This document shows, piece by piece, positions 1 through 64,000 of a stretch of 64,000 nt of DNA (its first letter is position 1; the number at the start of each line of letters is the position of its first letter). The stretch lies in the NCBI RefSeq assembly GCF_900157305.1, contig NZ_LS974202.1, positions 248,001 through 312,000 of the forward strand, read 5' to 3'. The stretch is from Mesotoga infera (GTDB taxonomy: Bacteria > Thermotogota > Thermotogae > Petrotogales > Kosmotogaceae). A program made the translations under genes and the position numbers. The notes beneath the pieces are model-generated. The model was not told the DNA's origin. It worked only from the letters and a program-made list of their open reading frames with translations, and ran no database searches.

Positions 1-1
1 G

Positions 2-1105
2 GGCTGTGAAAGGATCGACGGCTTCTGCAGTTTTTGTACAGAATCGCTCCTATACGGTAACTTTCTCTGGCGCGATATGGAGGGTATAGAGGGAGAACTG
101 AAAGCCCTGAAAGAAGTTGGCGTCAAGGCTTTGAGGTTCGGCCGGAGTGCCAACGTTACGGCCTACGGGTACGATCGGGTGCTTGACAGACTAGATCCCG
201 GAGCTATAGAGAGGCTCTTTTCGACTACCAGAGATATACTCGATCCAGAAGTGCTCCACATAGACAACGGTAATCCGATTTTCATCACCCATCATGAAAG
301 AGAGGCAAGAAAAGCTCTCGAAAGCATAGTCAGGTACAACACCTGCGGTGATACGATCTCCTTCGGCGTTGAAAGCTTCGATACAAGGGTACGGGAATTA
401 AACAACCTCGGTGGCAGTGTGGAAGAGATTTACAGAGCCATAGAGCTGGTGAACGAAATAGGTGGCCAAAGGGTGGATGGAATCCCAAAGCTCCTGCCGG
501 GCGTGAATTTGTTGTACGGACTTCCCGGGCACAGCAGCGCGAGTTACAAAATCGATTTCGAAGAGCTGGCGGCTATTCTGGACAGCGGTCTTGTGCTCAG
601 AAGAATAAATATACGTCAAGTAATGATCTTTCCGGGAACACCACTATCGCGAATGGAAAAACCGAAGGTCGATCACAGATTGTACGAAAAACATAGACAA
701 AAGATAAGGACCGAGATAGATTATCAGATGCTTAAGAAGGTCTTCCCGGTCGGTTCGATAATTAAAGGCGTGATCCCCGCTTTCAACGAAGGCCAGATCT
801 TCTTCGGCAGACCGCTAGGCACTTATCCGATTCTAGTGGGATCGCCCGTCTCTTTTAAGGAAAAGACGGACATTGTCGTCATCGATCACGGGATGAGATC
901 GATCACGGGTCTTCCGCTGGGAACAGATATCAACTCGCTGGGTGAGAGGGAGCTGAGATACATACCTGGCATCGGCAGAGATCGCGCCAGAACGATTGTT
1001 TTCAAGAGACCTTCGGGTACAGGGGAACTTGCGGAGATAGTCGGAAATGATACAATCAAGACGATGTCGAAACTCGGACTTAAACTGGGGGGTAAGGAAA
1101 TTTGA
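2..1105 (+). CDS. Radical SAM protein with C-terminal helix-hairpin-helix (COG1031-like), 5' truncated
   Basis: The gene enters from the left edge: the frame is open from base 2 and no start is in the window. The first residues hold a C-x6-C-x2-C cysteine set (residues 2, 9 and 12 of the visible protein), which would bind the radical SAM 4Fe-4S cluster with a wider first spacing than the classic CxxxCxxC. The middle has radical-SAM-like barrel segments (FGVESFDTRVRELN, LLYGLPGHS). The last 60 residues contain a helix-hairpin-helix (IPGIGRDRARTIV). This combination matches COG1031, a family known mainly from archaea; substrate unknown. The stop codon overlaps the start of the asparaginase gene by 4 bases. 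Confident for family, not for function. Confidence 0.8.
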   Translation, partial: GCERIDGFCSFCTESLLYGNFLWRDMEGIEGELKALKEVGVKALRFGRSANVTAYGYDRVLDRLDPGAIERLFSTTRDILDPEVLHIDNGNPIFITHHEREARKALESIVRYNTCGDTISFGVESFDTRVRELNNLGGSVEEIYRAIELVNEIGGQRVDGIPKLLPGVNLLYGLPGHSSASYKIDFEELAAILDSGLVLRRINIRQVMIFPGTPLSRMEKPKVDHRLYEKHRQKIRTEIDYQMLKKVFPVGSIIKGVIPAFNEGQIFFGRPLGTYPILVGSPVSFKEKTDIVVIDHGMRSITGLPLGTDINSLGERELRYIPGIGRDRARTIVFKRPSGTGELAEIVGNDTIKTMSKLGLKLGGKEI

Positions 1106-2097
1106 AAGGTAAAGTGGTAATCATAACTACGGGCGGAACGATCGCCATGATCACCGACCCGGTTTCAGGCGCATCGATACCGGCGCAAGGGATCAACAAG
1201 CATGTGGCGAACATAAAAGGTCTTGACGAAATTGCCGATGTTGAACATATAGAGTTTTCAAACATCCCCAGCCCTTACATAAATCCCGATACTATGTGGA
1301 AGCTCTCGAGGCTAGTTTATAAAACCTTGAGCAGAGACGATGTAACGGGCGTCGTGATAACCCATGGAACAGACACTCTCGAGGAGACGGCGTACTTCCT
1401 GGATCTCACCGTAAACAGCGAAAAACCAGTCGTTTGCACCGCAGCGATGAGAAATATAGACGAGATGGGAACGGATGGTCCCAGAAACGTCCTGGCTTCG
1501 GTGAGGGTCGTTCTCAACTCCTTGGCTATAGGCATGGGAACTACCGTCTGTCTCAATGAAGAGATACACGCCGCGCGAGAAGTTACCAAGACCTATACCA
1601 GCAATGTGGCCACTTTCGATTCACCCGGACACGGACCGCTGGGGATAGTGGATGAGGACACGGTCATCTTTTTTAGGAAGCCTCTTCTGAGGGCAACTTT
1701 CAACGTTGAAAGGATTGAAAACAGAGTAGCTCTTGTCAAAACCTTCACCGGAGACGATGGCTCGATATTGAAGTCTCTGCCCGAACTGGGATATAAAGGG
1801 GTCGTCCTCGAAAGTTTTGGAAGGGGTAACGTGCCGGTTGAGGTCTATCACGTAGTAAAATATCTGATAGAGGAAAGGGGTATGCCGGTAATTATAACCT
1901 CGAGGTGTTTCAAAGGTCGTGTTCTAGGAGTTTACGGTTACATCGGTGGTGGAAAAAGCCTCGCCGATATCGGAGCTATATTCGCGCAGGAACTATCTTC
2001 CATGAAGGCCAGGATAAAACTCATGATCGTAATGGGAATTACGGACAACCGGGAAGAGATCGAGAGACTTTTCCGTCTTCCTTTGAAGGGGGTTTGA
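1102..2097 (+). CDS. ansA: L-asparaginase (type I-like, cytoplasmic)
   Basis: Predicted to hydrolyse L-asparagine to aspartate and ammonia. The N-terminus has the asparaginase signature with the nucleophilic threonine (ITTGGTIAM, residues 8-16), and the second threonine-aspartate active-site block (THGTDTLEETA) lies near residue 90. The 331-residue length fits the family. No signal peptide is seen, so it should act in the cytoplasm. The start is a TTG at 1102, inside the end of the preceding radical SAM gene (TTGA overlap), with AAGGAAA just upstream; this implies translational coupling. It is followed one base after its stop by the AI-2E-type permease gene. A glutamyl-tRNA(Gln) amidotransferase D-type role is less likely because the N-terminal extension of GatD is absent. 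Confidence 0.87.
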   Translation: MKGKVVIITTGGTIAMITDPVSGASIPAQGINKHVANIKGLDEIADVEHIEFSNIPSPYINPDTMWKLSRLVYKTLSRDDVTGVVITHGTDTLEETAYFLDLTVNSEKPVVCTAAMRNIDEMGTDGPRNVLASVRVVLNSLAIGMGTTVCLNEEIHAAREVTKTYTSNVATFDSPGHGPLGIVDEDTVIFFRKPLLRATFNVERIENRVALVKTFTGDDGSILKSLPELGYKGVVLESFGRGNVPVEVYHVVKYLIEERGMPVIITSRCFKGRVLGVYGYIGGGKSLADIGAIFAQELSSMKARIKLMIVMGITDNREEIERLFRLPLKGV

Positions 2098-2098
2098 T

Positions 2099-3553
2099 GT
2101 GTTTCGAAACATCGTAAAACAACCACGCTTCATCGCGGCCGTTTTCACTATGATATACCTGATAATCGGTCTTGTAGTCTTTTCTGTTTCACTCAGAACG
2201 GCCGTAATCGTCTTCTCGACTTTCACGGTGGTTCTCCTTCTCGAACCTTGGGCCAGACTTGCTCAGAAATACTTCAAAATAAAGCGGTCTCTCTCCCTCG
2301 GTTTTGGGCTGGTGATAATCTTCGTGGGGCTTATAACGCTTATCGTCTTTTTGACAACACCGCTGGCAAAGGAAGCGTCGAAGTTTTACAACATCGTCGT
2401 CGATTTCTTCCCTTCAGTTGAAGAGACCAAGATAACCTCCTTCGAGGTGAACACCAACATAGACAGGCTCCTTTCGGAAGAAAATTTCGTGAACGGTTTG
2501 ACACAGGAAGAGAAGGGCTCTCTTGAGCTCCTTTCAAAGGATCTGAAGAGCTACTACGCCGAGATAATGAAGACGGTTCCCACGATGGAATCGTCCTTCG
2601 AGAAAGAGTTGAAAAGCATCGAAGAGGGGCTCAGAGAAAAGGGAAACTACATAGTGATCATGAGTAGTGACCAGACCAGAGAGGCTAGCTACGAAGAATT
2701 GAACGAGGTGACTTCTAGATATCTCTCCCCGTCGAATGCGGCAACGTTATCGGAGGAACTTCTGGCAAATGCTATGCAGGTTCAGTCACAGGAACTGTGG
2801 CGTGAAGTGGTAGCCTATTTCATGCCTAAGAACCTCGATCCGGTTAGACAGGCGGCCACGTATGAAAGTGTCAGAAACTTCCTGATTCAGGTACAGAACA
2901 TCCTCAGAGAATTTCTACCAAGCCTTCTGGAGAAGGTTCCCAGTTTCATCACCAGTACTGGGTTGGTGATTTTCTTCACCATAGTGGGGGCTATCTATCT
3001 CAGTTACTACTTCCTCTCGATAAAGGAGATAGTACCCAAACTCTACCCGAAGAAAGTCAGGAAGATCGCGACCGAATTTCTCTCCGATACTTACAAGAAC
3101 CTGGAAAGGTACGTTATATCCATAGTTCTGGTTGCGATCATAGTGGGCATCGTGGTGGGAATAGCAATCAAAGCGATGGGGCTGAAGTACAGCCTGTTGA
3201 TGGGTCTGTGGGCCGCTTTTACCAATCTCATACCGATCGTGGGGGTACCACTGGAGTTCATACCGCTCTTACTGCTGGCGGTTTCAACACAGAACATTCT
3301 GCTGGTCATAATTCTATTAATTGTCCTTACGATAGTTCACGCGGCGGCTTTCATACTCTTCCTGGTATTCATGAAGGGCTACAATAGGATAAACCCGGTC
3401 ATGATAATCCTGATGATAGTAGTGGCAGGACAGCTCTTCGGACTGTTCGGAGCTATAATCGCCGTCCCCTTCGCGATACTGATAAAAATGCTCTGGATAC
3501 ATTTCATATCGCCGCTGCTGGATGAAGACCAGCCAGTGGATGGTACCTCTTAG
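2099..3553 (+). CDS. AI-2E transporter family membrane protein
   Basis: A 484-residue polytopic membrane protein of the family once called UPF0118 (PerM/TqsA type). Hydrophobic segments lie at about residues 12-45 and 60-85, then a long soluble, charged region (about 100-275), then five or so further membrane segments to the end. The conserved C-terminal half (GLKYSLLMGLWAAFTNLIPIVG region) is typical. The soluble loop between the N-terminal and C-terminal membrane blocks is longer than in most members. Family members export small molecules or, in some species, sodium; the substrate here cannot be told. The GTG start at 2099 lies one base after the asparaginase stop, so the three first genes look co-transcribed. 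Confidence 0.8.
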   Translation: MFRNIVKQPRFIAAVFTMIYLIIGLVVFSVSLRTAVIVFSTFTVVLLLEPWARLAQKYFKIKRSLSLGFGLVIIFVGLITLIVFLTTPLAKEASKFYNIVVDFFPSVEETKITSFEVNTNIDRLLSEENFVNGLTQEEKGSLELLSKDLKSYYAEIMKTVPTMESSFEKELKSIEEGLREKGNYIVIMSSDQTREASYEELNEVTSRYLSPSNAATLSEELLANAMQVQSQELWREVVAYFMPKNLDPVRQAATYESVRNFLIQVQNILREFLPSLLEKVPSFITSTGLVIFFTIVGAIYLSYYFLSIKEIVPKLYPKKVRKIATEFLSDTYKNLERYVISIVLVAIIVGIVVGIAIKAMGLKYSLLMGLWAAFTNLIPIVGVPLEFIPLLLLAVSTQNILLVIILLIVLTIVHAAAFILFLVFMKGYNRINPVMIILMIVVAGQLFGLFGAIIAVPFAILIKMLWIHFISPLLDEDQPVDGTS

Positions 3554-3702
3554 CATTTTGAACATGTAGAAAAAGTCGATATTGCTTATCCTATCGTTGA
3601 TTAATACAACACCCTTTTTTCCGTGCAGATGTTGACGGCGGGAGTTTATATTATAGCCAGGTGATTTGGCATAACACCTTTATATATCTTAGATAAGCAT
3701 TA

Positions 3703-4713
3703 TCACAGAATCAGGCAGGCATCTCCGAAGGAGAAGAATCTGTAACGTTTTTCGATGGCTTCCCTGTAGGCCTCCATGATAAGCTCCCTTCCGGCGAAGG
3801 CCGACACGAGCATAAGGAGTGTCGATTTCGGTAGATGAAAGTTAGTTATGAGCGAGTCGATTACACCGAACCTGTAGGGAGGATAGATGAAGATGTCCGT
3901 CGAACCGCTGTCTTCCACCAGTTTTCCATATTTGGATACGACGCTTTCGAGCGTCCTGACAGTGGTCGTTCCTACGGCCACCACTTTACCGCTTCTTTCT
4001 TTGGTACGGTTCACGGCCTCGACGGTTTCGGAAGATATTGTGTAATACTCCTCGTGCATTTGGTGTTCTTCGATTCTTTCGCTCTTTACAGGTCTGAAAG
4101 TTCCAATTCCGACGTGTAGTGTTACGTACTCTATACCTACACCCTTCTCGCTTATACTGGCGAGCAGTTCGGGTGTAAAGTGTAGCCCGGCAGTCGGAGA
4201 GGCTATCGATCCCTCCCTCTTCGAGTAAACTGTCTGGTAAGACTCCGGATCCTCCGGATAGATGTGAATATAAGGAGGTATAGCCAGCCTACCAACGAGT
4301 TTTATCTCATCGTCTCTGGCACCTTTGAAATCCAACAGCCTGCTGGAATCGTCACAGTGCTCTATGACTTCGCAGTCCAGACTGCCAAAGATCAATCTGC
4401 TGCCCTTCTTCACTTTGTTTCCCGGCCTGACTATTGCCTTCCACAATCCCTGGTCGATCTTTTCAATGAGGAGGGCCTCGACGGAGGCTCCAGTATCCTT
4501 TCGGCCGATCAATCTTGCCGGAATAACCCTGCTGTCGTTCATCACGAGTGTATCACCGGGATTTAGATACTCTATGATCTCCCTGAACGACCTGTGATCG
4601 ATCGATTCACGGGCTCTGTCGATTACCAGTAGCCTCGAGCTGTCGCGGGGTACCACGGGTTTTTGCGCTATCAGCTCTTCGGGTAGGTAGTAATCAAATT
4701 CCGAGGTTTTCAT
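3703..4713 (-). CDS. queA: S-adenosylmethionine:tRNA ribosyltransferase-isomerase (queuosine synthesis)
   Basis: QueA transfers and isomerises the ribosyl part of SAM onto preQ1 in tRNA to give epoxyqueuosine. The 336-residue protein starts with the family hallmark MKTSEFDYYLPEELIAQ and carries RDSSRLLVIDR, a central SPTAGLHFT block and the C-terminal SLITNFHLPKSTLLMLVSAFAG block, all characteristic. The upstream nuclease-like gene overlaps its start by 20 bases, so the two are co-expressed. No other queuosine gene is in this window. Downstream lies 149 bp with no convincing gene or terminator before the convergent permease gene. Confidence 0.95.
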   Translation of the reverse strand: MKTSEFDYYLPEELIAQKPVVPRDSSRLLVIDRARESIDHRSFREIIEYLNPGDTLVMNDSRVIPARLIGRKDTGASVEALLIEKIDQGLWKAIVRPGNKVKKGSRLIFGSLDCEVIEHCDDSSRLLDFKGARDDEIKLVGRLAIPPYIHIYPEDPESYQTVYSKREGSIASPTAGLHFTPELLASISEKGVGIEYVTLHVGIGTFRPVKSERIEEHQMHEEYYTISSETVEAVNRTKERSGKVVAVGTTTVRTLESVVSKYGKLVEDSGSTDIFIYPPYRFGVIDSLITNFHLPKSTLLMLVSAFAGRELIMEAYREAIEKRYRFFSFGDACLIL

Positions 4714-5695
4714 CTATCTCCTCCGGTCTGAGCAATATCAGATCTCCGACGCCGTGTTCCAAGTACCTGTCGTAGGTTATCACTACGGCGTCGTGCTGTC
4801 TTGCAAGACGTATGATCTTCTCATCGGCAGGCGAGTAAGTCTCCACCTGCGGCAGAGAAAGCCATCTTGCTAGCCGTTCTTGCTGGAAACCACCGATGGT
4901 GTAAGCGATATTTCTATCGAAGACTACGCGAAATGGAAAGAGTGCGACCCTCGACTTTGCCATATTTACGAAGAGGTCGTCCAACCTGGCTAGATCGGGA
5001 GTATCCTGCCTGGAATAGACTATGTTGCTCCCGTCTATCACTACCTCTCTGTGAGAGCGAGAGAAGAGAACCGACCAGACGTAAGGGTGAACGGACTTAA
5101 GCTCACTCGTCAGCCTCTTCAAGTTCTCCCTATCGAGAGACTGTACTTCTTCTCTCAGGATTCTTAATTCTTTGAGATTGGTGAAATCCGTCGTTTTTAT
5201 CCGCGCGTTGATACCGAGATCTTCGACGGGTTCTTTCTTGAAGCATAGGGCCGATTCCAACATGATGTAATTAATCACGCCCATCTCCTGGAGTGAACCC
5301 GTCTCTTCGATCCATCTGGCGTAATCCTCAAGACTCTCCACCTCACCCTTTAATAGGCCGTTGACCGGCGGATTACTCCTCGGATCTAATATGAAAAGAA
5401 GATGTCCAACCGGTCGCACCGGTAGATTCACAAGTCCACTCACATACTCCACTCTTTCGAGCAGAGAACGGTCCCTCTCTCGCAGAATGTCTATGGCAAA
5501 CTCCAGCTCTTCGAAAGAGAGCCCGGAAAGCTCAGGGATAATTCTCTTCAACTTTTCGAGAACAGATCGTTCAAGGGGATTCTTTTTGAGGAATTTTGCG
5601 AACCTCTCCAGGCTATCTTTCCGCTTTCCGTAGAAAGAGTAGAATCCTTCCGATGAGACATTATCTATTATTTTCGATCTTATCGCTGTATCCAA
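4694..5695 (-). CDS. Protein with C-terminal NYN/PIN-like (Zc3h12a-type) ribonuclease domain
   Basis: About 333 residues. The N-terminal 220 residues are helical and charged and match nothing I recognise. The C-terminal 110 residues look like an NYN/PIN-fold nuclease: VVIDGSNIVYS (first acidic residue), RVVFDRN, a PADEKIIRLA block and VVITYDRYLEH, giving the spaced acidic residues expected for a metal-dependent RNase. The TTG start at 5695 is preferred because GAGGAG lies 8 bases upstream; a longer reading to 5824 would run over the divergent rpmE promoter and start. It overlaps queA by 20 bases, which suggests an RNA-related job, but the target is unknown. Confidence 0.7.
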   Translation of the reverse strand: MDTAIRSKIIDNVSSEGFYSFYGKRKDSLERFAKFLKKNPLERSVLEKLKRIIPELSGLSFEELEFAIDILRERDRSLLERVEYVSGLVNLPVRPVGHLLFILDPRSNPPVNGLLKGEVESLEDYARWIEETGSLQEMGVINYIMLESALCFKKEPVEDLGINARIKTTDFTNLKELRILREEVQSLDRENLKRLTSELKSVHPYVWSVLFSRSHREVVIDGSNIVYSRQDTPDLARLDDLFVNMAKSRVALFPFRVVFDRNIAYTIGGFQQERLARWLSLPQVETYSPADEKIIRLARQHDAVVITYDRYLEHGVGDLILLRPEEIDENLGI

Positions 5696-5737
5696 GCAAA
5701 AAACTCCTCTATTCAGAATATGGCCATCTTCAAGTCT

Positions 5738-5766
5738 TTGACACACTTTCCTCTCTATGATATAAT
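5738..5766 (+). promoter_or_regulatory. SigmaA promoter for rpmE
   Basis: TTGACA at 5738-5743 and TATAAT at 5761-5766, separated by exactly 17 bases: a consensus housekeeping promoter. It lies 41 bases before the rpmE start, with an AAAGAGGTG SD sequence between. It is the strongest promoter match seen in this window. Confidence 0.88.
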
Positions 5767-5806
5767 GAGTTCTGTGCAAATTACAACTTAAAGAGGTGAA
5801 GCCCCG

Positions 5807-6016
5807 ATGAAAAAAGGAATGCACCCGGAGATGAAGCTGATCTCAGTCAAATGTACTTGCGGTGCAGAACATAAGTTCTACTCCACTAAGGATAACATCA
5901 AGATCGACCTTTGCTCGAGTTGCCATCCCTTCTACCGCGGAGACGCATCTTCGATGATCATTGACACCGAGGGAAGGGTACAGAAGTTCAGAAACAAATA
6001 CGGAGACAATTACTGA
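5807..6016 (+). CDS. rpmE: 50S ribosomal protein L31, zinc-binding type
   Basis: A 69-residue ribosomal protein of the large subunit. It retains cysteines in CTCG and [10 protein letters not shown], so it is the zinc-containing (C+) form that many bacteria replace with a C- paralogue under zinc starvation. HPFYRG is the family hallmark. The ATG is preceded by GAGGTG. The gene follows a consensus promoter and is followed 52 bases later by an S1-domain gene; the gap holds a perfect 12-base palindrome (GGCGCATGCGCC at about 6022-6033) without a following T-run. Confidence 0.96.
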
Positions 6017-6068
6017 GAGCTGGCGCATGCGCCCTTCTCTAGTATAGAGTCAAATGGAGGTTAGTCAT

Positions 6069-6437
6069 GTGAGCGTGAAAGTGGGTACCGTTGTTGAGGG
6101 AAGTGTGGCTTCTGTAAAGAAGTTCGGAGCTTATGTTACTCTGGAAGGCGGAGAAGAAGGATTTATTCACATTTCTAAAGTGGCGAGAGAGTACGTGAAG
6201 AACATTGAGGACTATCTCAAGGTTGGCCAGAAAGTCGAAGCGAAGGTTCTGGGGACGACGAAGGACGGGAAGTGGGAACTTTCGATCAAGGATCTGAAGA
6301 GCAAGGGATCAGACGAAGGACCTTCGAATCAAGACTTCGAGAAGAAACTGGCGAAATTCATGCGAGATAGCGGCGAGAAGATTTCCGCCTTTAAGAGAAG
6401 ACTCGACAAGAAGAGAGGTATCCGTAAAAGACCTTAA
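6069..6437 (+). CDS. S1 RNA-binding domain protein (YugI/general stress protein 13-like)
   Basis: About 122 residues. An S1 OB-fold fills residues 4-75: VGTVVEGSVASVKKFGAYVTL, then EEGFIHISKVAREYV and VGQKVEAKVLG. The remainder is a basic tail ending in KRRLDKKRGIRKRP, apt for RNA contact. Proteins of this build bind ribosomes or mRNA in Firmicutes; the role here is inferred only from fold and its place after rpmE. I place the start at GTG 6069 because TGGAGGT (6055-6061) sits 7 bases before it; an ATG at 6054 would overlap that SD. Confidence 0.83.
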   Translation: MSVKVGTVVEGSVASVKKFGAYVTLEGGEEGFIHISKVAREYVKNIEDYLKVGQKVEAKVLGTTKDGKWELSIKDLKSKGSDEGPSNQDFEKKLAKFMRDSGEKISAFKRRLDKKRGIRKRP

Positions 6438-6464
6438 GAGACTTTTATGAGATATGAGATAGAG

Positions 6465-6490
6465 GAAGGGAGCTGAGCTCCCTTCTTTCT
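6465..6490 (+). terminator. Rho-independent terminator after the S1-domain gene
   Basis: A perfect inverted repeat GAAGGGAGCT-G-AGCTCCCTTC (6465-6485) followed by TTTCT. It closes the rpmE/S1 unit before the glucan phosphorylase gene. Confidence 0.75.
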
Positions 6491-6613
6491 ATTGATAGAA
6501 GATCTTTAAGGCCATAATCGAGAGCCAGACGGAGAAAAAGCGGGTTCCAAGAGCAAGATCGCCGAAAATACCTTATAATTGGAATTAGAAGCTGTTATTT
6601 GGAGGTTGATCGT

Positions 6614-9181
6614 ATGTACTTTCTCGAAAGAGTGATGGCCGTTCCCAGATTGCCTGAAAAACTGGCCAGACTTGAAGAGCTGGCCAGAAATCTCTGGTGG
6701 TCTTGGAATTACGATGCGCAGGAGATGTTCAAATATACGGATCCGGAGATGTGGTACCAGGAGAAACGGAGTCCAGTTCGTTTGCTCAGAAGGATAAAAC
6801 AAGAGAGGCTGTACGAACTGGAAAATGATGTACAGTTTCTGGCCATGTACGAGAACACTCTCAAAAAATTCGACGAATACATGGGTAATAAAAACACCTG
6901 GTTGGAGAGAAACTATCCCGACCGTCGAGACAGGTGTATCGCCTATTTTTGCGCTGAGTACGGTTTTCACGAATCCTTCCCAATATATTCTGGTGGATTG
7001 GGGATACTGGCGGGAGATCACTTGAAGACGGCCAGCGACATGGGGCTCAACTTCGTCGCAGTTGGCCTTCTTTACAGGAACGGTTATTTCGAGCAGAGAA
7101 TCGATGAATCCGGCTGGCAGCAGAACATATACAGTCGCTACGACTTCGAGGACTTCCCGGTAGTGCCGGCGTTGGACGAAAACGGTGACGAGGTTTATAT
7201 AAATATCGATCTGCCCGGCAGGAAGTTGTGGGCCAAGATTTGGAGGGTGCAGGTCGGAAAGACCGCTCTCTTTCTACTGGATACGGATATCCCGCAGAAC
7301 GAGGTGGAAGACAGGAAGATAACCTCTAACCTCTACGGCGGCGACAGAGAAATGCGGCTCAAACAGGAGATACTTCTGGGAATAGGCGGTGTAAGGGCTC
7401 TTAGAGTTATGGGTATCAATCCCGAGCTCTGGCACATGAACGAGGGCCACGCTGCCTTTCTCTCTCTGGAGAGGATCAGAGAATACGTTCAGGGGAAAGG
7501 GCTGGATTTCGCAACGGCAGCGACACTGGTGAAGTCTGGAAATGTTTTCACAACTCACACCCCCGTTCCCGCCGGTAACGACATCTTCGATCTGGAGATA
7601 ATCGAGCGGTATTTCAGGGCTTTTTGGGAGAAGGTGAAGACAAGCCGGGAAGAGTTCATGGAGCTCGGACTGGAGAAGTTTCCTGGTGGCGGCCAGCACT
7701 ACAGTATGACGGTTCTCGCACTAAAACTCTCTGCAGCCTCCAACGGCGTAAGCGAACTCCACGGGAAAGTTAGCCGGAATCTGTGGAATCATATCTATCC
7801 AGACCTACCGGCCGTAGAAGTTCCCATAACCCATGTAACCAATGGCGTGCATATATGGACCTGGTTGAACTCTTCGATGGTCAAGCTACTCGATCGTTAT
7901 CTGCCGGGAGACTGGCACGAAAGGGTGGACGATCCGGAAGTCTGGGAAAGGGTGGATGATATACCGCCCGAGGAAATCTGGCAGCTTCACCTGGCCCTGA
8001 AATCCCGAACAAAGAGTTTTCTTCAAACAAGACTGAAGAGACAGCGTAGAAGGCTGGGAGAGACTATCGAAGATTTGATGGAAGTCGATGAGATACTCCC
8101 CGAGGACGTTCTCACTATCGGCTTCGCCAGGCGTTTCGCAACCTATAAGAGGGCAACCCTAATATTCAAGGACATCAATAGGCTGAAGTCTATTATCTCC
8201 AGCTCCGAGAGGCCTGTACAGTTCGTTTTTGCTGGCAAAGCACATCCGGCAGACGACCCTGGCAAGGAGCTAATAAGAAAGCTGTACGAGATCTCCAGGA
8301 CTCCCGAATTCAAGAACAGAATCATCATCGTCGAGAACTACGATATGAACATTGCGCGCCACCTGGTAAGCGGGGTAGATATATGGCTTAACACACCCCG
8401 GAGACCCCACGAAGCCAGTGGAACGAGCGGAGAGAAGGCCGGCATGAACGGCGTCCTCAACTTCAGTGTAATGGACGGCTGGTGGGTAGAAGGTTATGAT
8501 GGAAACAACGGTTGGGCTATCGGCGACAATAGGGATTACCAGGACAACGAGCTTCAAGACCGCATAGATTCAGTTTCTATATACAGTACGCTAGAGAAGG
8601 AGATCGTTCCGCTCTACTACTCGAGGGATGATAACGGAACGGCAGTGGAATGGGCCCAGAAGATGAAAGACTCGATAAAGGAGATTGGCAAGAGATTCAA
8701 CACGCAGAGAATGCTGGCCGATTACGCAGAGAAGCTTTATTTCCCGGTGATCGATCTCTTCGACGAAGTTCAGAAGAACGACTTTAGACTCGCAAGGAAC
8801 GTTTCTGGCTGGAAAGAGAAGTTCAGCGCTAGCTGGAACGCCATCAGGATAAAGCCGAACATACAGGTCGAATCCACGACCAGATCGATAAAGGTAGGAC
8901 AGGAGATATCGCTCTCGGCCAACGTCTATCTCGGAACGATGGATCCTAACGAAGTTCTGGTCGAGATTTTCGTGGCGAGAATGGACGATAACGGCGAGAT
9001 GATCAATTTCAAGCTTTATCCAATGAGTCTGATAAAGGAAGATGTACACGGTGAGTATATCTACGGTGGGAAGTTCACCATTCCGGAGGAGGGTAAGCTT
9101 GCCTACACGATCAGAGTCGTTCCCAACCCCGATCACCTTCCCGAAAGATACTTCATACCGCTCGCCAGGTGGATCTCATAA
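6614..9181 (+). CDS. glgP: Alpha-glucan (glycogen/maltodextrin) phosphorylase, GT35
   Basis: Phosphorolyses alpha-1,4-glucans to glucose 1-phosphate using pyridoxal phosphate. About 855 residues. The N-terminus carries the DUF3417-type block LEELARNLWWSWN found in the short thermophile/actinobacterial phosphorylases rather than the E. coli type. The PLP site block EASGTSGEKAGMNG with its lysine is intact near residue 610, and a substrate-loop FCAEYGFHES is near residue 113. A C-terminal beta-rich region of about 120 residues follows the catalytic core. The ATG at 6614 is favoured, with GGAGGT 7 bases upstream. A TATAAT at 6574-6579 may be the -10 of its own promoter, but no good -35 is visible. 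It ends in a strong terminator. Confidence 0.93.
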   Translation: MYFLERVMAVPRLPEKLARLEELARNLWWSWNYDAQEMFKYTDPEMWYQEKRSPVRLLRRIKQERLYELENDVQFLAMYENTLKKFDEYMGNKNTWLERNYPDRRDRCIAYFCAEYGFHESFPIYSGGLGILAGDHLKTASDMGLNFVAVGLLYRNGYFEQRIDESGWQQNIYSRYDFEDFPVVPALDENGDEVYINIDLPGRKLWAKIWRVQVGKTALFLLDTDIPQNEVEDRKITSNLYGGDREMRLKQEILLGIGGVRALRVMGINPELWHMNEGHAAFLSLERIREYVQGKGLDFATAATLVKSGNVFTTHTPVPAGNDIFDLEIIERYFRAFWEKVKTSREEFMELGLEKFPGGGQHYSMTVLALKLSAASNGVSELHGKVSRNLWNHIYPDLPAVEVPITHVTNGVHIWTWLNSSMVKLLDRYLPGDWHERVDDPEVWERVDDIPPEEIWQLHLALKSRTKSFLQTRLKRQRRRLGETIEDLMEVDEILPEDVLTIGFARRFATYKRATLIFKDINRLKSIISSSERPVQFVFAGKAHPADDPGKELIRKLYEISRTPEFKNRIIIVENYDMNIARHLVSGVDIWLNTPRRPHEASGTSGEKAGMNGVLNFSVMDGWWVEGYDGNNGWAIGDNRDYQDNELQDRIDSVSIYSTLEKEIVPLYYSRDDNGTAVEWAQKMKDSIKEIGKRFNTQRMLADYAEKLYFPVIDLFDEVQKNDFRLARNVSGWKEKFSASWNAIRIKPNIQVESTTRSIKVGQEISLSANVYLGTMDPNEVLVEIFVARMDDNGEMINFKLYPMSLIKEDVHGEYIYGGKFTIPEEGKLAYTIRVVPNPDHLPERYFIPLARWIS

Positions 9182-9209
9182 AAAACCCGCCTTCAAGGGC
9201 GGGTTTTTC
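9182..9209. terminator. Bidirectional rho-independent terminator
   Basis: AAAAACCCGCC, loop TTCAA, GGGCGGGTTTTT. The A-run and T-run let the same hairpin serve the phosphorylase gene on the + strand and the 9.2-16.7 kb gene string on the - strand, whose last stop codon lies at its edge. Confidence 0.92.
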
Positions 9210-9537
9210 AATTACCGGAGGAAAAGTCGCTGAGAGTTCTTTCGAAATCTCCCGGGGTTATCTCACCCCAGATTAGAGCTTTATACAAACCCGGAACGGC
9301 TTTTATAGCTTCCAGTTCCTCTTCCAGAAATACCCTTCTTCTGGGATCGTACAGTTCATCGATAATCAATTCTGTAGATTCAGGACCTGAGCTAATCATG
9401 CCGATGACAGCGTTGTAAACCTCTGTGATTTCGCCTTCCCTAAGACCTAGCTTCTGCAGCTGTTCGAAAATCTCGTGATTCTCGTTTCCTTCGGCGATCA
9501 TCTTGAGAACCATATTTACGTAATCAGGGAATGTCAT
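9208..9537 (-). CDS. Small protein of unknown function
   Basis: I do not recognise this 109-residue acidic, mainly helical protein (it has LREGEITEVYNAVIG and RRRVFLEEELEAIKAVPGLYKAL). It is the last gene of a long - strand gene string and overlaps or abuts the DUF72 gene just upstream. The start is uncertain: the ATG at 9537 lies 14 bases after an AGGAGGTG, while a GTG at 9552 lies inside that SD itself. No membrane segment or cysteine motif is seen. The gene is supported mainly by its SD, operon position and terminator at its end. Confidence 0.6.
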   Translation of the reverse strand: MTFPDYVNMVLKMIAEGNENHEIFEQLQKLGLREGEITEVYNAVIGMISSGPESTELIIDELYDPRRRVFLEEELEAIKAVPGLYKALIWGEITPGDFERTLSDFSSGN

Positions 9538-9544
9538 CGGTAAT

Positions 9545-10339
9545 TCAGGCACCTCCTATCATGTCTCTGAAGCGCAGTGCATTGTGGACCGCTCTCCCCA
9601 GATGACAATTGTTGAAAAACACGAACACTTCCAGTCCATGCCCATGAAATTCTAGCACATCCAGGGCAAAACTTCTCAGGTCGTCCTCGGAATAGTTGTA
9701 GTTGTATCTTTCACTCCCCTCGCTTTCGAACCAGCCAGGATTCCTTCCGTGGAACCGAAAATATGCGACGTTCCTTCCCTGTCTTGGCAGATAAGGGAAT
9801 AAGCCGGCTATAGATGGTTCATCAACCACCGCTGGGACGATGTCGATCTTCTCGAGGAGTTCGAAGCTCTCTTCCACGGCCCAGCTATCGTGTCTGAACT
9901 CAACTACGAGCCGATTTTCGCCTGCGTCAAAAACCTTCGATAATCTCTCCAGATAGGCTATGTTTTCTTCATTCCTCTTGAAAGACCAGGGGAATTGAAA
10001 GAGTATCGGTCCAAGCCTACCTTCCTCTCTCATTGGAGTGAGTACATCCAGAAAACCGACGGCTAGCTCCATTAGATCGGCCGAAGGCGCCTTCCAAAAC
10101 TCGTGCGTGATCTTACCCGGTGCTTTGACCGAGAAGACCATCTCTCCGGCGATCTGTCGTAACATACCGGCTATGGTTTTGTAGGAGGGCATCCGGTAGT
10201 AAGTGAAATTCAGCTCGACGGCATTGAATTTCCACACATTGTGGTAATACCTCAGCATTTGCGACGGTACGAGTCCTTTTGGATAGGCTGTTCCTACCCA
10301 GTCTGGAAAAGAGTAACCGCTCGTACCGATGTGGATCAC
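9545..10339 (-). CDS. DUF72 (YecE-like) family protein
   Basis: A 264-residue TIM-barrel-type protein of COG1801. The start MIHIGTSGYSFPDW, the segment AVELNFTYYRMPS, FSVKAPGKITHEF, VEFRHDSW and the C-terminal FVFFNNCHLGRAVHNA are diagnostic of DUF72. The biochemical function of the family is not established. It overlaps the preceding pduL gene by one base, so the two are translated together. Confidence 0.9.
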   Translation of the reverse strand: MIHIGTSGYSFPDWVGTAYPKGLVPSQMLRYYHNVWKFNAVELNFTYYRMPSYKTIAGMLRQIAGEMVFSVKAPGKITHEFWKAPSADLMELAVGFLDVLTPMREEGRLGPILFQFPWSFKRNEENIAYLERLSKVFDAGENRLVVEFRHDSWAVEESFELLEKIDIVPAVVDEPSIAGLFPYLPRQGRNVAYFRFHGRNPGWFESEGSERYNYNYSEDDLRSFALDVLEFHGHGLEVFVFFNNCHLGRAVHNALRFRDMIGGA

Positions 10340-10932
10340 TAAAGCTCCTCTATTATGTAAACGGGATCGTTGTTGTTCAGTATTGCGGCGTTGGCCTCAT
10401 CGACATCGACGTGGAACTCGAGGGCATACGTTGGGTGAACCCTTATTAAAACATCGTCGAAGATCGTTTTTCTGGTACCGTCACCCTTACAATAGACCAT
10501 CACGATGTCTTTGTCCTTGACGCCGTACACAAGGGAATCCTCCGGAGTCATGTGAATATGCCTTTTGGCAAGCATCACCCCCGACTTCAACACGATCGTT
10601 CCCCTCGGTCCTACAACCGTCAGTCCAACCGTGTTCTCGTGGTCACCGGAATCTTTTATGGGGGGTTTTATACCGAGCATGAAGGCATCGGTTCTCGATA
10701 CTTCGATCTGTGTAGCCTTCCTTGCCGGTCCCAGCACTCTGATTCCAGTCAATGAACCTTTTGGTCCTACTATTATGACTTTTTCATCGCATGCGAACTG
10801 CCCGGGTTGGCCCAGATCCTTGATTGGAGTCAACTGGTGGCCCTTTCCGAAGAGGAGCTCGATGTCCTCCGCGCTTAGGTGGATATGTCGATTTGAAACG
10901 CCAGCCTTTATTGCAGGCTCTTTTAATTTCAC
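10339..10932 (-). CDS. pduL: PduL-type phosphate acyltransferase
   Basis: PduL interconverts acyl-CoA and acyl phosphate and is unrelated to the Pta family. The 197-residue protein has the duplicated zinc-binding blocks AGVSNRHIHLS (about residues 11-21) and LAKRHIHMTPEDS (about 121-133), the hallmark of the family. No encapsulation peptide at the N-terminus and no microcompartment shell gene nearby are seen, so I infer a cytosolic role as the phosphotransacetylase of acetate fermentation. The start is GTG with TGGAGGTG upstream. It lies between yqeH and the DUF72 gene in one gene string. Confidence 0.92.
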   Translation of the reverse strand: MKLKEPAIKAGVSNRHIHLSAEDIELLFGKGHQLTPIKDLGQPGQFACDEKVIIVGPKGSLTGIRVLGPARKATQIEVSRTDAFMLGIKPPIKDSGDHENTVGLTVVGPRGTIVLKSGVMLAKRHIHMTPEDSLVYGVKDKDIVMVYCKGDGTRKTIFDDVLIRVHPTYALEFHVDVDEANAAILNNNDPVYIIEEL

Positions 10933-10954
10933 AAAAACACCTCCAGGATTCTTT

Positions 10955-12055
10955 CTATCTCTTGAATTTCGTTGGACCTACTAGGCCCTTTCTGACTGTT
11001 AATCTAACACTTTCCGGTAACGTTATAGATAAGCTCACGGGACCTTTTGCTATATTTATCCACCCCTGACCGTTCACGTGTAACTCCTGACCGGTTTTCA
11101 GGGAGTATTGCTCTCTCTTCCACACCAGCGCAGACTTCGCCAAACCGTTGAAGGGTGGCTTCAAGAAATTCCCGAACCACGAGTCCCACTGTGCATCGGC
11201 AATAGAGGAATTCGTCTCGTGGATCGATACGCTTTCAGGCATGAAGAGATGAAAGATACCAACCGGATCGCTGTTGTTGACCGCGTCTATCCTTACGAAT
11301 CCTCCGGCGAAGACCGTCCGTTCGCTGTGAAACTGCACCGTGTAACGTTCAAGCTTCTTACGCGGTAGAAGAACGCTCTGATCGGAGACGCTCAAAAGAT
11401 CGCTCACCCTGTCGCCCGTAAAAACGCCGGGAGTATCGTAGACGGTTATTCCAGCCCTCTCCAGGCGTTTCGGGGTGACTTCCAAGGTCGTTCCGGGAAA
11501 ACGGCTTACCGTTATCTCGTTCGAGCGGGCGAGAGCGTTCAGCAACGAAGACTTGCCCACGTTGGTCACGCCGATGGCGGTGTAATTTTCCCCGCTCTCT
11601 TTCAAGTAAGTGAAGAGAGAATCGACACCGTATCCGTTCAGGGACGAGACGAGTTTTATCCTTCTTTCGGGCGCCTTCAACGTTTCAACGGCCCAAGCCT
11701 TTATCTCTTCGATCTTCACCTCGAGGGGAAGGAGATCAACTTTATTCAGTACGTAGTGTACTCTGTGACCGGTAAGAAGCGAGAGGATATCTCCGCGGAA
11801 TGTCCCGTTGAAATCCGAAAGATCTATCACATACAGTATGTCTCCGGCCGTTTTCAAATACACCTTCAAATTCTCGAGCGAGTGAACGGGATTGTCCTGC
11901 GCATCGAGTCTTCCGTAATGCTTCATAGAGAAACAGCGTTTACAGAGTACCGGTCTGCCGTCACTCAACCTTTCGTTCAGAACCCTTTCGGATATGTAGC
12001 CCGGAACGGTTTCATCGACCGTCTGGAGTTCAACGCCGCAACCTTTGCACTTCAT
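10955..12055 (-). CDS. yqeH: YqeH-type circularly permuted ribosome biogenesis GTPase
   Basis: A 366-residue GTPase expected to help 30S subunit assembly. Two CxxC pairs in the first 45 residues (CKGCG, CKRC) form a zinc finger. The GTPase motifs come in permuted order: the NKVD (G4) block is near residue 105, before the P-loop block GVTNVGKSSLLNAL near residue 162 and the G3 DTPG near 207. The C-terminal 130 residues are a separate domain. The start overlaps the end of the HAD gene by 4 bases. YqeG and YqeH are neighbours in many Firmicutes as well. Confidence 0.9.
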   Translation of the reverse strand: MKCKGCGVELQTVDETVPGYISERVLNERLSDGRPVLCKRCFSMKHYGRLDAQDNPVHSLENLKVYLKTAGDILYVIDLSDFNGTFRGDILSLLTGHRVHYVLNKVDLLPLEVKIEEIKAWAVETLKAPERRIKLVSSLNGYGVDSLFTYLKESGENYTAIGVTNVGKSSLLNALARSNEITVSRFPGTTLEVTPKRLERAGITVYDTPGVFTGDRVSDLLSVSDQSVLLPRKKLERYTVQFHSERTVFAGGFVRIDAVNNSDPVGIFHLFMPESVSIHETNSSIADAQWDSWFGNFLKPPFNGLAKSALVWKREQYSLKTGQELHVNGQGWINIAKGPVSLSITLPESVRLTVRKGLVGPTKFKR

Positions 12056-13104
12056 CTGTCCATAACCTCGACGTTCGGGTGTCTCTTCATTTTTTTGAGA
12101 AGCATCCTTTCCACTCTCCTAACCAGTCTGGTCCAGAAAAACTCTCTCTCGCTGAGAGGTTCGGTCTTTATGGTATAGGCTCCCAGTAGGTTGCCCATGA
12201 TTATATCCGTGAACAGCTGGTCACCTACCACGATCGTCTGGTAGGGGGGAATCTCCAGATCCTTCAACACTTTCTTCGCCTTAAAAGTCAACGGTTTTCT
12301 GGCCCTGCTGAGAACCTTTATCGTCGCAAGCTCATCGTCTATCTTGCCAAGGCGGCCTTTCTTTCCGTTGGATACAAGCACGATATTCATACCCAGTCTC
12401 TCTATCCTGCTTAGCAGAAGCTTCTTTTCCCTTGAGACGGTACTGGCACCCCATTCTTCCAGAGTGTTGTCGAAGTCGAAGAGAATCAGCCTGTAACCCG
12501 ATTCCTTCAGAGAATCGAAGTCTATGTCCATAACGTTATTGGCGAATCTGTGGGGCGTAGCCAGGCGGTTTATCCTGAAAATCCACCCTACAGTGAAAAA
12601 GAAAAGGAGGTACACACCAATGGAGATTCTTGCCATCACTCGTTTATACCACTTCTGGGAGATATCCACGATAGGTGATACCAATATCGAGTACATTCCC
12701 ATACGGTTGCCGGCTATTATGTCAGTGAAGAAGAGATCTCCGATTATAACGGTTTTTTCCGGTTTAGATTTCATCTCGCTCAGAACCCTTCTCAGCTCTT
12801 TGGTACCAGGTTTTCTCATCGAATGGTAAACCTTGAGCTGATTGCCGAAGATCTCTTTGAGATTTCTGACCCTCGATTGCGGTCCGTTGGTCACCACTCC
12901 GACTTTCATGCCCGACTGTATCAGGCGGTCTATCACTTCCTTATTTCTCATATCGAAAGGCTCGCGCCAGACGGCGATGGTATTGTCGTAGTCGAAGAGA
13001 ATGGTGTTGTATCCAAGTCGCTGGAGCCGGTTGTAGTCGATCTCCCTCACGTTCTCTGCCTTTTCTTTGGGAACGGCGTTATCAAGTATGTCCAGGATTC
13101 TCAC
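12052..13104 (-). CDS. Tandem YqeG-like HAD (IIIA-type) phosphatase with two HAD domains
   Basis: About 350 residues containing two complete HAD modules. Module 1 (about residues 30-155): FDYDNTI, VVTNG, RKPGTKELRR and IGDLFFTDIIAGN. A hydrophobic stretch (YLLFFFTVGWIF, about 165) links them. Module 2 (about 190-320): FDFDNTL, LVSNG, RKPLTFKAKK and VGDQLFTDIIMGN. Both keep the DxDN nucleophile block and the GDxxFTDI acid block. Ordinary YqeG has one module and about 170 residues. I place the start at a GTG at 13104; a TTG at 13122 is the longer choice. It overlaps the DUF4911 gene upstream by about 20 bases. Confidence 0.82.
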   Translation of the reverse strand: MRILDILDNAVPKEKAENVREIDYNRLQRLGYNTILFDYDNTIAVWREPFDMRNKEVIDRLIQSGMKVGVVTNGPQSRVRNLKEIFGNQLKVYHSMRKPGTKELRRVLSEMKSKPEKTVIIGDLFFTDIIAGNRMGMYSILVSPIVDISQKWYKRVMARISIGVYLLFFFTVGWIFRINRLATPHRFANNVMDIDFDSLKESGYRLILFDFDNTLEEWGASTVSREKKLLLSRIERLGMNIVLVSNGKKGRLGKIDDELATIKVLSRARKPLTFKAKKVLKDLEIPPYQTIVVGDQLFTDIIMGNLLGAYTIKTEPLSEREFFWTRLVRRVERMLLKKMKRHPNVEVMDR

Positions 13105-13327
13105 GTATTTCCACCACTTCAAGATCGATTTTCTTCTTTATACTCTCCAGAAAATTCATTGCCTCCTCCAGCAGGTCGGCCGGAACGATTATCTTTAGAA
13201 AACCGTCGTCGGTCACGTGCCTTATGTTTAGGAGGTTGTCTTCCGCCTCGGCTATGTAGCAGAGGACGTGAATGTCCACCGGTCTTATCCTTACGAAGAG
13301 ATCGTACTCCCTGGGTCCTTCGTTCAT
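13082..13327 (-). CDS. Small DUF4911-like protein
   Basis: 81 residues with an alternating beta-alpha pattern (YDLFVRIRPVDIHVLCYIAEAED, then a helix AMNFLESIKKK), resembling DUF4911; function unknown. Its ATG at 13327 directly abuts the right end of the IscB element and has no SD sequence immediately upstream (the preceding bases are GACGCTATTTAG). The iscB stop codon lies 10 bases upstream, so reinitiation after iscB translation is one way it could now be translated. A GAGGTG on the far side of the element probably was its original SD. It overlaps the HAD gene downstream. Confidence 0.68.
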   Translation of the reverse strand: MNEGPREYDLFVRIRPVDIHVLCYIAEAEDNLLNIRHVTDDGFLKIIVPADLLEEAMNFLESIKKKIDLEVVEIRENPGHT

Positions 13328-13333
13328 CTAAAT

Positions 13334-13377
13334 AGCGTCAGGAGACACCGTGCTTCAGCCCGGTGAGGAATGACGCT
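13334..13377 (-). repeat. Right-end hairpin of the IscB element
   Basis: On the - strand an outer stem AGCGTCA/TGACGCT, an internal loop, then CACCG/CGGTG, a G-A mismatch and a GC-TGAA-GC tip. Such subterminal imperfect hairpins are typical of IS200/IS605-related ends. The iscB stop codon (13340-13338) lies in its outer stem, so the last codons of iscB and the element end are the same DNA. Confidence 0.7.
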
Positions 13378-14597
13378 TCCCTCCTTTCACATAATAGTGA
13401 TGATGCTCTTTCTACAAGTTTTAGTTTACCTACACTGGCAGAACGACTGACGACTTCTCCGTCAAGAGTACGCAAATCAAAATATCCGGACGATCTGCGT
13501 CCAAACACAAAACATTCCCTATCAAGATATTCAACCTTATCGAACAATTGGTAACCGTGTATGTATCCAGGAGCCTTATTCTCTCTGCGGATACCTTTTT
13601 TTGGGTTTGTTTTGTGCAATTGCCTGTTTTGTTTGCGTACTTGTTTGAAGAAGTACCAACAATCACTTTCTTTTGTAGATGGGTTTCCTGAGATGCACCT
13701 GGCATCTATACGGTGCGACTTTTCGAGATTGTGTTTAATTCGAACATTCTTGGTTATATAGCCAAAAGTCAGAGACACATTTGAATACAGTTCTTTTAGT
13801 TTGTTGTAGAAAGCCCATCGCATTATGTTCATCGATGCTGCGTCCCTGAAGGAAGAGTTGCGCTTGACTTTAAGTTCGATCTCCCCTTTATGGTATTTCC
13901 TATGACAGGTTTCGCATAGAGTAATCAAATTATCCGGAGAGTTCCCGCCACTCTTTCTCGACTCGATGTGGTGTACATTTAGAACCGGATCTTTCGACTT
14001 ACCATTACAGTGTTGACAGGTGTGTTTGTCCCTGAACAAAACATACTCCCTGACATTATAAAATCCGAGCTGTTCGCCTTGTTGGTAATCCTCGCCAAGA
14101 ATGTCGGGGTTCTTTATTTTCTGTATATCGAATTGAGCCACTTCTACTATTACTTTTGTGATCGGCAGGATGTCGTGCACCATCTTAACCACTTTAATGT
14201 GAGTGTCAATCTTGTTCTGTACCGACGGTGCTACCCAACCTTCAGGCTTTTTTCTATTGAGAAAACGAGATTGCCTGTAACGAGTCTTTCTGTTTCTTCT
14301 AGACCTTCTAAGCATCCTTCTGGTAGATAACAGATCCACAATATCTGTTCTCAATTCGACTTCTGCTGAAAATACTTCCCTGTTCTCAGTTGTAGCCGAT
14401 AGCCCTATTGTCTTACTTCCGGCATCTACACCGAGAATTACATCTTGTTTGTATCCAGAGGAACCGTACAACAACTGAATGGTGAATGGCGTTCTTTTAA
14501 CCACTTTAGCCTTCTGCTCTTTCAATAGCTTCCTTGCTTTCTGTGGTTTACAGGGCATTAGCGGTTTCCCGTGCCTGTTAATAACGTAGACTAACAT
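13338..14597 (-). CDS. iscB: IscB RNA-guided nuclease (Cas9-ancestor family)
   Basis: 419 residues in the canonical IscB order. PLMP domain: NRHGKPLMPCKPQKARKLL (residues 7-25). RuvC-I: ILGVDAGSKTIGLS with D58. Arginine-rich bridge helix: residues 93-115. RuvC-II: KVIVEVAQFD with E152. HNH: CxxC at 194/197, VHHIESRKSGG with H209/H210, and CETC at 228/231. RuvC-III: HRIDARC with H295 and D298. All catalytic residues of both nuclease domains appear intact, so it should cut both strands of DNA when loaded with omegaRNA. The ATG at 14597 has AAGGAGG 8 bases upstream. Base composition is more AT-rich than the flanking operon, fitting acquisition. It is not TnpB, which lacks the HNH insertion and the PLMP domain. 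Confidence 0.95.
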   Translation of the reverse strand: MLVYVINRHGKPLMPCKPQKARKLLKEQKAKVVKRTPFTIQLLYGSSGYKQDVILGVDAGSKTIGLSATTENREVFSAEVELRTDIVDLLSTRRMLRRSRRNRKTRYRQSRFLNRKKPEGWVAPSVQNKIDTHIKVVKMVHDILPITKVIVEVAQFDIQKIKNPDILGEDYQQGEQLGFYNVREYVLFRDKHTCQHCNGKSKDPVLNVHHIESRKSGGNSPDNLITLCETCHRKYHKGEIELKVKRNSSFRDAASMNIMRWAFYNKLKELYSNVSLTFGYITKNVRIKHNLEKSHRIDARCISGNPSTKESDCWYFFKQVRKQNRQLHKTNPKKGIRRENKAPGYIHGYQLFDKVEYLDRECFVFGRRSSGYFDLRTLDGEVVSRSASVGKLKLVERASSLLCERREASFLTGLKHGVS

Positions 14598-14605
14598 ATA
14601 GTCTG

Positions 14606-14840
14606 CCTCCTTACGGAGTAATTCTCCCATCGCCAATGTTATCCGACAGTTTCTCGTTAGCAGCACTGTCCCTACCCATCAGAACTGTTTAACCACTAAC
14701 CGCAGAGCGTAAGACTTGGGAACGCATCCTACGGTGCCTATACATTTGCCGGTAACGTAGTGCTCGAAACACTTAGAGTCAACAAGAGCTACTAGCTCAC
14801 GGCTTTCGCCGGGGGTCGTTGACAGACTGAACACCTCTAC
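14606..14840 (-). ncRNA. omegaRNA (HEARO-type) with 5' guide, upstream of iscB
   Basis: On the - strand the 5' part (about 14839-14824) is flank-derived guide. The scaffold opens with a three-way junction: GTCAAC (14823-14818) pairs with GTTGAC (14783-14778) and encloses CGGC-GAAA-GCCG (14811-14800) and GAGCT-AGT-AGCTC (14798-14786). Further helices: AGTGT/GCACT (14773-14759), GACAGT/ACTGTC (14670-14645) and a short GNRA-loop hairpin CTCC-GTAA-GGAG (14618-14607) that includes the iscB SD. Position, length and the 3' end at the SD agree with described omegaRNAs. Exact ends are uncertain by some bases. Confidence 0.82.
14607..14627 (-). promoter_or_regulatory. SD-sequestering switch hairpins before iscB
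   Basis: The block CTCC (14618-14615 on the - strand) can pair with the iscB SD GGAG (14610-14607) through a GTAA tetraloop, or with the upstream GGAG (14627-14624) through AATTA. The two hairpins exclude each other, so one masks and the other frees the ribosome binding site. Seen by hand pairing only. Confidence 0.45.
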
Positions 14841-16126
14841 TAGAGAAGTTCGGCAGCCAGACTGGCCAACTCGGACCTTTCGCCCCTTGTCAGAGTTATG
14901 TGCCCGGCGATGGGTTTGTCCACCATCCTCGAAGCCGCGTATGTCAAACCGTTGCTGAAAGCGTCGAGATAAGAGTTATCTATCTGGTAGGGATCTCCTA
15001 TCAGGACGATTTTCGTGTTTTCCCCCACTCTAGTAATTATAGTCTTTATTTCGTGAGGCGAGAGGTTCTGCGCCTCATCGATTATGAAGTACTGGTTCGG
15101 TATAGAACGACCCCTTATGTAACTCAAGACCTCAACCTGGAGTTGTTCTCCCTTCTTCATGAAGGCTTCGAGATCCATGCGCCTGTTGCCGAAAAGGATA
15201 TGCAGGTTGTCGATTATCGGTGTCATCCAAGGACTCATTTTCTCTTCCATTGATCCGGGAAGGTATCCTATATCCTGACCCATGGGGATTACCGGTCTGG
15301 CCACCAGTAGTCTCTCGTAACGTTTCTCATCGATAACCTTCCTGAGCCCGCAGGCCAGAGAAATCAGCGTTTTGCCTGTTCCGGCCATGCCGGGTATGAA
15401 AACAATTTTTATATCGTCGTCCAGAAGAAGCTCCATGGCCATCAACTGCTCGAGGTTTCTCGGCTTGATACCCCAGCTGGAGCTCTCCATATCCAGTCTC
15501 AAAGGCACCACGTTTTCCCTGTCGGGTGAGACTCTTCCTACGACACCATCTCCGAAATCTACGAATTCGTTGGCCTCCAGGCCTTCCTTGACCTCTCCGG
15601 CGGGGAGACCTTCCTCCAGGAGGAACCTTTCCATCAGTCCGGGATCTCGCACTGTCTCGACACCGGAAAGCCGGTCGTCTATCTCGACTCTGTCGTGAAG
15701 GTAATCTTCGGCTTTTAAGCCAAGTATGTCGGCCTTGACGCGCATGTTTATATCTTTGCTCACAAGTACGACTGAAAACTTCTCGCTGTCAACTAGCTCC
15801 ATGGTGTAAAGCAAAATGGCGTTGTCTTTGTAGCCGTTCGACGCGAAGGGAGGCAATTTACTTTTGAACTCGTTGAAAACGACTATACGTATCATGCCGC
15901 CCGATTCCGTTTTTATCCCCTCCACGAGACTGCCCTTCTCTCTCAGCGAATCGAGATATCTGCTCACTTTCCTGGCATTCTGACCCACCGATCCAGCGTT
16001 CTTCTTCAATTTGTCGATCTCCTCGAGAACGGGGAAGGGAATGATGATATTGTTATCTTCGAAGTTCATGAAACAGTATGGATCATGAACCAGAACATTT
16101 GTATCTAAAACGAAGTCCTTGACCAT
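14840..16126 (-). CDS. phoH: PhoH-family ATPase with N-terminal PIN domain (YlaK/PhoH2-like)
   Basis: 428 residues. The N-terminal 140 form a PIN ribonuclease domain: DFVLDTNVLVHDPYCF, a VLEEIDKLKK block and VVLVSKDINMRVKA. The C-terminal part is a PhoH P-loop ATPase: FIPGMAGTGKTLISLACG near residue 245 and YFIIDEAQNLSPHE near 350. PIN-PhoH proteins are RNA helicase/RNases in other bacteria. The DnaQ-like gene ends one base upstream of its start region. Its TAG stop touches the left flank of the IscB element, and the next gene in the original operon was probably DUF4911. Confidence 0.92.
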   Translation of the reverse strand: MVKDFVLDTNVLVHDPYCFMNFEDNNIIIPFPVLEEIDKLKKNAGSVGQNARKVSRYLDSLREKGSLVEGIKTESGGMIRIVVFNEFKSKLPPFASNGYKDNAILLYTMELVDSEKFSVVLVSKDINMRVKADILGLKAEDYLHDRVEIDDRLSGVETVRDPGLMERFLLEEGLPAGEVKEGLEANEFVDFGDGVVGRVSPDRENVVPLRLDMESSSWGIKPRNLEQLMAMELLLDDDIKIVFIPGMAGTGKTLISLACGLRKVIDEKRYERLLVARPVIPMGQDIGYLPGSMEEKMSPWMTPIIDNLHILFGNRRMDLEAFMKKGEQLQVEVLSYIRGRSIPNQYFIIDEAQNLSPHEIKTIITRVGENTKIVLIGDPYQIDNSYLDAFSNGLTYAASRMVDKPIAGHITLTRGERSELASLAAELL

Positions 16127-16127
16127 A

Positions 16128-16685
16128 TCAACCCCTCCACTTCTTCACAAACTTGCCCACTTCCGAAAGCCCTCCCAGGTATCTGGCAAGAGCCAAGAAG
16201 ACTTTGGCGGTTACGCGGGCGTCGTCCATCGCCCTGTGAGTGGGAACGTCACGTATCCTCAATCTTCTGGCCAGTCCGTAGAGATTGAAAGGACCATCTT
16301 CGAAGGCCTCGTGGGCGAGTTCTATGGTGTCAATGTAATTGTTTGAAAGCGGCATTAGACCGGTTTCCTTAGATGCAATATCAAAAAAAGTCATATCGTT
16401 GACTATATTATGACCCACCAACACCGATGTTCCTATATAATCCTTGAACTTAGGAAAGACCTCGGCCATGGGGGGTTCTTCAGAGACGTCTTCGTTTCTC
16501 AAACCGTGGATACCCGTTATCTGGGCCGGTATAACCACGAGAGGGTTGACCAAGGCCTGAAAGGCCAGGTTATGCATTATCTTGCCACCATAAACAGGTA
16601 TGGCCGCTATCTCGAGAATCCTATCGCCTTCTAGCGGTTTTGACCCGGTTGTCTCTGTATCAACAACCACGTAAAGCTTTTTCAT
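16128..16685 (-). CDS. DnaQ-like 3'-5' exonuclease
   Basis: 185 residues of the DEDDh exonuclease fold: ExoI VVDTETTG (D-E pair near residues 8-10), ExoII VGHNIVNDMTFF (D near 91), ExoIII HRAMDDA (H and D near 155-160). A free-standing editing or RNA-trimming exonuclease; it has no polymerase attached. It is the first gene of the long - strand gene string and is followed by phoH one base later. A paralogue of similar length lies at 35.2 kb. Confidence 0.88.
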   Translation of the reverse strand: MKKLYVVVDTETTGSKPLEGDRILEIAAIPVYGGKIMHNLAFQALVNPLVVIPAQITGIHGLRNEDVSEEPPMAEVFPKFKDYIGTSVLVGHNIVNDMTFFDIASKETGLMPLSNNYIDTIELAHEAFEDGPFNLYGLARRLRIRDVPTHRAMDDARVTAKVFLALARYLGGLSEVGKFVKKWRG

Positions 16686-16772
16686 AGGAAAACCTCCTGA
16701 AAAAATTTTACCATGAGAAAATATACATACCTTAAGTTCATTTTTCGAGTAGAATTGTTCGAGGTGATCTGT

Positions 16773-17075
16773 TTGAAAGAGCTACGTGTTCATGTCGTTC
16801 ACAAACTTGGACTCTCCGAGGCCAGGAGAAGATTGGAAGAGAAAATGGGGGAACTCATGGAGCAGTACGAAGGCAAATTCACGCTAGAATCGACCTGGAA
16901 AGACAACACCCTCCTGTTCAAACTTGCCGCGATGGGGGTGAAAACAGAAGGAACTCTCGAGATAAAAGACACCACCGTTACGCTTTCGGGAACCGTTCCA
17001 CTGGTGGCGATCGCCTTTAAAAAAAGGATCGAAGAGTCTATAAAGAGGGATCTGGAAGAGATACTGAGAGTATGA
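16773..17075 (+). CDS. Polyhydroxyalkanoic acid granule-region-like small protein
   Basis: 100 residues resembling the PHA_gran_rgn family: an N-terminal LRVHVVHKLGLSEARRRLEEKMGEL helix-strand unit, a KDNTLLFKLAAMGVKTEGTLEI strand pair, and a C-terminal helix KKRIEESIKRDLEEIL. Members lie near PHA synthesis genes in proteobacteria, but no PHA gene is seen here, so the name says little about function. The TTG start at 16773 is chosen because GAGGTG sits about 7 bases before it; upstream in-frame ATGs would add a segment lying in the likely promoter region. The PHP gene starts 33 bases downstream. Confidence 0.65.
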   Translation: MKELRVHVVHKLGLSEARRRLEEKMGELMEQYEGKFTLESTWKDNTLLFKLAAMGVKTEGTLEIKDTTVTLSGTVPLVAIAFKKRIEESIKRDLEEILRV

Positions 17076-17108
17076 AATCCCGGAGTGGCGGTCTCATCGG
17101 AGGCATTC

Positions 17109-17855
17109 ATGATTGATCTTCACAACCACAGCAATTTCTCCCCCGACAGTAATGCGACCCAGAACGAGATAGTCGAAAAAGCTATCGAAAAGAATCTACT
17201 GGTGATCGGTATATCCGACCACGACGATCTCGATACTTCCTTTCCCTACAGTTTCAGACTTAGAGACCCAGCCGGGTATCTGGAAAACCTCTCGCTTCTG
17301 AAAAGTAATTCTCCGATCAAGGTTTTGAGCGGACTGGAGGTCGGTATTGGTTCTTCCTACAACACTCCGCCCGACGGAGAGTTCGATTACTTCATCTACT
17401 CCGTTCATTCAATACCGGGAATCAATGACCTGGAGATCGACAACATCTGGACACTCTATCTCGAAGAGTCTCTGGAGGCTATAAAGGGGTTGACCGGACC
17501 GGGTTTCTTTGGACACATAGACTTTCTCCGCAGGTATATAAAAGGACACAGAGAGCTCGACAACCTTGCGCTCCTCGATGAGCTTTTGAGAAAACTCGCC
17601 AAGTCGGATATAGGGATCGAGATAAACACCTCTGGCTGGAGGGCGCCTTACAACGAACCCACTCCCCAGCCATGGATAATCGAGCGATACCTCCGGATGG
17701 GTGGAAGGTACATAACCATCGGTTCGGACTCGCACAGGGCGTGCGATGTTGGCAGCCACGTGGAAAAGGCGCTTTCACTGTTGCTAGATCTGGGGGTAAG
17801 GGAGATCTTCTACTGTGAAAAAGGCACGTACATGCCTCTAAAGATTTCGACCTAG
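17109..17855 (+). CDS. PHP-domain metal-dependent phosphoesterase (paralogue 1)
   Basis: 248 residues with PHP motifs: MIDLHNHSNFSPDS (first two histidines), ISDHDDLD, a YYSVHS-like block (FIYSVHS), GHIDFLRR and the C-terminal TIGSDSHRACDVG. These provide the histidines and aspartates of a trinuclear metal site. Family members include histidinol-phosphate phosphatase (HisK type) and polymerase-linked phosphoesterases; no his gene is nearby, so the substrate is open. ATG 17109 follows CGGAGG by 5 bases. The stop overlaps the convergent murJ by 4 bases. It is closely similar in length and layout to the PHP gene at 21.5 kb. Confidence 0.83.
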   Translation: MIDLHNHSNFSPDSNATQNEIVEKAIEKNLLVIGISDHDDLDTSFPYSFRLRDPAGYLENLSLLKSNSPIKVLSGLEVGIGSSYNTPPDGEFDYFIYSVHSIPGINDLEIDNIWTLYLEESLEAIKGLTGPGFFGHIDFLRRYIKGHRELDNLALLDELLRKLAKSDIGIEINTSGWRAPYNEPTPQPWIIERYLRMGGRYITIGSDSHRACDVGSHVEKALSLLLDLGVREIFYCEKGTYMPLKIST

Positions 17856-19375
17856 CGCTTTCCGTGCCTTTTGAGAGGGAATTTTAAGAAACGTTTCAGA
17901 TTCATCCCCTCGCCGAGTTTAAGCAGTCTGACTAGAGAGAAGTACACTATTACACCAACCAGTAAAGCCACGATCGTGGCCGCTGCGCCGATTCCAATAG
18001 TGAGTCTTATGGCAAGCATGATGGCAGTCATTATCAGGGACGCTAACATTATTTTGCCGATACTGATCAATGCTTTCCTTTCATAGCCAGCCCAGGCAAA
18101 AAGCGTCGCAGTCACTATAATCGTGCCGAGCATTCCTGCGATAGAGGTTGCCAGCGCAACGCCCACCGGACCCATCGTGAAGCCCAGAACGATATCCAGA
18201 ACGACATTCACACCTACCATCAAAGCGGATATGATGGTGGGAGTTACAGGACTCTTCCTCGCGTAATAGGCCCTCGACAGCACGCCGTAAGCACCGTAGA
18301 AAGGCAGTCCAAGAGTATAGGCGTACAGTAGGCCCGAAGTGACCGCCGTATCCAGCGTGGTGAAAGAACCCCTCTCAAAAAGCAGTCTCACCAATCCCTC
18401 GCCGGCCACCAACAATCCGAGCGTTGAGGGCAGAAGCAGGAAGGCCAGAACGGTTATCGAACTCCACACGGCCTTACTGAACTCTTCTTTAGAATCCTTT
18501 CCCGTCAACCTTGAAAGCTGTGGAAGGGCTACCGTCGCAACTGCAATCGCGAATATGCCAAGAGGAAGCTGGTAAAGCCTCTGCGCGTAACCCAGACTGG
18601 AAACGGCGCCAGCACCGAGTTCTGTAGATACTCTAGTATCGACGAAAGAGTTAATCTCGTTGATGGCCGGAGATATCGAGGAGATGAGAAAGAGACTGAG
18701 AAAATCCCGCGCGTCCTGACTGTTGTAATGGGGGTTGAAACGAAAGCCGGAACGTCTTGCAGCGAGCATGACCACAAGAAGCTGGATCGCTCCGCCGGCG
18801 ATAAAACCGATCGTGGGTCCAAGTATGGGTGGAGAGAACTTCTCGGAGAGGAGTATTCCTACGATCGTCGCCAGATTTATCAACATGGGCGAGGCGGCGG
18901 CAATGAAGAAGGCGTCGAGACTGTTCAATATGCCACAATAAACGGCCCACAGCGAGACCAGAGTTATGAAGGGAAAGGAGATTTTTATCAGTTGAGATGT
19001 CAACTCGATGGTATCGCCACTGAAACCGCCGGCGAATATGCCCGTCAACTCTCGCGAAAAAAATATGCCACCGGCGCTTATCGCACCGGACAGAAGTAAA
19101 ACGAAAATCATCACAGCCGACGCGAACTCAAAAGCCTTTTCTCTCGAGCGATTGAGCCTGTCGTTGAAAATGGGAACAAAGGCCATAGTCATGGCTCCGT
19201 CGGCGAAGATCTTCCTCAGAAAGAAGGGCAACATCACGGCGACCAAATAAGCATCGTACTGCTGAGAAGTGCCGAAATAGCCTGCAAACATGGAGTCTCT
19301 CACAAGACCGGAGACTCTCGAAAGCAGTGTTGCTATGGCAAAGATAGCTGTATTTTTAACTGTGCTGGCCGTCAT
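17852..19375 (-). CDS. murJ: MurJ-type lipid II flippase
   Basis: About 507 residues and 13-14 hydrophobic segments. The N-terminal block FAIATLLSRVSGLVRDSMFAGYFGTSQQYDAYLVA and the ADGAMTMAFVPIF segment are hallmarks of MurJ/MviN, which flips the peptidoglycan precursor lipid II across the inner membrane. ATG 19375 has GGAGG 5 bases upstream. The C-terminus ends in a basic tail. It is a single gene facing the PHP gene and overlaps it by 4 bases. Confidence 0.93.
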   Translation of the reverse strand: MTASTVKNTAIFAIATLLSRVSGLVRDSMFAGYFGTSQQYDAYLVAVMLPFFLRKIFADGAMTMAFVPIFNDRLNRSREKAFEFASAVMIFVLLLSGAISAGGIFFSRELTGIFAGGFSGDTIELTSQLIKISFPFITLVSLWAVYCGILNSLDAFFIAAASPMLINLATIVGILLSEKFSPPILGPTIGFIAGGAIQLLVVMLAARRSGFRFNPHYNSQDARDFLSLFLISSISPAINEINSFVDTRVSTELGAGAVSSLGYAQRLYQLPLGIFAIAVATVALPQLSRLTGKDSKEEFSKAVWSSITVLAFLLLPSTLGLLVAGEGLVRLLFERGSFTTLDTAVTSGLLYAYTLGLPFYGAYGVLSRAYYARKSPVTPTIISALMVGVNVVLDIVLGFTMGPVGVALATSIAGMLGTIIVTATLFAWAGYERKALISIGKIMLASLIMTAIMLAIRLTIGIGAAATIVALLVGVIVYFSLVRLLKLGEGMNLKRFLKFPLKRHGKR

Positions 19376-19566
19376 TTGATCCTCCAAAGAAGATTATAAT
19401 ACAGGCGGCCGATTTCGACTGAGAGATCCTTTGGATAGATACACCTGATGAGAATTATAAGGTTTCGCTTAGTGTTCTCGAGAAAAACTCTTGAATCCCT
19501 ACTGTTTGGCTTTTTGCAGGGTGAACCCTTAAAGAATCACTCATGGATCTGTGCTATACTGTTCAT

Positions 19567-19648
19567 GAAAGAGCCGGTCTCACCCTATAGCCGGCCAACA
19601 ACGCCGGAAGGAGTGTAGCCGCATGGTCACTGGCGGCGTCCGAAGTCG
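19567..19648 (+). promoter_or_regulatory. Structured leader before wecB
   Basis: A GC-rich leader following a TATACT (19555-19560, possible -10 without a clear -35). It can form GCCGG/CCGGC (about 19573-19595) and GCCGC/GCGGC (about 19618-19638) hairpins, the second covering the start of a 9-codon leader ORF. It matches no riboswitch class I know. The 180 bases before it (19388-19560) show no gene. Confidence 0.4.
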
Positions 19649-19652
19649 ATGA
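19623..19652 (+). CDS. Leader peptide ORF upstream of wecB (9 codons)
   Basis: ATG at 19623 lies 9 bases after AAGGAG (19608-19613), which is the best SD before wecB, and encodes MVTGGVRSR. Its TGA overlaps the wecB ATG as ATGA (19649-19652). The wecB ATG itself has no SD of its own, so wecB is probably translated by coupling to this short ORF. No run of regulatory codons points to a specific amino-acid attenuator. Confidence 0.5.
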   Translation: MVTGGVRSR

Positions 19653-20758
19653 AAAAAGTTGCACTGATCTTTGGAACCAGACCGGAGGCAGTAAAGATGG
19701 CACCGGTCTATCTGGCTATGAAAAACTCAAAACTCGAACCAATAGTGATTGCGACGGCACAACATCGTCAGATGCTCGATCAGGTTCTCGGACTCTTCGG
19801 AATAAACCCCGACTTCGATCTTGACATAATGCAGGAACGTCAGTCGCTATCTGGATTGACTTCGAGGTTGATCCAGAAGCTCGACGAGATTTACGCGGCA
19901 AACTCCTTCGACGCCACCCTGGTTCAGGGTGACACGACGTCTACATTTACGGGTGCGCTCGTTTCCTTCTACCATAAGATTCCAGTGGGTCATGTCGAAG
20001 CCGGGCTCAGGACCGACAATATCTACAACCCATTCCCCGAGGAGGTCAACCGCAGATTGAACGGAGTTCTCTCGACCTATCACTATCCTCCAACCGAAAG
20101 CGCCAGGGGCAATCTGCTCCGTGAGGGTGTTCCCTCCGATAGGATGATAGTGACGGGGAACACGGTTATAGACGCATTGCTGTGGACTATCGAGAACAAA
20201 GCCGGAGCCACTTCCTCATTCAGGGAGAAGTTCGGCCTTGAAAGCGGCCAGTACATCCTTATGACTATGCATAGAAGGGAGAACTGGGGAGAGCCGATGA
20301 GAAACGTGATGCTGGCCGTGAGGGATATACTCGATTCCATGCCGGAGATGAAGCTGGTTTTCCCGGTTCACCTGAATCCGGTCGTGAGAGAGACTGTCTA
20401 CCCTTTGCTAAAAGGACATAAAAGGGTAATCCTCACAGATCCACTCGATTACTTGCCTTTCGTCTCTCTAATGGAAAAGGCGGCCCTGATACTCACAGAT
20501 TCCGGTGGTATACAGGAGGAGGCACCGGCGCTCGGAAAGCCCACACTGGTTCTAAGAGAAACCACGGAGAGACCCGAAGCCATAAAGGCCGGCACGGCCC
20601 TTCTAGTCGGTACCGACAGGAAGAGGGTCTTCCAGGAGACGATCAGGTTGCTGACCGACCGGTCGGCCTACGAGAGGATGGCGCTGGCAAGCAATCCCTT
20701 CGGCGACGGAAAGGCCTCCCTGAGGATTGCCGAGCATCTGGAGCTTGTGCTTGGCTGA
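19649..20758 (+). CDS. wecB: UDP-N-acetylglucosamine 2-epimerase (non-hydrolysing)
   Basis: Interconverts UDP-GlcNAc and UDP-ManNAc for surface polysaccharide synthesis. 369 residues with the family blocks MKKVALIFGTRPEAVKMAPV (start), VQGDTTST near 92, GHVEAGLRT near 113, MTMHRRENWG near 208, and LTDSGGIQEEAPALGKP near 285 with the catalytic acidic residues. No other polysaccharide gene is adjacent. The translation start depends on the small leader ORF described separately. Confidence 0.95.
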   Translation: MKKVALIFGTRPEAVKMAPVYLAMKNSKLEPIVIATAQHRQMLDQVLGLFGINPDFDLDIMQERQSLSGLTSRLIQKLDEIYAANSFDATLVQGDTTSTFTGALVSFYHKIPVGHVEAGLRTDNIYNPFPEEVNRRLNGVLSTYHYPPTESARGNLLREGVPSDRMIVTGNTVIDALLWTIENKAGATSSFREKFGLESGQYILMTMHRRENWGEPMRNVMLAVRDILDSMPEMKLVFPVHLNPVVRETVYPLLKGHKRVILTDPLDYLPFVSLMEKAALILTDSGGIQEEAPALGKPTLVLRETTERPEAIKAGTALLVGTDRKRVFQETIRLLTDRSAYERMALASNPFGDGKASLRIAEHLELVLG

Positions 20759-20765
20759 TCAGCGA

Positions 20766-21452
20766 TCACTCTTTCTTCATCCGGATCTCCCAGAAGTATT
20801 CGTACAGGGGCTTCAGCGCCTTGAATTCGCTCTTGAGAAGGTTGGAAAATTCGCCAGAAAAGAGCAATTCGTCCATACCTCTCTCTACTGAGATATAGAA
20901 GTCTTTCATCTGGTACCAGACCAGCAGTTCACCGGGAACATTTTCCTTTTTTCTGGGTCTTTTATACTTCTCTCCCATAATCAAGAAATGGCCTTCACGT
21001 AGAATCGCCGTCTTTTCCATAAAGACTCTGGTATTCTCTTCCAGTTCAAAAATCAACTTTCTCATGGTCTCGCGCGACGGAAAATAAAAGCCCATTCCGT
21101 AACGGTAACTGTCGGGAAAGAGCTCGAAGAAAAAGCCTGGCGAGTCCTTCCAGTCGGGAGATGGCACTTTGAAGGTAAACCACATATTGGTTCTGTACGG
21201 AGCCTTCCCTCTGTTTCTCCTGGCGTCGCGACTTATCCGGCTTATGGTTTTTCCCACCTGCGGTCTCGTCTCCAGAAATGGATCAAGCTCCTCCATAAAG
21301 GGTCCAAGCTCGGTCACAAGAGCCTTGAAAGGGTCAAGAAGAACCTCCCTGTATCTCTCTCTGTTAGCCTCCATCCAGGCTCTGTTGTTGTTCTTCCCAA
21401 GATCTACGAGAAAATCGAGGGTTGCCCGGGTAAAACCGTTGAACTTATCCAT
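20766..21452 (-). CDS. DUF2461 family protein
   Basis: 228 residues matching DUF2461 (TIGR02453): FNGFTRATLDFLVDLGKNNNRAWMEANRERYRE at the start (given here only to identify the aromatic-rich helix), ISRDARRNRGKAPYRTN, and FFELFPDSYRYGMGFY. The function of the family is unknown. The gene stands alone, convergent with wecB; their stops are 7 bases apart. The upstream PHP gene on the same strand ends 41 bases before its start. Confidence 0.85.
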   Translation of the reverse strand: MDKFNGFTRATLDFLVDLGKNNNRAWMEANRERYREVLLDPFKALVTELGPFMEELDPFLETRPQVGKTISRISRDARRNRGKAPYRTNMWFTFKVPSPDWKDSPGFFFELFPDSYRYGMGFYFPSRETMRKLIFELEENTRVFMEKTAILREGHFLIMGEKYKRPRKKENVPGELLVWYQMKDFYISVERGMDELLFSGEFSNLLKSEFKALKPLYEYFWEIRMKKE

Positions 21453-21493
21453 CTCTTCCTCCTTATCTGATTACAACAGGCAATTCAGAAAAA

Positions 21494-22237
21494 CTAGATG
21501 GGTATCGACATGTACCTGTCCTTAACAGCGTAGAAGATCTCACTTACCCCCAGTTTTCGCAAGAGATTCAACGCATCGCTGTTGTACTTTCCTACACTTA
21601 TGGCCCTGTGAGAGTCCGAACCGATTGTTATCAGCCTTCCCCCAAGTTCGAGATACCTTTCGATAACCCACGGCTGGGGAGTAGGATCGCCCAGTCTGTA
21701 CATCCAGCCCGACGTGTTGAACTCCAATCCCACGTTGCAGGCTATGATCTGTTTTAAAAGTATATCCATCAGCTCGCCCGGACTGGGGGGTTTCGAACCG
21801 GGGATGTGTCTTCTCAGAAAGTCAAGATGGCCCAGGAAACCCGGTTTATCTATAAGCTCCACAGCCATGGCCGCCTCTTCGAGGTATATGTCCCATGGAT
21901 CTTCCATATCTCTCAGATCGGGAAAACCGGGAACTGTGTGGACCGAATAGATGTAATAATCGAAATCACCTACCGGCCACGAAATCCCAGTTGACTGCAA
22001 TCCCAGTTCAAGACCGGAGAGAACGGTTATCGGATAGCTACCTTTGAGGCGTTCTATTTCTCTAAGATAGCTGTTCACCCCCTCTGGTTGAAGGCAGACA
22101 TCCTGTCTCAACAGATAGGGATCGAAGTGATCGGAGATTCCTACGACCTTCAGCTCTCTCTCAACAGCCGCCTGTATAACGTCGGCCATGCTGTCTTTTC
22201 CATCGGAGAAAATTGTATGGTTATGTATATCTATCAT
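21494..22237 (-). CDS. PHP-domain metal-dependent phosphoesterase (paralogue 2)
   Basis: 247 residues with the same motif series as the PHP protein at 17.1 kb: MIDIHNHTIFSDG, GISDHFDPY, IYSVHTVPG, GHLDFLRRHI, LEFNTSGW and TIGSDSHRAISVG. The near-identical ending (PQPWVIERYLELGGR, then the GSDSHR block) shows the two are close paralogues. It differs in the second motif (DHFD rather than DHDD). Substrate unknown. It lies 19 bases downstream of the xer recombinase gene and may be co-transcribed with it. Confidence 0.83.
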   Translation of the reverse strand: MIDIHNHTIFSDGKDSMADVIQAAVERELKVVGISDHFDPYLLRQDVCLQPEGVNSYLREIERLKGSYPITVLSGLELGLQSTGISWPVGDFDYYIYSVHTVPGFPDLRDMEDPWDIYLEEAAMAVELIDKPGFLGHLDFLRRHIPGSKPPSPGELMDILLKQIIACNVGLEFNTSGWMYRLGDPTPQPWVIERYLELGGRLITIGSDSHRAISVGKYNSDALNLLRKLGVSEIFYAVKDRYMSIPI

Positions 22238-22256
22238 ATACTACTCCTACTGGTAT

Positions 22257-23156
22257 TTAATCTGATAACAATTCAACTGCTTCTCTCTTTTCTTTGTCAG
22301 TAATATGCAAGTATATACTTGTTGTTGCTAGATTTACATGTCCAAGTAGTTCCTGAACTGTTTTTATACTTGCACCCTTTTGAAGAAGGTGAGTTGCAAA
22401 GCTGTGTCTGAATAAATGCGGATTTACTTTTCTTTCAGGGAAGACCCCTTTTACATGTGTATTCAACATTTTTGGGATCAATTTTCTGGATGTTGGCCCT
22501 CCCCTAGTTCCGATAAAGAGATGCTCCTCGTTTTCGCTGTTGGGAAATGTTGGCCTTATCTCGAGGTACTCGAGTATTATCGATTGCATCTGTTCGTTAA
22601 CCGGTACTTCACGGTCCCTGTTTCCCTTACCGCTCTGAACACGTATCGCCGGGTTCTCTCCTAGTCGCAGGTCGCTCAGGGTGAGATGGCAGACTTCACT
22701 CACGCGCAAACCACAGAAATACATGCTGGCCACTATCGCCTTGTTCCTCCTTCCCAGATTGGTCGGTTTGAAAGAGGCCAGTATCTTCTGTACATCGTCG
22801 TAGCTGAGATAGTCCGGTATCCTTCGCCGAGATTTGGGGTTTTTGATCAGCTCGGTCGGGACTTTCGGAACCACTCCGCTTATGTAGAGAAAAGTATAGA
22901 AGGAACGTATGGTCGATAAGTTCCTTGAAACTGTCGAGGGCGAGGGCTTTCTGGTAGAGTATCTTCCTTGGGAGAGTTCCTTCACGAAGGCTTCGATCTG
23001 CCTGCGCTTCACCTGTGTGTAATCCAGGTCGTGGTCGAGAAGATACTTCTTGAAGTGTTGAAGGTCGGTGAGATAAGATTCTACGGTGTTTGAAGACATA
23101 TTCCTTACGAACTCCATGTTGTCTTTGAACCTGTCTATGGCTTCATCGAAATCCAC
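22257..23156 (-). CDS. xerD: Xer-type tyrosine recombinase
   Basis: About 299 residues. An N-terminal SAM-like core-binding domain (SSNTVESYLTDLQHFKKYL) precedes the catalytic domain with the full R-K-H-R-H-Y set: GLRVSEVCHL (Arg), SGKGNRDREVPV (Lys), HLFRHSFATHLL (His, Arg), LLGHVNLATTSIYLHI (His, Tyr). This is the chromosome-dimer resolution type rather than an integron or phage integrase. GTG 23156 is favoured, with GGGGGT 7 bases upstream; a TTG at 23171 is possible. Third-position and overall composition change along the gene: the 3' quarter (22257 to about 22500) is clearly more AT-rich than the 5' part. Whether it is XerC, XerD or a single-recombinase XerA type cannot be told. Confidence 0.87.
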   Translation of the reverse strand: MDFDEAIDRFKDNMEFVRNMSSNTVESYLTDLQHFKKYLLDHDLDYTQVKRRQIEAFVKELSQGRYSTRKPSPSTVSRNLSTIRSFYTFLYISGVVPKVPTELIKNPKSRRRIPDYLSYDDVQKILASFKPTNLGRRNKAIVASMYFCGLRVSEVCHLTLSDLRLGENPAIRVQSGKGNRDREVPVNEQMQSIILEYLEIRPTFPNSENEEHLFIGTRGGPTSRKLIPKMLNTHVKGVFPERKVNPHLFRHSFATHLLQKGASIKTVQELLGHVNLATTSIYLHITDKEKREAVELLSD

Positions 23157-23184
23157 TTTCCTTACCCCCAAAATCGCCGATAAT

Positions 23185-23212
23185 ATGAGTCATAATCAAC
23201 ATTATGTATCAT
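23185..23212. other. Candidate dif-like Xer recombination site
   Basis: A 28-base block with dif layout, 11-6-11: ATGAGTCATAA, TCAACA, TTATGTATCAT. The inner arms CATAA/TTATG match the E. coli dif arms, and the arms form an imperfect palindrome. It sits 29 bases upstream of the xer start. It could instead be an operator of xer. Confidence 0.5.
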
Positions 23213-23373
23213 TTTATTTATTGTACCACATGAGGTTATTCCTGCAACCTTTCAAAAGTCTTTTCAGTAGCCATTTACAGTACCAGACCCTTTAAAATGC
23301 CCTATAACGAGTTTTTCAGTCTCTACATGCCTTTCTACCTGTTGACCGCGTCAAAAACACAATACGGAGCGTT

Positions 23374-24315
23374 TTATCGATTATCCTCCTGAAAGCGTCT
23401 CCAAAACTGCGTTTTGATTTCAGATATACTGTCTCTGTATTTTTCGGCGACTCTGTAATTCTTTCCCTCCCTCAAAACAAGCTCTTCCTTGATACCCGAG
23501 TAATGTTTCGACAGCGCACCCATTATCGCGCCGAGGGCCATGGGACTTTTCAGCCTTTCTTCACCAGTTTTTTCGAGAAAGAGGTTTATTCTCTCCACCA
23601 GCTCTTCTCCATTACAGGGTGACTCCGAAAGAGCGAAGAGCATTCCGATAGTTGGCAGTTTGAGACCTTTCATGAAATCGTTCAACTCGTCGCTCTCCCA
23701 CTCTCTTTTGAGGCATGAAGGCTGTGCCTTTTTGGAGAGCTCCTTTCTAAATGCCAGGAAGATGAGTTCCATAAAGGAACTGATCCTCTTGTCGTAATCG
23801 TCGTCTGTCATGAGAATCGAGGCAACCGAACTGACCGGTAGATCTATCTGCGAGACCATTGTGAACAGCTCGCCCAGTCGTTTAACCGTAACGAAAGGTC
23901 TCCCCAGTTCCAGTTCCTGCGGAAGGATCAACAGCGCGTTTCTGGCTATTCCTTTAACCTCCTCGAAGCTCTTCCCGATTATGGCCGAGACCTTTATTTC
24001 GAAGCTTTCGTTGACCTTCCAAATGCCAGTTATCTTTTCCCTTCCGGAGTACTTGACATAATCCACAGAGAAACCTGTCACTTCGGCCAACCTGTTAAGG
24101 AGATCACCGTAAGCTCTATCCAGGCTCTCGACATCTCCCCCGAAACCGGAGATGTTGGCGAGAAGGTTATCTATGTCTGCAAGTATAGGCTCGGGCCGGT
24201 TGTACTTGGTCAGGTAACCACGAATGAACCTGTTCCTGCTCGAACGATCGCCGCCTTCGTCCGAAAGCGTTCCTAGAATCCTTATAACATCTACGGCTGT
24301 TATTTCTGTCGGCAT
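23374..24315 (-). CDS. Protein of unknown function with a possible C-terminal winged helix
   Basis: About 313 residues, no confident family. The first 90 residues are helical (VIRILGTLSDEGGDRSSRNRF). A beta-rich middle part follows (SVDYVKYSGREKITGIWKV). The last 90 residues (LFALSESPCNGEELVERINLFLEK, then MGALSKHYSGIKEELVLREGKNYRV) have the pattern of a PadR-like winged helix with a wing, so it might bind DNA; this is inference. ATG 24315 is chosen because GGGGTGAT lies just before it. It stands alone between xer and the PfkB gene, with AT-rich gaps of about 200 and 130 bases on either side that show no further gene. Confidence 0.6.
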   Translation of the reverse strand: MPTEITAVDVIRILGTLSDEGGDRSSRNRFIRGYLTKYNRPEPILADIDNLLANISGFGGDVESLDRAYGDLLNRLAEVTGFSVDYVKYSGREKITGIWKVNESFEIKVSAIIGKSFEEVKGIARNALLILPQELELGRPFVTVKRLGELFTMVSQIDLPVSSVASILMTDDDYDKRISSFMELIFLAFRKELSKKAQPSCLKREWESDELNDFMKGLKLPTIGMLFALSESPCNGEELVERINLFLEKTGEERLKSPMALGAIMGALSKHYSGIKEELVLREGKNYRVAEKYRDSISEIKTQFWRRFQEDNR

Positions 24316-24445
24316 ATACATCACCCCTCAACTTATACTACCATGAATACATACAGTTCTGTAGGTGGACCTATAATCTATATATTCAAGAATAATGGCT
24401 AGTTTATTAGTATGTTCAGGTTTAATTTAAATATGAAATTGATTA

Positions 24446-25288
24446 TCACAACTCTACTTTGTACAATTCAGATTTTTCTAGTATATACCCGTAATCAAAT
24501 TCAGGTACGGCGCCGACTTGCATAGTGACAATCGCGCCAAGAAGATTTCCGACTTTCAGACATTCGTCACCTTGCTTTCCGGAGAGATATGCATGGAGAA
24601 AACCGGCGTTGAAGGCGTCTCCGGCGCCGGTGGTATCCACGGCTTCTACGGGGAAGGCCTTTACCGCGGGACCCTTCTCGATCCTCGAACCGGCCACGCC
24701 CATAGTCACCACAACCGTGTTCATTCTGTTCAGGAAAGGTGAAATAAAGGCCCACTCCGTTTCATTTAAGAAAAGAACTTCAGCACTTTCGGCGAGTTTT
24801 GAGACCTCGTGAGGTCTTTCGAAGGTCACAATGCCGCCGGGGTTGTAGGAAAACCTTTCTATGTTCAGAGAGTTCAGTATCATCGACAGCTGACCGGTGG
24901 AAATGCCTGCGAAATGGTAGAAATCGAATCCTCCGGCAACCGTTTCGTATTTCTCGTTCACGCCGCGATAAGTGTACAGATGTCGTTGCCCTTGCCCGCC
25001 GATAACTGCAAAGCAAAGGCCCGTTCCGCCAGTAAGCACTTTGACATACCCGGTCTCGACTCTCTCACGTGAACACCTTTCGATAAGGTACTCTCCGAAG
25101 AGATCATCTCCCACAGCCCCTTGCAGAAAGACTTTCCTTCCAAGGCGCGAGAGCATAATCGCCGTGTTAGCCGCGCTTCCTCCAGAAGAGAGGCCCAGCT
25201 TTTTTATTCTGTTTTCCTCACTGTTAACGCTGTCTCCTATTACTGCGTTCAAGTCTATGTTTATGTTTCCAACGACTGAAATTCTCAA
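24446..25288 (-). CDS. PfkB/ribokinase family carbohydrate kinase
   Basis: 280 residues. N-terminal MRISVVGNINIDLNAV with GGSAANTAIMLSRLG (sugar-binding GG block), and the C-terminal signature DTTGAGDAFNAGFLHAYL with the catalytic aspartate and anion hole. The lid region is short. Members phosphorylate ribose, fructose, nucleosides and related sugars; the substrate here is unclear. TTG start with GAAGGAG upstream. It is divergent from the GH1 glycosidase gene, and the two could serve one sugar pathway, but this is only suggested by position. Confidence 0.85.
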   Translation of the reverse strand: MRISVVGNINIDLNAVIGDSVNSEENRIKKLGLSSGGSAANTAIMLSRLGRKVFLQGAVGDDLFGEYLIERCSRERVETGYVKVLTGGTGLCFAVIGGQGQRHLYTYRGVNEKYETVAGGFDFYHFAGISTGQLSMILNSLNIERFSYNPGGIVTFERPHEVSKLAESAEVLFLNETEWAFISPFLNRMNTVVVTMGVAGSRIEKGPAVKAFPVEAVDTTGAGDAFNAGFLHAYLSGKQGDECLKVGNLLGAIVTMQVGAVPEFDYGYILEKSELYKVEL

Positions 25289-25307
25289 TTTTCTCTCCTT
25301 CTCCCGA

Positions 25308-25337
25308 TTGGGTTTACGTTCTTTCTCTCTTTATAAT
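25308..25337 (+). promoter_or_regulatory. Probable promoter of the GH1 gene
   Basis: TTGGGT (25308-25313), 18 bases, TATAAT (25332-25337). It lies between the divergent PfkB and GH1 genes. The -35 is only a partial match. Confidence 0.45.
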
Positions 25338-25384
25338 TATAATTGGAAGTGATAGGAACAGCGTTTTCGAGGGAGGTATAAACT

Positions 25385-26623
25385 ATGGTTGCGTTTCCTG
25401 AAGGATTTCTGTGGGGTGTTTCAACGGCAGGTCATCAGATAGAAGGCGGAAACAAGTACTCGGATTGGTACGAGTGGGAAAAGAAGGGAAAGGTTAAAGG
25501 TGGGGAGACTTCCGAGACAGCCTGTGGAAGCTGGGAGCGCTTTGAGAGAGATATCAAGGCTCTTGAGGAACTCGGGGTGAAGGCTTACCGTTACTCTATA
25601 GAATGGGCAAGAATCGAACCGGAAAGCGGCAAATTCGACGAAGACGCCCTTGAAAGGTACGCTGGCTTCACAAAAGAACTCGTAAGTAAGGGTATCCATC
25701 CAGTGGTGACACTGAACCACTTCGTTCTGCCGCTGTGGTTCGCCAGGATGGGCGGCTGGGAGAAGAGTGAAAACCTGGTCCATTTCGAGAAGTTCGTCAG
25801 AAAGGTTGTCCAATCTATAGGCCAATACGTTCATTACTGGGTGACCGTCAACGAGCCTAACGTTTATGCCTCTATGTCGTATCTGCTGGGAGAATGGCCA
25901 CCGCAAAAAAAAGACATTGAGCTGACCCGTAAGGTTTTGACGAACCTTATTTATGCGCATACGATGGCTTACGACGCAATAAAGTCATCGGTTCCCACGG
26001 CCATGGTGAGCATCGCGCTAAACATGATGCCCTTCCTTCCCTTTAGGAACTGGCATCCAGCGGACCTTGTCGCCGCAAGACTTCTGGGAAAACTATACAA
26101 TTACTCTTTCGTCGATTCTATAAAACTTGGCAGGTTGGCCAGGCCGCTGGGGAATGACGAAACCGCACCGGAGATAAATGGAAAGATCGACTTTCTCGGT
26201 ATAAATTATTACAGCCGCACCTTCGTCAAGTATTTTAGACCCTTTCCACAATTGCTCAACGGTCAGGAATTCGAGAGGACGGATATGGGTTACGAATTCT
26301 TCCCGCAGGGTCTGGAAGGAGTGGTTTTCAAAGCTTACAAAAGATACCGCTTGCCAATAATGATAACGGAAAACGGGATAGCCGACTCCACCGATAAAAA
26401 GCGCTGGCCCTACATCGATGGTGCTCTCCAGGCACTCGCCAAATCGATGAAAAGAGGAGCGAAGGTCTTCGGTTATCTTTACTGGTCGTTGATGGATAAT
26501 TTCGAATGGAAGGAAGGTTATTCGATGAAATTCGGTCTCTACGAAACCGTTCGCGACACAATGGAACTCAAGGCCAGACCGAGCGCCGAAAGTTTCAGAC
26601 GTTTCATCTCCGAAAACCGATGA
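25385..26623 (+). CDS. Glycoside hydrolase family 1 (beta-glucosidase/beta-galactosidase-like)
   Basis: 412 residues. N-terminal FPEGFLWGVSTAGHQIEGG is the GH1 signature. The acid/base glutamate is in VTVNEPN (about residue 157) and the nucleophile in MITENGIAD (about 329); LYWSLMDNFEW near the end lines the active site. No signal peptide, so it acts on imported disaccharides or oligosaccharides. It is shorter than most GH1 enzymes (about 440-480 residues), the loss being spread over loops. The residues that mark 6-phospho-glycosidases are not evident. GGAGGT lies 7 bases before the ATG. Downstream are 224 bases with an isolated GGAGGTG (about 26635) but no ORF. Confidence 0.92.
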   Translation: MVAFPEGFLWGVSTAGHQIEGGNKYSDWYEWEKKGKVKGGETSETACGSWERFERDIKALEELGVKAYRYSIEWARIEPESGKFDEDALERYAGFTKELVSKGIHPVVTLNHFVLPLWFARMGGWEKSENLVHFEKFVRKVVQSIGQYVHYWVTVNEPNVYASMSYLLGEWPPQKKDIELTRKVLTNLIYAHTMAYDAIKSSVPTAMVSIALNMMPFLPFRNWHPADLVAARLLGKLYNYSFVDSIKLGRLARPLGNDETAPEINGKIDFLGINYYSRTFVKYFRPFPQLLNGQEFERTDMGYEFFPQGLEGVVFKAYKRYRLPIMITENGIADSTDKKRWPYIDGALQALAKSMKRGAKVFGYLYWSLMDNFEWKEGYSMKFGLYETVRDTMELKARPSAESFRRFISENR

Positions 26624-26847
26624 TCAAAAGGTCGTGGAGGTGATTGAATAAACGAACGGCCCAGTATGCTTGCCCCGTACGGTGCTGATTTAGGCTAGTG
26701 TTCGATTTAACTCATGACTCCTTTTGAATATTCTCACCACCTTTCAGACATTCAGATTTAACCTGTCGATCGATACCGTTCTGCCGATATGTGGTGCTAG
26801 AATCATGTTGACTTCTCATCGTGTGGTTCATCCGTAAGGGGGCGTAA

Positions 26848-28851
26848 ATGAATATGGAACTTATTTCTGCACTGATAGCCGTGGCGGTTTCCCTGTTTTC
26901 GGTAATTCTTGGTATCTATCTCTTTCGCTGGGTCGGCAGGTACCCAGTCGGTAGCGAGCGAATGCGGGAAATAGGCGAGGCGATCCGCGAGGGAGCTGAT
27001 GCCTTTCTCAAGAAGGAATACGTGATACTAGCCTTCTTCTCGATCGCGATCTGCACCCTTCTAGCGATTTTTTTGAGTATCTCTTCCGCGATCGCCTTTT
27101 TGATCGGAGCTATCTCTTCTGGCGTTGCAGGCCTGCTCGGAATGAAAGTGGCACTCAAGGCCAATGTTCGTACAGCAACGGCGGCGGACCGCGAGGGCCT
27201 CGAAAAGGCTTTTCTGATAGCTTTTCGGGGTGGTTCAGTGATGGGTCTGCTTGTGGTGGGACTGGCACTTGCCGGTGTGAGTGTGATTTACGGTATAACT
27301 CTGAAGGCGGAAATACTTCTTAGCTTCAGCTTCGGGGCGAGTATTCTTTCGCTTTTTGCCAAGGCCGGTGGAGGTATCTACACAAAAACGGCCGATATAA
27401 GCGCCGATCTCGTAGGCAAGGTCGAAATAGGAATTCCCGAAGACGACCCTAGAAATCCTGCCGTCATCGCAGACAACGTCGGTGACAACGTGGGAGACGT
27501 GGCCGGTATGGGAGCCGATCTTTTCGATTCTTACGTGGCCAGCATCGTAGCCGCGATGGTCCTCGGAGAGACTCTGGGAGTGAAGATGGTAGTCCTGCCG
27601 CTTATTCTGGCATCGGTCGGGATCCTCTCCTCACTGGCCGGAGTCTTCAGCGTCCGTGTCAGAGGGGAGAAGAATCCAGGACGTGCTCTGGACCTTGGAA
27701 CCTATATCACCTCGGCGATTTTCGCTCTGGCAACGCTTGTGATCTCGATGGTGCTTTCTTACGACCTGAAATTCTGGGGTGCCTCGATGGCCGGTCTAGT
27801 AGCCGGAACGGTGATAGGCTTCACCACAGATTACTTCACTTCCATCGACAGACACTTCGTGAAGAGAACGGCCAAAGCCTCGCAATCGGGGGCGGCTATC
27901 ACTATTCTGACGGGTTACTCATACGGATTGATGAGTCTTCTTCCATCGTTGGTGGGAATCGGCGTAGCTTCCGGCATAGCCTTTGCCCTGTGCGGAGTTT
28001 ACGGAATAGCCATAAGCGCTGTCTCCATGCTCGCAATTGTTGGGATGATAATCTCTAGCGACGCTTACGGTCCTATTGTGGACAACGCCAAAGGTATCTC
28101 CGAACAGTCCGGACTGAGCGAGAAAGTCATATCTCTGACCGATAAGCTCGATGCTGCCGGAAATACCTCGAAAGCCATTACTAAAGGCTTTGCGATAGGG
28201 GCGGCAGGACTCACAGTCATAGCGCTTCTGGCAACTTACCAGGAACGAGTGGCAGCCATCACCGGCCAGAGCATAACCTTCGATCTCATGAATCCGCTGG
28301 TGATGCTCGGCCTTCTGACAGGTCTTTGCGTTCCCGCACTCTTTTCAGCCATGATAATGCTGGGTGTCAGCAAAAACGCCTTCAGGATGATAGCCGAGAT
28401 CAGGCGGCAGTTCAAAGAGATCAAGGGTCTCAGTGAAGGAACTACCAGACCAGATTATGCGCGGTGTGTAGAGATAGCCACGACCGGCGCCTTGAAGGAA
28501 CTGATGCTTCCCAGTCTGATCTCGATCGGAATAACACTACTGATAGCCTTCATAGGCGGGATACACGCTCTGGGAGGCTTTTTGGGCGGAGCTATCCTCT
28601 CGGGACTGTTCAACGCATTGCTGATGGCCAACAGTGGAGGTATGTGGGACAACTCGAAGAAATACATAGAGGACGGCGCTTTCGGCGGAAAGGGATCCGA
28701 CGCGCACAAGGCAGCCATAATCGGCGACACTGTGGGAGACCCCTTCAAAGACACCGCCGGCCCTTCCCCCCTGAACACACTCATTACGGTTCTATCTCTA
28801 GTAGCCTCTTTGATAAGCCCGTTGGTTATTCTCTACGCTGTTTTCAAGTGA
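26848..28851 (+). CDS. hppA: Membrane-bound ion-translocating pyrophosphatase, K+-independent type
   Basis: 667 residues and about 16 membrane helices. It splits pyrophosphate and pumps H+ or Na+. The substrate motifs are present: DDPRNPAVIADNVGDNVGD (about residue 200), DNAKGISEQSG (about 411) and GDTVGDPFKDTAGPS (about 630). The selectivity block reads AAGNTSKAITKG (about residue 435): lysine follows GNTS where K+-dependent enzymes, including the Thermotoga maritima Na+ pump, have alanine. This places it with the K+-independent class, most of which pump protons; the ion is inferred. AAGGGGG precedes the ATG. A TAGAAT at 26798 may be its -10. It ends in a strong terminator. Confidence 0.95.
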   Translation: MNMELISALIAVAVSLFSVILGIYLFRWVGRYPVGSERMREIGEAIREGADAFLKKEYVILAFFSIAICTLLAIFLSISSAIAFLIGAISSGVAGLLGMKVALKANVRTATAADREGLEKAFLIAFRGGSVMGLLVVGLALAGVSVIYGITLKAEILLSFSFGASILSLFAKAGGGIYTKTADISADLVGKVEIGIPEDDPRNPAVIADNVGDNVGDVAGMGADLFDSYVASIVAAMVLGETLGVKMVVLPLILASVGILSSLAGVFSVRVRGEKNPGRALDLGTYITSAIFALATLVISMVLSYDLKFWGASMAGLVAGTVIGFTTDYFTSIDRHFVKRTAKASQSGAAITILTGYSYGLMSLLPSLVGIGVASGIAFALCGVYGIAISAVSMLAIVGMIISSDAYGPIVDNAKGISEQSGLSEKVISLTDKLDAAGNTSKAITKGFAIGAAGLTVIALLATYQERVAAITGQSITFDLMNPLVMLGLLTGLCVPALFSAMIMLGVSKNAFRMIAEIRRQFKEIKGLSEGTTRPDYARCVEIATTGALKELMLPSLISIGITLLIAFIGGIHALGGFLGGAILSGLFNALLMANSGGMWDNSKKYIEDGAFGGKGSDAHKAAIIGDTVGDPFKDTAGPSPLNTLITVLSLVASLISPLVILYAVFK

Positions 28852-28861
28852 TTATCCACTG

Positions 28862-28892
28862 AAAAAGGCGGGGAAAATCCCCGCCTTTTTTA
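28862..28892. terminator. Bidirectional rho-independent terminator
   Basis: AAAAAGGCGGGG, loop AAAAT, CCCCGCCTTTTTT. It separates hppA (+) from the lon-engB gene string (-) and can act in both directions. Confidence 0.92.
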
Positions 28893-28902
28893 TCACCACA
28901 GA

Positions 28903-29472
28903 TCAGAGGAGCGTGTTCACCAATTCTTCGATTCCCTGTCTCTTTTCGGCCGAAACCATGAACACAGGGGGCAGAGCTCCACACTCCGATAGACCGTCTT
29001 TGACGGACTTGAGGGTTATGGATTGCTGGCTTCTCGAAAGCTTGTCGGCCTTCGTCAGAACGACCAGGTAAGGCAGGGAGTAGTATATAACCCATTCCAG
29101 CATCTGCCTGTCAACGGCCTGAAAGGGATGGCGGCTGTCCATGAGGACTGCCAGGAGCGATAGAGACTTTCTCGAATCGAAGTAATCGATTATGAGTCTC
29201 TCCCACTTCTCCTTCTCCTTTATGGAAGCCTTTGCATAACCATAACCGGGTAGGTCCACGAAATAGACCGACCCGTTGACGGTGTAGAAGTTTATCGAAC
29301 GGGTCTTGCCCGGAGTCGAACTCGTGTGGGCCAGTTTTCTACCGAAAAGGGAGTTGAGAAGCGAAGACTTGCCGACGTTAGACCGGCCGGCAAAGGCTAT
29401 CTCCCTTTCCAGCGGAGGCGGGTACTCTCCTGATTTGAAGACCGTTCTGCACAGCTCAACACTCTTTATCAC
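28903..29472 (-). CDS. engB: Ribosome biogenesis GTPase EngB (YsxC/YihA)
   Basis: 189 residues of the TrmE-Era-EngA-EngB GTPase group: G1 GRSNVGKSSLLN near residue 31, G2 region SSTPGKTRSINFY, G3 VDLPGYGYAKA, G4 LTKADKL near 140. It assists 50S subunit assembly. It directly follows lon (its start abuts the lon stop), as in many bacteria where lon and ysxC are neighbours, and it is the last gene before the terminator. Confidence 0.95.
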   Translation of the reverse strand: MIKSVELCRTVFKSGEYPPPLEREIAFAGRSNVGKSSLLNSLFGRKLAHTSSTPGKTRSINFYTVNGSVYFVDLPGYGYAKASIKEKEKWERLIIDYFDSRKSLSLLAVLMDSRHPFQAVDRQMLEWVIYYSLPYLVVLTKADKLSRSQQSITLKSVKDGLSECGALPPVFMVSAEKRQGIEELVNTLL

Positions 29473-31839
29473 TCAATCACCTTTGTCCAGCAGAGCGACT
29501 TGGAGGACTTCCAGGATATCCTCCACGAAAACGAACTCCAGCCGGGATTTTATCTCTTCGGGAACCTTTTCCAGATCCCGTTTGTTAGCCAGGGGTATGA
29601 TCACCGTCTTCATTTGGGAACGGTAAGCGGCCATCAGCTTCTCTTTCAATCCGCCTATCGGCAGAACCTTTCCCCGAAGGGTTATCTCGCCAGTCATTGC
29701 GATATCGTTCCTGACCTTCCTGCCGGAAACAGCCGAAATGAAGGCTGTAGTAAGAGTTATACCGGCACTGGGCCCATCCTTGGGAACGGCTCCCTCCGGA
29801 ACATGTATATGGAAGTCCCTCTTCTCGAAGATATCGGCATACTTTTCACCATCGCAGAGTTTTTTGGCGAGCGAGGTGGCGATCTGCGCCGATTCCTTCA
29901 TAACATCGCCAAGCTGGCCGGTGATGATGAGCTTTCCCTTCCCCGGCACGGGGAGCACCTCAATGTACATGATCTCCCCTCCGACGGGAGTCCAAGCGAG
30001 TCCTGTTACCACGCCTACCTCGGGCTTCTTTCGGAAATCGCTGTCCTTGAAGAGCGGTATTCCCAGGAATTCGCCGAGATCGTTCACCCCTACGTTTATA
30101 CTCCCCTCACCTTCGGCCATCTTCAGGATAGCCTTCCTGATTATCTTTCCCAGGTTACGATCGAGCTGCCTCACACCGGCCTCTCTGGTATAATCTCTTA
30201 TCGTTCCCTTTATCGCCGATCCGGTGATTTTGAAGCTTCCATCCTTCATGTTGTATTCGTCGAGCAGCTTGGGCAGTATATGATCTTTGGCGATATGATA
30301 CTTCTCCGACTCGGTATATCCGGGTATCTCGATGACCTCCATCCTGTCCCTGAGGGCATCGGGTATGGAGTATAGAACATTCGCCGTAGTTATGAACAAC
30401 ACCCTGGAGAGATCGAAGGATACCTCCAGGAAATGATCGGTGAAATTGCTGTTTTGCTCGGGATCGAGAACCTCCAATAATGCCGAAGCCGGGTCGCCCT
30501 GGAAGCTTATTCCCATTTTGTCGACTTCATCCAGCACAATCACTGGGTTCTTCGAACCGAGCTTTCGGATCATCTGCATTATCCTGCCAGGAAGGGCGCC
30601 GACGTAGGTCCTCCTGTGGCCACGTATTTCGGCCTCATCTCTCATGCCGCCCAGAGATATTCTTCCGAACTTTCTGCCCATTGCCTCGGCCACCGATCGC
30701 CCCAGAGAGGTCTTGCCAACGCCTGGAGGCCCTACCAGACAGAGTATGGGAGCCCTGAGTTTTTCCGAGTACTTTCTGGCAGCCAGGAACTCCAGTATCC
30801 TTTCCTTGACGTCCTGCAATCCGTAATGGTTGCTGTCCAACGTTCTGCGCACATCTTTTATCTTTATCTCATCCTCCGTCTCCAGAGACCAGGGAAGGTT
30901 AAGCAACCAATCCAGATACGTTCTCACCACCGTCGCCTCAGCCGAGTAGGGAGACATCTTCTCCAATCTGGATATTTCCTGTTCGGCCTTCTCGCGAACT
31001 TCGTCAGACAGGTCGGGGGAAGCAGCCCTTTCCTTCAATTCCTTTATCTCTTCATCTTCCTCGCCTTCGAGTTCCTCCTGAATCGCACGCATTTTTTCAC
31101 GAAGATAGTACTCCTTCTGACCCTGTTCAATCTTCTCCTTCACACGCTTATCCAGCTCCTCTTCGAGCGAGAGGATCTCTATCTCACGACTCAGAAGTTC
31201 CATAAGTGTCTTCAGTCTCTCGACAGGTTCGACTTCTTCTAGCAACTTCTGCTTCTCCTCCAGAGCGAAGGGAACGATCGAAGAGACGAAATCGGCAAAC
31301 TTGTCAGCGTTGGAAGTGTCTTCGAGAGCCATCAGGGCTTCTTCCGGGAACCTACGGCTCATCGAAACGTATTTCTGCGTCAGCTCCTTGACCTTGCGAA
31401 CCAGTGCCTCCAGCATCTTGCTCTTTCTGGCTCTGGACTTAAGGCTCTCAAGCTTTACAATCAGAGCGTTCTCCTCTTCGACTACCCCCGAGATCTTAGC
31501 CCGGGCCAGTCCCTCGACCAGGATCTTGTAATTGCCATCGGGCATCTTCATCAACTGGACGATGCGGCCTATAGTACCGACTTCGAAGAGATCGCCCAGT
31601 TCCGGTTCCTCTTTGGTTATATCTCTCTGAGACACCAGGAAGACCAGCTGATCGTACTTGCCGATCGATTCTTCGAGCGCCGAAAGAGACTTCTCCCTCC
31701 CTACGTAGAGCGGCATCACTGAAGAGGGATATATCAACATATTGGTTCTCGTCGGAATCGCTGGCAATATATCGGGTATCTCTATCTTTCTCTCGCTTCT
31801 AATTGCTGCTTTCTCAAGTAATTCGAATTTTTGTGCCAC
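29473..31839 (-). CDS. lon: ATP-dependent protease Lon
   Basis: 788 residues, typical LonA. N-terminal substrate domain with PSSVMPLYVGREKSL, a coiled-coil region (about 180-270), AAA+ module with Walker A LVGPPGVGKTSLG near 360 and Walker B VIVLDEVDKMG, then the protease domain with the catalytic serine in PKDGPSAGI near 690 and the lysine in GGLKEKLMAA about 43 residues later. It degrades misfolded and regulatory proteins in the cytoplasm. GTG start with AAGGAAGGTG upstream. No heat-shock operator (CIRCE) is visible in the 38 bases before it, so it is probably transcribed from further upstream with tsaE. Confidence 0.96.
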   Translation of the reverse strand: MAQKFELLEKAAIRSERKIEIPDILPAIPTRTNMLIYPSSVMPLYVGREKSLSALEESIGKYDQLVFLVSQRDITKEEPELGDLFEVGTIGRIVQLMKMPDGNYKILVEGLARAKISGVVEEENALIVKLESLKSRARKSKMLEALVRKVKELTQKYVSMSRRFPEEALMALEDTSNADKFADFVSSIVPFALEEKQKLLEEVEPVERLKTLMELLSREIEILSLEEELDKRVKEKIEQGQKEYYLREKMRAIQEELEGEEDEEIKELKERAASPDLSDEVREKAEQEISRLEKMSPYSAEATVVRTYLDWLLNLPWSLETEDEIKIKDVRRTLDSNHYGLQDVKERILEFLAARKYSEKLRAPILCLVGPPGVGKTSLGRSVAEAMGRKFGRISLGGMRDEAEIRGHRRTYVGALPGRIMQMIRKLGSKNPVIVLDEVDKMGISFQGDPASALLEVLDPEQNSNFTDHFLEVSFDLSRVLFITTANVLYSIPDALRDRMEVIEIPGYTESEKYHIAKDHILPKLLDEYNMKDGSFKITGSAIKGTIRDYTREAGVRQLDRNLGKIIRKAILKMAEGEGSINVGVNDLGEFLGIPLFKDSDFRKKPEVGVVTGLAWTPVGGEIMYIEVLPVPGKGKLIITGQLGDVMKESAQIATSLAKKLCDGEKYADIFEKRDFHIHVPEGAVPKDGPSAGITLTTAFISAVSGRKVRNDIAMTGEITLRGKVLPIGGLKEKLMAAYRSQMKTVIIPLANKRDLEKVPEEIKSRLEFVFVEDILEVLQVALLDKGD

Positions 31840-31877
31840 CAGAACACCTTCCTTTCATTTGGTAAGATACCGTCTTT

Positions 31878-32315
31878 TCATTTCAAAAAAGAGAGCAATC
31901 CATCGGTTTTCTCATCGAGCGATGACAGGGACACGACTCTTTCATTTTCGCTCCAGTGCTTAAGTTTTACTATCAGACACGGCAATTCCACGAAGGGTCT
32001 GTACATTTCGGGCCACTCGATAGCCATAACCGTGTTATCGTCGCCGAGATCTTCGAGGTCGAGATCCAGCAATTCTCTTTGATTACCCAGTCTGTAGAGA
32101 TCGGCGTGAACTAAAATCAACCTGCCGGGATATGTGTTGATAATGTTGAACGTCGGACTTCTAACCAGCCTCTCTTCGATTCTCAACCCTCTGGCCAGTC
32201 CCCTCACAAAAGTCGTCTTTCCAGTGCCCAGATCACCGTAAAGAAGTATCGTCTCTCCTCCGCAGAGTCTTTCGCCGATCTCACCGGCCAGTTTCAACAA
32301 CTGGTCTATATTCAT
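31878..32315 (-). CDS. tsaE: tRNA threonylcarbamoyladenosine biosynthesis ATPase TsaE
   Basis: About 145 residues. It is the ATPase that works with TsaB and TsaD on the t6A37 modification of ANN-decoding tRNAs. P-loop LLYGDLGTGKTTFVRGLARG near residue 30, SPTFNIINTY near 65, HADLYRL near 85 and VMAIEWPE near 110, all family marks. The start is ATG 32315, whose ATGA overlaps the glpK stop; a longer frame running into glpK is coding for nothing conserved. lon begins 38 bases further on. Confidence 0.93.
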   Translation of the reverse strand: MNIDQLLKLAGEIGERLCGGETILLYGDLGTGKTTFVRGLARGLRIEERLVRSPTFNIINTYPGRLILVHADLYRLGNQRELLDLDLEDLGDDNTVMAIEWPEMYRPFVELPCLIVKLKHWSENERVVSLSSLDEKTDGLLSFLK

Positions 32316-33772
32316 CTTTCCCAGTTCATAGATCTTCTCAGTGCTTCTTTCCACTTCGAAAACTCTTCCTCCATTCTGTTTCCGCTCGGTTCGAACTCCA
32401 CCTCGCTGATACGCCTGTTTTTCAGCACTTCCATGTCCCATAAGCCTGTGCAAAGGCCTGAGAGCATCGCAGCACCCAGCGCCGTCGTTTCCTTTATCAG
32501 AGATCTATCCACGGGGATACCGAGCACGTTAGCTTGCATCTCCATCAGGAAGTTGTTTCTGGTGACTCCGCCATCCACCAGGAGCTTCTTCAGTTTTATC
32601 CCTGTCTCTTCTTCCATCAATTCCAGTATTTCGCGAGTCCTGAAGGTTATGTACTCGAGCACTGCTCTGACTATATGGCCCTTCTTTGTCCCTCTGGTCA
32701 ATCCTATCAGCGTCCCCCTTGCCGAAGCGTCCCAATACGGGGCTCCCAGACCGGTAAGGGCTCCCGAGAAGTAAACTCCACCGTTGTCCTGAACCTCACG
32801 TGCAAGCGATTCGGTCTCCGAGGGACTGGCTATTATTTCCAGACCCTCTTTTAACCACGTTATAAGTGCTCCAGAGGCGAAGATAGACCCTTCTATGGCA
32901 TATATAATGTCTTTCCCAAGCTTCCACCCAATCGTTGTCAGGAGGCCGTGTCTTGAGTATTTCGGCTCCGACCCGGTATTCATGAGTATGAAAGAGCCGG
33001 TTCCGTAGGTACACTTTGCATCTCCCCGCGAGAAGGCCGTCTGTCCGAAGAGTGAAGCCTGTTGGTCTCCGGCTATACCGGCTATCTCAGGACCGTATAT
33101 CGAAGCTCCAAGAGCGTTACAGGAATCTACGACCTTCGGAAGGAACTCTTCATCTATTCCGAACATATCGAGAAGCTCTCTATCCCACTTCAATTCCTGT
33201 ATGTTGAAGAGCATTGTTCTTGAAGCATTCGAGTAATCGCACACAAATCGCTTCTCTCTTGTAAGGTTCCAGACCAACCAGGAGTCGATCGTACCGAAAC
33301 GCAAGGTACGCCTCTTTGCGGCCTCCTGGACCGCGGGAACGTTTTGCAGCATCCATTCCATTTTCGTGGCAGAGAAATACGGATCGGGCATCAATCCAGT
33401 CTTGAGGTGTATCTTTTCTCCGAACTTTTCCCGCAGCTCCTTGCATCTTTCGGTGGTTCTCCTATCCTGCCAGACGATAGCGTTGCACAAAGGCTGACCG
33501 GTTATGGCGTCCCACGCGACCACGGTTTCGCGCTGGTTGGTTATGCCTATGGCTTCGATCTCACGGTAAGAGACCCTGGCATCTGATACCACGTTTTCCA
33601 CAGAGCTCATAGTACTGAGAATTATATCTCTAGGATCGTGTTCAACTCTGCCAGGATTGGGGTATATCTGCCTGAACTCCTCCTGTGAAACGGCCACCTG
33701 ATAAAACTCCTCATCGAAGAGTACGGCCTTGCTGCTGCTGGTTCCCTGATCGATGGCCAGAATATAACTCAT
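32312..33772 (-). CDS. glpK: Glycerol kinase
   Basis: 486 residues of the FGGY kinase family: AIDQGTSSSKAVLFD at the start, NQRETVVAWD, CDYSNASRTMLFNI, GIAGDQQASLFGQ and the C-terminal VDGGVTRNNFLMEMQANVLG. It makes glycerol 3-phosphate from glycerol. It overlaps tsaE (ATGA). The upstream gene encodes a DUF362-ferredoxin protein. No glycerol facilitator or GlpD is near, so uptake must be encoded elsewhere; the UgpB-like importer at 40 kb is not linked to it. Confidence 0.95.
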   Translation of the reverse strand: MSYILAIDQGTSSSKAVLFDEEFYQVAVSQEEFRQIYPNPGRVEHDPRDIILSTMSSVENVVSDARVSYREIEAIGITNQRETVVAWDAITGQPLCNAIVWQDRRTTERCKELREKFGEKIHLKTGLMPDPYFSATKMEWMLQNVPAVQEAAKRRTLRFGTIDSWLVWNLTREKRFVCDYSNASRTMLFNIQELKWDRELLDMFGIDEEFLPKVVDSCNALGASIYGPEIAGIAGDQQASLFGQTAFSRGDAKCTYGTGSFILMNTGSEPKYSRHGLLTTIGWKLGKDIIYAIEGSIFASGALITWLKEGLEIIASPSETESLAREVQDNGGVYFSGALTGLGAPYWDASARGTLIGLTRGTKKGHIVRAVLEYITFRTREILELMEEETGIKLKKLLVDGGVTRNNFLMEMQANVLGIPVDRSLIKETTALGAAMLSGLCTGLWDMEVLKNRRISEVEFEPSGNRMEEEFSKWKEALRRSMNWER

Positions 33773-33788
33773 CCTACCGCCTCCTCCT

Positions 33789-34862
33789 TCATATATTAAA
33801 ACGTCTCTTGAAAACGATCGCGTTCTCCGGACAGATCTCGTGGCAGACGTAGCAGGTTATGCACTTGCTATAATCTATCCTGAACCTGTTTATGTCTATC
33901 GCACCGACAGGGCAAGTCCTTTCGCAATTCCTGCACTCAATGCACTTCTTTTTATCTATCTTTGGAAACTTCGTTACGAAATGCCTCAAGAAACCTGCAC
34001 CATAAACCGCGATGTAATTGGTTTCTGGTAATACCAGCCTCGACGGCACGGGTGCGTCGCCCACGATTTCGTACTCACCAACCAGATTCTCTTCTCTGGC
34101 CATTCTCAAAAGCGGCACTTTAGAGTGCTTCACCTGGAAGAGTTCGGCTATCGCGTCGTCCAGAGAAAAGACATTTCTCGAGAGTGCCACGATTCCGGGA
34201 TAGATCTTCCTCCCATTCGACGGTCCGTTTCCATCCATTCCCTCGACCCCGTCAAGTATCGTCAACGAGGGCTTTAAATACCTCGCCAGATCCAGAAGCA
34301 TTCTGGAAAAATCTATCATGTTTCTCGCCCTGAAATGCCAGCCCTGTTTTCTAGCACCGGGGATACAGCCAAAGAGATTCTTGACACCAAACGTGACGAG
34401 CGTGAGGGAATGAGTCTTGAGTTTGGCCAGATTGACTACAAGATCGGCCTCCAGGACCGGGCGGGCTATTTCGAAGTTCCGATACGTCCCCTCCTCCAAA
34501 ACCACAGAAACGGGATCGTCAAAATCGACAAGGGGAATTTCCAGTTCCCTGCAGACGCTTTCTATTCCAGCGACTCTGGCTGCTGCAATTGTACTGACCC
34601 TCGCGGGAGAATCCCCCACACTGACCTTTGCCCCGCGCCGAAGAAAAATCTCCGCCACCGCTCGGACTATTTCGGGATGAGTCGTCACAGAGCTGTCTGG
34701 CGTTCTGGCCGAAAGAAGGTTCGGCTTCAGAAGTACCTTCTTTCCCCGAACGTCTTCGTTGAAATTAAGCAGATCGAGACCTTCAGCTATCTTCTCCCTG
34801 CACTTTGCGTATTCTGGGCTGCTTAGTATTGCCACTCTGTTCATTTGATTCTTTCTCTCCAT
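33789..34862 (-). CDS. DUF362 protein with C-terminal 2x[4Fe-4S] ferredoxin domain
   Basis: About 357 residues. Residues 1-290 are DUF362 (KVLLKPNLLSARTPDSSVTTHPEIV, VNLAKLKTHSLTLVTFGVKNLFG). The last 65 residues hold two CxxCxxCxxxCP clusters (CIECRNCERTCP and CITCYVCHEICP), so two 4Fe-4S centres. Function of the family is unknown; redox is implied. ATG 34862 has AGAGGG about 7 bases upstream; ATG 34844 (MNRVAIL) is also possible and starts nearer the conserved part. Either start lies inside the end of the gene upstream, an unusual overlap of 60-80 bases. Confidence 0.85.
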   Translation of the reverse strand: MERKNQMNRVAILSSPEYAKCREKIAEGLDLLNFNEDVRGKKVLLKPNLLSARTPDSSVTTHPEIVRAVAEIFLRRGAKVSVGDSPARVSTIAAARVAGIESVCRELEIPLVDFDDPVSVVLEEGTYRNFEIARPVLEADLVVNLAKLKTHSLTLVTFGVKNLFGCIPGARKQGWHFRARNMIDFSRMLLDLARYLKPSLTILDGVEGMDGNGPSNGRKIYPGIVALSRNVFSLDDAIAELFQVKHSKVPLLRMAREENLVGEYEIVGDAPVPSRLVLPETNYIAVYGAGFLRHFVTKFPKIDKKKCIECRNCERTCPVGAIDINRFRIDYSKCITCYVCHEICPENAIVFKRRFNI

Positions 34863-35103
34863 AAAGAACCCTCTTCTTCTTTCTACGATCATCCACTATG
34901 CAGCGTACCTCTTCGGGAAGTTTAACTTCGCAAGAAGAGAGAATCTCTATTATTATCTCTTCCGGGATCGACGTAACGGCCCAGAGATCTGTGAGATATA
35001 TCCTTTCGCCCGTTCTCACGGGCGCCTTTTGCAGGGATGATTCGATAGCTTTTCTGTATCTCTCTCTTATTTCCTCTTCTGTATGATTCACCTTATCATC
35101 CAT
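34783..35103 (-). CDS. Small charged protein of unknown function
   Basis: 106 residues, no family recognised. The first 65 residues look like a compact helical unit (EEEIRERYRKAIESSLQKAP, then LWAVTSIPEEIIIEILSSC). The last 35 are basic and low in hydrophobics and overlap the DUF362 gene in another frame, so they may be an unconstrained tail. The ATG follows AGGTGA, and a TATAAT on the - strand at 35128-35123 is a good -10 for this gene and the whole glpK-tsaE-lon-engB string. A 4-5 residue zinc motif is not present. Confidence 0.55.
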   Translation of the reverse strand: MDDKVNHTEEEIRERYRKAIESSLQKAPVRTGERIYLTDLWAVTSIPEEIIIEILSSCEVKLPEEVRCIVDDRRKKKRVLYGEKESNEQSGNTKQPRIRKVQGEDS

Positions 35104-35231
35104 GGAAAGTCACCTCAGTAGAATTATACTCTATACACATCACCCACAGTTGAATAAAGGCTTCCGTCATATTCTGAAACTTGTGTCCGTTCTTGTTGTA
35201 AAATTTTAGAAGAAAAGGGGGGAAACACTGG

Positions 35232-35786
35232 TTGGAGAAAACAGGGATGGATTTCGTGGTCCTCGACACCGAAACTACGGGCTTGGATGTCAACCGTGGT
35301 GCCAGGCTACTGGAGATAGCCGGTGTCAGGGTCCGCAACTGGCATATTGTGGAGGATGATGTCTTCGACAATCTCATCGATCCCGGTTGCATGGTTCCTT
35401 TAACGATAACCAGCCTGACCGGGATAAGCGACTTTACGGTGAAGGATATGCCTCCAGTGGAGAAGGTTCTTCGAGATTTCTTTCGCTTCGTCGAAGGTTC
35501 TATATTGGTAATTCACAATGCCCCCTTCGATCTGTCTTTTCTAAACCACTTTGGTGAGAGATGCGGTCTTGGAAGAATTCCCAACTCCTACATTGACACC
35601 ATCGAAATGTCCCGAAGTCTCTTCAGACGCGACCGTAACAATCTGGATATTCTTCTTGCCAGGCTGGGAATAGTCGCGGACTCAAGGCACAGAGCACTTG
35701 GAGACGCTATGGCGACGGCCCGGGCTTTTCTGGCTATGAGTGAGAAGATGGGTAAAGAAAGTGTAACGAGATTCATAAGGAAGTAG
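35232..35786 (+). CDS. DnaQ-like 3'-5' exonuclease (second copy)
   Basis: 184 residues of the DEDDh family: VVLDTETTGLD near residue 9, VIHNAPFDLSFL near 97, HRALGDA near 156. It resembles the protein at 16.1 kb in length and in the PNSYIDTIE(M/L) stretch, so they are paralogues or parallel members. TTG 35232 follows GGGGGG by about 9 bases; ATG 35247 with GGAG upstream is an alternative. The next gene, nrdD, has its own promoter region 220 bases further on. Confidence 0.87.
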   Translation: MEKTGMDFVVLDTETTGLDVNRGARLLEIAGVRVRNWHIVEDDVFDNLIDPGCMVPLTITSLTGISDFTVKDMPPVEKVLRDFFRFVEGSILVIHNAPFDLSFLNHFGERCGLGRIPNSYIDTIEMSRSLFRRDRNNLDILLARLGIVADSRHRALGDAMATARAFLAMSEKMGKESVTRFIRK

Positions 35787-35945
35787 GCTGGGGTCTGAAA
35801 TGCCATGGCCGAATGATTTCTAGAGAGTCCATACGGAAAGAAACCACCCAGAAAAACTTAAAAAACCCAACATTTCGATCTGGTAGAATCTAAACGTTGC
35901 CAATCGTCTTTATCCGCCAAAATCGACCCCGCTTCGACTTCGAAT

Positions 35946-35992
35946 TCTCTATATATTGTGGTAGAATGTTTATCGTCCACTAATTATTGAGC
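35946..35992 (+). promoter_or_regulatory. Pair of NrdR-like boxes at the nrdD promoter
   Basis: Box 1 at 35946-35961 has the full core CTATATATTG of the NrdR consensus (13 of 16 positions of ACACWATATATWGTGT). Box 2 at 35977-35992 is weaker (11 of 16). Their starts are 31 bases apart, three helical turns, the usual NrdR spacing. A TGGTAGAAT extended -10 (35960-35967) lies at the edge of box 1, so bound NrdR would block transcription. The region 35787-35945 upstream shows no gene; it has a second TGGTAGAAT at 35881. Confidence 0.68.
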
Positions 35993-36012
35993 TTATTCAT
36001 GGAGGTATGATG

Positions 36013-38166
36013 ATGCTGAATGTCAGAAAAAGAAATGGATCAATCGTAGAATTCGACCTGGACAAAATAATAAACGCCATGAAGAAAGCCTTCGATGCTA
36101 CCCTTACCCACTACAACGAAGACATTCTTGAGAGGGTTGCGCTACGTGTCGTAGCCGATTTTCAACCAAGGGTAAGCGACAACCTCGTAGATATAGAAGA
36201 CATCCAGGATTCCGTCGAGAGGACGCTGGAGAATCTGGGCTTCACGGAAGTCGCCAAGGCTTACATTCTCTACAGAACTCACCGCGAAAAGCTAAGAGAA
36301 CTCAAATCCTCGATGCTTGATTTCTCGGAAACCGTCAACAGTTACCTCAACATGCTGGACTGGCGTGTCAGAGAGAATTCAACCGTAACCTATTCCATAG
36401 GTGGCCTCATCTTGCACAACAGCGGAACGGTAACGGCCAACTACTGGCTGAGGGAGATGTACGATCCCCAAATAGGTAACGCCCACCGCGAGGGAGATAT
36501 TCACATTCACGATCTTTCCATGCTATCGGGCTACTGTGCGGGTTGGAGTTTGAGACAGCTGATTGAAGAAGGGCTCGGAGGGGTAAGGGGGAAAGTATCC
36601 TCTTCACCGGCGAAACATCTTTCGACCCTCGTGAATCAGATGGTGAACTTCCTGGGTATCTTACAGAACGAATGGGCCGGTGCCCAGGCCTTTTCGTCTT
36701 TCGACACGTATCTGGCTCCCTTTGTGAAGATAGACAACCTCTCTCTGAAGGAAGTGAAGCAGAATATCCAGTCCTTCGTTTTCGGCGTCAACACGCCTTC
36801 CAGGTGGGGAACGCAGGCTCCTTTCACCAACATAACGCTCGACTGGGTGGTGCCGAAAAAGATGAGAGACGAGCCGGCCATAGTGGGAGGAAAGAGACTC
36901 GATTTTACCTACGGGGATTGTCAGGAAGAGATGGATATGATAAACCGGGCCTTCCTGGAGATACTCGACGAGGGCGACGCCAACGGACGGGGATTCCAAT
37001 ATCCGATCCCTACTTACAATATAACGAAAGACTTCAATTGGGAAAATGAAAATGCGAAGCTTCTCTTCGAAATAACGAGTAAATACGGAACGCCTTATTT
37101 CCAAAATTTCATAAACTCCGACCTGGATCCAGACGATGTTAGAAGCATGTGCTGCAGACTGCAACTGGATAAGCGTGAACTGAAGAGGAGAGGAGGGGGA
37201 TTGTTCGGCTCGGACGAATTCACCGGCTCGATCGGAGTCGTAACTATAAACCTTCCGAGGATCGCGTATCTCAGCAAGAACGAAACGGAGTTTCTGGAAA
37301 GGCTGGCCAGGGTTATGGAGCTGGCCAGCAGGAGCCTGGAAGTCAAGCGGTCGGTGGTGGAAAAGTTGAACGGTGAAGGCCTCTATCCTTATACCCGCAG
37401 ATATCTAAAAAATTTCGACAATCATTTCTCGACCATCGGGCTGGTTGGAATGAACGAGGCCTGTCTCAACGCACGCTGGATTGGAAAGAGTATAGCCGAA
37501 AACGAAGGGTACAACTTCTCTCTGAGAGTGCTAGACTTCATGAGAAATAAAATAATGACCTTCCAGGAGACTACCGGGCACCTGTACAACCTCGAGGCGA
37601 CTCCGGCCGAATCAACCTCTTATCGCCTGGCCAAGATCGATAAAAAGAAGTTCCCCCAGATAATTACCGCCGGAAAGGATAGCCCATACTACACGAATTC
37701 CTCGCACCTCCCCGTGGATTTTACGAGCGATATCTTCTCGGCACTCGACCTTCAGGAGAATCTCCAGCAAAAATACACGGGCGGTACGGTCTTCCACGCT
37801 TTTCTGGGCGAGAAGATATCTGACTGGCAGACAACCAGGGAACTCGTGAGAAAAATAGCCGGCAATTACAGAATACCCTACTTCACACTGTCCCCCACCT
37901 ATTCTGTTTGCCAGACCCACGGGTACCTGAGCGGCGAGCAATACGCTTGTCCAAAATGCGGTGCCGCGACGGAGGTCTATTCAAGAATTACCGGATATTA
38001 CCGCCCCGTCCAGAACTGGAATATCGGCAAACAGGAGGAATTCAAAAGGAGAAAGGTTTATCAGATAAGGAGAGAAAGCATAGATGAACTTTGCAGGCTG
38101 GGAAAGAGTGAGCCTGGTAGATTATCCAGGGAAAGTAGCCCTGACGGTATTTACCTCAAGCTGTAA
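36013..38166 (+). CDS. nrdD: Anaerobic ribonucleoside-triphosphate reductase (class III)
   Basis: About 717 residues. Makes deoxynucleotides with a glycyl radical under anoxia. The N-terminal 90 residues are an ATP-cone (VRKRNGSIVEFDLDKIINAM) for allosteric control. Near the C-terminus are four zinc cysteines (CQTHGY and CPKCG) and the glycyl radical block RITGYYRPVQNWN with its glycine. GGAGGT at 36001-36006 touches the first of three consecutive ATGs, so I choose the third (36013) with a 6-base spacing. It is followed by nrdG, which starts 83 bases before the nrdD stop. NrdR boxes precede it. Confidence 0.95.
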   Translation: MLNVRKRNGSIVEFDLDKIINAMKKAFDATLTHYNEDILERVALRVVADFQPRVSDNLVDIEDIQDSVERTLENLGFTEVAKAYILYRTHREKLRELKSSMLDFSETVNSYLNMLDWRVRENSTVTYSIGGLILHNSGTVTANYWLREMYDPQIGNAHREGDIHIHDLSMLSGYCAGWSLRQLIEEGLGGVRGKVSSSPAKHLSTLVNQMVNFLGILQNEWAGAQAFSSFDTYLAPFVKIDNLSLKEVKQNIQSFVFGVNTPSRWGTQAPFTNITLDWVVPKKMRDEPAIVGGKRLDFTYGDCQEEMDMINRAFLEILDEGDANGRGFQYPIPTYNITKDFNWENENAKLLFEITSKYGTPYFQNFINSDLDPDDVRSMCCRLQLDKRELKRRGGGLFGSDEFTGSIGVVTINLPRIAYLSKNETEFLERLARVMELASRSLEVKRSVVEKLNGEGLYPYTRRYLKNFDNHFSTIGLVGMNEACLNARWIGKSIAENEGYNFSLRVLDFMRNKIMTFQETTGHLYNLEATPAESTSYRLAKIDKKKFPQIITAGKDSPYYTNSSHLPVDFTSDIFSALDLQENLQQKYTGGTVFHAFLGEKISDWQTTRELVRKIAGNYRIPYFTLSPTYSVCQTHGYLSGEQYACPKCGAATEVYSRITGYYRPVQNWNIGKQEEFKRRKVYQIRRESIDELCRLGKSEPGRLSRESSPDGIYLKL

Positions 38167-38746
38167 CTTTAACTGCGCCTACTGCCAGAACAAAACGCTC
38201 AAGAGACAAGTAATCGAGGAGTTGAGTGAAGAGACTGTGATAGATTATCTCGATAGGCGCAGAGCTCTGATAGACGCCATCGTAATAACAGGAGGCGAGC
38301 CGACTTTGAGGGTCGGAGAGTTAATACCCTTCATAGGCCATCTCAGGGAGCGGATACCGGGCAAATTGGTTAAACTCGACACTAACGGCTGGAATCCGGC
38401 TCTTCTTGCCCGCCTTATGGAGTGTATAGACTTTGTGGCCATGGATCTGAAGTCGCTGGATTATTCGCTCTTCTCGGATGTATCAATTGAGACCATAAGG
38501 AAAAGTCTCGATCTGGTTAAGGCCTTCAGGGAGCACGAAATAAGGATCACGCTCTACCCTCCCTATATAAAACGTGAGGACTTCGGGGAGCTGGCCGAAC
38601 TATGCAGAGGGGCCTCCAGAATCGCCGTCCAACAGTATCGAAGGATCGATGGAAACGATCAAGAACCATACAAGTCAGGAATTCTGGAAGAATTTTCCGG
38701 GGTTCTTTCAAGGATATCTGGAGCGCAGATAGTTTTGAGAGAATGA
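38084..38746 (+). CDS. nrdG: Anaerobic ribonucleotide reductase activating protein (radical SAM)
   Basis: 220 residues. It installs the glycyl radical on NrdD. CNFNCAYCQN near residue 27 is the CxxxCxxC radical SAM motif, followed by VITGGEPTL and KLDTNGWNP blocks. The start (AAGGAG about 12 bases upstream) lies inside nrdD, an 83-base overlap in another frame. This is the longer variant with a full half-barrel rather than the short E. coli type. The gene is closed by a terminator 16 bases after its stop. Confidence 0.93.
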   Translation: MNFAGWERVSLVDYPGKVALTVFTSSCNFNCAYCQNKTLKRQVIEELSEETVIDYLDRRRALIDAIVITGGEPTLRVGELIPFIGHLRERIPGKLVKLDTNGWNPALLARLMECIDFVAMDLKSLDYSLFSDVSIETIRKSLDLVKAFREHEIRITLYPPYIKREDFGELAELCRGASRIAVQQYRRIDGNDQEPYKSGILEEFSGVLSRISGAQIVLRE

Positions 38747-38762
38747 ATCACAGTCATAAAGA

Positions 38763-38790
38763 AACCGGGGACTACTGTCCCCGGTTTTGT
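38763..38790. terminator. Rho-independent terminator between nrdG and the Omp85 gene
   Basis: AACCGGGGAC, loop TACT, GTCCCCGGTTTTGTT. A strong stem with a T-run for nrdG; the A-rich other side lets it serve the convergent Omp85 unit less well. Confidence 0.88.
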
Positions 38791-38800
38791 TCGATTCGGG

Positions 38801-39991
38801 CTAACGTAGCTCGAAGTAGAACTTGAAACCGTCACCTCCGAAGAATATCTGAGGCTCAAAAGCGATGCCCAGAGGTGTTCTCCATTCGAAGCCTATTCCG
38901 ATCGACAACCCGAAAGTCTTATCTGACCCTACCACTCCCATAAGATATAGCTTGGGGATGTAGACACTCAGCTCGTCGGAGGGAGCTATCCCGAAATTCT
39001 CCGTTAAAGGGACTCCGGCTTCCACGGATTCAAAAACGAAGTGACCTGGATTGAACGAGTAAAGATTCCAGCCTTTGAGATCGGTGTTGCCGCCTATGTA
39101 GAACTGCTTCGTTACCGGGGCAGTCCCCAGGTAGGTGACACCCGCTCTGGTAGTGCTGAGGATGTATATTCTTCCAATTATTCTGTACCAGAAGTTTAGC
39201 ACGGCAGTCTGCTGCAGGTAACTGTATCCCTTGCCGAAACCGTAGCTAAGGACCGTATTGCCGTACAGATTGGACCTCTCTTGTCGGAAATTCTCAGCAT
39301 CGCCGAAGGCGAAGGCACCGTTGACGATCGAGACGGAGTAATCGTTCGTCACGGAAGCGTCGAAGGTGCCGCTCTCGAAAGTATAGGAAACTCCAGCCAC
39401 GTAATCGCCGAAAGGATAACTCGCACCCAGCTTGAACCTGTTCAGGGTAAGTAGAAGATCGCTTTGCCAGGGAACCTCTTTGAAAAGTGTGAGTTCGGTT
39501 ATAAAATCGATACCTGTTCCCAGCGCTTGCGGGTATCCAGCTCCCAGAGTGAACCCTCCCCAGAAAAATTGGGGTTGCGGAATAAAACCCAAGAATTTCT
39601 TATCGGTAAACCTGAGGAATCGAAGACCTCCGTAAATGTTCACTCCCGTTCCGAGCAGATTTCTCTCCCCAACGCCGATCGTCAGATATTGGCCGAAGTA
39701 CGGATAAATCGTATTTGCCTCTTCGACCGTTATCACAAGCCTGTAATCACTGTCAACAGTCTTGATCTGCATATAGACGTCCGTAAAGAGACCGCTCTCC
39801 TGCAAGGCCCGTTTGGCCCTGTAAATCTTCTCTATGTCGAATTCGTCACCGATCTTAATGCCGGAAAGATTCCTCACGGTTGAGTCCAGCGTCTTCGCGT
39901 TGCCCTCTACCGCTATTTCCACTATTCTGTTCACTCCAAACAGCGAAATGGCAAACACGAAAAATACTGCGAGCACTATCGCTCTCTTCAT
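38801..39991 (-). CDS. Omp85/BamA-like outer membrane protein with one POTRA domain
   Basis: About 396 residues. A signal peptide (MKRAIVLAVFFVFAISLFG) is followed by one POTRA-like repeat (about residues 20-95: NRIVEIAVEGNAKTLDSTVRNLSGIKIGD, ALQESGLFTDVYM) and a beta-rich region with alternating aromatic strands, as in a 16-strand barrel. The conserved loop-6 block is present in altered form, GNTDLKGW where Omp85 proteins have an arginine before the glycine. It is far shorter than BamA (five POTRAs), so a substitute or accessory transporter is possible. ATG 39991 has GAGGTG upstream. It directly follows the ABC importer genes with no gap. Confidence 0.78.
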   Translation of the reverse strand: MKRAIVLAVFFVFAISLFGVNRIVEIAVEGNAKTLDSTVRNLSGIKIGDEFDIEKIYRAKRALQESGLFTDVYMQIKTVDSDYRLVITVEEANTIYPYFGQYLTIGVGERNLLGTGVNIYGGLRFLRFTDKKFLGFIPQPQFFWGGFTLGAGYPQALGTGIDFITELTLFKEVPWQSDLLLTLNRFKLGASYPFGDYVAGVSYTFESGTFDASVTNDYSVSIVNGAFAFGDAENFRQERSNLYGNTVLSYGFGKGYSYLQQTAVLNFWYRIIGRIYILSTTRAGVTYLGTAPVTKQFYIGGNTDLKGWNLYSFNPGHFVFESVEAGVPLTENFGIAPSDELSVYIPKLYLMGVVGSDKTFGLSIGIGFEWRTPLGIAFEPQIFFGGDGFKFYFELR

Positions 39992-39999
39992 AGTCCACC

Positions 40000-41244
40000 T
40001 CACTTCAAAAGGCCGTTGACTTTCTCAACGGCTTCGTTGAAAGCCTTTTCCGGCTCTGTAACTCCCTTTCTGACCTGTTCGATGGAATCATAGAGTATGT
40101 TCCTTATCTCTATTATGTTGGTATGAACGGGTCTAGGTCTGGCAAATTCTATAGACTCGATGGGAGCCTTCAATTGCGGGAAACGCTGCCAGATTAGCTG
40201 GATCTCTAGAGACTCCATCGCGGACTTTTTCACCGGCATATACCCAGTCCCCTCATACCAGAAGAGAGTGTTTTTTTCTGAAACCATCCATTTGAGGAAG
40301 GTCCAGGCCGCCTTAACCTTCTCCTCGGAAAGACCCGACATTATAGATAGCGAGGCTCCTCCTAGCGTTGTAGTCCTTTGCTTGTTCTGGGGAAGAGGTG
40401 CAACTCCGAGATCCCAGGGGATGTTTTCCAGGGCGTACCTGATCCCACCACTGGTCATCGGTCCCATCGAGATCTTGCCCATGGTGAAAGACTGGATCCC
40501 TTCGTCGATGGTAAGATCTATCGGTGAGAGCCCTTCCAGGAACCAACTCTGCCATCTTTCGAGCGCCTCGATTCCTTCGGCCGAATTGATCAAGCATTCG
40601 GTCATATCTTCGTTGAAAATCTCGCCACCGTTCTGCCAAACGAGAGGCTCGAACTGGTAAAACATGGCGTCAACTCCCCACAGGAGCCCATACTGGGACG
40701 GTCTGGAATCGGAAGCTTTCTTTATCGTGAGCTTTCTGGCGTACTCTTCCATCTCTTCCCATGTCCTGGGTGGTTTGTCGGGGTCGAGCCCTGCCGCCCT
40801 GAAATGATCCTTGTTGTAGAAGAGCATGAGCGCACTTATGTTGAAAGGCAAAGCGTAGGGCTTTCCATCTCTGATGATCGTCGTCCAGAAGTTGTCAACG
40901 AAATCCTCCGGGGATATGGCCGGATCGTTCGCCAGAAGCTCGGTAAGATCGAGAAGCGAACCGTCTTTGGTGAAAATCTGTAAATGCTCGATATTTATCA
41001 TTGAGACATCTGGCCCCTTTCCCGTCAAAAGGGCGGCCTTCAACTTCGTGACCGTATCGTCGTACGAACCCTGAAAGATGGCCTTCACAGTGATTTCGTT
41101 CTGAGATCTGTTGAAATCGTTCACCAGCCTGTCTATTATCGGCTTCTGATAATCCGACATGGAATGCCAGAAGGTGAGAGTAACCTTGCCGATTCCGGTG
41201 AAAACGAGCAGCAAGAGAAAAACTGAAACGATATACCTTTTCAT
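40000..41244 (-). CDS. ABC transporter sugar-type solute-binding protein
   Basis: About 414 residues, family 1 extracellular solute-binding protein (UgpB/MalE group). Signal peptide MKRYIVSVFLLLLVFTGIGKV without a lipobox cysteine, so it should be free in the periplasm, consistent with an outer sheath. Then TLTFWHSMSDYQKPIIDRL, GKGPDVSMI and WTFLKWMVSEKN blocks. ATG 41244 has AAGGAGG 7 bases upstream. The ligand is likely a carbohydrate or glycerol phosphate ester; not resolvable by eye. Third gene of the importer unit. Confidence 0.87.
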   Translation of the reverse strand: MKRYIVSVFLLLLVFTGIGKVTLTFWHSMSDYQKPIIDRLVNDFNRSQNEITVKAIFQGSYDDTVTKLKAALLTGKGPDVSMINIEHLQIFTKDGSLLDLTELLANDPAISPEDFVDNFWTTIIRDGKPYALPFNISALMLFYNKDHFRAAGLDPDKPPRTWEEMEEYARKLTIKKASDSRPSQYGLLWGVDAMFYQFEPLVWQNGGEIFNEDMTECLINSAEGIEALERWQSWFLEGLSPIDLTIDEGIQSFTMGKISMGPMTSGGIRYALENIPWDLGVAPLPQNKQRTTTLGGASLSIMSGLSEEKVKAAWTFLKWMVSEKNTLFWYEGTGYMPVKKSAMESLEIQLIWQRFPQLKAPIESIEFARPRPVHTNIIEIRNILYDSIEQVRKGVTEPEKAFNEAVEKVNGLLK

Positions 41245-41264
41245 ACCTGACCTCCTTTTCCCAA

Positions 41265-42086
41265 TCAACCCTTAAGACCTGTTAACGTTATGCCTTTGAC
41301 AAACTGCTTTTGAGCTATGAAGTAAGCTATCATTATTGGCAGAGTAGCCACTACCGTGGCGGCCATGAACTCGCCCCACTGAATGCCCCCCTCGGATTTG
41401 AACATGGCCAGTCCAAGCTGAACGGTACGCATCTCCGGTTCACTTATTACCAGAAGCGGCCAGAAGTAATTGTTCCAGGACCACATGAAAGAAAAGATTG
41501 CTATAGTTGCCATCGCCGGCCTTGTCAGTGGTAAAAAGACATTCATCAGTATCCTGAGAGCACCACATCCGTCTATCGTGGCGGCATCTTCAAGATCCTG
41601 AGGTATGGTGAGAAAGAATTGTCTGAGGAAGAATATGGAAATCGCCGTCGCTGCATGCGGTATTATAAGACCGGTATAGGAGTTTTCGAGGTTAAGGCTC
41701 ATGACTACAAGGTACTGTGGAATCATCACCACCTGTTGAGGCACCATCATCGTAGCTAGAAAGGTATAGAATAGCAGGTCCCGGCCTTTGAACCTCATTC
41801 TGGCGAAGGCAAAGGCGGCCAGCGAGGCAGTCCCCAGCTGGAGAAGAGTAGTGACGCTGGCCACTACTGCGCTGTTTAGGAGATACCTGGCGAACGGTAC
41901 TTTTCTGAAAACGCTCAGATAGTTCTTGATAGTGAACTGCCGTGGTATCAGCGAGAAAGGGTTCTGGAGTATCTCTCTCAGGTCTTTGAAGGAAGTCATT
42001 AAAGACCAGAAAAATGGGAAGATCATGACCAAAGCACCTGCGATAAGTATTACATACTTAATCGTCTTGAATCTCCTTCTATTCAT
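41265..42086 (-). CDS. ABC transporter permease, MalG/UgpE type
   Basis: 273 residues, six membrane segments. The cytoplasmic EAA loop reads EDAATIDGCGALRILMNVFLPLTRPA (contact site for the ATPase; given as the family mark). Starts at ATG 42086, overlapping the other permease by 8 bases. No ATP-binding subunit is encoded in this unit, so it presumably shares a MsmK/MalK-type ATPase encoded elsewhere. Confidence 0.92.
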   Translation of the reverse strand: MNRRRFKTIKYVILIAGALVMIFPFFWSLMTSFKDLREILQNPFSLIPRQFTIKNYLSVFRKVPFARYLLNSAVVASVTTLLQLGTASLAAFAFARMRFKGRDLLFYTFLATMMVPQQVVMIPQYLVVMSLNLENSYTGLIIPHAATAISIFFLRQFFLTIPQDLEDAATIDGCGALRILMNVFLPLTRPAMATIAIFSFMWSWNNYFWPLLVISEPEMRTVQLGLAMFKSEGGIQWGEFMAATVVATLPIMIAYFIAQKQFVKGITLTGLKG

Positions 42087-43014
42087 AATGAACCCTTCTT
42101 TCGAGAGTTTTCACTTGGAAGGCCGTCATCGAGATCACGAAAATGAAGAGCACGAAGGCCATCGCGGCCGCGTAGCCGAAGCGGTAATAGGCGAAGGCCT
42201 CTCTATAAAGCCTGAAGACAACTACCGAAGTAGTATTAAGCGGACCGCCTTCGGGCGTCATCACCATCACCGGACCGAAGACCTGAAAGGAGTTTATGCT
42301 GAACATAATCAACAGAAAAAAGGTTGTGGGTGATAGGAGAGGTATGGTTATCTTTCTGAGGCACTGGAATCTCGTTGCCCCGCTCAGAGAGGCGGCCTCG
42401 TAATACGTTTCTGGAATTCCCTGCATACCTGCCAGATAAACCACCATGGCGTAACCGACGTTTTGCCAGATTCCCATGAGTATTATCACAAAAAGCGCCA
42501 CGCTGGGGCCCTGGAGTATTTTCGGAAGCTGTATGCCTGTCCAGTTGAAGAGAATTTGCACAATTCCCTCGGGATTTGTCAACCAGTTCACGTACTCCCC
42601 TCCCATGGATCTGATCAGATGATTGACATAACCCAGCTCGGTACTGAAGAGAAAACTGAAACCCATTCCGGCGGCTATTGGTGAGGTGACTACCGGGAGA
42701 AAGTAAACAGTCCTGAAAAAACCTATCCCTTTCAAAGTCGCATCGTTGAGAAGTGAAGCGAAAAGAAAACCCAGAACGAGAGAAAAAGGCAGAACGCCTA
42801 CAATGTAGTAAGCGGTGTACAACATTGAATCCCAGAATTCCGGAGAACTGAGTATCTTCGCATAGTTTCCCAGACCCACGAAAGTCATACCGGGCGAGAG
42901 GTCCCACTCGTGAAGACTTATAAAGAAAGAGTAAACGAGCGGGTAGAGAAGAAAGAAAAAGATAACCGCCCCCGCCGGTAAAATGAAGAGATACGGAGTT
43001 ATCCTCCTTCTCAT
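42079..43014 (-). CDS. ABC transporter permease, MalF/UgpA type
   Basis: 311 residues, six membrane segments, with the EAA loop YEAASLSGATRFQCLRKITIPL near residue 215 (cut to its key part: EAASLSGA and ITIPLLSP). It heads the importer unit; the 140 bases upstream (43015-43154) show no gene and no convincing promoter. Order permease, permease, binding protein, then Omp85. Confidence 0.92.
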   Translation of the reverse strand: MRRRITPYLFILPAGAVIFFFLLYPLVYSFFISLHEWDLSPGMTFVGLGNYAKILSSPEFWDSMLYTAYYIVGVLPFSLVLGFLFASLLNDATLKGIGFFRTVYFLPVVTSPIAAGMGFSFLFSTELGYVNHLIRSMGGEYVNWLTNPEGIVQILFNWTGIQLPKILQGPSVALFVIILMGIWQNVGYAMVVYLAGMQGIPETYYEAASLSGATRFQCLRKITIPLLSPTTFFLLIMFSINSFQVFGPVMVMTPEGGPLNTTSVVVFRLYREAFAYYRFGYAAAMAFVLFIFVISMTAFQVKTLERRVHYE

Positions 43015-43154
43015 GGCTCATCGCTCAGATCATACCGGAATATATGAAACACCTGCCCTTTCATTTCTCTCGTACTAGATAAATACTAACATCTCGGCTC
43101 AGCAAATCAATCACCGATAACCGGATTCTAACGAATAAAGCGCCGAAAGTTTCT

Positions 43155-43754
43155 CTATTCGCAACGGCATATGTACCAGCCGCTAGTCGCGGAAAGTCTG
43201 ACTCTATCTACAACCGGATAGAAGCTTTTAAGTTCTTCGTAAGCAGTAGATACGAAATTCCTGTAATCGCTCCTCTCGAGAAATTCGACGAACGAGACCA
43301 GGAGGTTTTTATTGGGGAAGAATTCGTGAAGTATCATCTCCTTCTTGCAGATTCTTTTCGTTTCTTCGTAGAACCTGACCCTTCCATCGATTTTGTGTCC
43401 GTGTAACACATAAGAGGCTACCAGGAGATCGAAACTGTTGTCTTCAAAAGGAAGATCCTCGAAAAAGTCTGCCCGCATCACTCTGACTCCTGTTCCGGCC
43501 AGATTTCTCCTGGCTATCCTCACCATGTTACTGGAAGCATCCACGGCAGTTACTTTTATACCCAGCTCGCTCAAGGCTCTGGCGAAGGCTCCGGTCCCGC
43601 AACCTATGTCGATCGCTCTTTCGATCTTGTCATCAAGTCTCCAGTAGTTCTCCTTCAGGAGCCTTCTGTAATTCTCCAGCTGCGATCTGAAAGCCATATT
43701 ATAAAAAGGTGCGATAACTGAAAACAGTCTAATGTGGTTCTTTCTCTCGATCAT
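43155..43754 (-). CDS. Class I SAM-dependent methyltransferase
   Basis: 199 residues, UbiE/COQ5-like (methyltransferase 11 type). SAM-binding motif I AIDIGCGTGAFARALSELG near residue 48, acidic VDAS after strand 2, ADFFEDLPFEDNSFDLLVASYVLHG (motif III-IV region). Substrate unknown; no biosynthetic partners adjacent. Ends in CRCE-like YICRCE. Confidence 0.82.
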   Translation of the reverse strand: MIERKNHIRLFSVIAPFYNMAFRSQLENYRRLLKENYWRLDDKIERAIDIGCGTGAFARALSELGIKVTAVDASSNMVRIARRNLAGTGVRVMRADFFEDLPFEDNSFDLLVASYVLHGHKIDGRVRFYEETKRICKKEMILHEFFPNKNLLVSFVEFLERSDYRNFVSTAYEELKSFYPVVDRVRLSATSGWYICRCE

Positions 43755-43830
43755 TTTTCTCTCCTCAAAGAGATACTATCAGAAACACGCGATCGATTCA
43801 GGTTAAATTTGGAGATAAGAAAATAGGAGG

Positions 43831-43860
43831 TTGACACTCATATAAGTAATAGTGTATCAT
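43831..43860 (+). promoter_or_regulatory. SigmaA promoter of the DUF5320/MinD/NifX unit
   Basis: TTGACA (43831-43836), 18 bases, TATCAT (43855-43860). It precedes the 43,893 gene by about 33 bases. Three CATATA(A/T)G octamers overlap it and follow it (43839, 43858, 43873), a possible operator. Confidence 0.72.
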
Positions 43861-43892
43861 ATATGTACTAAACATATAAGGAGGCGAATATA

Positions 43893-44183
43893 ATGCCCTA
43901 TGGCTTTGGTTACGGGAATCGTTTCAGAGATGGTTCATGCAGGTTCTTCGGTTATGTTCCCCGAGGTGGAGGAATAGGTGGAAGATGGCCCGGTTCTGCC
44001 AGAGGAATGGGATTCTACGGTAGAGGATTTTACTATGATTATCCAATCACTCCCGAAATGGAACGAGTCGATCTTCAGGAGTACAGAGATTATTTAAACA
44101 ATGAGCTCGAGCTCATCAAATTGGAGATCCAGAAAATCGAAAAAAGACTGGAGGATCTGGAACCCCAATCCAAAGGAGAGTGA
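43893..44183 (+). CDS. DUF5320-like small glycine-rich protein (1)
   Basis: 96 residues. The first 45 are rich in glycine, arginine and aromatics (YGFGYGNRF, RGGGIGGRW, GRGFYYDY), the last 45 form a likely coiled coil (LNNELELIKLEIQKIEKRLEDLE). This is the usual build of DUF5320 proteins, which accompany MinD-type Fe-S ATPases and NifX-like proteins in anaerobes; function unknown. AAGGAGG precedes the ATG. First gene of a five-gene unit. Confidence 0.75.
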   Translation: MPYGFGYGNRFRDGSCRFFGYVPRGGGIGGRWPGSARGMGFYGRGFYYDYPITPEMERVDLQEYRDYLNNELELIKLEIQKIEKRLEDLEPQSKGE

Positions 44184-44189
44184 GAAACC

Positions 44190-44411
44190 ATGCCATGGAG
44201 AGATGGAACCGGACCTTCAGGTCAAGGTCCGATGACAGGTCGGGGAATGGGGAACTGTGCACCAAAAGACTCCGTAAGCGGGCTGGACGTCACTCGGATT
44301 TACGGGGGGAGAATGTTTTTCGGCGGGGGCTTTTACCTTCGCGGATTTAGGCTTGGGTTAGGCTTGAGTACTGGTCACAGAAGAGGATTCAGGCTCGGGA
44401 GACGGGGGTAG
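44190..44411 (+). CDS. DUF5320-like small glycine-rich protein (2)
   Basis: 73 residues. It starts MPWRDGTGPSGQGPMTGRGMGNC, the family's GPMTGR mark (here shown by its key residues G-P-M-T-G-R and a following cysteine). The rest is glycine- and arginine-rich with a repeated (R)GF(R)LG pattern and no coiled coil, so it looks like the head of a DUF5320 protein without the tail found in its neighbour. AAAGGAGAG precedes the ATG. Confidence 0.72.
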   Translation: MPWRDGTGPSGQGPMTGRGMGNCAPKDSVSGLDVTRIYGGRMFFGGGFYLRGFRLGLGLSTGHRRGFRLGRRG

Positions 44412-44417
44412 GAGCCT

Positions 44418-45281
44418 TTGGTTGTTGCCGTCATAAGCGGCAAGGGGGGTACGGGAAAGACCACTCTAGCCACTAATTTTGCTAAAGTCCTCTCATCCAC
44501 TCGTAAAGTTCAGCTGCTCGATGCCGATGCCGAAGAGCCAGACGTCCATCTCTTTTTCCAAGTCTCAAAGTATTACGAGGAAGAAGTCAGGCTCATGCTT
44601 CCGGTGATAGACAAAGAAAAATGCACCCTGTGTGGAGAGTGTGCAAGAAGATGCCAGTTCGGAGCCTTATCGGTTTTTAATACAGGAGTTATGGTATTCA
44701 ACAACCTCTGTCACGGTTGCGGCCTGTGTTTCAACATTTGTCCCGAAAGAGCCATTGTTGAAATGCCGAAGACCATAGGGAGGGTCGAGCTGGGTAGAAT
44801 AAGTGATAACCTTTACCACGGCATGGGTATTCTTGAAATCGGAGAACCATCCCCGGTGAGGATAATCAGAGCCCTGAAGAAGCACATCGACCCGGAGAAA
44901 GTTGTGATCCTCGATTCTCCGCCGGGAACGTCTTGCCCGGTAGTTGAAACGTTGAGAAAGGTCGATTACGCCCTGATGGTGACAGAGCCGACACCATTCG
45001 GACTGCACGATTTGAAGCTGGCGTTGCAGATAGTCAGGGAGATGAAAATTCCCTTCGGCGTAGTCATCAACAGAGATGGCGGAGCTTATTCGATGATCGA
45101 CGAATTCGCCAGCGAAGAAAAGATAGAGATACTCGAGAAAATACCTTTCAAGCGTGAGATAGCGAAAGCATATTCCAACGGTGTACTTTTCACCGATGTG
45201 CTTCCAGAATGGAAGGAACGCTTCGAGAGGCTGTACGAAAAAATCTTAAAATCCTCGGAGGTGGTTCGGTGTTCCAGATAG
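44418..45281 (+). CDS. MinD/Mrp-type P-loop ATPase with inserted 2x[4Fe-4S] ferredoxin domain (1)
   Basis: 287 residues. Deviant Walker A VISGKGGTGKTT (residues 6-17). An inserted ferredoxin domain at about 63-115 has CTLCGECARRCQ and CHGCGLCFNICP. Then DSPPGTSCPV (Walker B/switch region) near 172 and VTEPTPFGLHDLK. Proteins of this group are thought to handle Fe-S or metal clusters; the exact role is unknown. TTG start 6 bases after the DUF5320 stop. It overlaps the next ATPase gene by 13 bases, so the two may form a heterodimer. Confidence 0.88.
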   Translation: MVVAVISGKGGTGKTTLATNFAKVLSSTRKVQLLDADAEEPDVHLFFQVSKYYEEEVRLMLPVIDKEKCTLCGECARRCQFGALSVFNTGVMVFNNLCHGCGLCFNICPERAIVEMPKTIGRVELGRISDNLYHGMGILEIGEPSPVRIIRALKKHIDPEKVVILDSPPGTSCPVVETLRKVDYALMVTEPTPFGLHDLKLALQIVREMKIPFGVVINRDGGAYSMIDEFASEEKIEILEKIPFKREIAKAYSNGVLFTDVLPEWKERFERLYEKILKSSEVVRCSR

Positions 45282-46147
45282 CGATAGTGAGCGGAAAGGG
45301 AGGCACCGGAAAGACCACCCTGGCCGGCTCTCTATCTTTTCTCTTCGATAACCACGTGATGGCAGACTGCGACGTCGATGCCCCCAACCTTCATCTTTTG
45401 ATGGAGACTGAAAAGATCTCCTCCTTCGAATACTACGGGGGTAAGAAAGCCGAGATTTCCAATGACTGTATCTCGTGCGGTGTTTGCGAAAAATACTGTC
45501 GATTCGATGCACTTATTCGCGGAGGACCTTACAAAGTCGATCCGTATGCCTGCGAGGGTTGTGGAGCCTGTCTAGTCGTCTGCCCGGCGAAGGCGATAAC
45601 ACTCAGAGAAAACAAATCCGGCGATTATTACCTTTCCAAGTTCAATGGTACTCCTCTCGTACATGCCCTCCTGTATCCCGGCGAGGAAACATCCGGAGGT
45701 CTGGTGGCAGAGGTTAGAAAGCTAGCTATCACCGTTTCCGAAGAAGAGAAGAGATATGTCGTCATCATAGACGGAGCACCGGGAATCGGCTGCCCGGCAA
45801 CCTCTTCCATAACCGGGGTTTCATACGTGGTTGTGGTTTCCGAACCGACCGTATCGGGATTGCACGACTTAGAGAGAATAATCGAGACCGTCCACCATTT
45901 CCGGAGGGACTGCGGAATCGTTATAAACAAATGGGACATGAATTATGAGAAGACCTTACAGATCGAGAGCTGGTGCAGGGTAAACCGAATACCCGTGCTT
46001 GGAAAGATCCCTTATGACGAGAAAGTCGTCGAGGCCACAGAGATGGGCGTTCCGGTCGTATCACTCGATGGTTCCGGGGCGGCAGACGGTATAAGAGAGA
46101 TAAAAAACAAACTGGAGAACATAATGATTTCTGGAGGTAAGAGATGA
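45269..46147 (+). CDS. MinD/Mrp-type P-loop ATPase with inserted 2x[4Fe-4S] ferredoxin domain (2)
   Basis: About 292 residues, same build as its neighbour: IVSGKGGTGKTTLAG (residues 5-19), ferredoxin insert with CISCGVCEKYCR and CEGCGACLVVCP (about 65-115), IDGAPGIGCPATSS near 168 and VSEPTVSGLHDLE. GTG 45269 is chosen because GGAGGTG (45257-45263) lies 5 bases before it. The NifX-like gene overlaps its stop by 4 bases. Confidence 0.88.
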   Translation: MFQIAIVSGKGGTGKTTLAGSLSFLFDNHVMADCDVDAPNLHLLMETEKISSFEYYGGKKAEISNDCISCGVCEKYCRFDALIRGGPYKVDPYACEGCGACLVVCPAKAITLRENKSGDYYLSKFNGTPLVHALLYPGEETSGGLVAEVRKLAITVSEEEKRYVVIIDGAPGIGCPATSSITGVSYVVVVSEPTVSGLHDLERIIETVHHFRRDCGIVINKWDMNYEKTLQIESWCRVNRIPVLGKIPYDEKVVEATEMGVPVVSLDGSGAADGIREIKNKLENIMISGGKR

Positions 46148-46467
46148 AGATCGCTATTCCAGTAAAGGAAAAATCGCTAGACAGCTTTCCCGACGATCGC
46201 TTCGCCCGTGGAAGGTATTTTTTGATATACGATCCCGATTCCGAAGAACAAGAATTTATCGATCTATCGATAGAGGCCGCACACGGCGCTGGACCAGTGG
46301 CCGTTAATTTTCTGGCAGGCAAAGGCGTGGATACTATAATCGCCTTCCATCTGGGTCAAAATGCCCTTCAGGCGATAGAGGTAGCCGGAATCGCCTTTTT
46401 TGAAGCCAGAGAGGAAACGGCGCGCGAAAATATCGCAAGGGTTCTGAGTCACAGAAGCAAAAGGTGA
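46144..46467 (+). CDS. NifX/NifB-C-like dinitrogenase iron-molybdenum cofactor family protein
   Basis: 107 residues: MKIAIPVKEKSLDSFPDDRFARGRYFLIYD at the start, AAHGAGPVAVNFLAGKGVDTIIA and a C-terminal helix, the RNase H-like fold of the NifX/NafY group. No nitrogenase gene is near, so it is one of the many NifX-like proteins paired with MinD/Mrp ATPases, probably binding an Fe-S or other metal cluster. GGAGGTAAG precedes the ATG. Last gene of the unit. Confidence 0.85.
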   Translation: MKIAIPVKEKSLDSFPDDRFARGRYFLIYDPDSEEQEFIDLSIEAAHGAGPVAVNFLAGKGVDTIIAFHLGQNALQAIEVAGIAFFEAREETARENIARVLSHRSKR

Positions 46468-46529
46468 GATCAACGTCCGCTTTGCATGTTTGACCGCTTC
46501 CGGGATAAAATAGATCTCGGGGTGATGAG

Positions 46530-46979
46530 TTGAAAAGAGAACAACTCGCTGCGCAGTTCGATCTGCTATCGAGATTGCTCAAAATTTCCAGGGACAATCC
46601 TTTCAAAATCAGGAGCTATGAGTTTGCGGCAAGAACCGTACGGAACAGGCTCCCCGAAGGGGAGTTGACCGAACGTGAGATCCACGACCTTTCCCGGTTG
46701 AAAGGCATAGGTAAGGCCATAACCGAGAAATCGCTCGAGTTCCTGCGTGAGGGAAAGATTTCTAAGATCTCCGAGCTGGTCAAGGCGATGCCTCCGGCAA
46801 TCTTGGAACTCGCTTTGGATGGTACCCTAGATCCTGAAACTATAGCCTTCATTTGGAAAGATGCCGGTCTCGACGAAAGCGAATCTATACTGGCTTTTCT
46901 GAAAAAGCAGAGAGAAGATCTTAAGTTGAGCCGGGAGGAGCTGGCCAGACTCGAAGAGAGATTGAAAAGAGGGCCCTGA
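46530..46979 (+). CDS. Helix-hairpin-helix protein like the N-terminal domain of PolX/DNA polymerase beta
   Basis: 149 residues. AAQFDLLSRLLKISRDNPFKIRSYEFAARTV and IHDLSRLKGIGKAITEKSLEFLREG match the 8-kDa HhH domain of family X polymerases, but no polymerase or PHP domain follows: the rest is a helical tail. It may bind DNA ends or gaps. TTG start with GGTGAT upstream. Its last codons also form a terminator hairpin for the convergent M32 gene, 6 bases away. Confidence 0.72.
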   Translation: MKREQLAAQFDLLSRLLKISRDNPFKIRSYEFAARTVRNRLPEGELTEREIHDLSRLKGIGKAITEKSLEFLREGKISKISELVKAMPPAILELALDGTLDPETIAFIWKDAGLDESESILAFLKKQREDLKLSREELARLEERLKRGP

Positions 46980-46986
46980 GGCCCTC
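46964..46986 (-). terminator. Terminator of the M32 carboxypeptidase gene, inside the neighbouring CDS
   Basis: On the - strand GAGGGCC, loop TCAG, GGCCCTC, then TTTTC. The hairpin spans the stop codons of both convergent genes, and its T-run is coding sequence of the HhH gene. Confidence 0.68.
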
Positions 46987-48487
46987 AGAGTGAGTATATG
47001 TGTGAATACTTGTCTTTGATGTACCTTATGAAATATTCGGGATCCAGTTCTTTTTCGGTAACGACTTTCAGCAGTTCTTCAGGGCTGTAACGTCTGCCCT
47101 GGCTGTGGATGTTCTCCCTGAGCCAGTGTAATAGGGGTTTCAAGTCGCCCTTTTCGATTTTTCCTTCAAGATCTTTTATGTCGCTTTTTGCTTTTGCGTA
47201 GAATTGTGCAGCGTAAAGATTCCCGAGCATATATGAGGGGAAGTACCCTATCATTCCAGAGGGCCAGTGGATATCCTGCAGCACACCATCGCTGAAGTTG
47301 GCCGGTTCAATTCCGAGATACTCTTTCATCTTTTCGTTCCACCTGGCCGGAAGTTCTTCCACCTGTATATCGCCTTTCATAAGACCTTCTTCAAGCTCGA
47401 ATCTCAGCATTATGTGGAAGTTGTACGTTACTTCGTCGGCCTCGATCCTTATCAAGGAGGGTTTAACGCTGTTGACGCTTCTATAGAACTTCTTGAGGGG
47501 CACGTTTTTGAAATTCGACGGGTAGGCCTTCTGAATATGCGGATAGAAGAATTTCAAAAACTCTTTGCTGCGCCCCACAATGTTTTCCATCATTCTCGAC
47601 TGAGACTCGTGAATACCCAGAGACGTCGCCTCGTACAGAGACGTACCCTTCAAATGGGCGGGCAATCCCTGCTCGTATATAGCGTGACCCCCTTCGTGAA
47701 ACGAACCAAAAAGCGACGGAGTGAACTCGTCTGGCTGATACTTGGTGGTAACCCTGACATCGCCGACCCCTATTCCTATCGTGAAGGGATGAACCGTCTC
47801 GTCAAGCCGACCGGCTTCGAAATCGTAACCGATGAATTTGAGGGCTTTGTGGCTCAACTTCTCCTGGGCCTTTCTTGAAAATTTTCCCTTTAGCAACTCG
47901 GTTTCGGGAGCCTTTCCCTCCGTAATGAGCCTTTTCAAAAAAGGCACCAGTTCCTTCTTGAGAGGCTCTATTATTTCGCGCAACCGTTTCGCAGTCATAC
48001 CCTCCTCATAACCTTCCAAAAGGGCATCGTAAGGGTTTTCCGCAAAGCCGTAAAGACTGGCCATCTCTCTGGAAAGACTCACGATTTCTTCGAGGTAAGG
48101 TGCGAACCCTTCGAAATCGTTTTCCACTCTGGCCTTTTCCCAGGCCTTCTCGCTCCTGACGGTCAGCACGGTGAATTTCTGATAAAGCGCCGGTGGAATT
48201 GCCCTGGCCCTTTTGAAGGCTTTGGCAGAGACTCTCACCATGGCCTTTTCATCATCGCCGAGAGAGTTGTATGTCTCCGGCTCGCTAAGCTTTTCCAGGA
48301 TCGACCCCAGCTCGTCCGAGACTCTTTTTTTGAAGGCCAGTGTAGATATATAACCGAGGGCTTCTGCGCGCATTTCGTTGCCCTTGGATGGAAGATACGT
48401 ACGCATATCCCAGGCCATGATGGCGGCCGCACTGTTAAGGAAGGAAAGTTCCGTGTATTGGGAATTCAGTTCTTCGATAAGACTCAC
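46985..48487 (-). CDS. M32 family metallocarboxypeptidase (thermostable carboxypeptidase type)
   Basis: 500 residues. The zinc motif HExxH is in GSFHEGGHAIYEQGL near residue 270, the third ligand glutamate in GIHESQSRMMEN about 30 residues on. Helical throughout, as in Taq and Pyrococcus carboxypeptidases. It trims C-terminal residues from peptides in the cytoplasm; no signal peptide. ATG with GGAGGTG upstream. It has its own terminator and is separated from the ABC genes by 37 bases. Confidence 0.94.
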   Translation of the reverse strand: MSLIEELNSQYTELSFLNSAAAIMAWDMRTYLPSKGNEMRAEALGYISTLAFKKRVSDELGSILEKLSEPETYNSLGDDEKAMVRVSAKAFKRARAIPPALYQKFTVLTVRSEKAWEKARVENDFEGFAPYLEEIVSLSREMASLYGFAENPYDALLEGYEEGMTAKRLREIIEPLKKELVPFLKRLITEGKAPETELLKGKFSRKAQEKLSHKALKFIGYDFEAGRLDETVHPFTIGIGVGDVRVTTKYQPDEFTPSLFGSFHEGGHAIYEQGLPAHLKGTSLYEATSLGIHESQSRMMENIVGRSKEFLKFFYPHIQKAYPSNFKNVPLKKFYRSVNSVKPSLIRIEADEVTYNFHIMLRFELEEGLMKGDIQVEELPARWNEKMKEYLGIEPANFSDGVLQDIHWPSGMIGYFPSYMLGNLYAAQFYAKAKSDIKDLEGKIEKGDLKPLLHWLRENIHSQGRRYSPEELLKVVTEKELDPEYFIRYIKDKYSHIYSL

Positions 48488-48524
48488 TTTTGCACCTCCA
48501 ATTTTCGCAATTATATCACGCTGT

Positions 48525-49403
48525 TCATTCGGTTTTTTTCCCTCCTACCATCGCCTTTCGATCCGGAAAGATCGCAACTATGAGAAAGGAAACGAAATAG
48601 GGTATAGTTAGCAGCAGTTTAGGGGAGATCTGTGTCGAAACCTGAAGGAAAATCGAAAGTTCTGTCACGAAACCCAGCATTAGAGCCGAGAAACCGATCA
48701 GAAAAGGCCTGTCTCTCCCCATTATTATCGCCACCAGAGCTATCCATCCTCTACCACCAGACATATTGGCCACGAAGAGTCCCAGCGGTAACGAAAGTGA
48801 AGCTCCGGCCAATCCGGAAAAAACACCTGCGATAATAAAGGATACAAGTCTCACTCTGTTTACATGTACACCCGAGTAGTAGGCACTCTCCTCATCCATA
48901 CCACAGGCTCTCAACTTCAGTCCGAATGAGGTTCCCCTCAGAACGAACAACAAGAGCAAAGGCGAAGCGATCGCAAGATAATCGAAGAAGTTCAGGTTGT
49001 TGAGAAATCCGAGAAAATCGAGACTCGAAACGGCCGGGCGTGGTGCTCCAGGAAAAACCACGGTTCCTTTGCTCCTGAACCAGAGATCGGTGAGCATTAC
49101 GGTAAAACCACTAGAGAGGAGGTTGGTGGCTATCCCGGCAATGTAAAGGTTCGCCCTCATGTACCTGACCATTACGAAAATCAGCAGAGAGACAGCCACC
49201 GATGTTGCGATCGCCATGATGGTGCCGGCTGTTACACTGGAAGTCGCGGATGATACGACCACCCCAGAGAAGGCCGAAAAAAGTATCATTCCTTCGAGAC
49301 CGATGTTTAGCCAGCCCGAAAGCTTTGTCACAAGACCACCACAGGCGGCGAAAACAATCGGGGTCGCGTTTCTCAACGTATCGTTCACAAAGGCCTCAAT
49401 CAA
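48525..49403 (-). CDS. Nucleoside-type ABC transporter permease (YufQ-like)
   Basis: 292 residues, eight or so membrane segments, of the branched-chain/ribose permease family in its BMP-linked branch: FAACGGLVTKLSGWLNIGLEGM at the N-terminus and MGRDRPFLIGFSALMLGF near the end. Such importers move purine nucleosides. It overlaps the other permease by 8 bases and is the last gene of the unit. Confidence 0.87.
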   Translation of the reverse strand: MIEAFVNDTLRNATPIVFAACGGLVTKLSGWLNIGLEGMILFSAFSGVVVSSATSSVTAGTIMAIATSVAVSLLIFVMVRYMRANLYIAGIATNLLSSGFTVMLTDLWFRSKGTVVFPGAPRPAVSSLDFLGFLNNLNFFDYLAIASPLLLLFVLRGTSFGLKLRACGMDEESAYYSGVHVNRVRLVSFIIAGVFSGLAGASLSLPLGLFVANMSGGRGWIALVAIIMGRDRPFLIGFSALMLGFVTELSIFLQVSTQISPKLLLTIPYFVSFLIVAIFPDRKAMVGGKKTE

Positions 49404-50430
49404 CCTTCCCTCCCCCCTTCATAAAAGAGAGTACGGCTTCGGCAGTTACAAGATAGAACACCACTGCCTGAACGATCCTGGATATCTCGGGTGTAAGACC
49501 GGCTTCGAAAGAGGCTATTTGCGCACCGCTTTCGAGATATGCAAAGAAAAGGGCCGCCGGCACTACCCCCAGAGGATGGTTTCTGGCAATGAGGGCGACT
49601 GCAATTCCGTTCCAACCATAACCCCCGGAGAAGCCCCTAAGAACCCTCCCATGTACGCCAAGCACATCGACTATACCGCCAACGGCGGCCAGCCCTCCGC
49701 TGAGAAACATGGACCAGAAATAAACGGCTTTAACATTTATGCCACCGTAATAGGCGAATCTGGGACTCTTACCTGTAACGCGAAAATCGTATCCTGGTCT
49801 AGTCCTGAACATAAACGCCCAGAGCAGAACCGCCATGATCAGTGCCAGGAAGAGTCCCGAATGAAGACTCGAAGGTTCCAGGATTCTGGGTAACATGACT
49901 TCCTTTCCAAGACTCATAGAAGCCGCCAGACCCGAAGGTCCATCGTTGAAGGGACCTTCTATTATGTAATCGACTACCAGTACGATTCCGTTGCTCAGGA
50001 GGAGCGAAGAGATCAACTCGTTCACACCTCTGAAGCCCTTCAAGAGCCCGGAAATTCCTGCAATTAGGGCTCCGGAGAAAAAGCCAGAGAGTATAACCAC
50101 CGGTAATATTAGAAGTGGAGAGGTTCCCCCCATACGGACACCTATATATGTTCCAACAAGTGCTCCAAGATATACCTGGCCCTCAAGGCCAAGGTTGAAA
50201 CTCGAACTGGAGAAGGCAACGGCTGCCGCAAGTCCCGTAAAGATAAGAGGGACCGAGGCCGAGAGTAAGTTCCCGAAGTAGAAGGTGTTCGTAAAAACGG
50301 AAAGAAAGAAGGCGAAGATTGCCTCAAGCGGTTCCTCCACAGTCATGACGATCACTATAAATCCAACGGACAGGGCGATCACAAGAGTCGAGAGTGTCCT
50401 GGCAATCACAAATACCCTACTAACTCTCAC
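49396..50430 (-). CDS. Nucleoside-type ABC transporter permease (YufP-like)
   Basis: 344 residues, about nine membrane segments: LIFTGLAAAVAFSSSSFNLGLEGQVYLGALVG, VNELISSLLLSNGIVLVVDY, GYGWNGIAVALIARNHPLGV, all typical of the YufP/BmpC partner permease. It overlaps the ATPase gene upstream (4 bases) and the second permease downstream. Confidence 0.88.
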   Translation of the reverse strand: MRVSRVFVIARTLSTLVIALSVGFIVIVMTVEEPLEAIFAFFLSVFTNTFYFGNLLSASVPLIFTGLAAAVAFSSSSFNLGLEGQVYLGALVGTYIGVRMGGTSPLLILPVVILSGFFSGALIAGISGLLKGFRGVNELISSLLLSNGIVLVVDYIIEGPFNDGPSGLAASMSLGKEVMLPRILEPSSLHSGLFLALIMAVLLWAFMFRTRPGYDFRVTGKSPRFAYYGGINVKAVYFWSMFLSGGLAAVGGIVDVLGVHGRVLRGFSGGYGWNGIAVALIARNHPLGVVPAALFFAYLESGAQIASFEAGLTPEISRIVQAVVFYLVTAEAVLSFMKGGGKVD

Positions 50431-51950
50431 TTATTTTTCACCTCCGCCGTTCCCTGGAGATAACGGTTCAACATCGATCTTCCGATTTCCCCCGTATTCG
50501 GTAGATCCACAACTATCTCACCGTCGTACATGATCAATATCCTGTCGGCAATTGAAATAGCCTCGTCCAGATCTCCCGTGAATAGAACTATGGAGAGATT
50601 CTGCTTGAGTGAGAGAAGCGTTCTGTGAACCATCTCGGCGTGCTTGACATCCAGACCTCTGGTAGGCTCGCTCAGGAGTATCAAATGGGGGTTGCCTGAG
50701 ATTTCTCTGGCCAGTATCGTTTTCTGTAAGTTGCCACCCGAGAGCGTTCCTGCCAGGTCGTCTAGAGAGGAGTATTCGACACCGTAGCTCGAGAGAAGTT
50801 CACGGGTCCAGGTTCTCAACGGTCTTTCTTTCAGAAAAAACCTTTCCCTGACCCTGTTCAAAACAACGTTATCCATTATCGAAAGACCTGCACAACTCGC
50901 GATCGTATCCCTATCGCCTATCAAAGCCGCGACTCCGATCTTTCTGAGATCGGCTGGCGTCCAGCCGGTAATATCTGTATCGTAGAGATGTACACTCCCA
51001 GAAAGTACTCTTCTCATGCCAAATAAACTTTCGAGAAGCTCTTCCTGGCCGTTTCCAGAGATGCCGGTTATAACGAGTATTTCGCCCACTCTGGAAACAA
51101 AGGAGACGTTCTTCACCGCCATAAGCCCCCTGTACCGGCCTTCAACCTGAAGCGATTCAACCCGAAGAACCTCTCCGGTATCCGTTGACTTTCGATCTCT
51201 AAATCCTGCGATCGCCAAATCCTCTCCAGCCACGAGGGTTCTTAGCATCCCCTCCGTCACTTCTCCCTTGCGGAAAGTTCCGGTTATTCTCCCCTTTGCC
51301 ATGATCGATATCCTGTCGGCAATTCTGTAGGCTTCTGGCAGTTTGTGTGTTATAAAAATCACGGTCTTTCCGCTTTCCTTGAGCCTGGCTATGATATCCA
51401 TCAATTCTTTTCTGTCGCAATCGGGGAGAATGGCCGTCGGTTCGTCGAAAATGATCAATTCCGGAGACCTTATCAGCACACGAAGAATTTCGACCTTCTG
51501 CCTTTGAACTACCGACAGGTCTTCAACCCTGACGTGCGGTTCTATACCCATACCGAACTTTTGGATGGCCTCTTCGATACTCTTACGGCTTTGCTTACGC
51601 CCAAAGCCAGATATATCCATACCCAGAAGTAAATTCTCAGCAATCGTAAGTTGCGGTATTACTTTCAGCTTCTGTGATACCAGACCGATACCGGTCCGGA
51701 TGGCTTCGGTGGGATTGGCTGGAGAGTAGTCCCTGCCATTTATAAACATCTTGCCGCCATCGGCTCTCTCGATCCCGGCAATTATCTTCATCAGTGTAGT
51801 CTTACCTGCAGCATTTTCACCAAGGAGTACGTTCATCTCTCCGGCGTATATATCAAGAGAAACACCGTCGAGAGCTCTGACTCCGTTGCTTTTGTAGGTC
51901 TTTTGAACATTGCGCATACTGAGGAGTATCTCTTCCAACAGGCTCACCAT
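50427..51950 (-). CDS. Nucleoside-type ABC transporter ATP-binding protein (two ATPase domains, YufO-like)
   Basis: About 507 residues with two ABC modules. Module 1: Walker A LLGENAAGKTTLMKII and a signature replaced by LSVVQRQKVEILR; Walker B LIIFDEPTAIL. Module 2: ITGISGNGQEELLESL, signature LSGGNLQKTILAREI, LILLSEPTRGLD. This two-module build is typical of sugar and nucleoside importers; the altered first signature is common there. Possible starts are ATG 51950, TTG 51938 or ATG 51917; the last begins at the conserved MRNVQKTYKSNGV. It follows the rpoC terminator. No BMP-type binding protein is in the window, so that subunit must be encoded elsewhere. Confidence 0.88.
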   Translation of the reverse strand: MVSLLEEILLSMRNVQKTYKSNGVRALDGVSLDIYAGEMNVLLGENAAGKTTLMKIIAGIERADGGKMFINGRDYSPANPTEAIRTGIGLVSQKLKVIPQLTIAENLLLGMDISGFGRKQSRKSIEEAIQKFGMGIEPHVRVEDLSVVQRQKVEILRVLIRSPELIIFDEPTAILPDCDRKELMDIIARLKESGKTVIFITHKLPEAYRIADRISIMAKGRITGTFRKGEVTEGMLRTLVAGEDLAIAGFRDRKSTDTGEVLRVESLQVEGRYRGLMAVKNVSFVSRVGEILVITGISGNGQEELLESLFGMRRVLSGSVHLYDTDITGWTPADLRKIGVAALIGDRDTIASCAGLSIMDNVVLNRVRERFFLKERPLRTWTRELLSSYGVEYSSLDDLAGTLSGGNLQKTILAREISGNPHLILLSEPTRGLDVKHAEMVHRTLLSLKQNLSIVLFTGDLDEAISIADRILIMYDGEIVVDLPNTGEIGRSMLNRYLQGTAEVKNK

Positions 51951-51999
51951 TTCCCGGCAGGATTTAATATACTCATTGATAATGTTACCATCAAAGAAT

Positions 52000-52032
52000 A
52001 AAAAAACGGGAAGCTGTTTTTTCAGCTCCCCG
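52000..52032 (-). terminator. Terminator after rpoC
   Basis: On the - strand CGGGGAGCTG, loop AAAAAA, CAGCTTCCCG, then TTTTTTT: a stem with one wobble pair and a long T-run, 15 bases after the rpoC stop. Confidence 0.92.
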
Positions 52033-52047
52033 CAGCAGGAATATTTT

Positions 52048-55000
52048 TCAGGCCAACTCTTCTTCTTCGAACTGTGCAGAGACGGCCGCTTCTTCGATCT
52101 GCAGATTCGCATACATGTCGAGACCGGTTCCGGCCGGTATCAACTGTCCCACTATCACGTTCTCTTTAAGACCGAGTAGATAGTCACATTTGCCGGCCAC
52201 AGAGGCCTCTGTAAGAATCTGCGGTGTTTGCTGGAACGATGCAGCAGATAGCCAACCTTCACTTTCCAGAGAGGCTTTGGTTATTCGCAGGAGCTTCCTC
52301 TTGAACTTCATGAGATCTTTTGGCATTATCTGCACCCTTTTCTCGGGAATAACGGTGTCCGGATTCAGATCTTCGATCAACTTTTGGTATTGATCCTCTT
52401 CGACATCGTATATCGAGATCTGCTTGACACCGCTCTTGAGGATCTTGCCAAGAAGTTCTTCGGTTATCGGCTCACCTTCGGAAGCGATTTTCTGAATCTT
52501 CCCATCGGCATCTTCTCCCAGAACCCTTCTGGCAAGTCTCTTGTCCATAACATACTCTCTGTTTTCCTGAACCTTACTGTTGGCCTCTTCAATCGTCTTG
52601 TTTATCTTTCTAACCTCTACTATGTCCAGAAGATCGCCTGGCAGGAAATCGGTATCTCCGGGGTCTGTGAGCTCGACCTTCGAGAGCATCTGTCTTATTA
52701 TCAGCTCGAAATGCTTGTCGTGTATTTCGACGCCCTGTTCTGCGTAGACCCTCTTGATCTCTGTTAGGAGATAGAGGGCCGTTTGAACCAGGCCGAGCTT
52801 CTCCATGAGTTTCCTTGGTCTGACGGTTCCGGTAGTTATCGCTTCTCCTTCGACGACTTTATCGCCTATCTCTATCTTCGGCTTGATGGCCGATGAGAGA
52901 TCGTACTCGCTGATACGGCCATCTTTTGTCTCGACGTAAACCTTGCGTCTCCCCTTTTCGTCGGACACAAGATCTTTTACGAAGCCTCCGTCGTCCTTTT
53001 CTATGAAGAGGGCCTCGGGATCCTTAAGTTTCTTTCTGGCTTCGAAAAGCTCTTCGGCCCTTGGAAGACCTCTGGTTATATCCTGTCCTGTTGCGATACC
53101 TCCGGTGTGGAAGGTTCTCATAGTCAGCTGTGTACCGGGTTCGCCGATCGATTGAGCCGCAATGACTCCTACGGACTCACCGACATTCACGATCTCATGG
53201 TTGGAAAGGTCCATACCATAGCACATCGCACAGACGCCGTTGTCGGACTCACAGGTCAGAACCGATCTCACCTTGATTGACGGTCTCACGAGGACTTTAA
53301 AGGTTTCGTTTGCCTGAAGTTTCTTGGCGGTCAGTTCATCTATCTTTTCCTGGTATTTGATTATAGTTTCATTGTTGCTGTTCTTCACAGTAGTACCTAC
53401 GAACACCTGTCCGACACACTGATAGGTCATCACTTTCACTTGTCCGAGATCGGAGTTCTTTAGCTGGTGAAGAAGATCGCTGCCGATGTGGGTACCGGAT
53501 TTGTAAGACTTCTCTCCGAGCGTTATATCCTCATTGAGCTCTGTGTAGCTCGTCAATCTGGTCACCTTGGACAGGTTCAGAACGTCCTCGCGTGCCACAT
53601 CGACCTCCGTGCTGAATTTCGAGAGGAAGGAGGCGTCCTCGTCTCTTATCATGGTATCTCGCGAATACTCCTTACCCGTTTTTGAGTTCTTCAGCACCTT
53701 GCCGGTTCTGGGGTCAATCACGTCGGTTGCTAGAACCCTTCCAAAGAGGAAGTCCTCCAGTTTCTCTATCGTGACACCGTCGGCCAAAAGTTCGATCGCT
53801 TCGATTCCTTCATGAGTGCCGCAGTTGGGCGTCGTAACGGTTATCGTCTGAGAGACATCGACCAGTCTCCTGGTCAGATAACCTGCGAATGAGGTTCTCA
53901 AGGCAGTGTCGGCAGAACCCTTTCTGGCACCGTGCGTCGAGGTGAAGAATTCGAGTTCAGTCAAACCGTTTCTGAAGTTCGACTTTATCGGAACTTCTAT
54001 GGTCTTTCCTGAAGGATCTGCCATCAATCCTCTCATCCCGGCCAGTTGCTTTAGCTGGTCTATGTTTCCTCTTGCACCTGAATCGACCATCATAAATATC
54101 GGGTTGAAGGGGCACTTCTCGAATTCACCGTAGGTCTTGTCCATGATATCGCCCGTAGTATCCGACCAGATACGGATTATCTCTTGACTCCTGCCCTCTT
54201 CGGTCAAAAAGCCCGATCTGTAGAGACTCTCGACCTGGTTGACCCTCTTTTGGGCAGCGGCGATCACTTTGTCTTTTTCCGGATAGACGACTATGTCTTT
54301 TATCGAGATTGTCAGACCGGAGTAAGTGGCGTAGTGGAAACCCAGCGACATCATGTCGTCGAGAAGGTTGGCCGTTCTGTCTATCCCGTATTCGTGGAAA
54401 CAGTCGTAGATGAGTTTCTTTATTGCCTTCTTGTTGAACTTCTTCGAATAGTCTCTCAACTTCTCTGGCACGATCGTGTTGAAGATTATTCTTCCGACCG
54501 TTGTGAGTGTGAGTTCACCGACCGTGGGATCGGGGTCCAGTTTGACCAATATAGGATCGTGCAGAGATATGAAACCTGTATCGTAGGCCATGAGAGCTTC
54601 GCCTGTCGAGGAAAACTTCCAATCCACCCACTCAAGCGCTTTTTCTCTGACCCTTCTCCTCGCCTCGACTCTGGTTACTTTCTCATCCTTCAACAGTTGA
54701 GCGTAGTAACCCATTATTTCTTTTTCCATCTTCTCGTACTGCTGATCGACGGTCGTGAGATAGTAAACCCCGACTATTATGTCCTTTCCCGGCATCGAGA
54801 TCGGTTTGCCACTGGCCGGTGAAATGACGTTGTAGCGGCTGAGCATAAGGAACTTCGCTTCCGCCTGGGCAGCGGCAGAAAGTGGCACGTGTACGGCCAT
54901 CTGGTCTCCGTCGAAATCGGCGTTGAACGGAGCGCAAACCAATGGGTGAAGCTGTATGGCGTTTCCTTCGACCAGTCTGGGTATGAAGGCCTGAATCGAG

Positions 55001-56748
55001 ATCCTGTGGAGCGTGGGAGCTCTATTTAGAAGCACGGGATGTCCTTTTATTACGTCTTCGAGCACTTCCCAGGCCTCAGGCATTTCCTTCTCTATTATCG
55101 TTTTCTTGAGCTTTCTTGCGGTCTTACTCGACTCGCTACCATGAAGCAACTTGGAGAGAACGAAGGGTTTGAACAACTCCATCGCTACTCTCTTGGGGAT
55201 TCCACATTCGTGAATCTTCAGATCCGGCCCTACAACGATAACGGCTCTACCGGAATAATCGACTCGCTTACCGAGGAGATTTCTCCTGAACCTTCCCTTC
55301 TTTCCTTTGACCAGATCTGTCAGAGATTTAAGGGGCCTTCCCGATTTGTCGGATACGGCCTTTCCAACCCTTCCGTTATATATGAGCGAATCGACGGCCT
55401 CCTGGAGCATCCTCTTCTCGTTTCTGATTATTATGTCAGGGGCTCCGATCTGCAAGAGTTTAGCAAGACGGTTGTTTCTGTTTATAACCCTTCGGTACAG
55501 ATCGTTGAGATCGGTAGTGGCGAACCTTCCGCCTTCGATCTGAATCATGGGGCGCAGATCGGGCGGGATGACGGGTACAACGTCCATCACCATCCACTCA
55601 GGCCTGTTCTTGGAGGCTATGAAGTCTTTTACGTACTTCAGTCTTCTAAGAAGCTTGAGAGCTCTCGCGCTGCTCTTGGGTATGGACTTCAACTCGTGTT
55701 CGATCGCTACCTGCAACTCCTCGAGATCCATTCCCTGAAGCAGCTTTTTTATCGCAGCCGCACCGTAATCGCAGGTGATCTTTCCCGGATATAGCTCCCT
55801 GTAAGCCTCGTACTCGTTCTCGATGAGCACCTCGCCCACCGTTCTGCCGGTCTCTGCAGCGACGGATGGATCGATCTCGGTGATTATCACTATCGGCCTG
55901 TCGCTCTCTGTGTCCGTTTCCACCTCGAACTTCCCGGGATAGTATTCGTCGAAAACTCTATACTCTGTCGCAGAAAGGACCTCATCTTCGAAGAGAAAGC
56001 GATCGGCCAGAGTGTCTCCCTTGTGAACTTCATCCCCGTTCTGAACGTAAACCAGAGAACCCTCGAAGGTGGGATACTTCTTCTCGATACCGGTCTCATC
56101 CTTGATGATTATCCAGTTCATCTCTCTCTGCGTATTGCTATCGATTTTTTCGATCATTACCTTCCCATCTATATCTGTAGTAACGGGACCCTGAGGAGAT
56201 TTGACCTTGTAACCCTGTTCCACTTCGAAATCCAGTTTCTTGGTGTATATCTCGTATTCGGTCTGATACATCGTCATGCCCGAGAAGAAATCGGTTTCTT
56301 TCGGGTTGGTAACGACATAAAGCCTTTCGATGACTCTTTTGGAGCCATAATAGATTATGTTTTCCAGATCTTTGGCCGGTATGTTCAGAAGAGAAGAGAG
56401 AACGCTCGGCGCGCTCTTCAGGTACCAGACGTGTGTAACTGGCGCAGCCAGTTCGATGTGACCCATTCTTCTTCTTCTGGCCTCTTTGGACTCGACCCTC
56501 ACTCCACACCTTTCACAGATGGTGCCCTCGTACTTCTTGCCCTTGTACTTTCCGCAAGTACATTCGTAGTCTTTGGTCGGTCCGAAAATCTTCTCGCAGA
56601 AGAGTCCATCTCTTTCGGGCTTGAAAGTGCGGTAATTGATCGTCTCCGGTTTCTTTACCTCACCGCTCGACCAGCCTCTAATTCTCTCCGGCGAGGCGAT
56701 GTTTATCTGGAGAGTGTTGACTTTTCTTTTATACGTGCTCACAGGCAT
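52048..56748 (-). CDS. rpoC: RNA polymerase subunit beta'
   Basis: 1566 residues. Zinc finger [20 protein letters not shown] near residues 61-80 (cysteines C-x-C and C-x2-C), a large insertion at about 150-345 (barrel-sandwich type, as in Thermus and Thermotoga), the active-site metal block [12 protein letters not shown] near 610, and the second zinc site ([13 protein letters not shown]). The bridge and trigger regions are in the middle to C-terminal part. ATG with AAGGAGG upstream, 40 bases after rpoB. Last gene of the ribosomal/RNA polymerase unit. Confidence 0.98.
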
Positions 56749-56788
56749 CTGCTTCCCTCCTTGAGGGGTAGCTCCCTTCTATTTATCT

Positions 56789-59700
56789 TCATAATTTATC
56801 CACATCCAGTTCGACGCTGTTCTGGTCGAAGACCTTAACATCCAGAGAGAGACCCTGGAGTTCCTTTATCAACACTTTGAAGCTCTCGGGAATTCCCGGT
56901 TCCGGTATGTTAATACCCTTCAATATAGCCTTGTACACATCGTTTCTGCCTTTTATATCGTCGGACTTTATGGTCAGCATTTCGTTGAGTGTGTGGGCCG
57001 CTCCGTGGGCTTCCAGCGCCCATACTTCCATTTCTCCAAATCTCTGGCCACCGAAATGAGCCTTTCCTCCAAGCGGTTGCTGGTGAATCAGTGAGTAAGG
57101 GCCGGTGGAACGGGCGTGGATTTTGTCTTTGGCTATGTGCACTAGCTTGAGCATATACATGATTCCAACGACGACCGGGTAGTCGAACGGTTCGCCGGTT
57201 CTACCATCTCTCAGAGTCACTTTGCCAGACTTCTGTCCCTCACTGTCCCCTTCGTCTAAACCGAGCTCTCTTCTCACATGGTAAAGCTCCGTCATTATCT
57301 CTTCTTCGGTTGCACCGTCGAATATTGGAGTCGCGAAGTACCTGTTGGTAAGCTTTCCGAGCCAGCCCAGATGAGTCTCCAGAACCTGTCCCACGTTCAT
57401 TCTAGAAGGAACGCCGAGCGGAGAAAGCACTAGCTGAATGGGTGTACCATCTGGAAGGAAGGGCATATCTTCCTTTGGAATAATGTTAGAAACGACGCCT
57501 TTATTTCCGTGGCGACCGGCCAGCTTGTCTCCGACATCAAGCGGCTTTCTGATGCCTACGAAGACTTTGACGAGTTTGTTGATACCCGAACCAAGTTCCG
57601 AGACTTCCTCCTTGTCAAAGACTTTAACATCGATTACCCTGCCTTCAACACCGTGCGGGAGTTTCAAAGAAGAGTCCTTGACATCCCTACCCCTGTCTCC
57701 AAAGACGGATCTGATTATCTTCTCTTCTGGTGTCGTTTCAGACTCTCCTTTGGGTGTTACCTTACCGACAAGGATATCCTGTGAAGTCACGTAAGCTCCT
57801 ACCCTTACAATTCCGTTTTCGTCAAGGTTCTTGAGTGACTCCTTTGAAACGTTCGGGATATCGGCAGTGATCTCTTCGGGTCCCAATTGAGTGTCTCTTG
57901 CGATAGTTTCATACATCTCCACGTGTATCGTGGTGAAGGTATCCTCACCGAGGAGCTCCTGGTTCACAAGTATGGCGTCCTCGAAGTTGTAACCCTCCCA
58001 GGGCATGAAGGCCACGAGGACGTTCTTTCCAAGGGCCAGCTCGCCCATATCCGTCGAAGGGCCGTCGGCTATTGGATCTCCTTCTTTGACGATCTCTCCG
58101 ACCGATACTATGGGTCTCTGATTAACGGCCGTGTCCTGGTTCGTTCTGACGAACTTTTGGAGAAGATATTCATCTTCCACCGGTTTTCCGTTGATATCCA
58201 GAACAGGTTCGCCTTTTTCATCCAGTCTATGAATCGATATCTTCCTTCCATCGACCTTGCTTACACGACCGCTGTGTTTGGCCAGAACCACGTAACCGGA
58301 ATCTCTCGCGGCGACACCTTCGACACCTGTACCGACTATGGGAGCTTCGGATTTTACCACCGGAACGGCCTGTCTCTGCATGTTAGAACCCATGAGAGCT
58401 CTATTAGCATCATCGTGTTCGAGGAAAGGTATCAAAGAGGTCGAAATCGATACGATCTGTTTGGGAGAAACCGACATATAATCGACATCTTCCTTCTTGA
58501 CGTATCTGACCTCACCGGCGTATCTTATTTCCACGCTGTCGTCGGCAATTTTGCCGTTGCTGTCCATCTTAACGGTCGAATGCGCAATGTTGTATCTTTC
58601 CTCTTCATCGGCCGCCAGATAAACTATGTCGTCGGTGACTTTTCCCTTTTCAACCTTCCTGTAAGGTGTGAGGAGAAATCCGTACTTGTCTATCGTCGCG
58701 TATGTGGCCATCGATGTCATGAGCCCAATGTTAGCACCTTCGGGAGTCTCTATCGGACACATCCTTCCATAATGAGAGTGGTGAACATCTCTGACTTCGA
58801 ATCGGGCGTGTTCTCTCTTCAATCCCCCTGGACCGATTGCCGAAAGTCTTCTCTTGTTCGTCAGCTCAGCAAGAGGATTGACCTGATCCATGAATTGCGA
58901 CAGCTGACTTGTGGCAAAGAACTGGTGTAGAGTAGTCATAAGGGTTCTCACGTTCACCAGACTCTGAACGGTTATCTTGTCGAAGGAAGTGTATATGGTC
59001 AACTTCTCTTCGAGGAGTTTGTGGATTTTTATGAATGCTTTTTCAAACTCCGTTTCCATAAGTTCTCCGACAGTTCTGACTCTCTTGTTTCCGAGATGGT
59101 CCTTGGTGTCAAGTAGTTCGGGCCGGCTCTCTATCTCGGTCAGATGTCGGGCTGCAAGAACTACGTCCAGGGGTGTCAGCATGCCCGATGTTTCCGCATA
59201 ATCGGTGTCTTTGCTCACCTTTTTACCTTCCACTTCTCTAAGGTAATCCTGGTAAACTTTCTTCAGTCTGGCGTTTACCTTGTATCTGCCGACATCGGAA
59301 AAATCGAATCTGTCTGGACTGAAATAGAGGTTGTTTATGTAGCTCTTGGCAGCGTTTATTCTGGGTATCTCTCCAGGTCTGAGTTTTCTGAATAGCTCTA
59401 TAAAGGCGTCGTCCTCGCTCATACCCTGCCCGTAGGTCTTTTGAAGCGCAAGATAAGTTTTCATAGCTATGGGCAGCGGAAGACTGACAGTCTTGACGTC
59501 GGATTCGATAATTTTTGCTATCATCTCTTCTGTCAGCGGTTTTCCCTTTTCAGCTATCACTTCTCCTCCGGGGGTTCTGATCTCTTTCAGAACTATGCTG
59601 CCAACGTTGGCCAGGAGTTCGTCCTCGTCGGTAGCATCTATTACGTTTTCGAAAAGCTTCAACAGCTCAACGTCATCTTCATAGCCCAGAGTTTTCAAGA

Positions 59701-60313
59701 AGACGAAGAAATTCAACTTTCTTCTTCGGTCTATTCTGGCCTGCATTATCTGCTTGTTTGGATTTAAAAGGATTTCGAACCAGGCACCCTTCACCGGAAG
59801 AAAGTGGGCAACGTATATGGGGAGGGAACCCGAGGCTGCTTTCGTTGGTTCATCGACGAAGTATACGCCGGGAGATCTTACCAGCTGATTGACGATGACT
59901 CTTTCTGCACCGTTGATTATGAAGGAGGCGTTATCGGTCATATAGGGAAGATACCCGAAGAAGGCTTCCTCTTCTTTGATCTCTCCGGTGTAAAGATCGG
60001 TGATTCTCACAGTTACGTACAGGGGTACCGAGTAAGTGAGACCCTTATCTTTGCACTCCTGTATGGAATGCTTCGCCTCACCTATACGGGTTGCAACGAA
60101 ATCCAGCGAGAAGCCTTTTTCACCCTTCTTGAGATCGGATCTCTGGATCTGCGACTTGATGGGTGAATACTTCTTCAGAACACTCAAAAGCCCTTCATCG
60201 ATGAACCTGTTGAAGGAACGAGTCTGGATCTCAATGAGATTCGGGATTTCAAGAGGTTCATAAACTCTTCCAAAGACCCACCGCTCTCTTTTGCCAAAAT
60301 TGGCCTTTCTCAT
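56789..60313 (-). CDS. rpoB: RNA polymerase subunit beta
   Basis: About 1174 residues. Rifampicin-region block [29 protein letters not shown]-like sequence near residue 490 (here SAIGPGG), [17 protein letters not shown] near 785, [10 protein letters not shown] near 930 and [24 protein letters not shown] near the C-terminus. No large insertion comparable to that in beta'. ATG 60313 follows GAGAGGTG; a longer frame to 60340 would run into the upstream leader. Preceded by a stem-loop and an internal promoter. Confidence 0.98.
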
Positions 60314-60346
60314 CAGATCACCTCTCGTACATTTAAGCACACCAAA

Positions 60347-60375
60347 CCCACATCAGAGAAACTCTCTGATGTGGG
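60347..60375 (-). promoter_or_regulatory. rplL-rpoB intergenic stem-loop
   Basis: A perfect 13-base-pair stem (CCCACATCAGAGA/TCTCTGATGTGGG) with a 3-base loop, followed on the - strand by TTTGG, too few Ts for a strong terminator. A leaky attenuator or RNase III-type processing site, as known between rplL and rpoB in E. coli, is likely. Confidence 0.68.
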
Positions 60376-60383
60376 TGTAGAAA

Positions 60384-60411
60384 ATTATATCGAAACTATG
60401 TAACCAATCAA
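60384..60411 (-). promoter_or_regulatory. Internal promoter for rpoBC
   Basis: On the - strand TTGATT (60411-60406), 16 bases, TATAAT (60389-60384), just after the rplL stop and upstream of the stem-loop. Confidence 0.55.
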
Positions 60412-60419
60412 TTGCCTAA

Positions 60420-60806
60420 TTACTTCAGTTCGACTTCGGCGCCGGCTTCTTCAAGTTGCTTCTTGAGCTCTTCAGCCTCTGCCTTGGGCATATTCTCCTT
60501 GACCACACCCTCAGGCGTGCCTGCCTTCTCGACGAGATCCTTGGCTTCCTTGAGACCAAGCCCGGTGATGGCCCTTACAACCTTGATAACATCTATCTTC
60601 TTCGCACCGAAGGATTTCAGGACAACCTTGAATTCGGTCTGCTCTTCTTCCTCCTCAACGGCCGCTCCACCGGCTACAGGAGCTGCAGCTACCGCTACTG
60701 GTGCCGCAGCGCTGACACCAAACTCCTCTTCCAGGGCCTTTACAAGCTCCGCAAGCTCGGCTACCGTCATTGCTTTTATTGCACTAATGAGTTCTTGCTT
60801 ATTCAT
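60420..60806 (-). CDS. rplL: 50S ribosomal protein L7/L12
   Basis: 128 residues: N-terminal dimer domain ([30 protein letters not shown]), an alanine/valine-rich hinge ([17 protein letters not shown]), and the C-terminal domain [39 protein letters not shown] (cited to its key lysines and glycines). It forms the stalk that recruits translation factors. AGGTGTG upstream of ATG. 21 bases after rplJ. Confidence 0.98.
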
Positions 60807-60827
60807 CTTACCACACCTCCGCCTTTA

Positions 60828-61370
60828 TTATTCTGCTTTTTTATCCTTAATTGCATTCAACGCGTACAGAAATTTCGTGAGTACACCATTCAAAGTGTAA
60901 ACCAATCCGGTTATCGGAGCGGCAAAACCTCCGACTACCATGGCGATCAACTGGTTTCTCGATGGTAGCTTGGAAAGTTCGATAGCCTGGTCTCCCCTGA
61001 AGAAACCTCTCTCAAGGTACCCGCCTTTGATTATCGGGAGAATCTTGTTGCCTTTGTTGAAATCGATCATTATTCTCAAGGCCGAAACTGGATCTTCATC
61101 ATCGATCGTGAGAACGGCCGTCGTACTCGAAACGGTCTCCACCCATTCCGATTCCTTATAGCCAGCGTTGTTTAGGGCGAGTCTTACTAGCGTGTTCTTG
61201 GTAACGCTGAACCTGGCCTTGTCGCCGTAATTCTCGTAAAGCTTGTCTCTGAACTGGGTTATCGCATCGACTTTCATTCCCTTGTATTCAGCAAAAAGTA
61301 TAAGAGAGGCTCTCTTATAGCGGTCGGTCAGATCCTGAACGATCTCTTCTTTTCTGGCTCTGGTAAGCAT
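60828..61370 (-). CDS. rplJ: 50S ribosomal protein L10
   Basis: 180 residues. N-terminal RNA-binding part (LTDRYKRASLILFAEYKGM, VTKNTLVRLAL), and a long C-terminal helix that carries L7/L12 dimers (FAAPITGLVYTLNGVLTKFLYALNAIKDKK). It represses its own mRNA through the leader just upstream. AAAGGAGGTG lies 8 bases before ATG. Confidence 0.98.
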   Translation of the reverse strand: MLTRARKEEIVQDLTDRYKRASLILFAEYKGMKVDAITQFRDKLYENYGDKARFSVTKNTLVRLALNNAGYKESEWVETVSSTTAVLTIDDEDPVSALRIMIDFNKGNKILPIIKGGYLERGFFRGDQAIELSKLPSRNQLIAMVVGGFAAPITGLVYTLNGVLTKFLYALNAIKDKKAE

Positions 61371-61387
61371 TTATCGCACCTCCTTTC

Positions 61388-61416
61388 AAAAAAGCGGCCC
61401 CATGAATCGAGGCCGC
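61388..61416 (-). terminator. Attenuator-like hairpin between the L10 leader and rplJ
   Basis: On the - strand GCGGCCTC, loop, GGGGCCGC, then TTTTTT, 18 bases before the rplJ start. A complete rho-independent terminator placed inside the operon implies transcription attenuation in balance with the L10 leader. Confidence 0.8.
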
Positions 61417-61435
61417 AGAAGGTAATATGACTTCT

Positions 61436-61500
61436 ACGTACCTCGGTAGGCGGCGATTGGCTCTTAAATACCTACTGTCTTCGGTACCGCAGGTTATCTT
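61436..61500 (-). promoter_or_regulatory. Ribosomal protein L10 leader
   Basis: The - strand carries ACCTGCGGTACCGAAGACAG, then TAGGT, a TTAAG block and CCGCCTACCGAGGTACG, which match the conserved L10 leader (the L10-L12 binding kink-turn region and its paired AGGT arms). It lies between rplA and rplJ, its expected place, and should control rplJ-rplL. Confidence 0.85.
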
Positions 61501-61521
61501 TCTTATGTTTCTTGCTATTTT

Positions 61522-62220
61522 CTACTTCTCTGTTTCCCTTGAGACCTCAACCTTTATACCGACTCCCATGGTTGTGGTAATGAAGGCTCTCTGCACGAAA
61601 CGCCCCTTGGAACCGGAGGGTTTCATCCTGTTTATCTGGTTCAGAGCCGATACGAAGTTCTCAAGGAGCTTTTGGGGCTCAAAAGATTTCTTGCCTACGG
61701 GAAGATGAAGATTCCCGGTCTTGTCGTTCTTGACTTCGATTCTTCCAGCTTTGAATCCCTTCACCGCATCAACGACGTCGGTCGTAACCGTTCCAGCCTT
61801 GGGAGAGGGCATCAACCCTCTTGGGCCGAGTACCTTACCGAGCTTACCGATGTCCCTCATCATATCGGGTGTGGCGATCGCAACATCGAAGTCCGTCCAG
61901 CCACTCTGGATCTGCTGTACCAGTTCGTCGGAGCCTACAAAATCTGCGCCAGCCGATTTTGCTGCTTCGGCCTGTTCACCTCTAGCAAAGACCAGTACCC
62001 TGGTTTCCTTTCCGGTTCCATGGGGAAGTGAAACAGTTCCGCGAACCTGCTGATCGGACTTTGCAGGATCTATTCCCAGCTTGAGGTGCATCTCTACGGT
62101 TTCATTGAACTTGGCGGAAGGAAACTTCTTGAGAATATCTATACCCTCTTCCACCGAATAAGTCTTCATCCTATCCACAAGCTGTCTCGCCTGTGTGTAT
62201 CTCTTCGATCTAACCGGCAT
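61522..62220 (-). CDS. rplA: 50S ribosomal protein L1
   Basis: 232 residues: [66 protein letters not shown], all diagnostic (shown by key blocks). Binds 23S rRNA and, in other bacteria, its own mRNA. Starts 12 bases after rplK. Confidence 0.98.
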
Positions 62221-62232
62221 TCAGATCCCCCC

Positions 62233-62658
62233 TCAACCTACTATTTCGATGCCCATGTTTCGCGCCGTTCCGGCGATTATCTTCGCTGCGGCATCTACTG
62301 TTCTGGCGTTGAGATCGGGAAACTTCACTTTCGCAATCTCCTCCAGCTGTGCTCTGGTGATCCTTCCGACCTTTGTCCTGTTGGGTATCCCGGAACCTTT
62401 CTGAATTCCGGCAGCCCTGAGAAGAAGGAAACTCGCGGGTGGAGTCTTCAGTTCAAACGTGAAGGATCTGTCGGCATAAACTGTGATGATTACAGGAAGT
62501 ATCATACCGGCCCTGTCAGCGGTTTCTGCATTGAACTGCTTGCAAAAGCCCATAATATTCACACCGTGCTGACCCAGAGCTGGACCGACTGGTGGTGCTG
62601 GGGTAGCTTTACCGGCTTCAAGCTGTAGTTTAACCTGAGCCAAAATCTTCTTTGCCAT
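62233..62658 (-). CDS. rplK: 50S ribosomal protein L11
   Basis: 141 residues: [35 protein letters not shown] (key block [16 protein letters not shown]) and the C-terminal rRNA-binding part with GIQKGSG and [12 protein letters not shown]. Forms the GTPase-associated centre with L10-L12. GGGAGG lies upstream of ATG, 47 bases after nusG. Confidence 0.98.
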
Positions 62659-62705
62659 TGGAAAAACCTCCCTGTGGTCTATCGGGCCTGAGCCCTCCCA
62701 CTACT

Positions 62706-63770
62706 TCAGACTATCTTCTCGACTTCGGAAAGCCCCAGTATCACGGGGGTCTCTCTTCCGAAGATACTAACTACGACCTTTAACTCCTGCCTTTCGGGGT
62801 CAAGCTCGGTGATCTTGCCTACGAAGTCCTCGAAAGGACCGGAGTTTATCCTCACTATCTCGCCTATCTCAAATTCGACTTCTATCTTGATCGGTCCAAC
62901 ATGCTCTTCGTACTCTTCTATGCCAACCAGCCTGAGAAGAGCCTTCACTTCCTTGCCCTTAAGTTCAACAGGCTGACCTCCAACGGAGACGAAGTTGACG
63001 ACGTTGGGCGTGTTTTTTACGAGGTTTTGTGTTTCTTCGTTCATTATCATTTCTATGAAAACATAGCCGGGATAAAGTCTCGTCCTGATTATTTTGAAGA
63101 TCTTTATCTCTTTTCTTCCAGGAAGCTCCGACAGCTCGACTCTGCCCTCGGTCTTGGAGGTAACCTTTCTGGAATTGCCGAGCACATCACCCCTCTTTAC
63201 AGTTGTACCACGTTTCACAAACCTCATATCGCAACTGTCGGGATGAATGAGATAAACATCTTCTTCGCCGTTCACACGTTCGATTACCACGCGTTTCATC
63301 TTCTGAGTGTAAACTATTTTACCGTCAAGCTCACAGAAGTACTCCCCACTCTTCGCAAGAGGCATACCCTGTCTGATCCTCGCGCCTGTCTTAACACCTG
63401 TCTCGATCTTGGCACTTTCGGGTATGTAGTAAGTTTTTGTGTAACGTCTGTCAACCGTTTCAATGAAGATGACTCTGTAATTTTTGACCTCGGTTATAGT
63501 TCCATCGTTCTTGACTTTTATCTCGAGTTCTTCCGCGACCGGTTCACCCTTGACAACATCCTGGTTCTCCTTCACGAGCAACCTGGCGTTGGCCGGAATT
63601 ATATGTTTCTCCGCTGCTACGTTGGCTCTGTCGAGTTTAGTTTCTTCCGGAACCAGTATTTTACCGAAGAGGTGCGAAAAACCGAAAGACTCTATCTTAG
63701 TCTGAATAGCTTCTCTGATAGAGTTTTCCAGACCGGAATAAGTTTGAATTATGAACCACTTCTTGCGCAC
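62706..63770 (-). CDS. nusG: Transcription factor NusG with inserted domain
   Basis: 354 residues, almost twice the 180 of E. coli NusG. The N-terminal NGN domain starts normally (KKWFIIQTYSGLENSIREAI) and resumes after about residue 225 (TRLYPGYVFIEMIMNEE). Between lies an insertion of roughly 170 residues, known from Thermotoga NusG as an extra domain, with GDVLGNSRKV- and TKTYYIPESAKIETGVKTG-type beta repeats. The C-terminal KOW domain (IGEIVRINSGPFEDFVGKI) is intact. GTG start with GGTGAT upstream, right after secE. It links RNA polymerase to ribosomes or Rho. Confidence 0.96.
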   Translation of the reverse strand: MRKKWFIIQTYSGLENSIREAIQTKIESFGFSHLFGKILVPEETKLDRANVAAEKHIIPANARLLVKENQDVVKGEPVAEELEIKVKNDGTITEVKNYRVIFIETVDRRYTKTYYIPESAKIETGVKTGARIRQGMPLAKSGEYFCELDGKIVYTQKMKRVVIERVNGEEDVYLIHPDSCDMRFVKRGTTVKRGDVLGNSRKVTSKTEGRVELSELPGRKEIKIFKIIRTRLYPGYVFIEMIMNEETQNLVKNTPNVVNFVSVGGQPVELKGKEVKALLRLVGIEEYEEHVGPIKIEVEFEIGEIVRINSGPFEDFVGKITELDPERQELKVVVSIFGRETPVILGLSEVEKIV

Positions 63771-63795
63771 TACATATCACCAGCACATGGGCGTA

Positions 63796-64000
63796 TCAAG
63801 CGCCACCGGTGAGAAAACTCAAAAGACTTCCTATAACGTTAGTGAAGAGCACATCGAGGAGTCCAAGGAATACTCCGCAGACGATTAGAATCACGATTAC
63901 GGCACCAGTCGACGAGACCATCTGCTGCCTGTTAGGCCATGTAACCTTCTTCACTTCACTTTTCACTTCGGAAAGAAATTTCCAGAATCTTGCCTTGGCC
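63796..64000 (-). CDS. secE: Preprotein translocase subunit SecE, 5' truncated by the window edge
   Basis: 68 codons are visible, lacking the start, which lies beyond the right edge. The protein reads AKARFWKFLSEVKSEVKKV then TWPNRQQMVSSTGAVIVIL and a single membrane helix ending in LTGGA and a TGA stop at 63798-63796. The amphipathic helix followed by TWP and one membrane segment is the SecE mark. It is followed by nusG 25 bases later, the standard order. Confidence 0.93.
   Translation of the reverse strand, partial: AKARFWKFLSEVKSEVKKVTWPNRQQMVSSTGAVIVILIVCGVFLGLLDVLFTNVIGSLLSFLTGGA

Follow-up and report, generated by a model that had tools for sequence, protein, structure and literature searches.

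A HEARO/iscB mobile element of Mesotoga infera was found inserted exactly between the native Shine-Dalgarno sequence (SD) and the start codon of a DUF4911 gene, and ribosome entry on that gene probably now proceeds via a replacement split ribosome binding site (RBS) in the right end of the element, which would belong to a kind that lands on start codons. Judged from sequence comparison, the pattern of displaced SD and start codon appears to be general among about 100 HEARO/iscB elements, with dozens of cases in bacteria and archaea. In the mechanism we propose, the IscB/HEARO transposon would target [A/G]TGA, and because this target is often a start codon, surviving insertions would typically lie between the host SD and ATG. 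The right end would then serve as a substitute RBS, composed in order of GAAAGGAGG, the end hairpin, a short AT-rich tail and the host ATG, in which the hairpin would fold out and leave about 8-13 nt between SD and AUG; a few lineages place the SD past the hairpin instead. In the copy analyzed here, the right end should supply ribosome entry for DUF4911.

The stretch of DNA analyzed (64,000 nucleotides, hereafter the window) covers positions 248001-312000 of the 2.97 Mb single-contig genome of Mesotoga infera, and the element occupies positions 13328-14823 of it on the minus strand, as do all other features described for the window. Its extent was determined from the empty site in a sister genome (G003) and from three other copies, complete or partial, elsewhere in the Mesotoga infera genome. 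The left end encodes the HEARO (omega) RNA (14618-14823), which matched Rfam RF02033 with 123.5 bits, above the gathering cut-off of 83. The adjoining open reading frame (13338-14666) was identified as iscB by its RRXRR (Pfam PF14239, 3.7e-69) and HNH (PF01844, 1e-9) domains together with the neighboring HEARO RNA, and its start codon is probably the ATG at 14595-14597, which has AAGGAGG ahead of it. Left-end HEARO RNA, iscB with RRXRR and HNH domains, a right-end hairpin, and insertion beside a short motif with no target duplication are features shared with HEARO/IscB (OMEGA) elements of the IS200/IS605 superfamily; unlike IS200/IS605, the element contains no transposase. Only two genes for Y1 transposase TnpA were found genome-wide (at 628 kb and 703 kb) and none in the element (261-263 kb), so the element would be non-autonomous. 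Upstream of the insertion lies a phoH/PIN gene (14840-16126; PF02562, PF13638), and the intact DUF4911 gene (13082-13327; PF16256), with its ATG at 13325-13327, follows the right end.

The exact insertion point was given by the sister genome, in which the DUF4911 site is empty and reads ...CTTTAGTAGAGGTGTTCA/ATGAACGAAGGACCC, with the slash marking the insertion point (in shorter form, ...TAGTAGAGGTGTTCA/ATGAAC). The filled site in the window reads ...CTCTAGTAGAGGTGTTCA(GTCT)GTCAAC...element...TGACGCTATTTAG/ATGAACGAAGGACCC, with shorter flanks of GAGGTGTTCA on the left and ATGAAC on the right. The element therefore sits precisely between the native SD AGAGGTG (14832-14838), which was recognized from the empty site and from other relatives, and the ATGA (13324-13327) that forms the DUF4911 start codon, while the tail ATTTAG (13328-13333) between the hairpin and the host ATG is missing at the empty site. 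In several other relatives, phoH is directly followed by the SD and the DUF4911 start. Two further empty sites were obtained, at gltX and at rplC. The gltX site reads GAAAGGAGAGTCT/ATGATG in the sister genome, compared to GAAAGGAGA/GTCAAC at the filled site of Mesotoga infera, and the rplC site reads CTCTGGAG/GTGAAAAAATG in relatives, where the target is GTGA and the host SD itself was cut. Since the native SD of DUF4911 has been left 1.5 kb upstream, ribosome entry on this gene must now come from the element. A GTCT of uncertain origin (14824-14827) stands beside the left end of the element; it is absent from the empty DUF4911 site of the sister genome and present at the empty gltX site of that genome, and it may have been left behind by the transposition reaction or during an earlier visit.

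The right end carries the candidate replacement, a near-perfect SD GAAAGGAGGG (13379-13388) within the last iscB codons and directly 5′ of the hairpin (13334-13377). A previous reading of the window, made from the sequence alone, had described this hairpin, AGCGTCA...TGACGCT, at exactly these coordinates; its 7-bp outer stem pairs 13371-13377 with 13334-13340, and its inner stem CACCG/CGGTG pairs 13361-13365 with 13346-13350. The iscB TGA (13338-13340) lies in the 3′ arm, at a position not conserved among relatives, and is separated by 10 nt from the DUF4911 ATG, also exactly as that reading had it. Its statement that DUF4911 lacks an SD, however, is true of the 10-nt spacer only. The close packing that it proposed was borne out insofar as the coding end, the element end and the host start codon all fall within about 60 bp, but not in its choice of coupling to iscB as the main mechanism.

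As single-stranded DNA, the hairpin is far more stable than its shuffled versions (z = -3.4, with 0 of 200 shuffles as good), and it represents the subterminal hairpin known from IS200/IS605. As RNA in an 86-nt context, the hairpin is the centroid structure, yet the total energy is no better than that of shuffles (z = 0.0), and its significance therefore rests mainly on its recurrence in relatives, whose stems vary yet pair internally. In the predicted fold of the window copy, both the SD (0.82 unpaired) and the ATG (0.83 unpaired) are mostly free of pairing. The distance from GGAGG to the ATG is 52 nt of sequence and 8 nt with the hairpin folded out, which is a split-RBS layout of the phage T4 type. 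We infer that ribosomes make use of the new SD, that folding of the hairpin joins it to the AUG, and that the arrangement is maintained because the host tolerates it.

HEARO/iscB elements were gathered from the phylum, from GTDB genomes and from viral contigs, and their surroundings were fetched. Ends were tabulated for 96 elements, with 14 of one family from a single genome (G018) kept apart as a control. Divergent ends were missed by a strict motif search, for which reason looser scans, the limits of homology between copies, and hand-checked anchors were used. Alignment of right ends by MAFFT misplaced the left arms, and stems were instead tested by comparing pairing within and between elements. 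A second set was taken from previously unused genomes, chiefly those of Clostridiales (G116), Selenomonadaceae (G110) and Erysipelotrichaceae (G111); its hairpins were located by scanning without any reward for ATGA or SD, after which family-like hairpins were picked by eye.

HEARO/iscB elements were found to land just 5′ of [A/G]TGA, usually a true start codon. ATGA/GTGA flanks of HEARO were reportedly noted by Weinberg et al. in 2009. The first ATG after the hairpin was ATGA in 70 of 80 elements, and this, together with the empty sites, corresponds to the precise insertion beside a fixed short motif, without target duplication, that is known for IS200/IS605. An open reading frame of at least 60 codons began at the first ATG past the hairpin in 56 of 80 elements, compared to 25.5% of other ATGA sites (p = 1e-16), and a host SD lay within the 20 nt immediately preceding the element at 35 of 67 distinct sites, compared to 214 of 1651 nearby windows (p = 1e-13), with the signal limited to roughly the last 15 nt. 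Similar values were obtained in the second set, both for open reading frames (20 of 27, p = 4e-8) and for host SDs (15 of 26, p = 1e-9). Displaced host SD and open reading frame occurred jointly in 47 of 93 elements and in 133 (4.4%) of 3013 control ATGA sites (p = 2e-35). These flank tests are largely independent, since each insertion event contributes host sequence of its own. Real genes stand behind the elements, with their starts at the element end; many match Pfam families, and ten others had NCBIfam matches beginning from residues 1-5, namely glutamyl-tRNA synthetase GltX (L035), MutL (L036), RimO (L187), ribosomal protein L3/rplC (L194), NadD (L081), PurH (L185), CinA (L188), MurG (L310), RnpA (L342) and GatB (L096). 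Several of gltX, rplC, murG, rnpA, gatB and nadD are essential in most bacteria.

The element's own SD recurs as well. In 69 of 80 elements, the 20 nt on the 5′ side of the hairpin include a strong SD, compared to 304 of 2044 interior windows, although this count overstates the independent evidence because the right-end SD is inherited within lineages. Nine of the other 11 elements carry an SD on the 3′ side of the hairpin and close to the ATG, as do Methanoperedens elements with CACGGAGTTTTATG and a second family in genome G067 with CGGAGGTGAA, so that 78 of 80 have one on one side or the other. The two positions are mutually exclusive (both in 3, neither in 2; Fisher p = 5e-8), a relation that comes from a handful of lineages only. 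SD and ATG are physically 47-94 nt apart, and with the hairpin folded out the spacing has a median of 10 nt (interquartile range 8-13). The outer arms vary from element to element, yet at least 5 pairs were formed in 77% of cases within an element against 15% for mismatched partners, where 77% is an upper estimate because hairpin ends were partly chosen by pairing. Retention of GGAGG merely as ERR codons of IscB was ruled out, as it occurs in all frames and outside the reading frame: it is read as ERR in many elements, as EGG in Exiguobacterium and as KEV, WEV or MEV in others, and in several elements (L172, L180, L211, L078) the iscB frame has already stopped before the SD. The SD was predicted to be unpaired at above 0.5 in only 63% of all elements; the conserved CCTCC of the hairpin offers GGAGG a pairing partner, and an SD-hiding, regulated conformation is thus possible. 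A few SD-less elements before open reading frames, in G116 (L279, L292) and in Moorena (L329, L330), also count against the proposed RBS. The prediction that SD-poor hosts would have SD-less ends draws on the two Moorena elements, which were new, and the Bacteroidales element L082, which does have GGAGG, stands against it.

An alternative, favored by the sequence-only reading, is that ribosomes finish iscB at the hairpin TGA and reinitiate at the DUF4911 ATG, so that host expression depends on translation of iscB. The 10 nt between stop and start in the window copy suit this explanation. Of 62 relatives whose iscB frame is long, 10 have a stop that overlaps the ATG, and 6 of 7 internally deleted iscB genes preserve the frame into the right end, which also suits it. 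This last count, small and post hoc, hints that translation into the element end is sometimes kept. In the same 62 relatives, however, the stop is not kept near the start: it lies anywhere between 107 nt ahead of the host ATG and 101 nt beyond it and variously precedes the SD, falls within the hairpin or the tail, overlaps the ATG or follows it, and because it is spread over about 200 nt, coupling to iscB cannot be the shared mechanism. Several elements, moreover, keep SD and hairpin though the iscB frame misses the SD or stops ahead of it; in short elements (L176, L188, L203, L316, L320), the SD is kept where no frame from the iscB start reaches it. We therefore regard reinitiation as an unlikely explanation, and in the window copy it is possibly an auxiliary to the split RBS, an addition at most. 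What stands of the earlier suggestion is that DUF4911 depends on the element, with its native SD 1.5 kb off, and the most likely route for this dependence would be the replacement split RBS.

It is less probable still that GGAGG and hairpin serve a Y1 transposase purely as DNA signals, for instance as a guide sequence beside the end hairpin, with no compensating RBS and with insertion at start codons resulting from the ATGA target. The ends of IS200/IS605 elements have subterminal hairpins with neighboring guide sequences, and the good folding of the hairpin as DNA and the conservation of TTCCTCC and TNTCC inside it fit such a signal. The family kept apart as a control bears on this explanation. 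Its 14 near-identical copies in G018 possess the hairpin yet lack a strong SD at the right end (with one exception at threshold), showed no excess of host SDs to their left, and in none of 13 cases had an open reading frame of at least 60 codons behind them; a family without the RBS is thus also one that is not found at gene starts. In G018, with at least 14 near-identical copies, and also in a subfamily of G116, elements have evidently multiplied without GGAGG, which speaks against GGAGG as a general transposition signal. In other lineages the SD lies beyond the hairpin, close to the ATG, and the essential genes behind insertions need an RBS. GGAGG possibly shares a role in transposition. In the G018 copies (L191-L219), which are not at gene starts, the shared sequence continues through AATGATAAA past the hairpin.

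That the insertion merely silences or weakens DUF4911, with the right-end SD being incidental, would agree with a native SD 1.5 kb away but is very improbable, as DUF4911 is intact, its protein has 96% identity to the counterpart in the sister genome, and the same layout stands before gltX, rplC, murG, rnpA, gatB and nadD.

The replacement split RBS preferred here resembles those of T4 genes 25 and 38, in which a distant SD and AUG are also joined by an intervening hairpin. The SD-AUG distance is shortened by the hairpin from 22 to 5 nt in gene 38 and from 27 to 11 nt in gene 25, and mutations that destabilize the structure lower initiation in both (PMC3014915). In T4, the arrangement is a fixed phage feature with a spacing of 22-27 nt, whereas in HEARO/iscB elements it spans 47-94 nt, is mobile and stands before unrelated genes. 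In the literature searched, neither an RBS at the end of such elements nor their placement between SD and ATG was described; the primary papers on HEARO, ISC, IscB and TnpB/IscB transposition were outside the search, and this negative result therefore carries little weight. We lean towards a wider view in which IscB/HEARO would be a start-codon-targeting class, placed between SD and AUG by its [A/G]TGA target and nearly silent before essential genes because a built-in split RBS takes over translation; the displaced native RBS would be the template of its guide RNA, and IscB would consequently cut alleles in which the original junction of RBS and ATG is retained.

If the proposed mechanism is true, it would explain how transposons of the Cas9-ancestor type persist before essential genes such as those for ribosomal protein L3, glutamyl-tRNA synthetase, MurG and RnpA, which would otherwise be expected to fall silent when an insertion takes away their RBS. 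IStrons, which combine a group I intron with a tnpB transposon, splice out of RNA and so lower the cost of insertion to the host gene. Both IStrons and the HEARO/iscB element would lessen this cost, the former by splicing and the latter by a translation start signal, so that the host would be spared at translation initiation, distinct from splicing. The elements would then constitute a natural and widespread set of hairpin-bridged RBSs, and they are predicted to rewire the expression of the genes behind them.

Three decayed copies were observed in the Mesotoga infera genome, at about 1.81 (L035), 2.10 (L036) and 1.51 Mb (L037). Those before gltX and mutL have in-frame internal deletions, while the copy at 1.51 Mb consists of little beyond the right end and stands before another open reading frame; since it is nearly the right end alone, the end may persist as a 5′ leader. 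Unusually heavy loads of HEARO were seen in G116 (the Clostridiales genome of L095), with at least 80 matches, and in G110 (the Selenomonadaceae genome of L079), with at least 24, which makes these genomes useful for tests of effects on expression. In one viral contig (L121), two group I introns (663-992 and 1542-1877) lie just upstream of the iscB element, and in two large viral contigs (L122 and L123, 4414-4663), the iscB element ends directly at a tRNA gene cluster rather than at a protein start.
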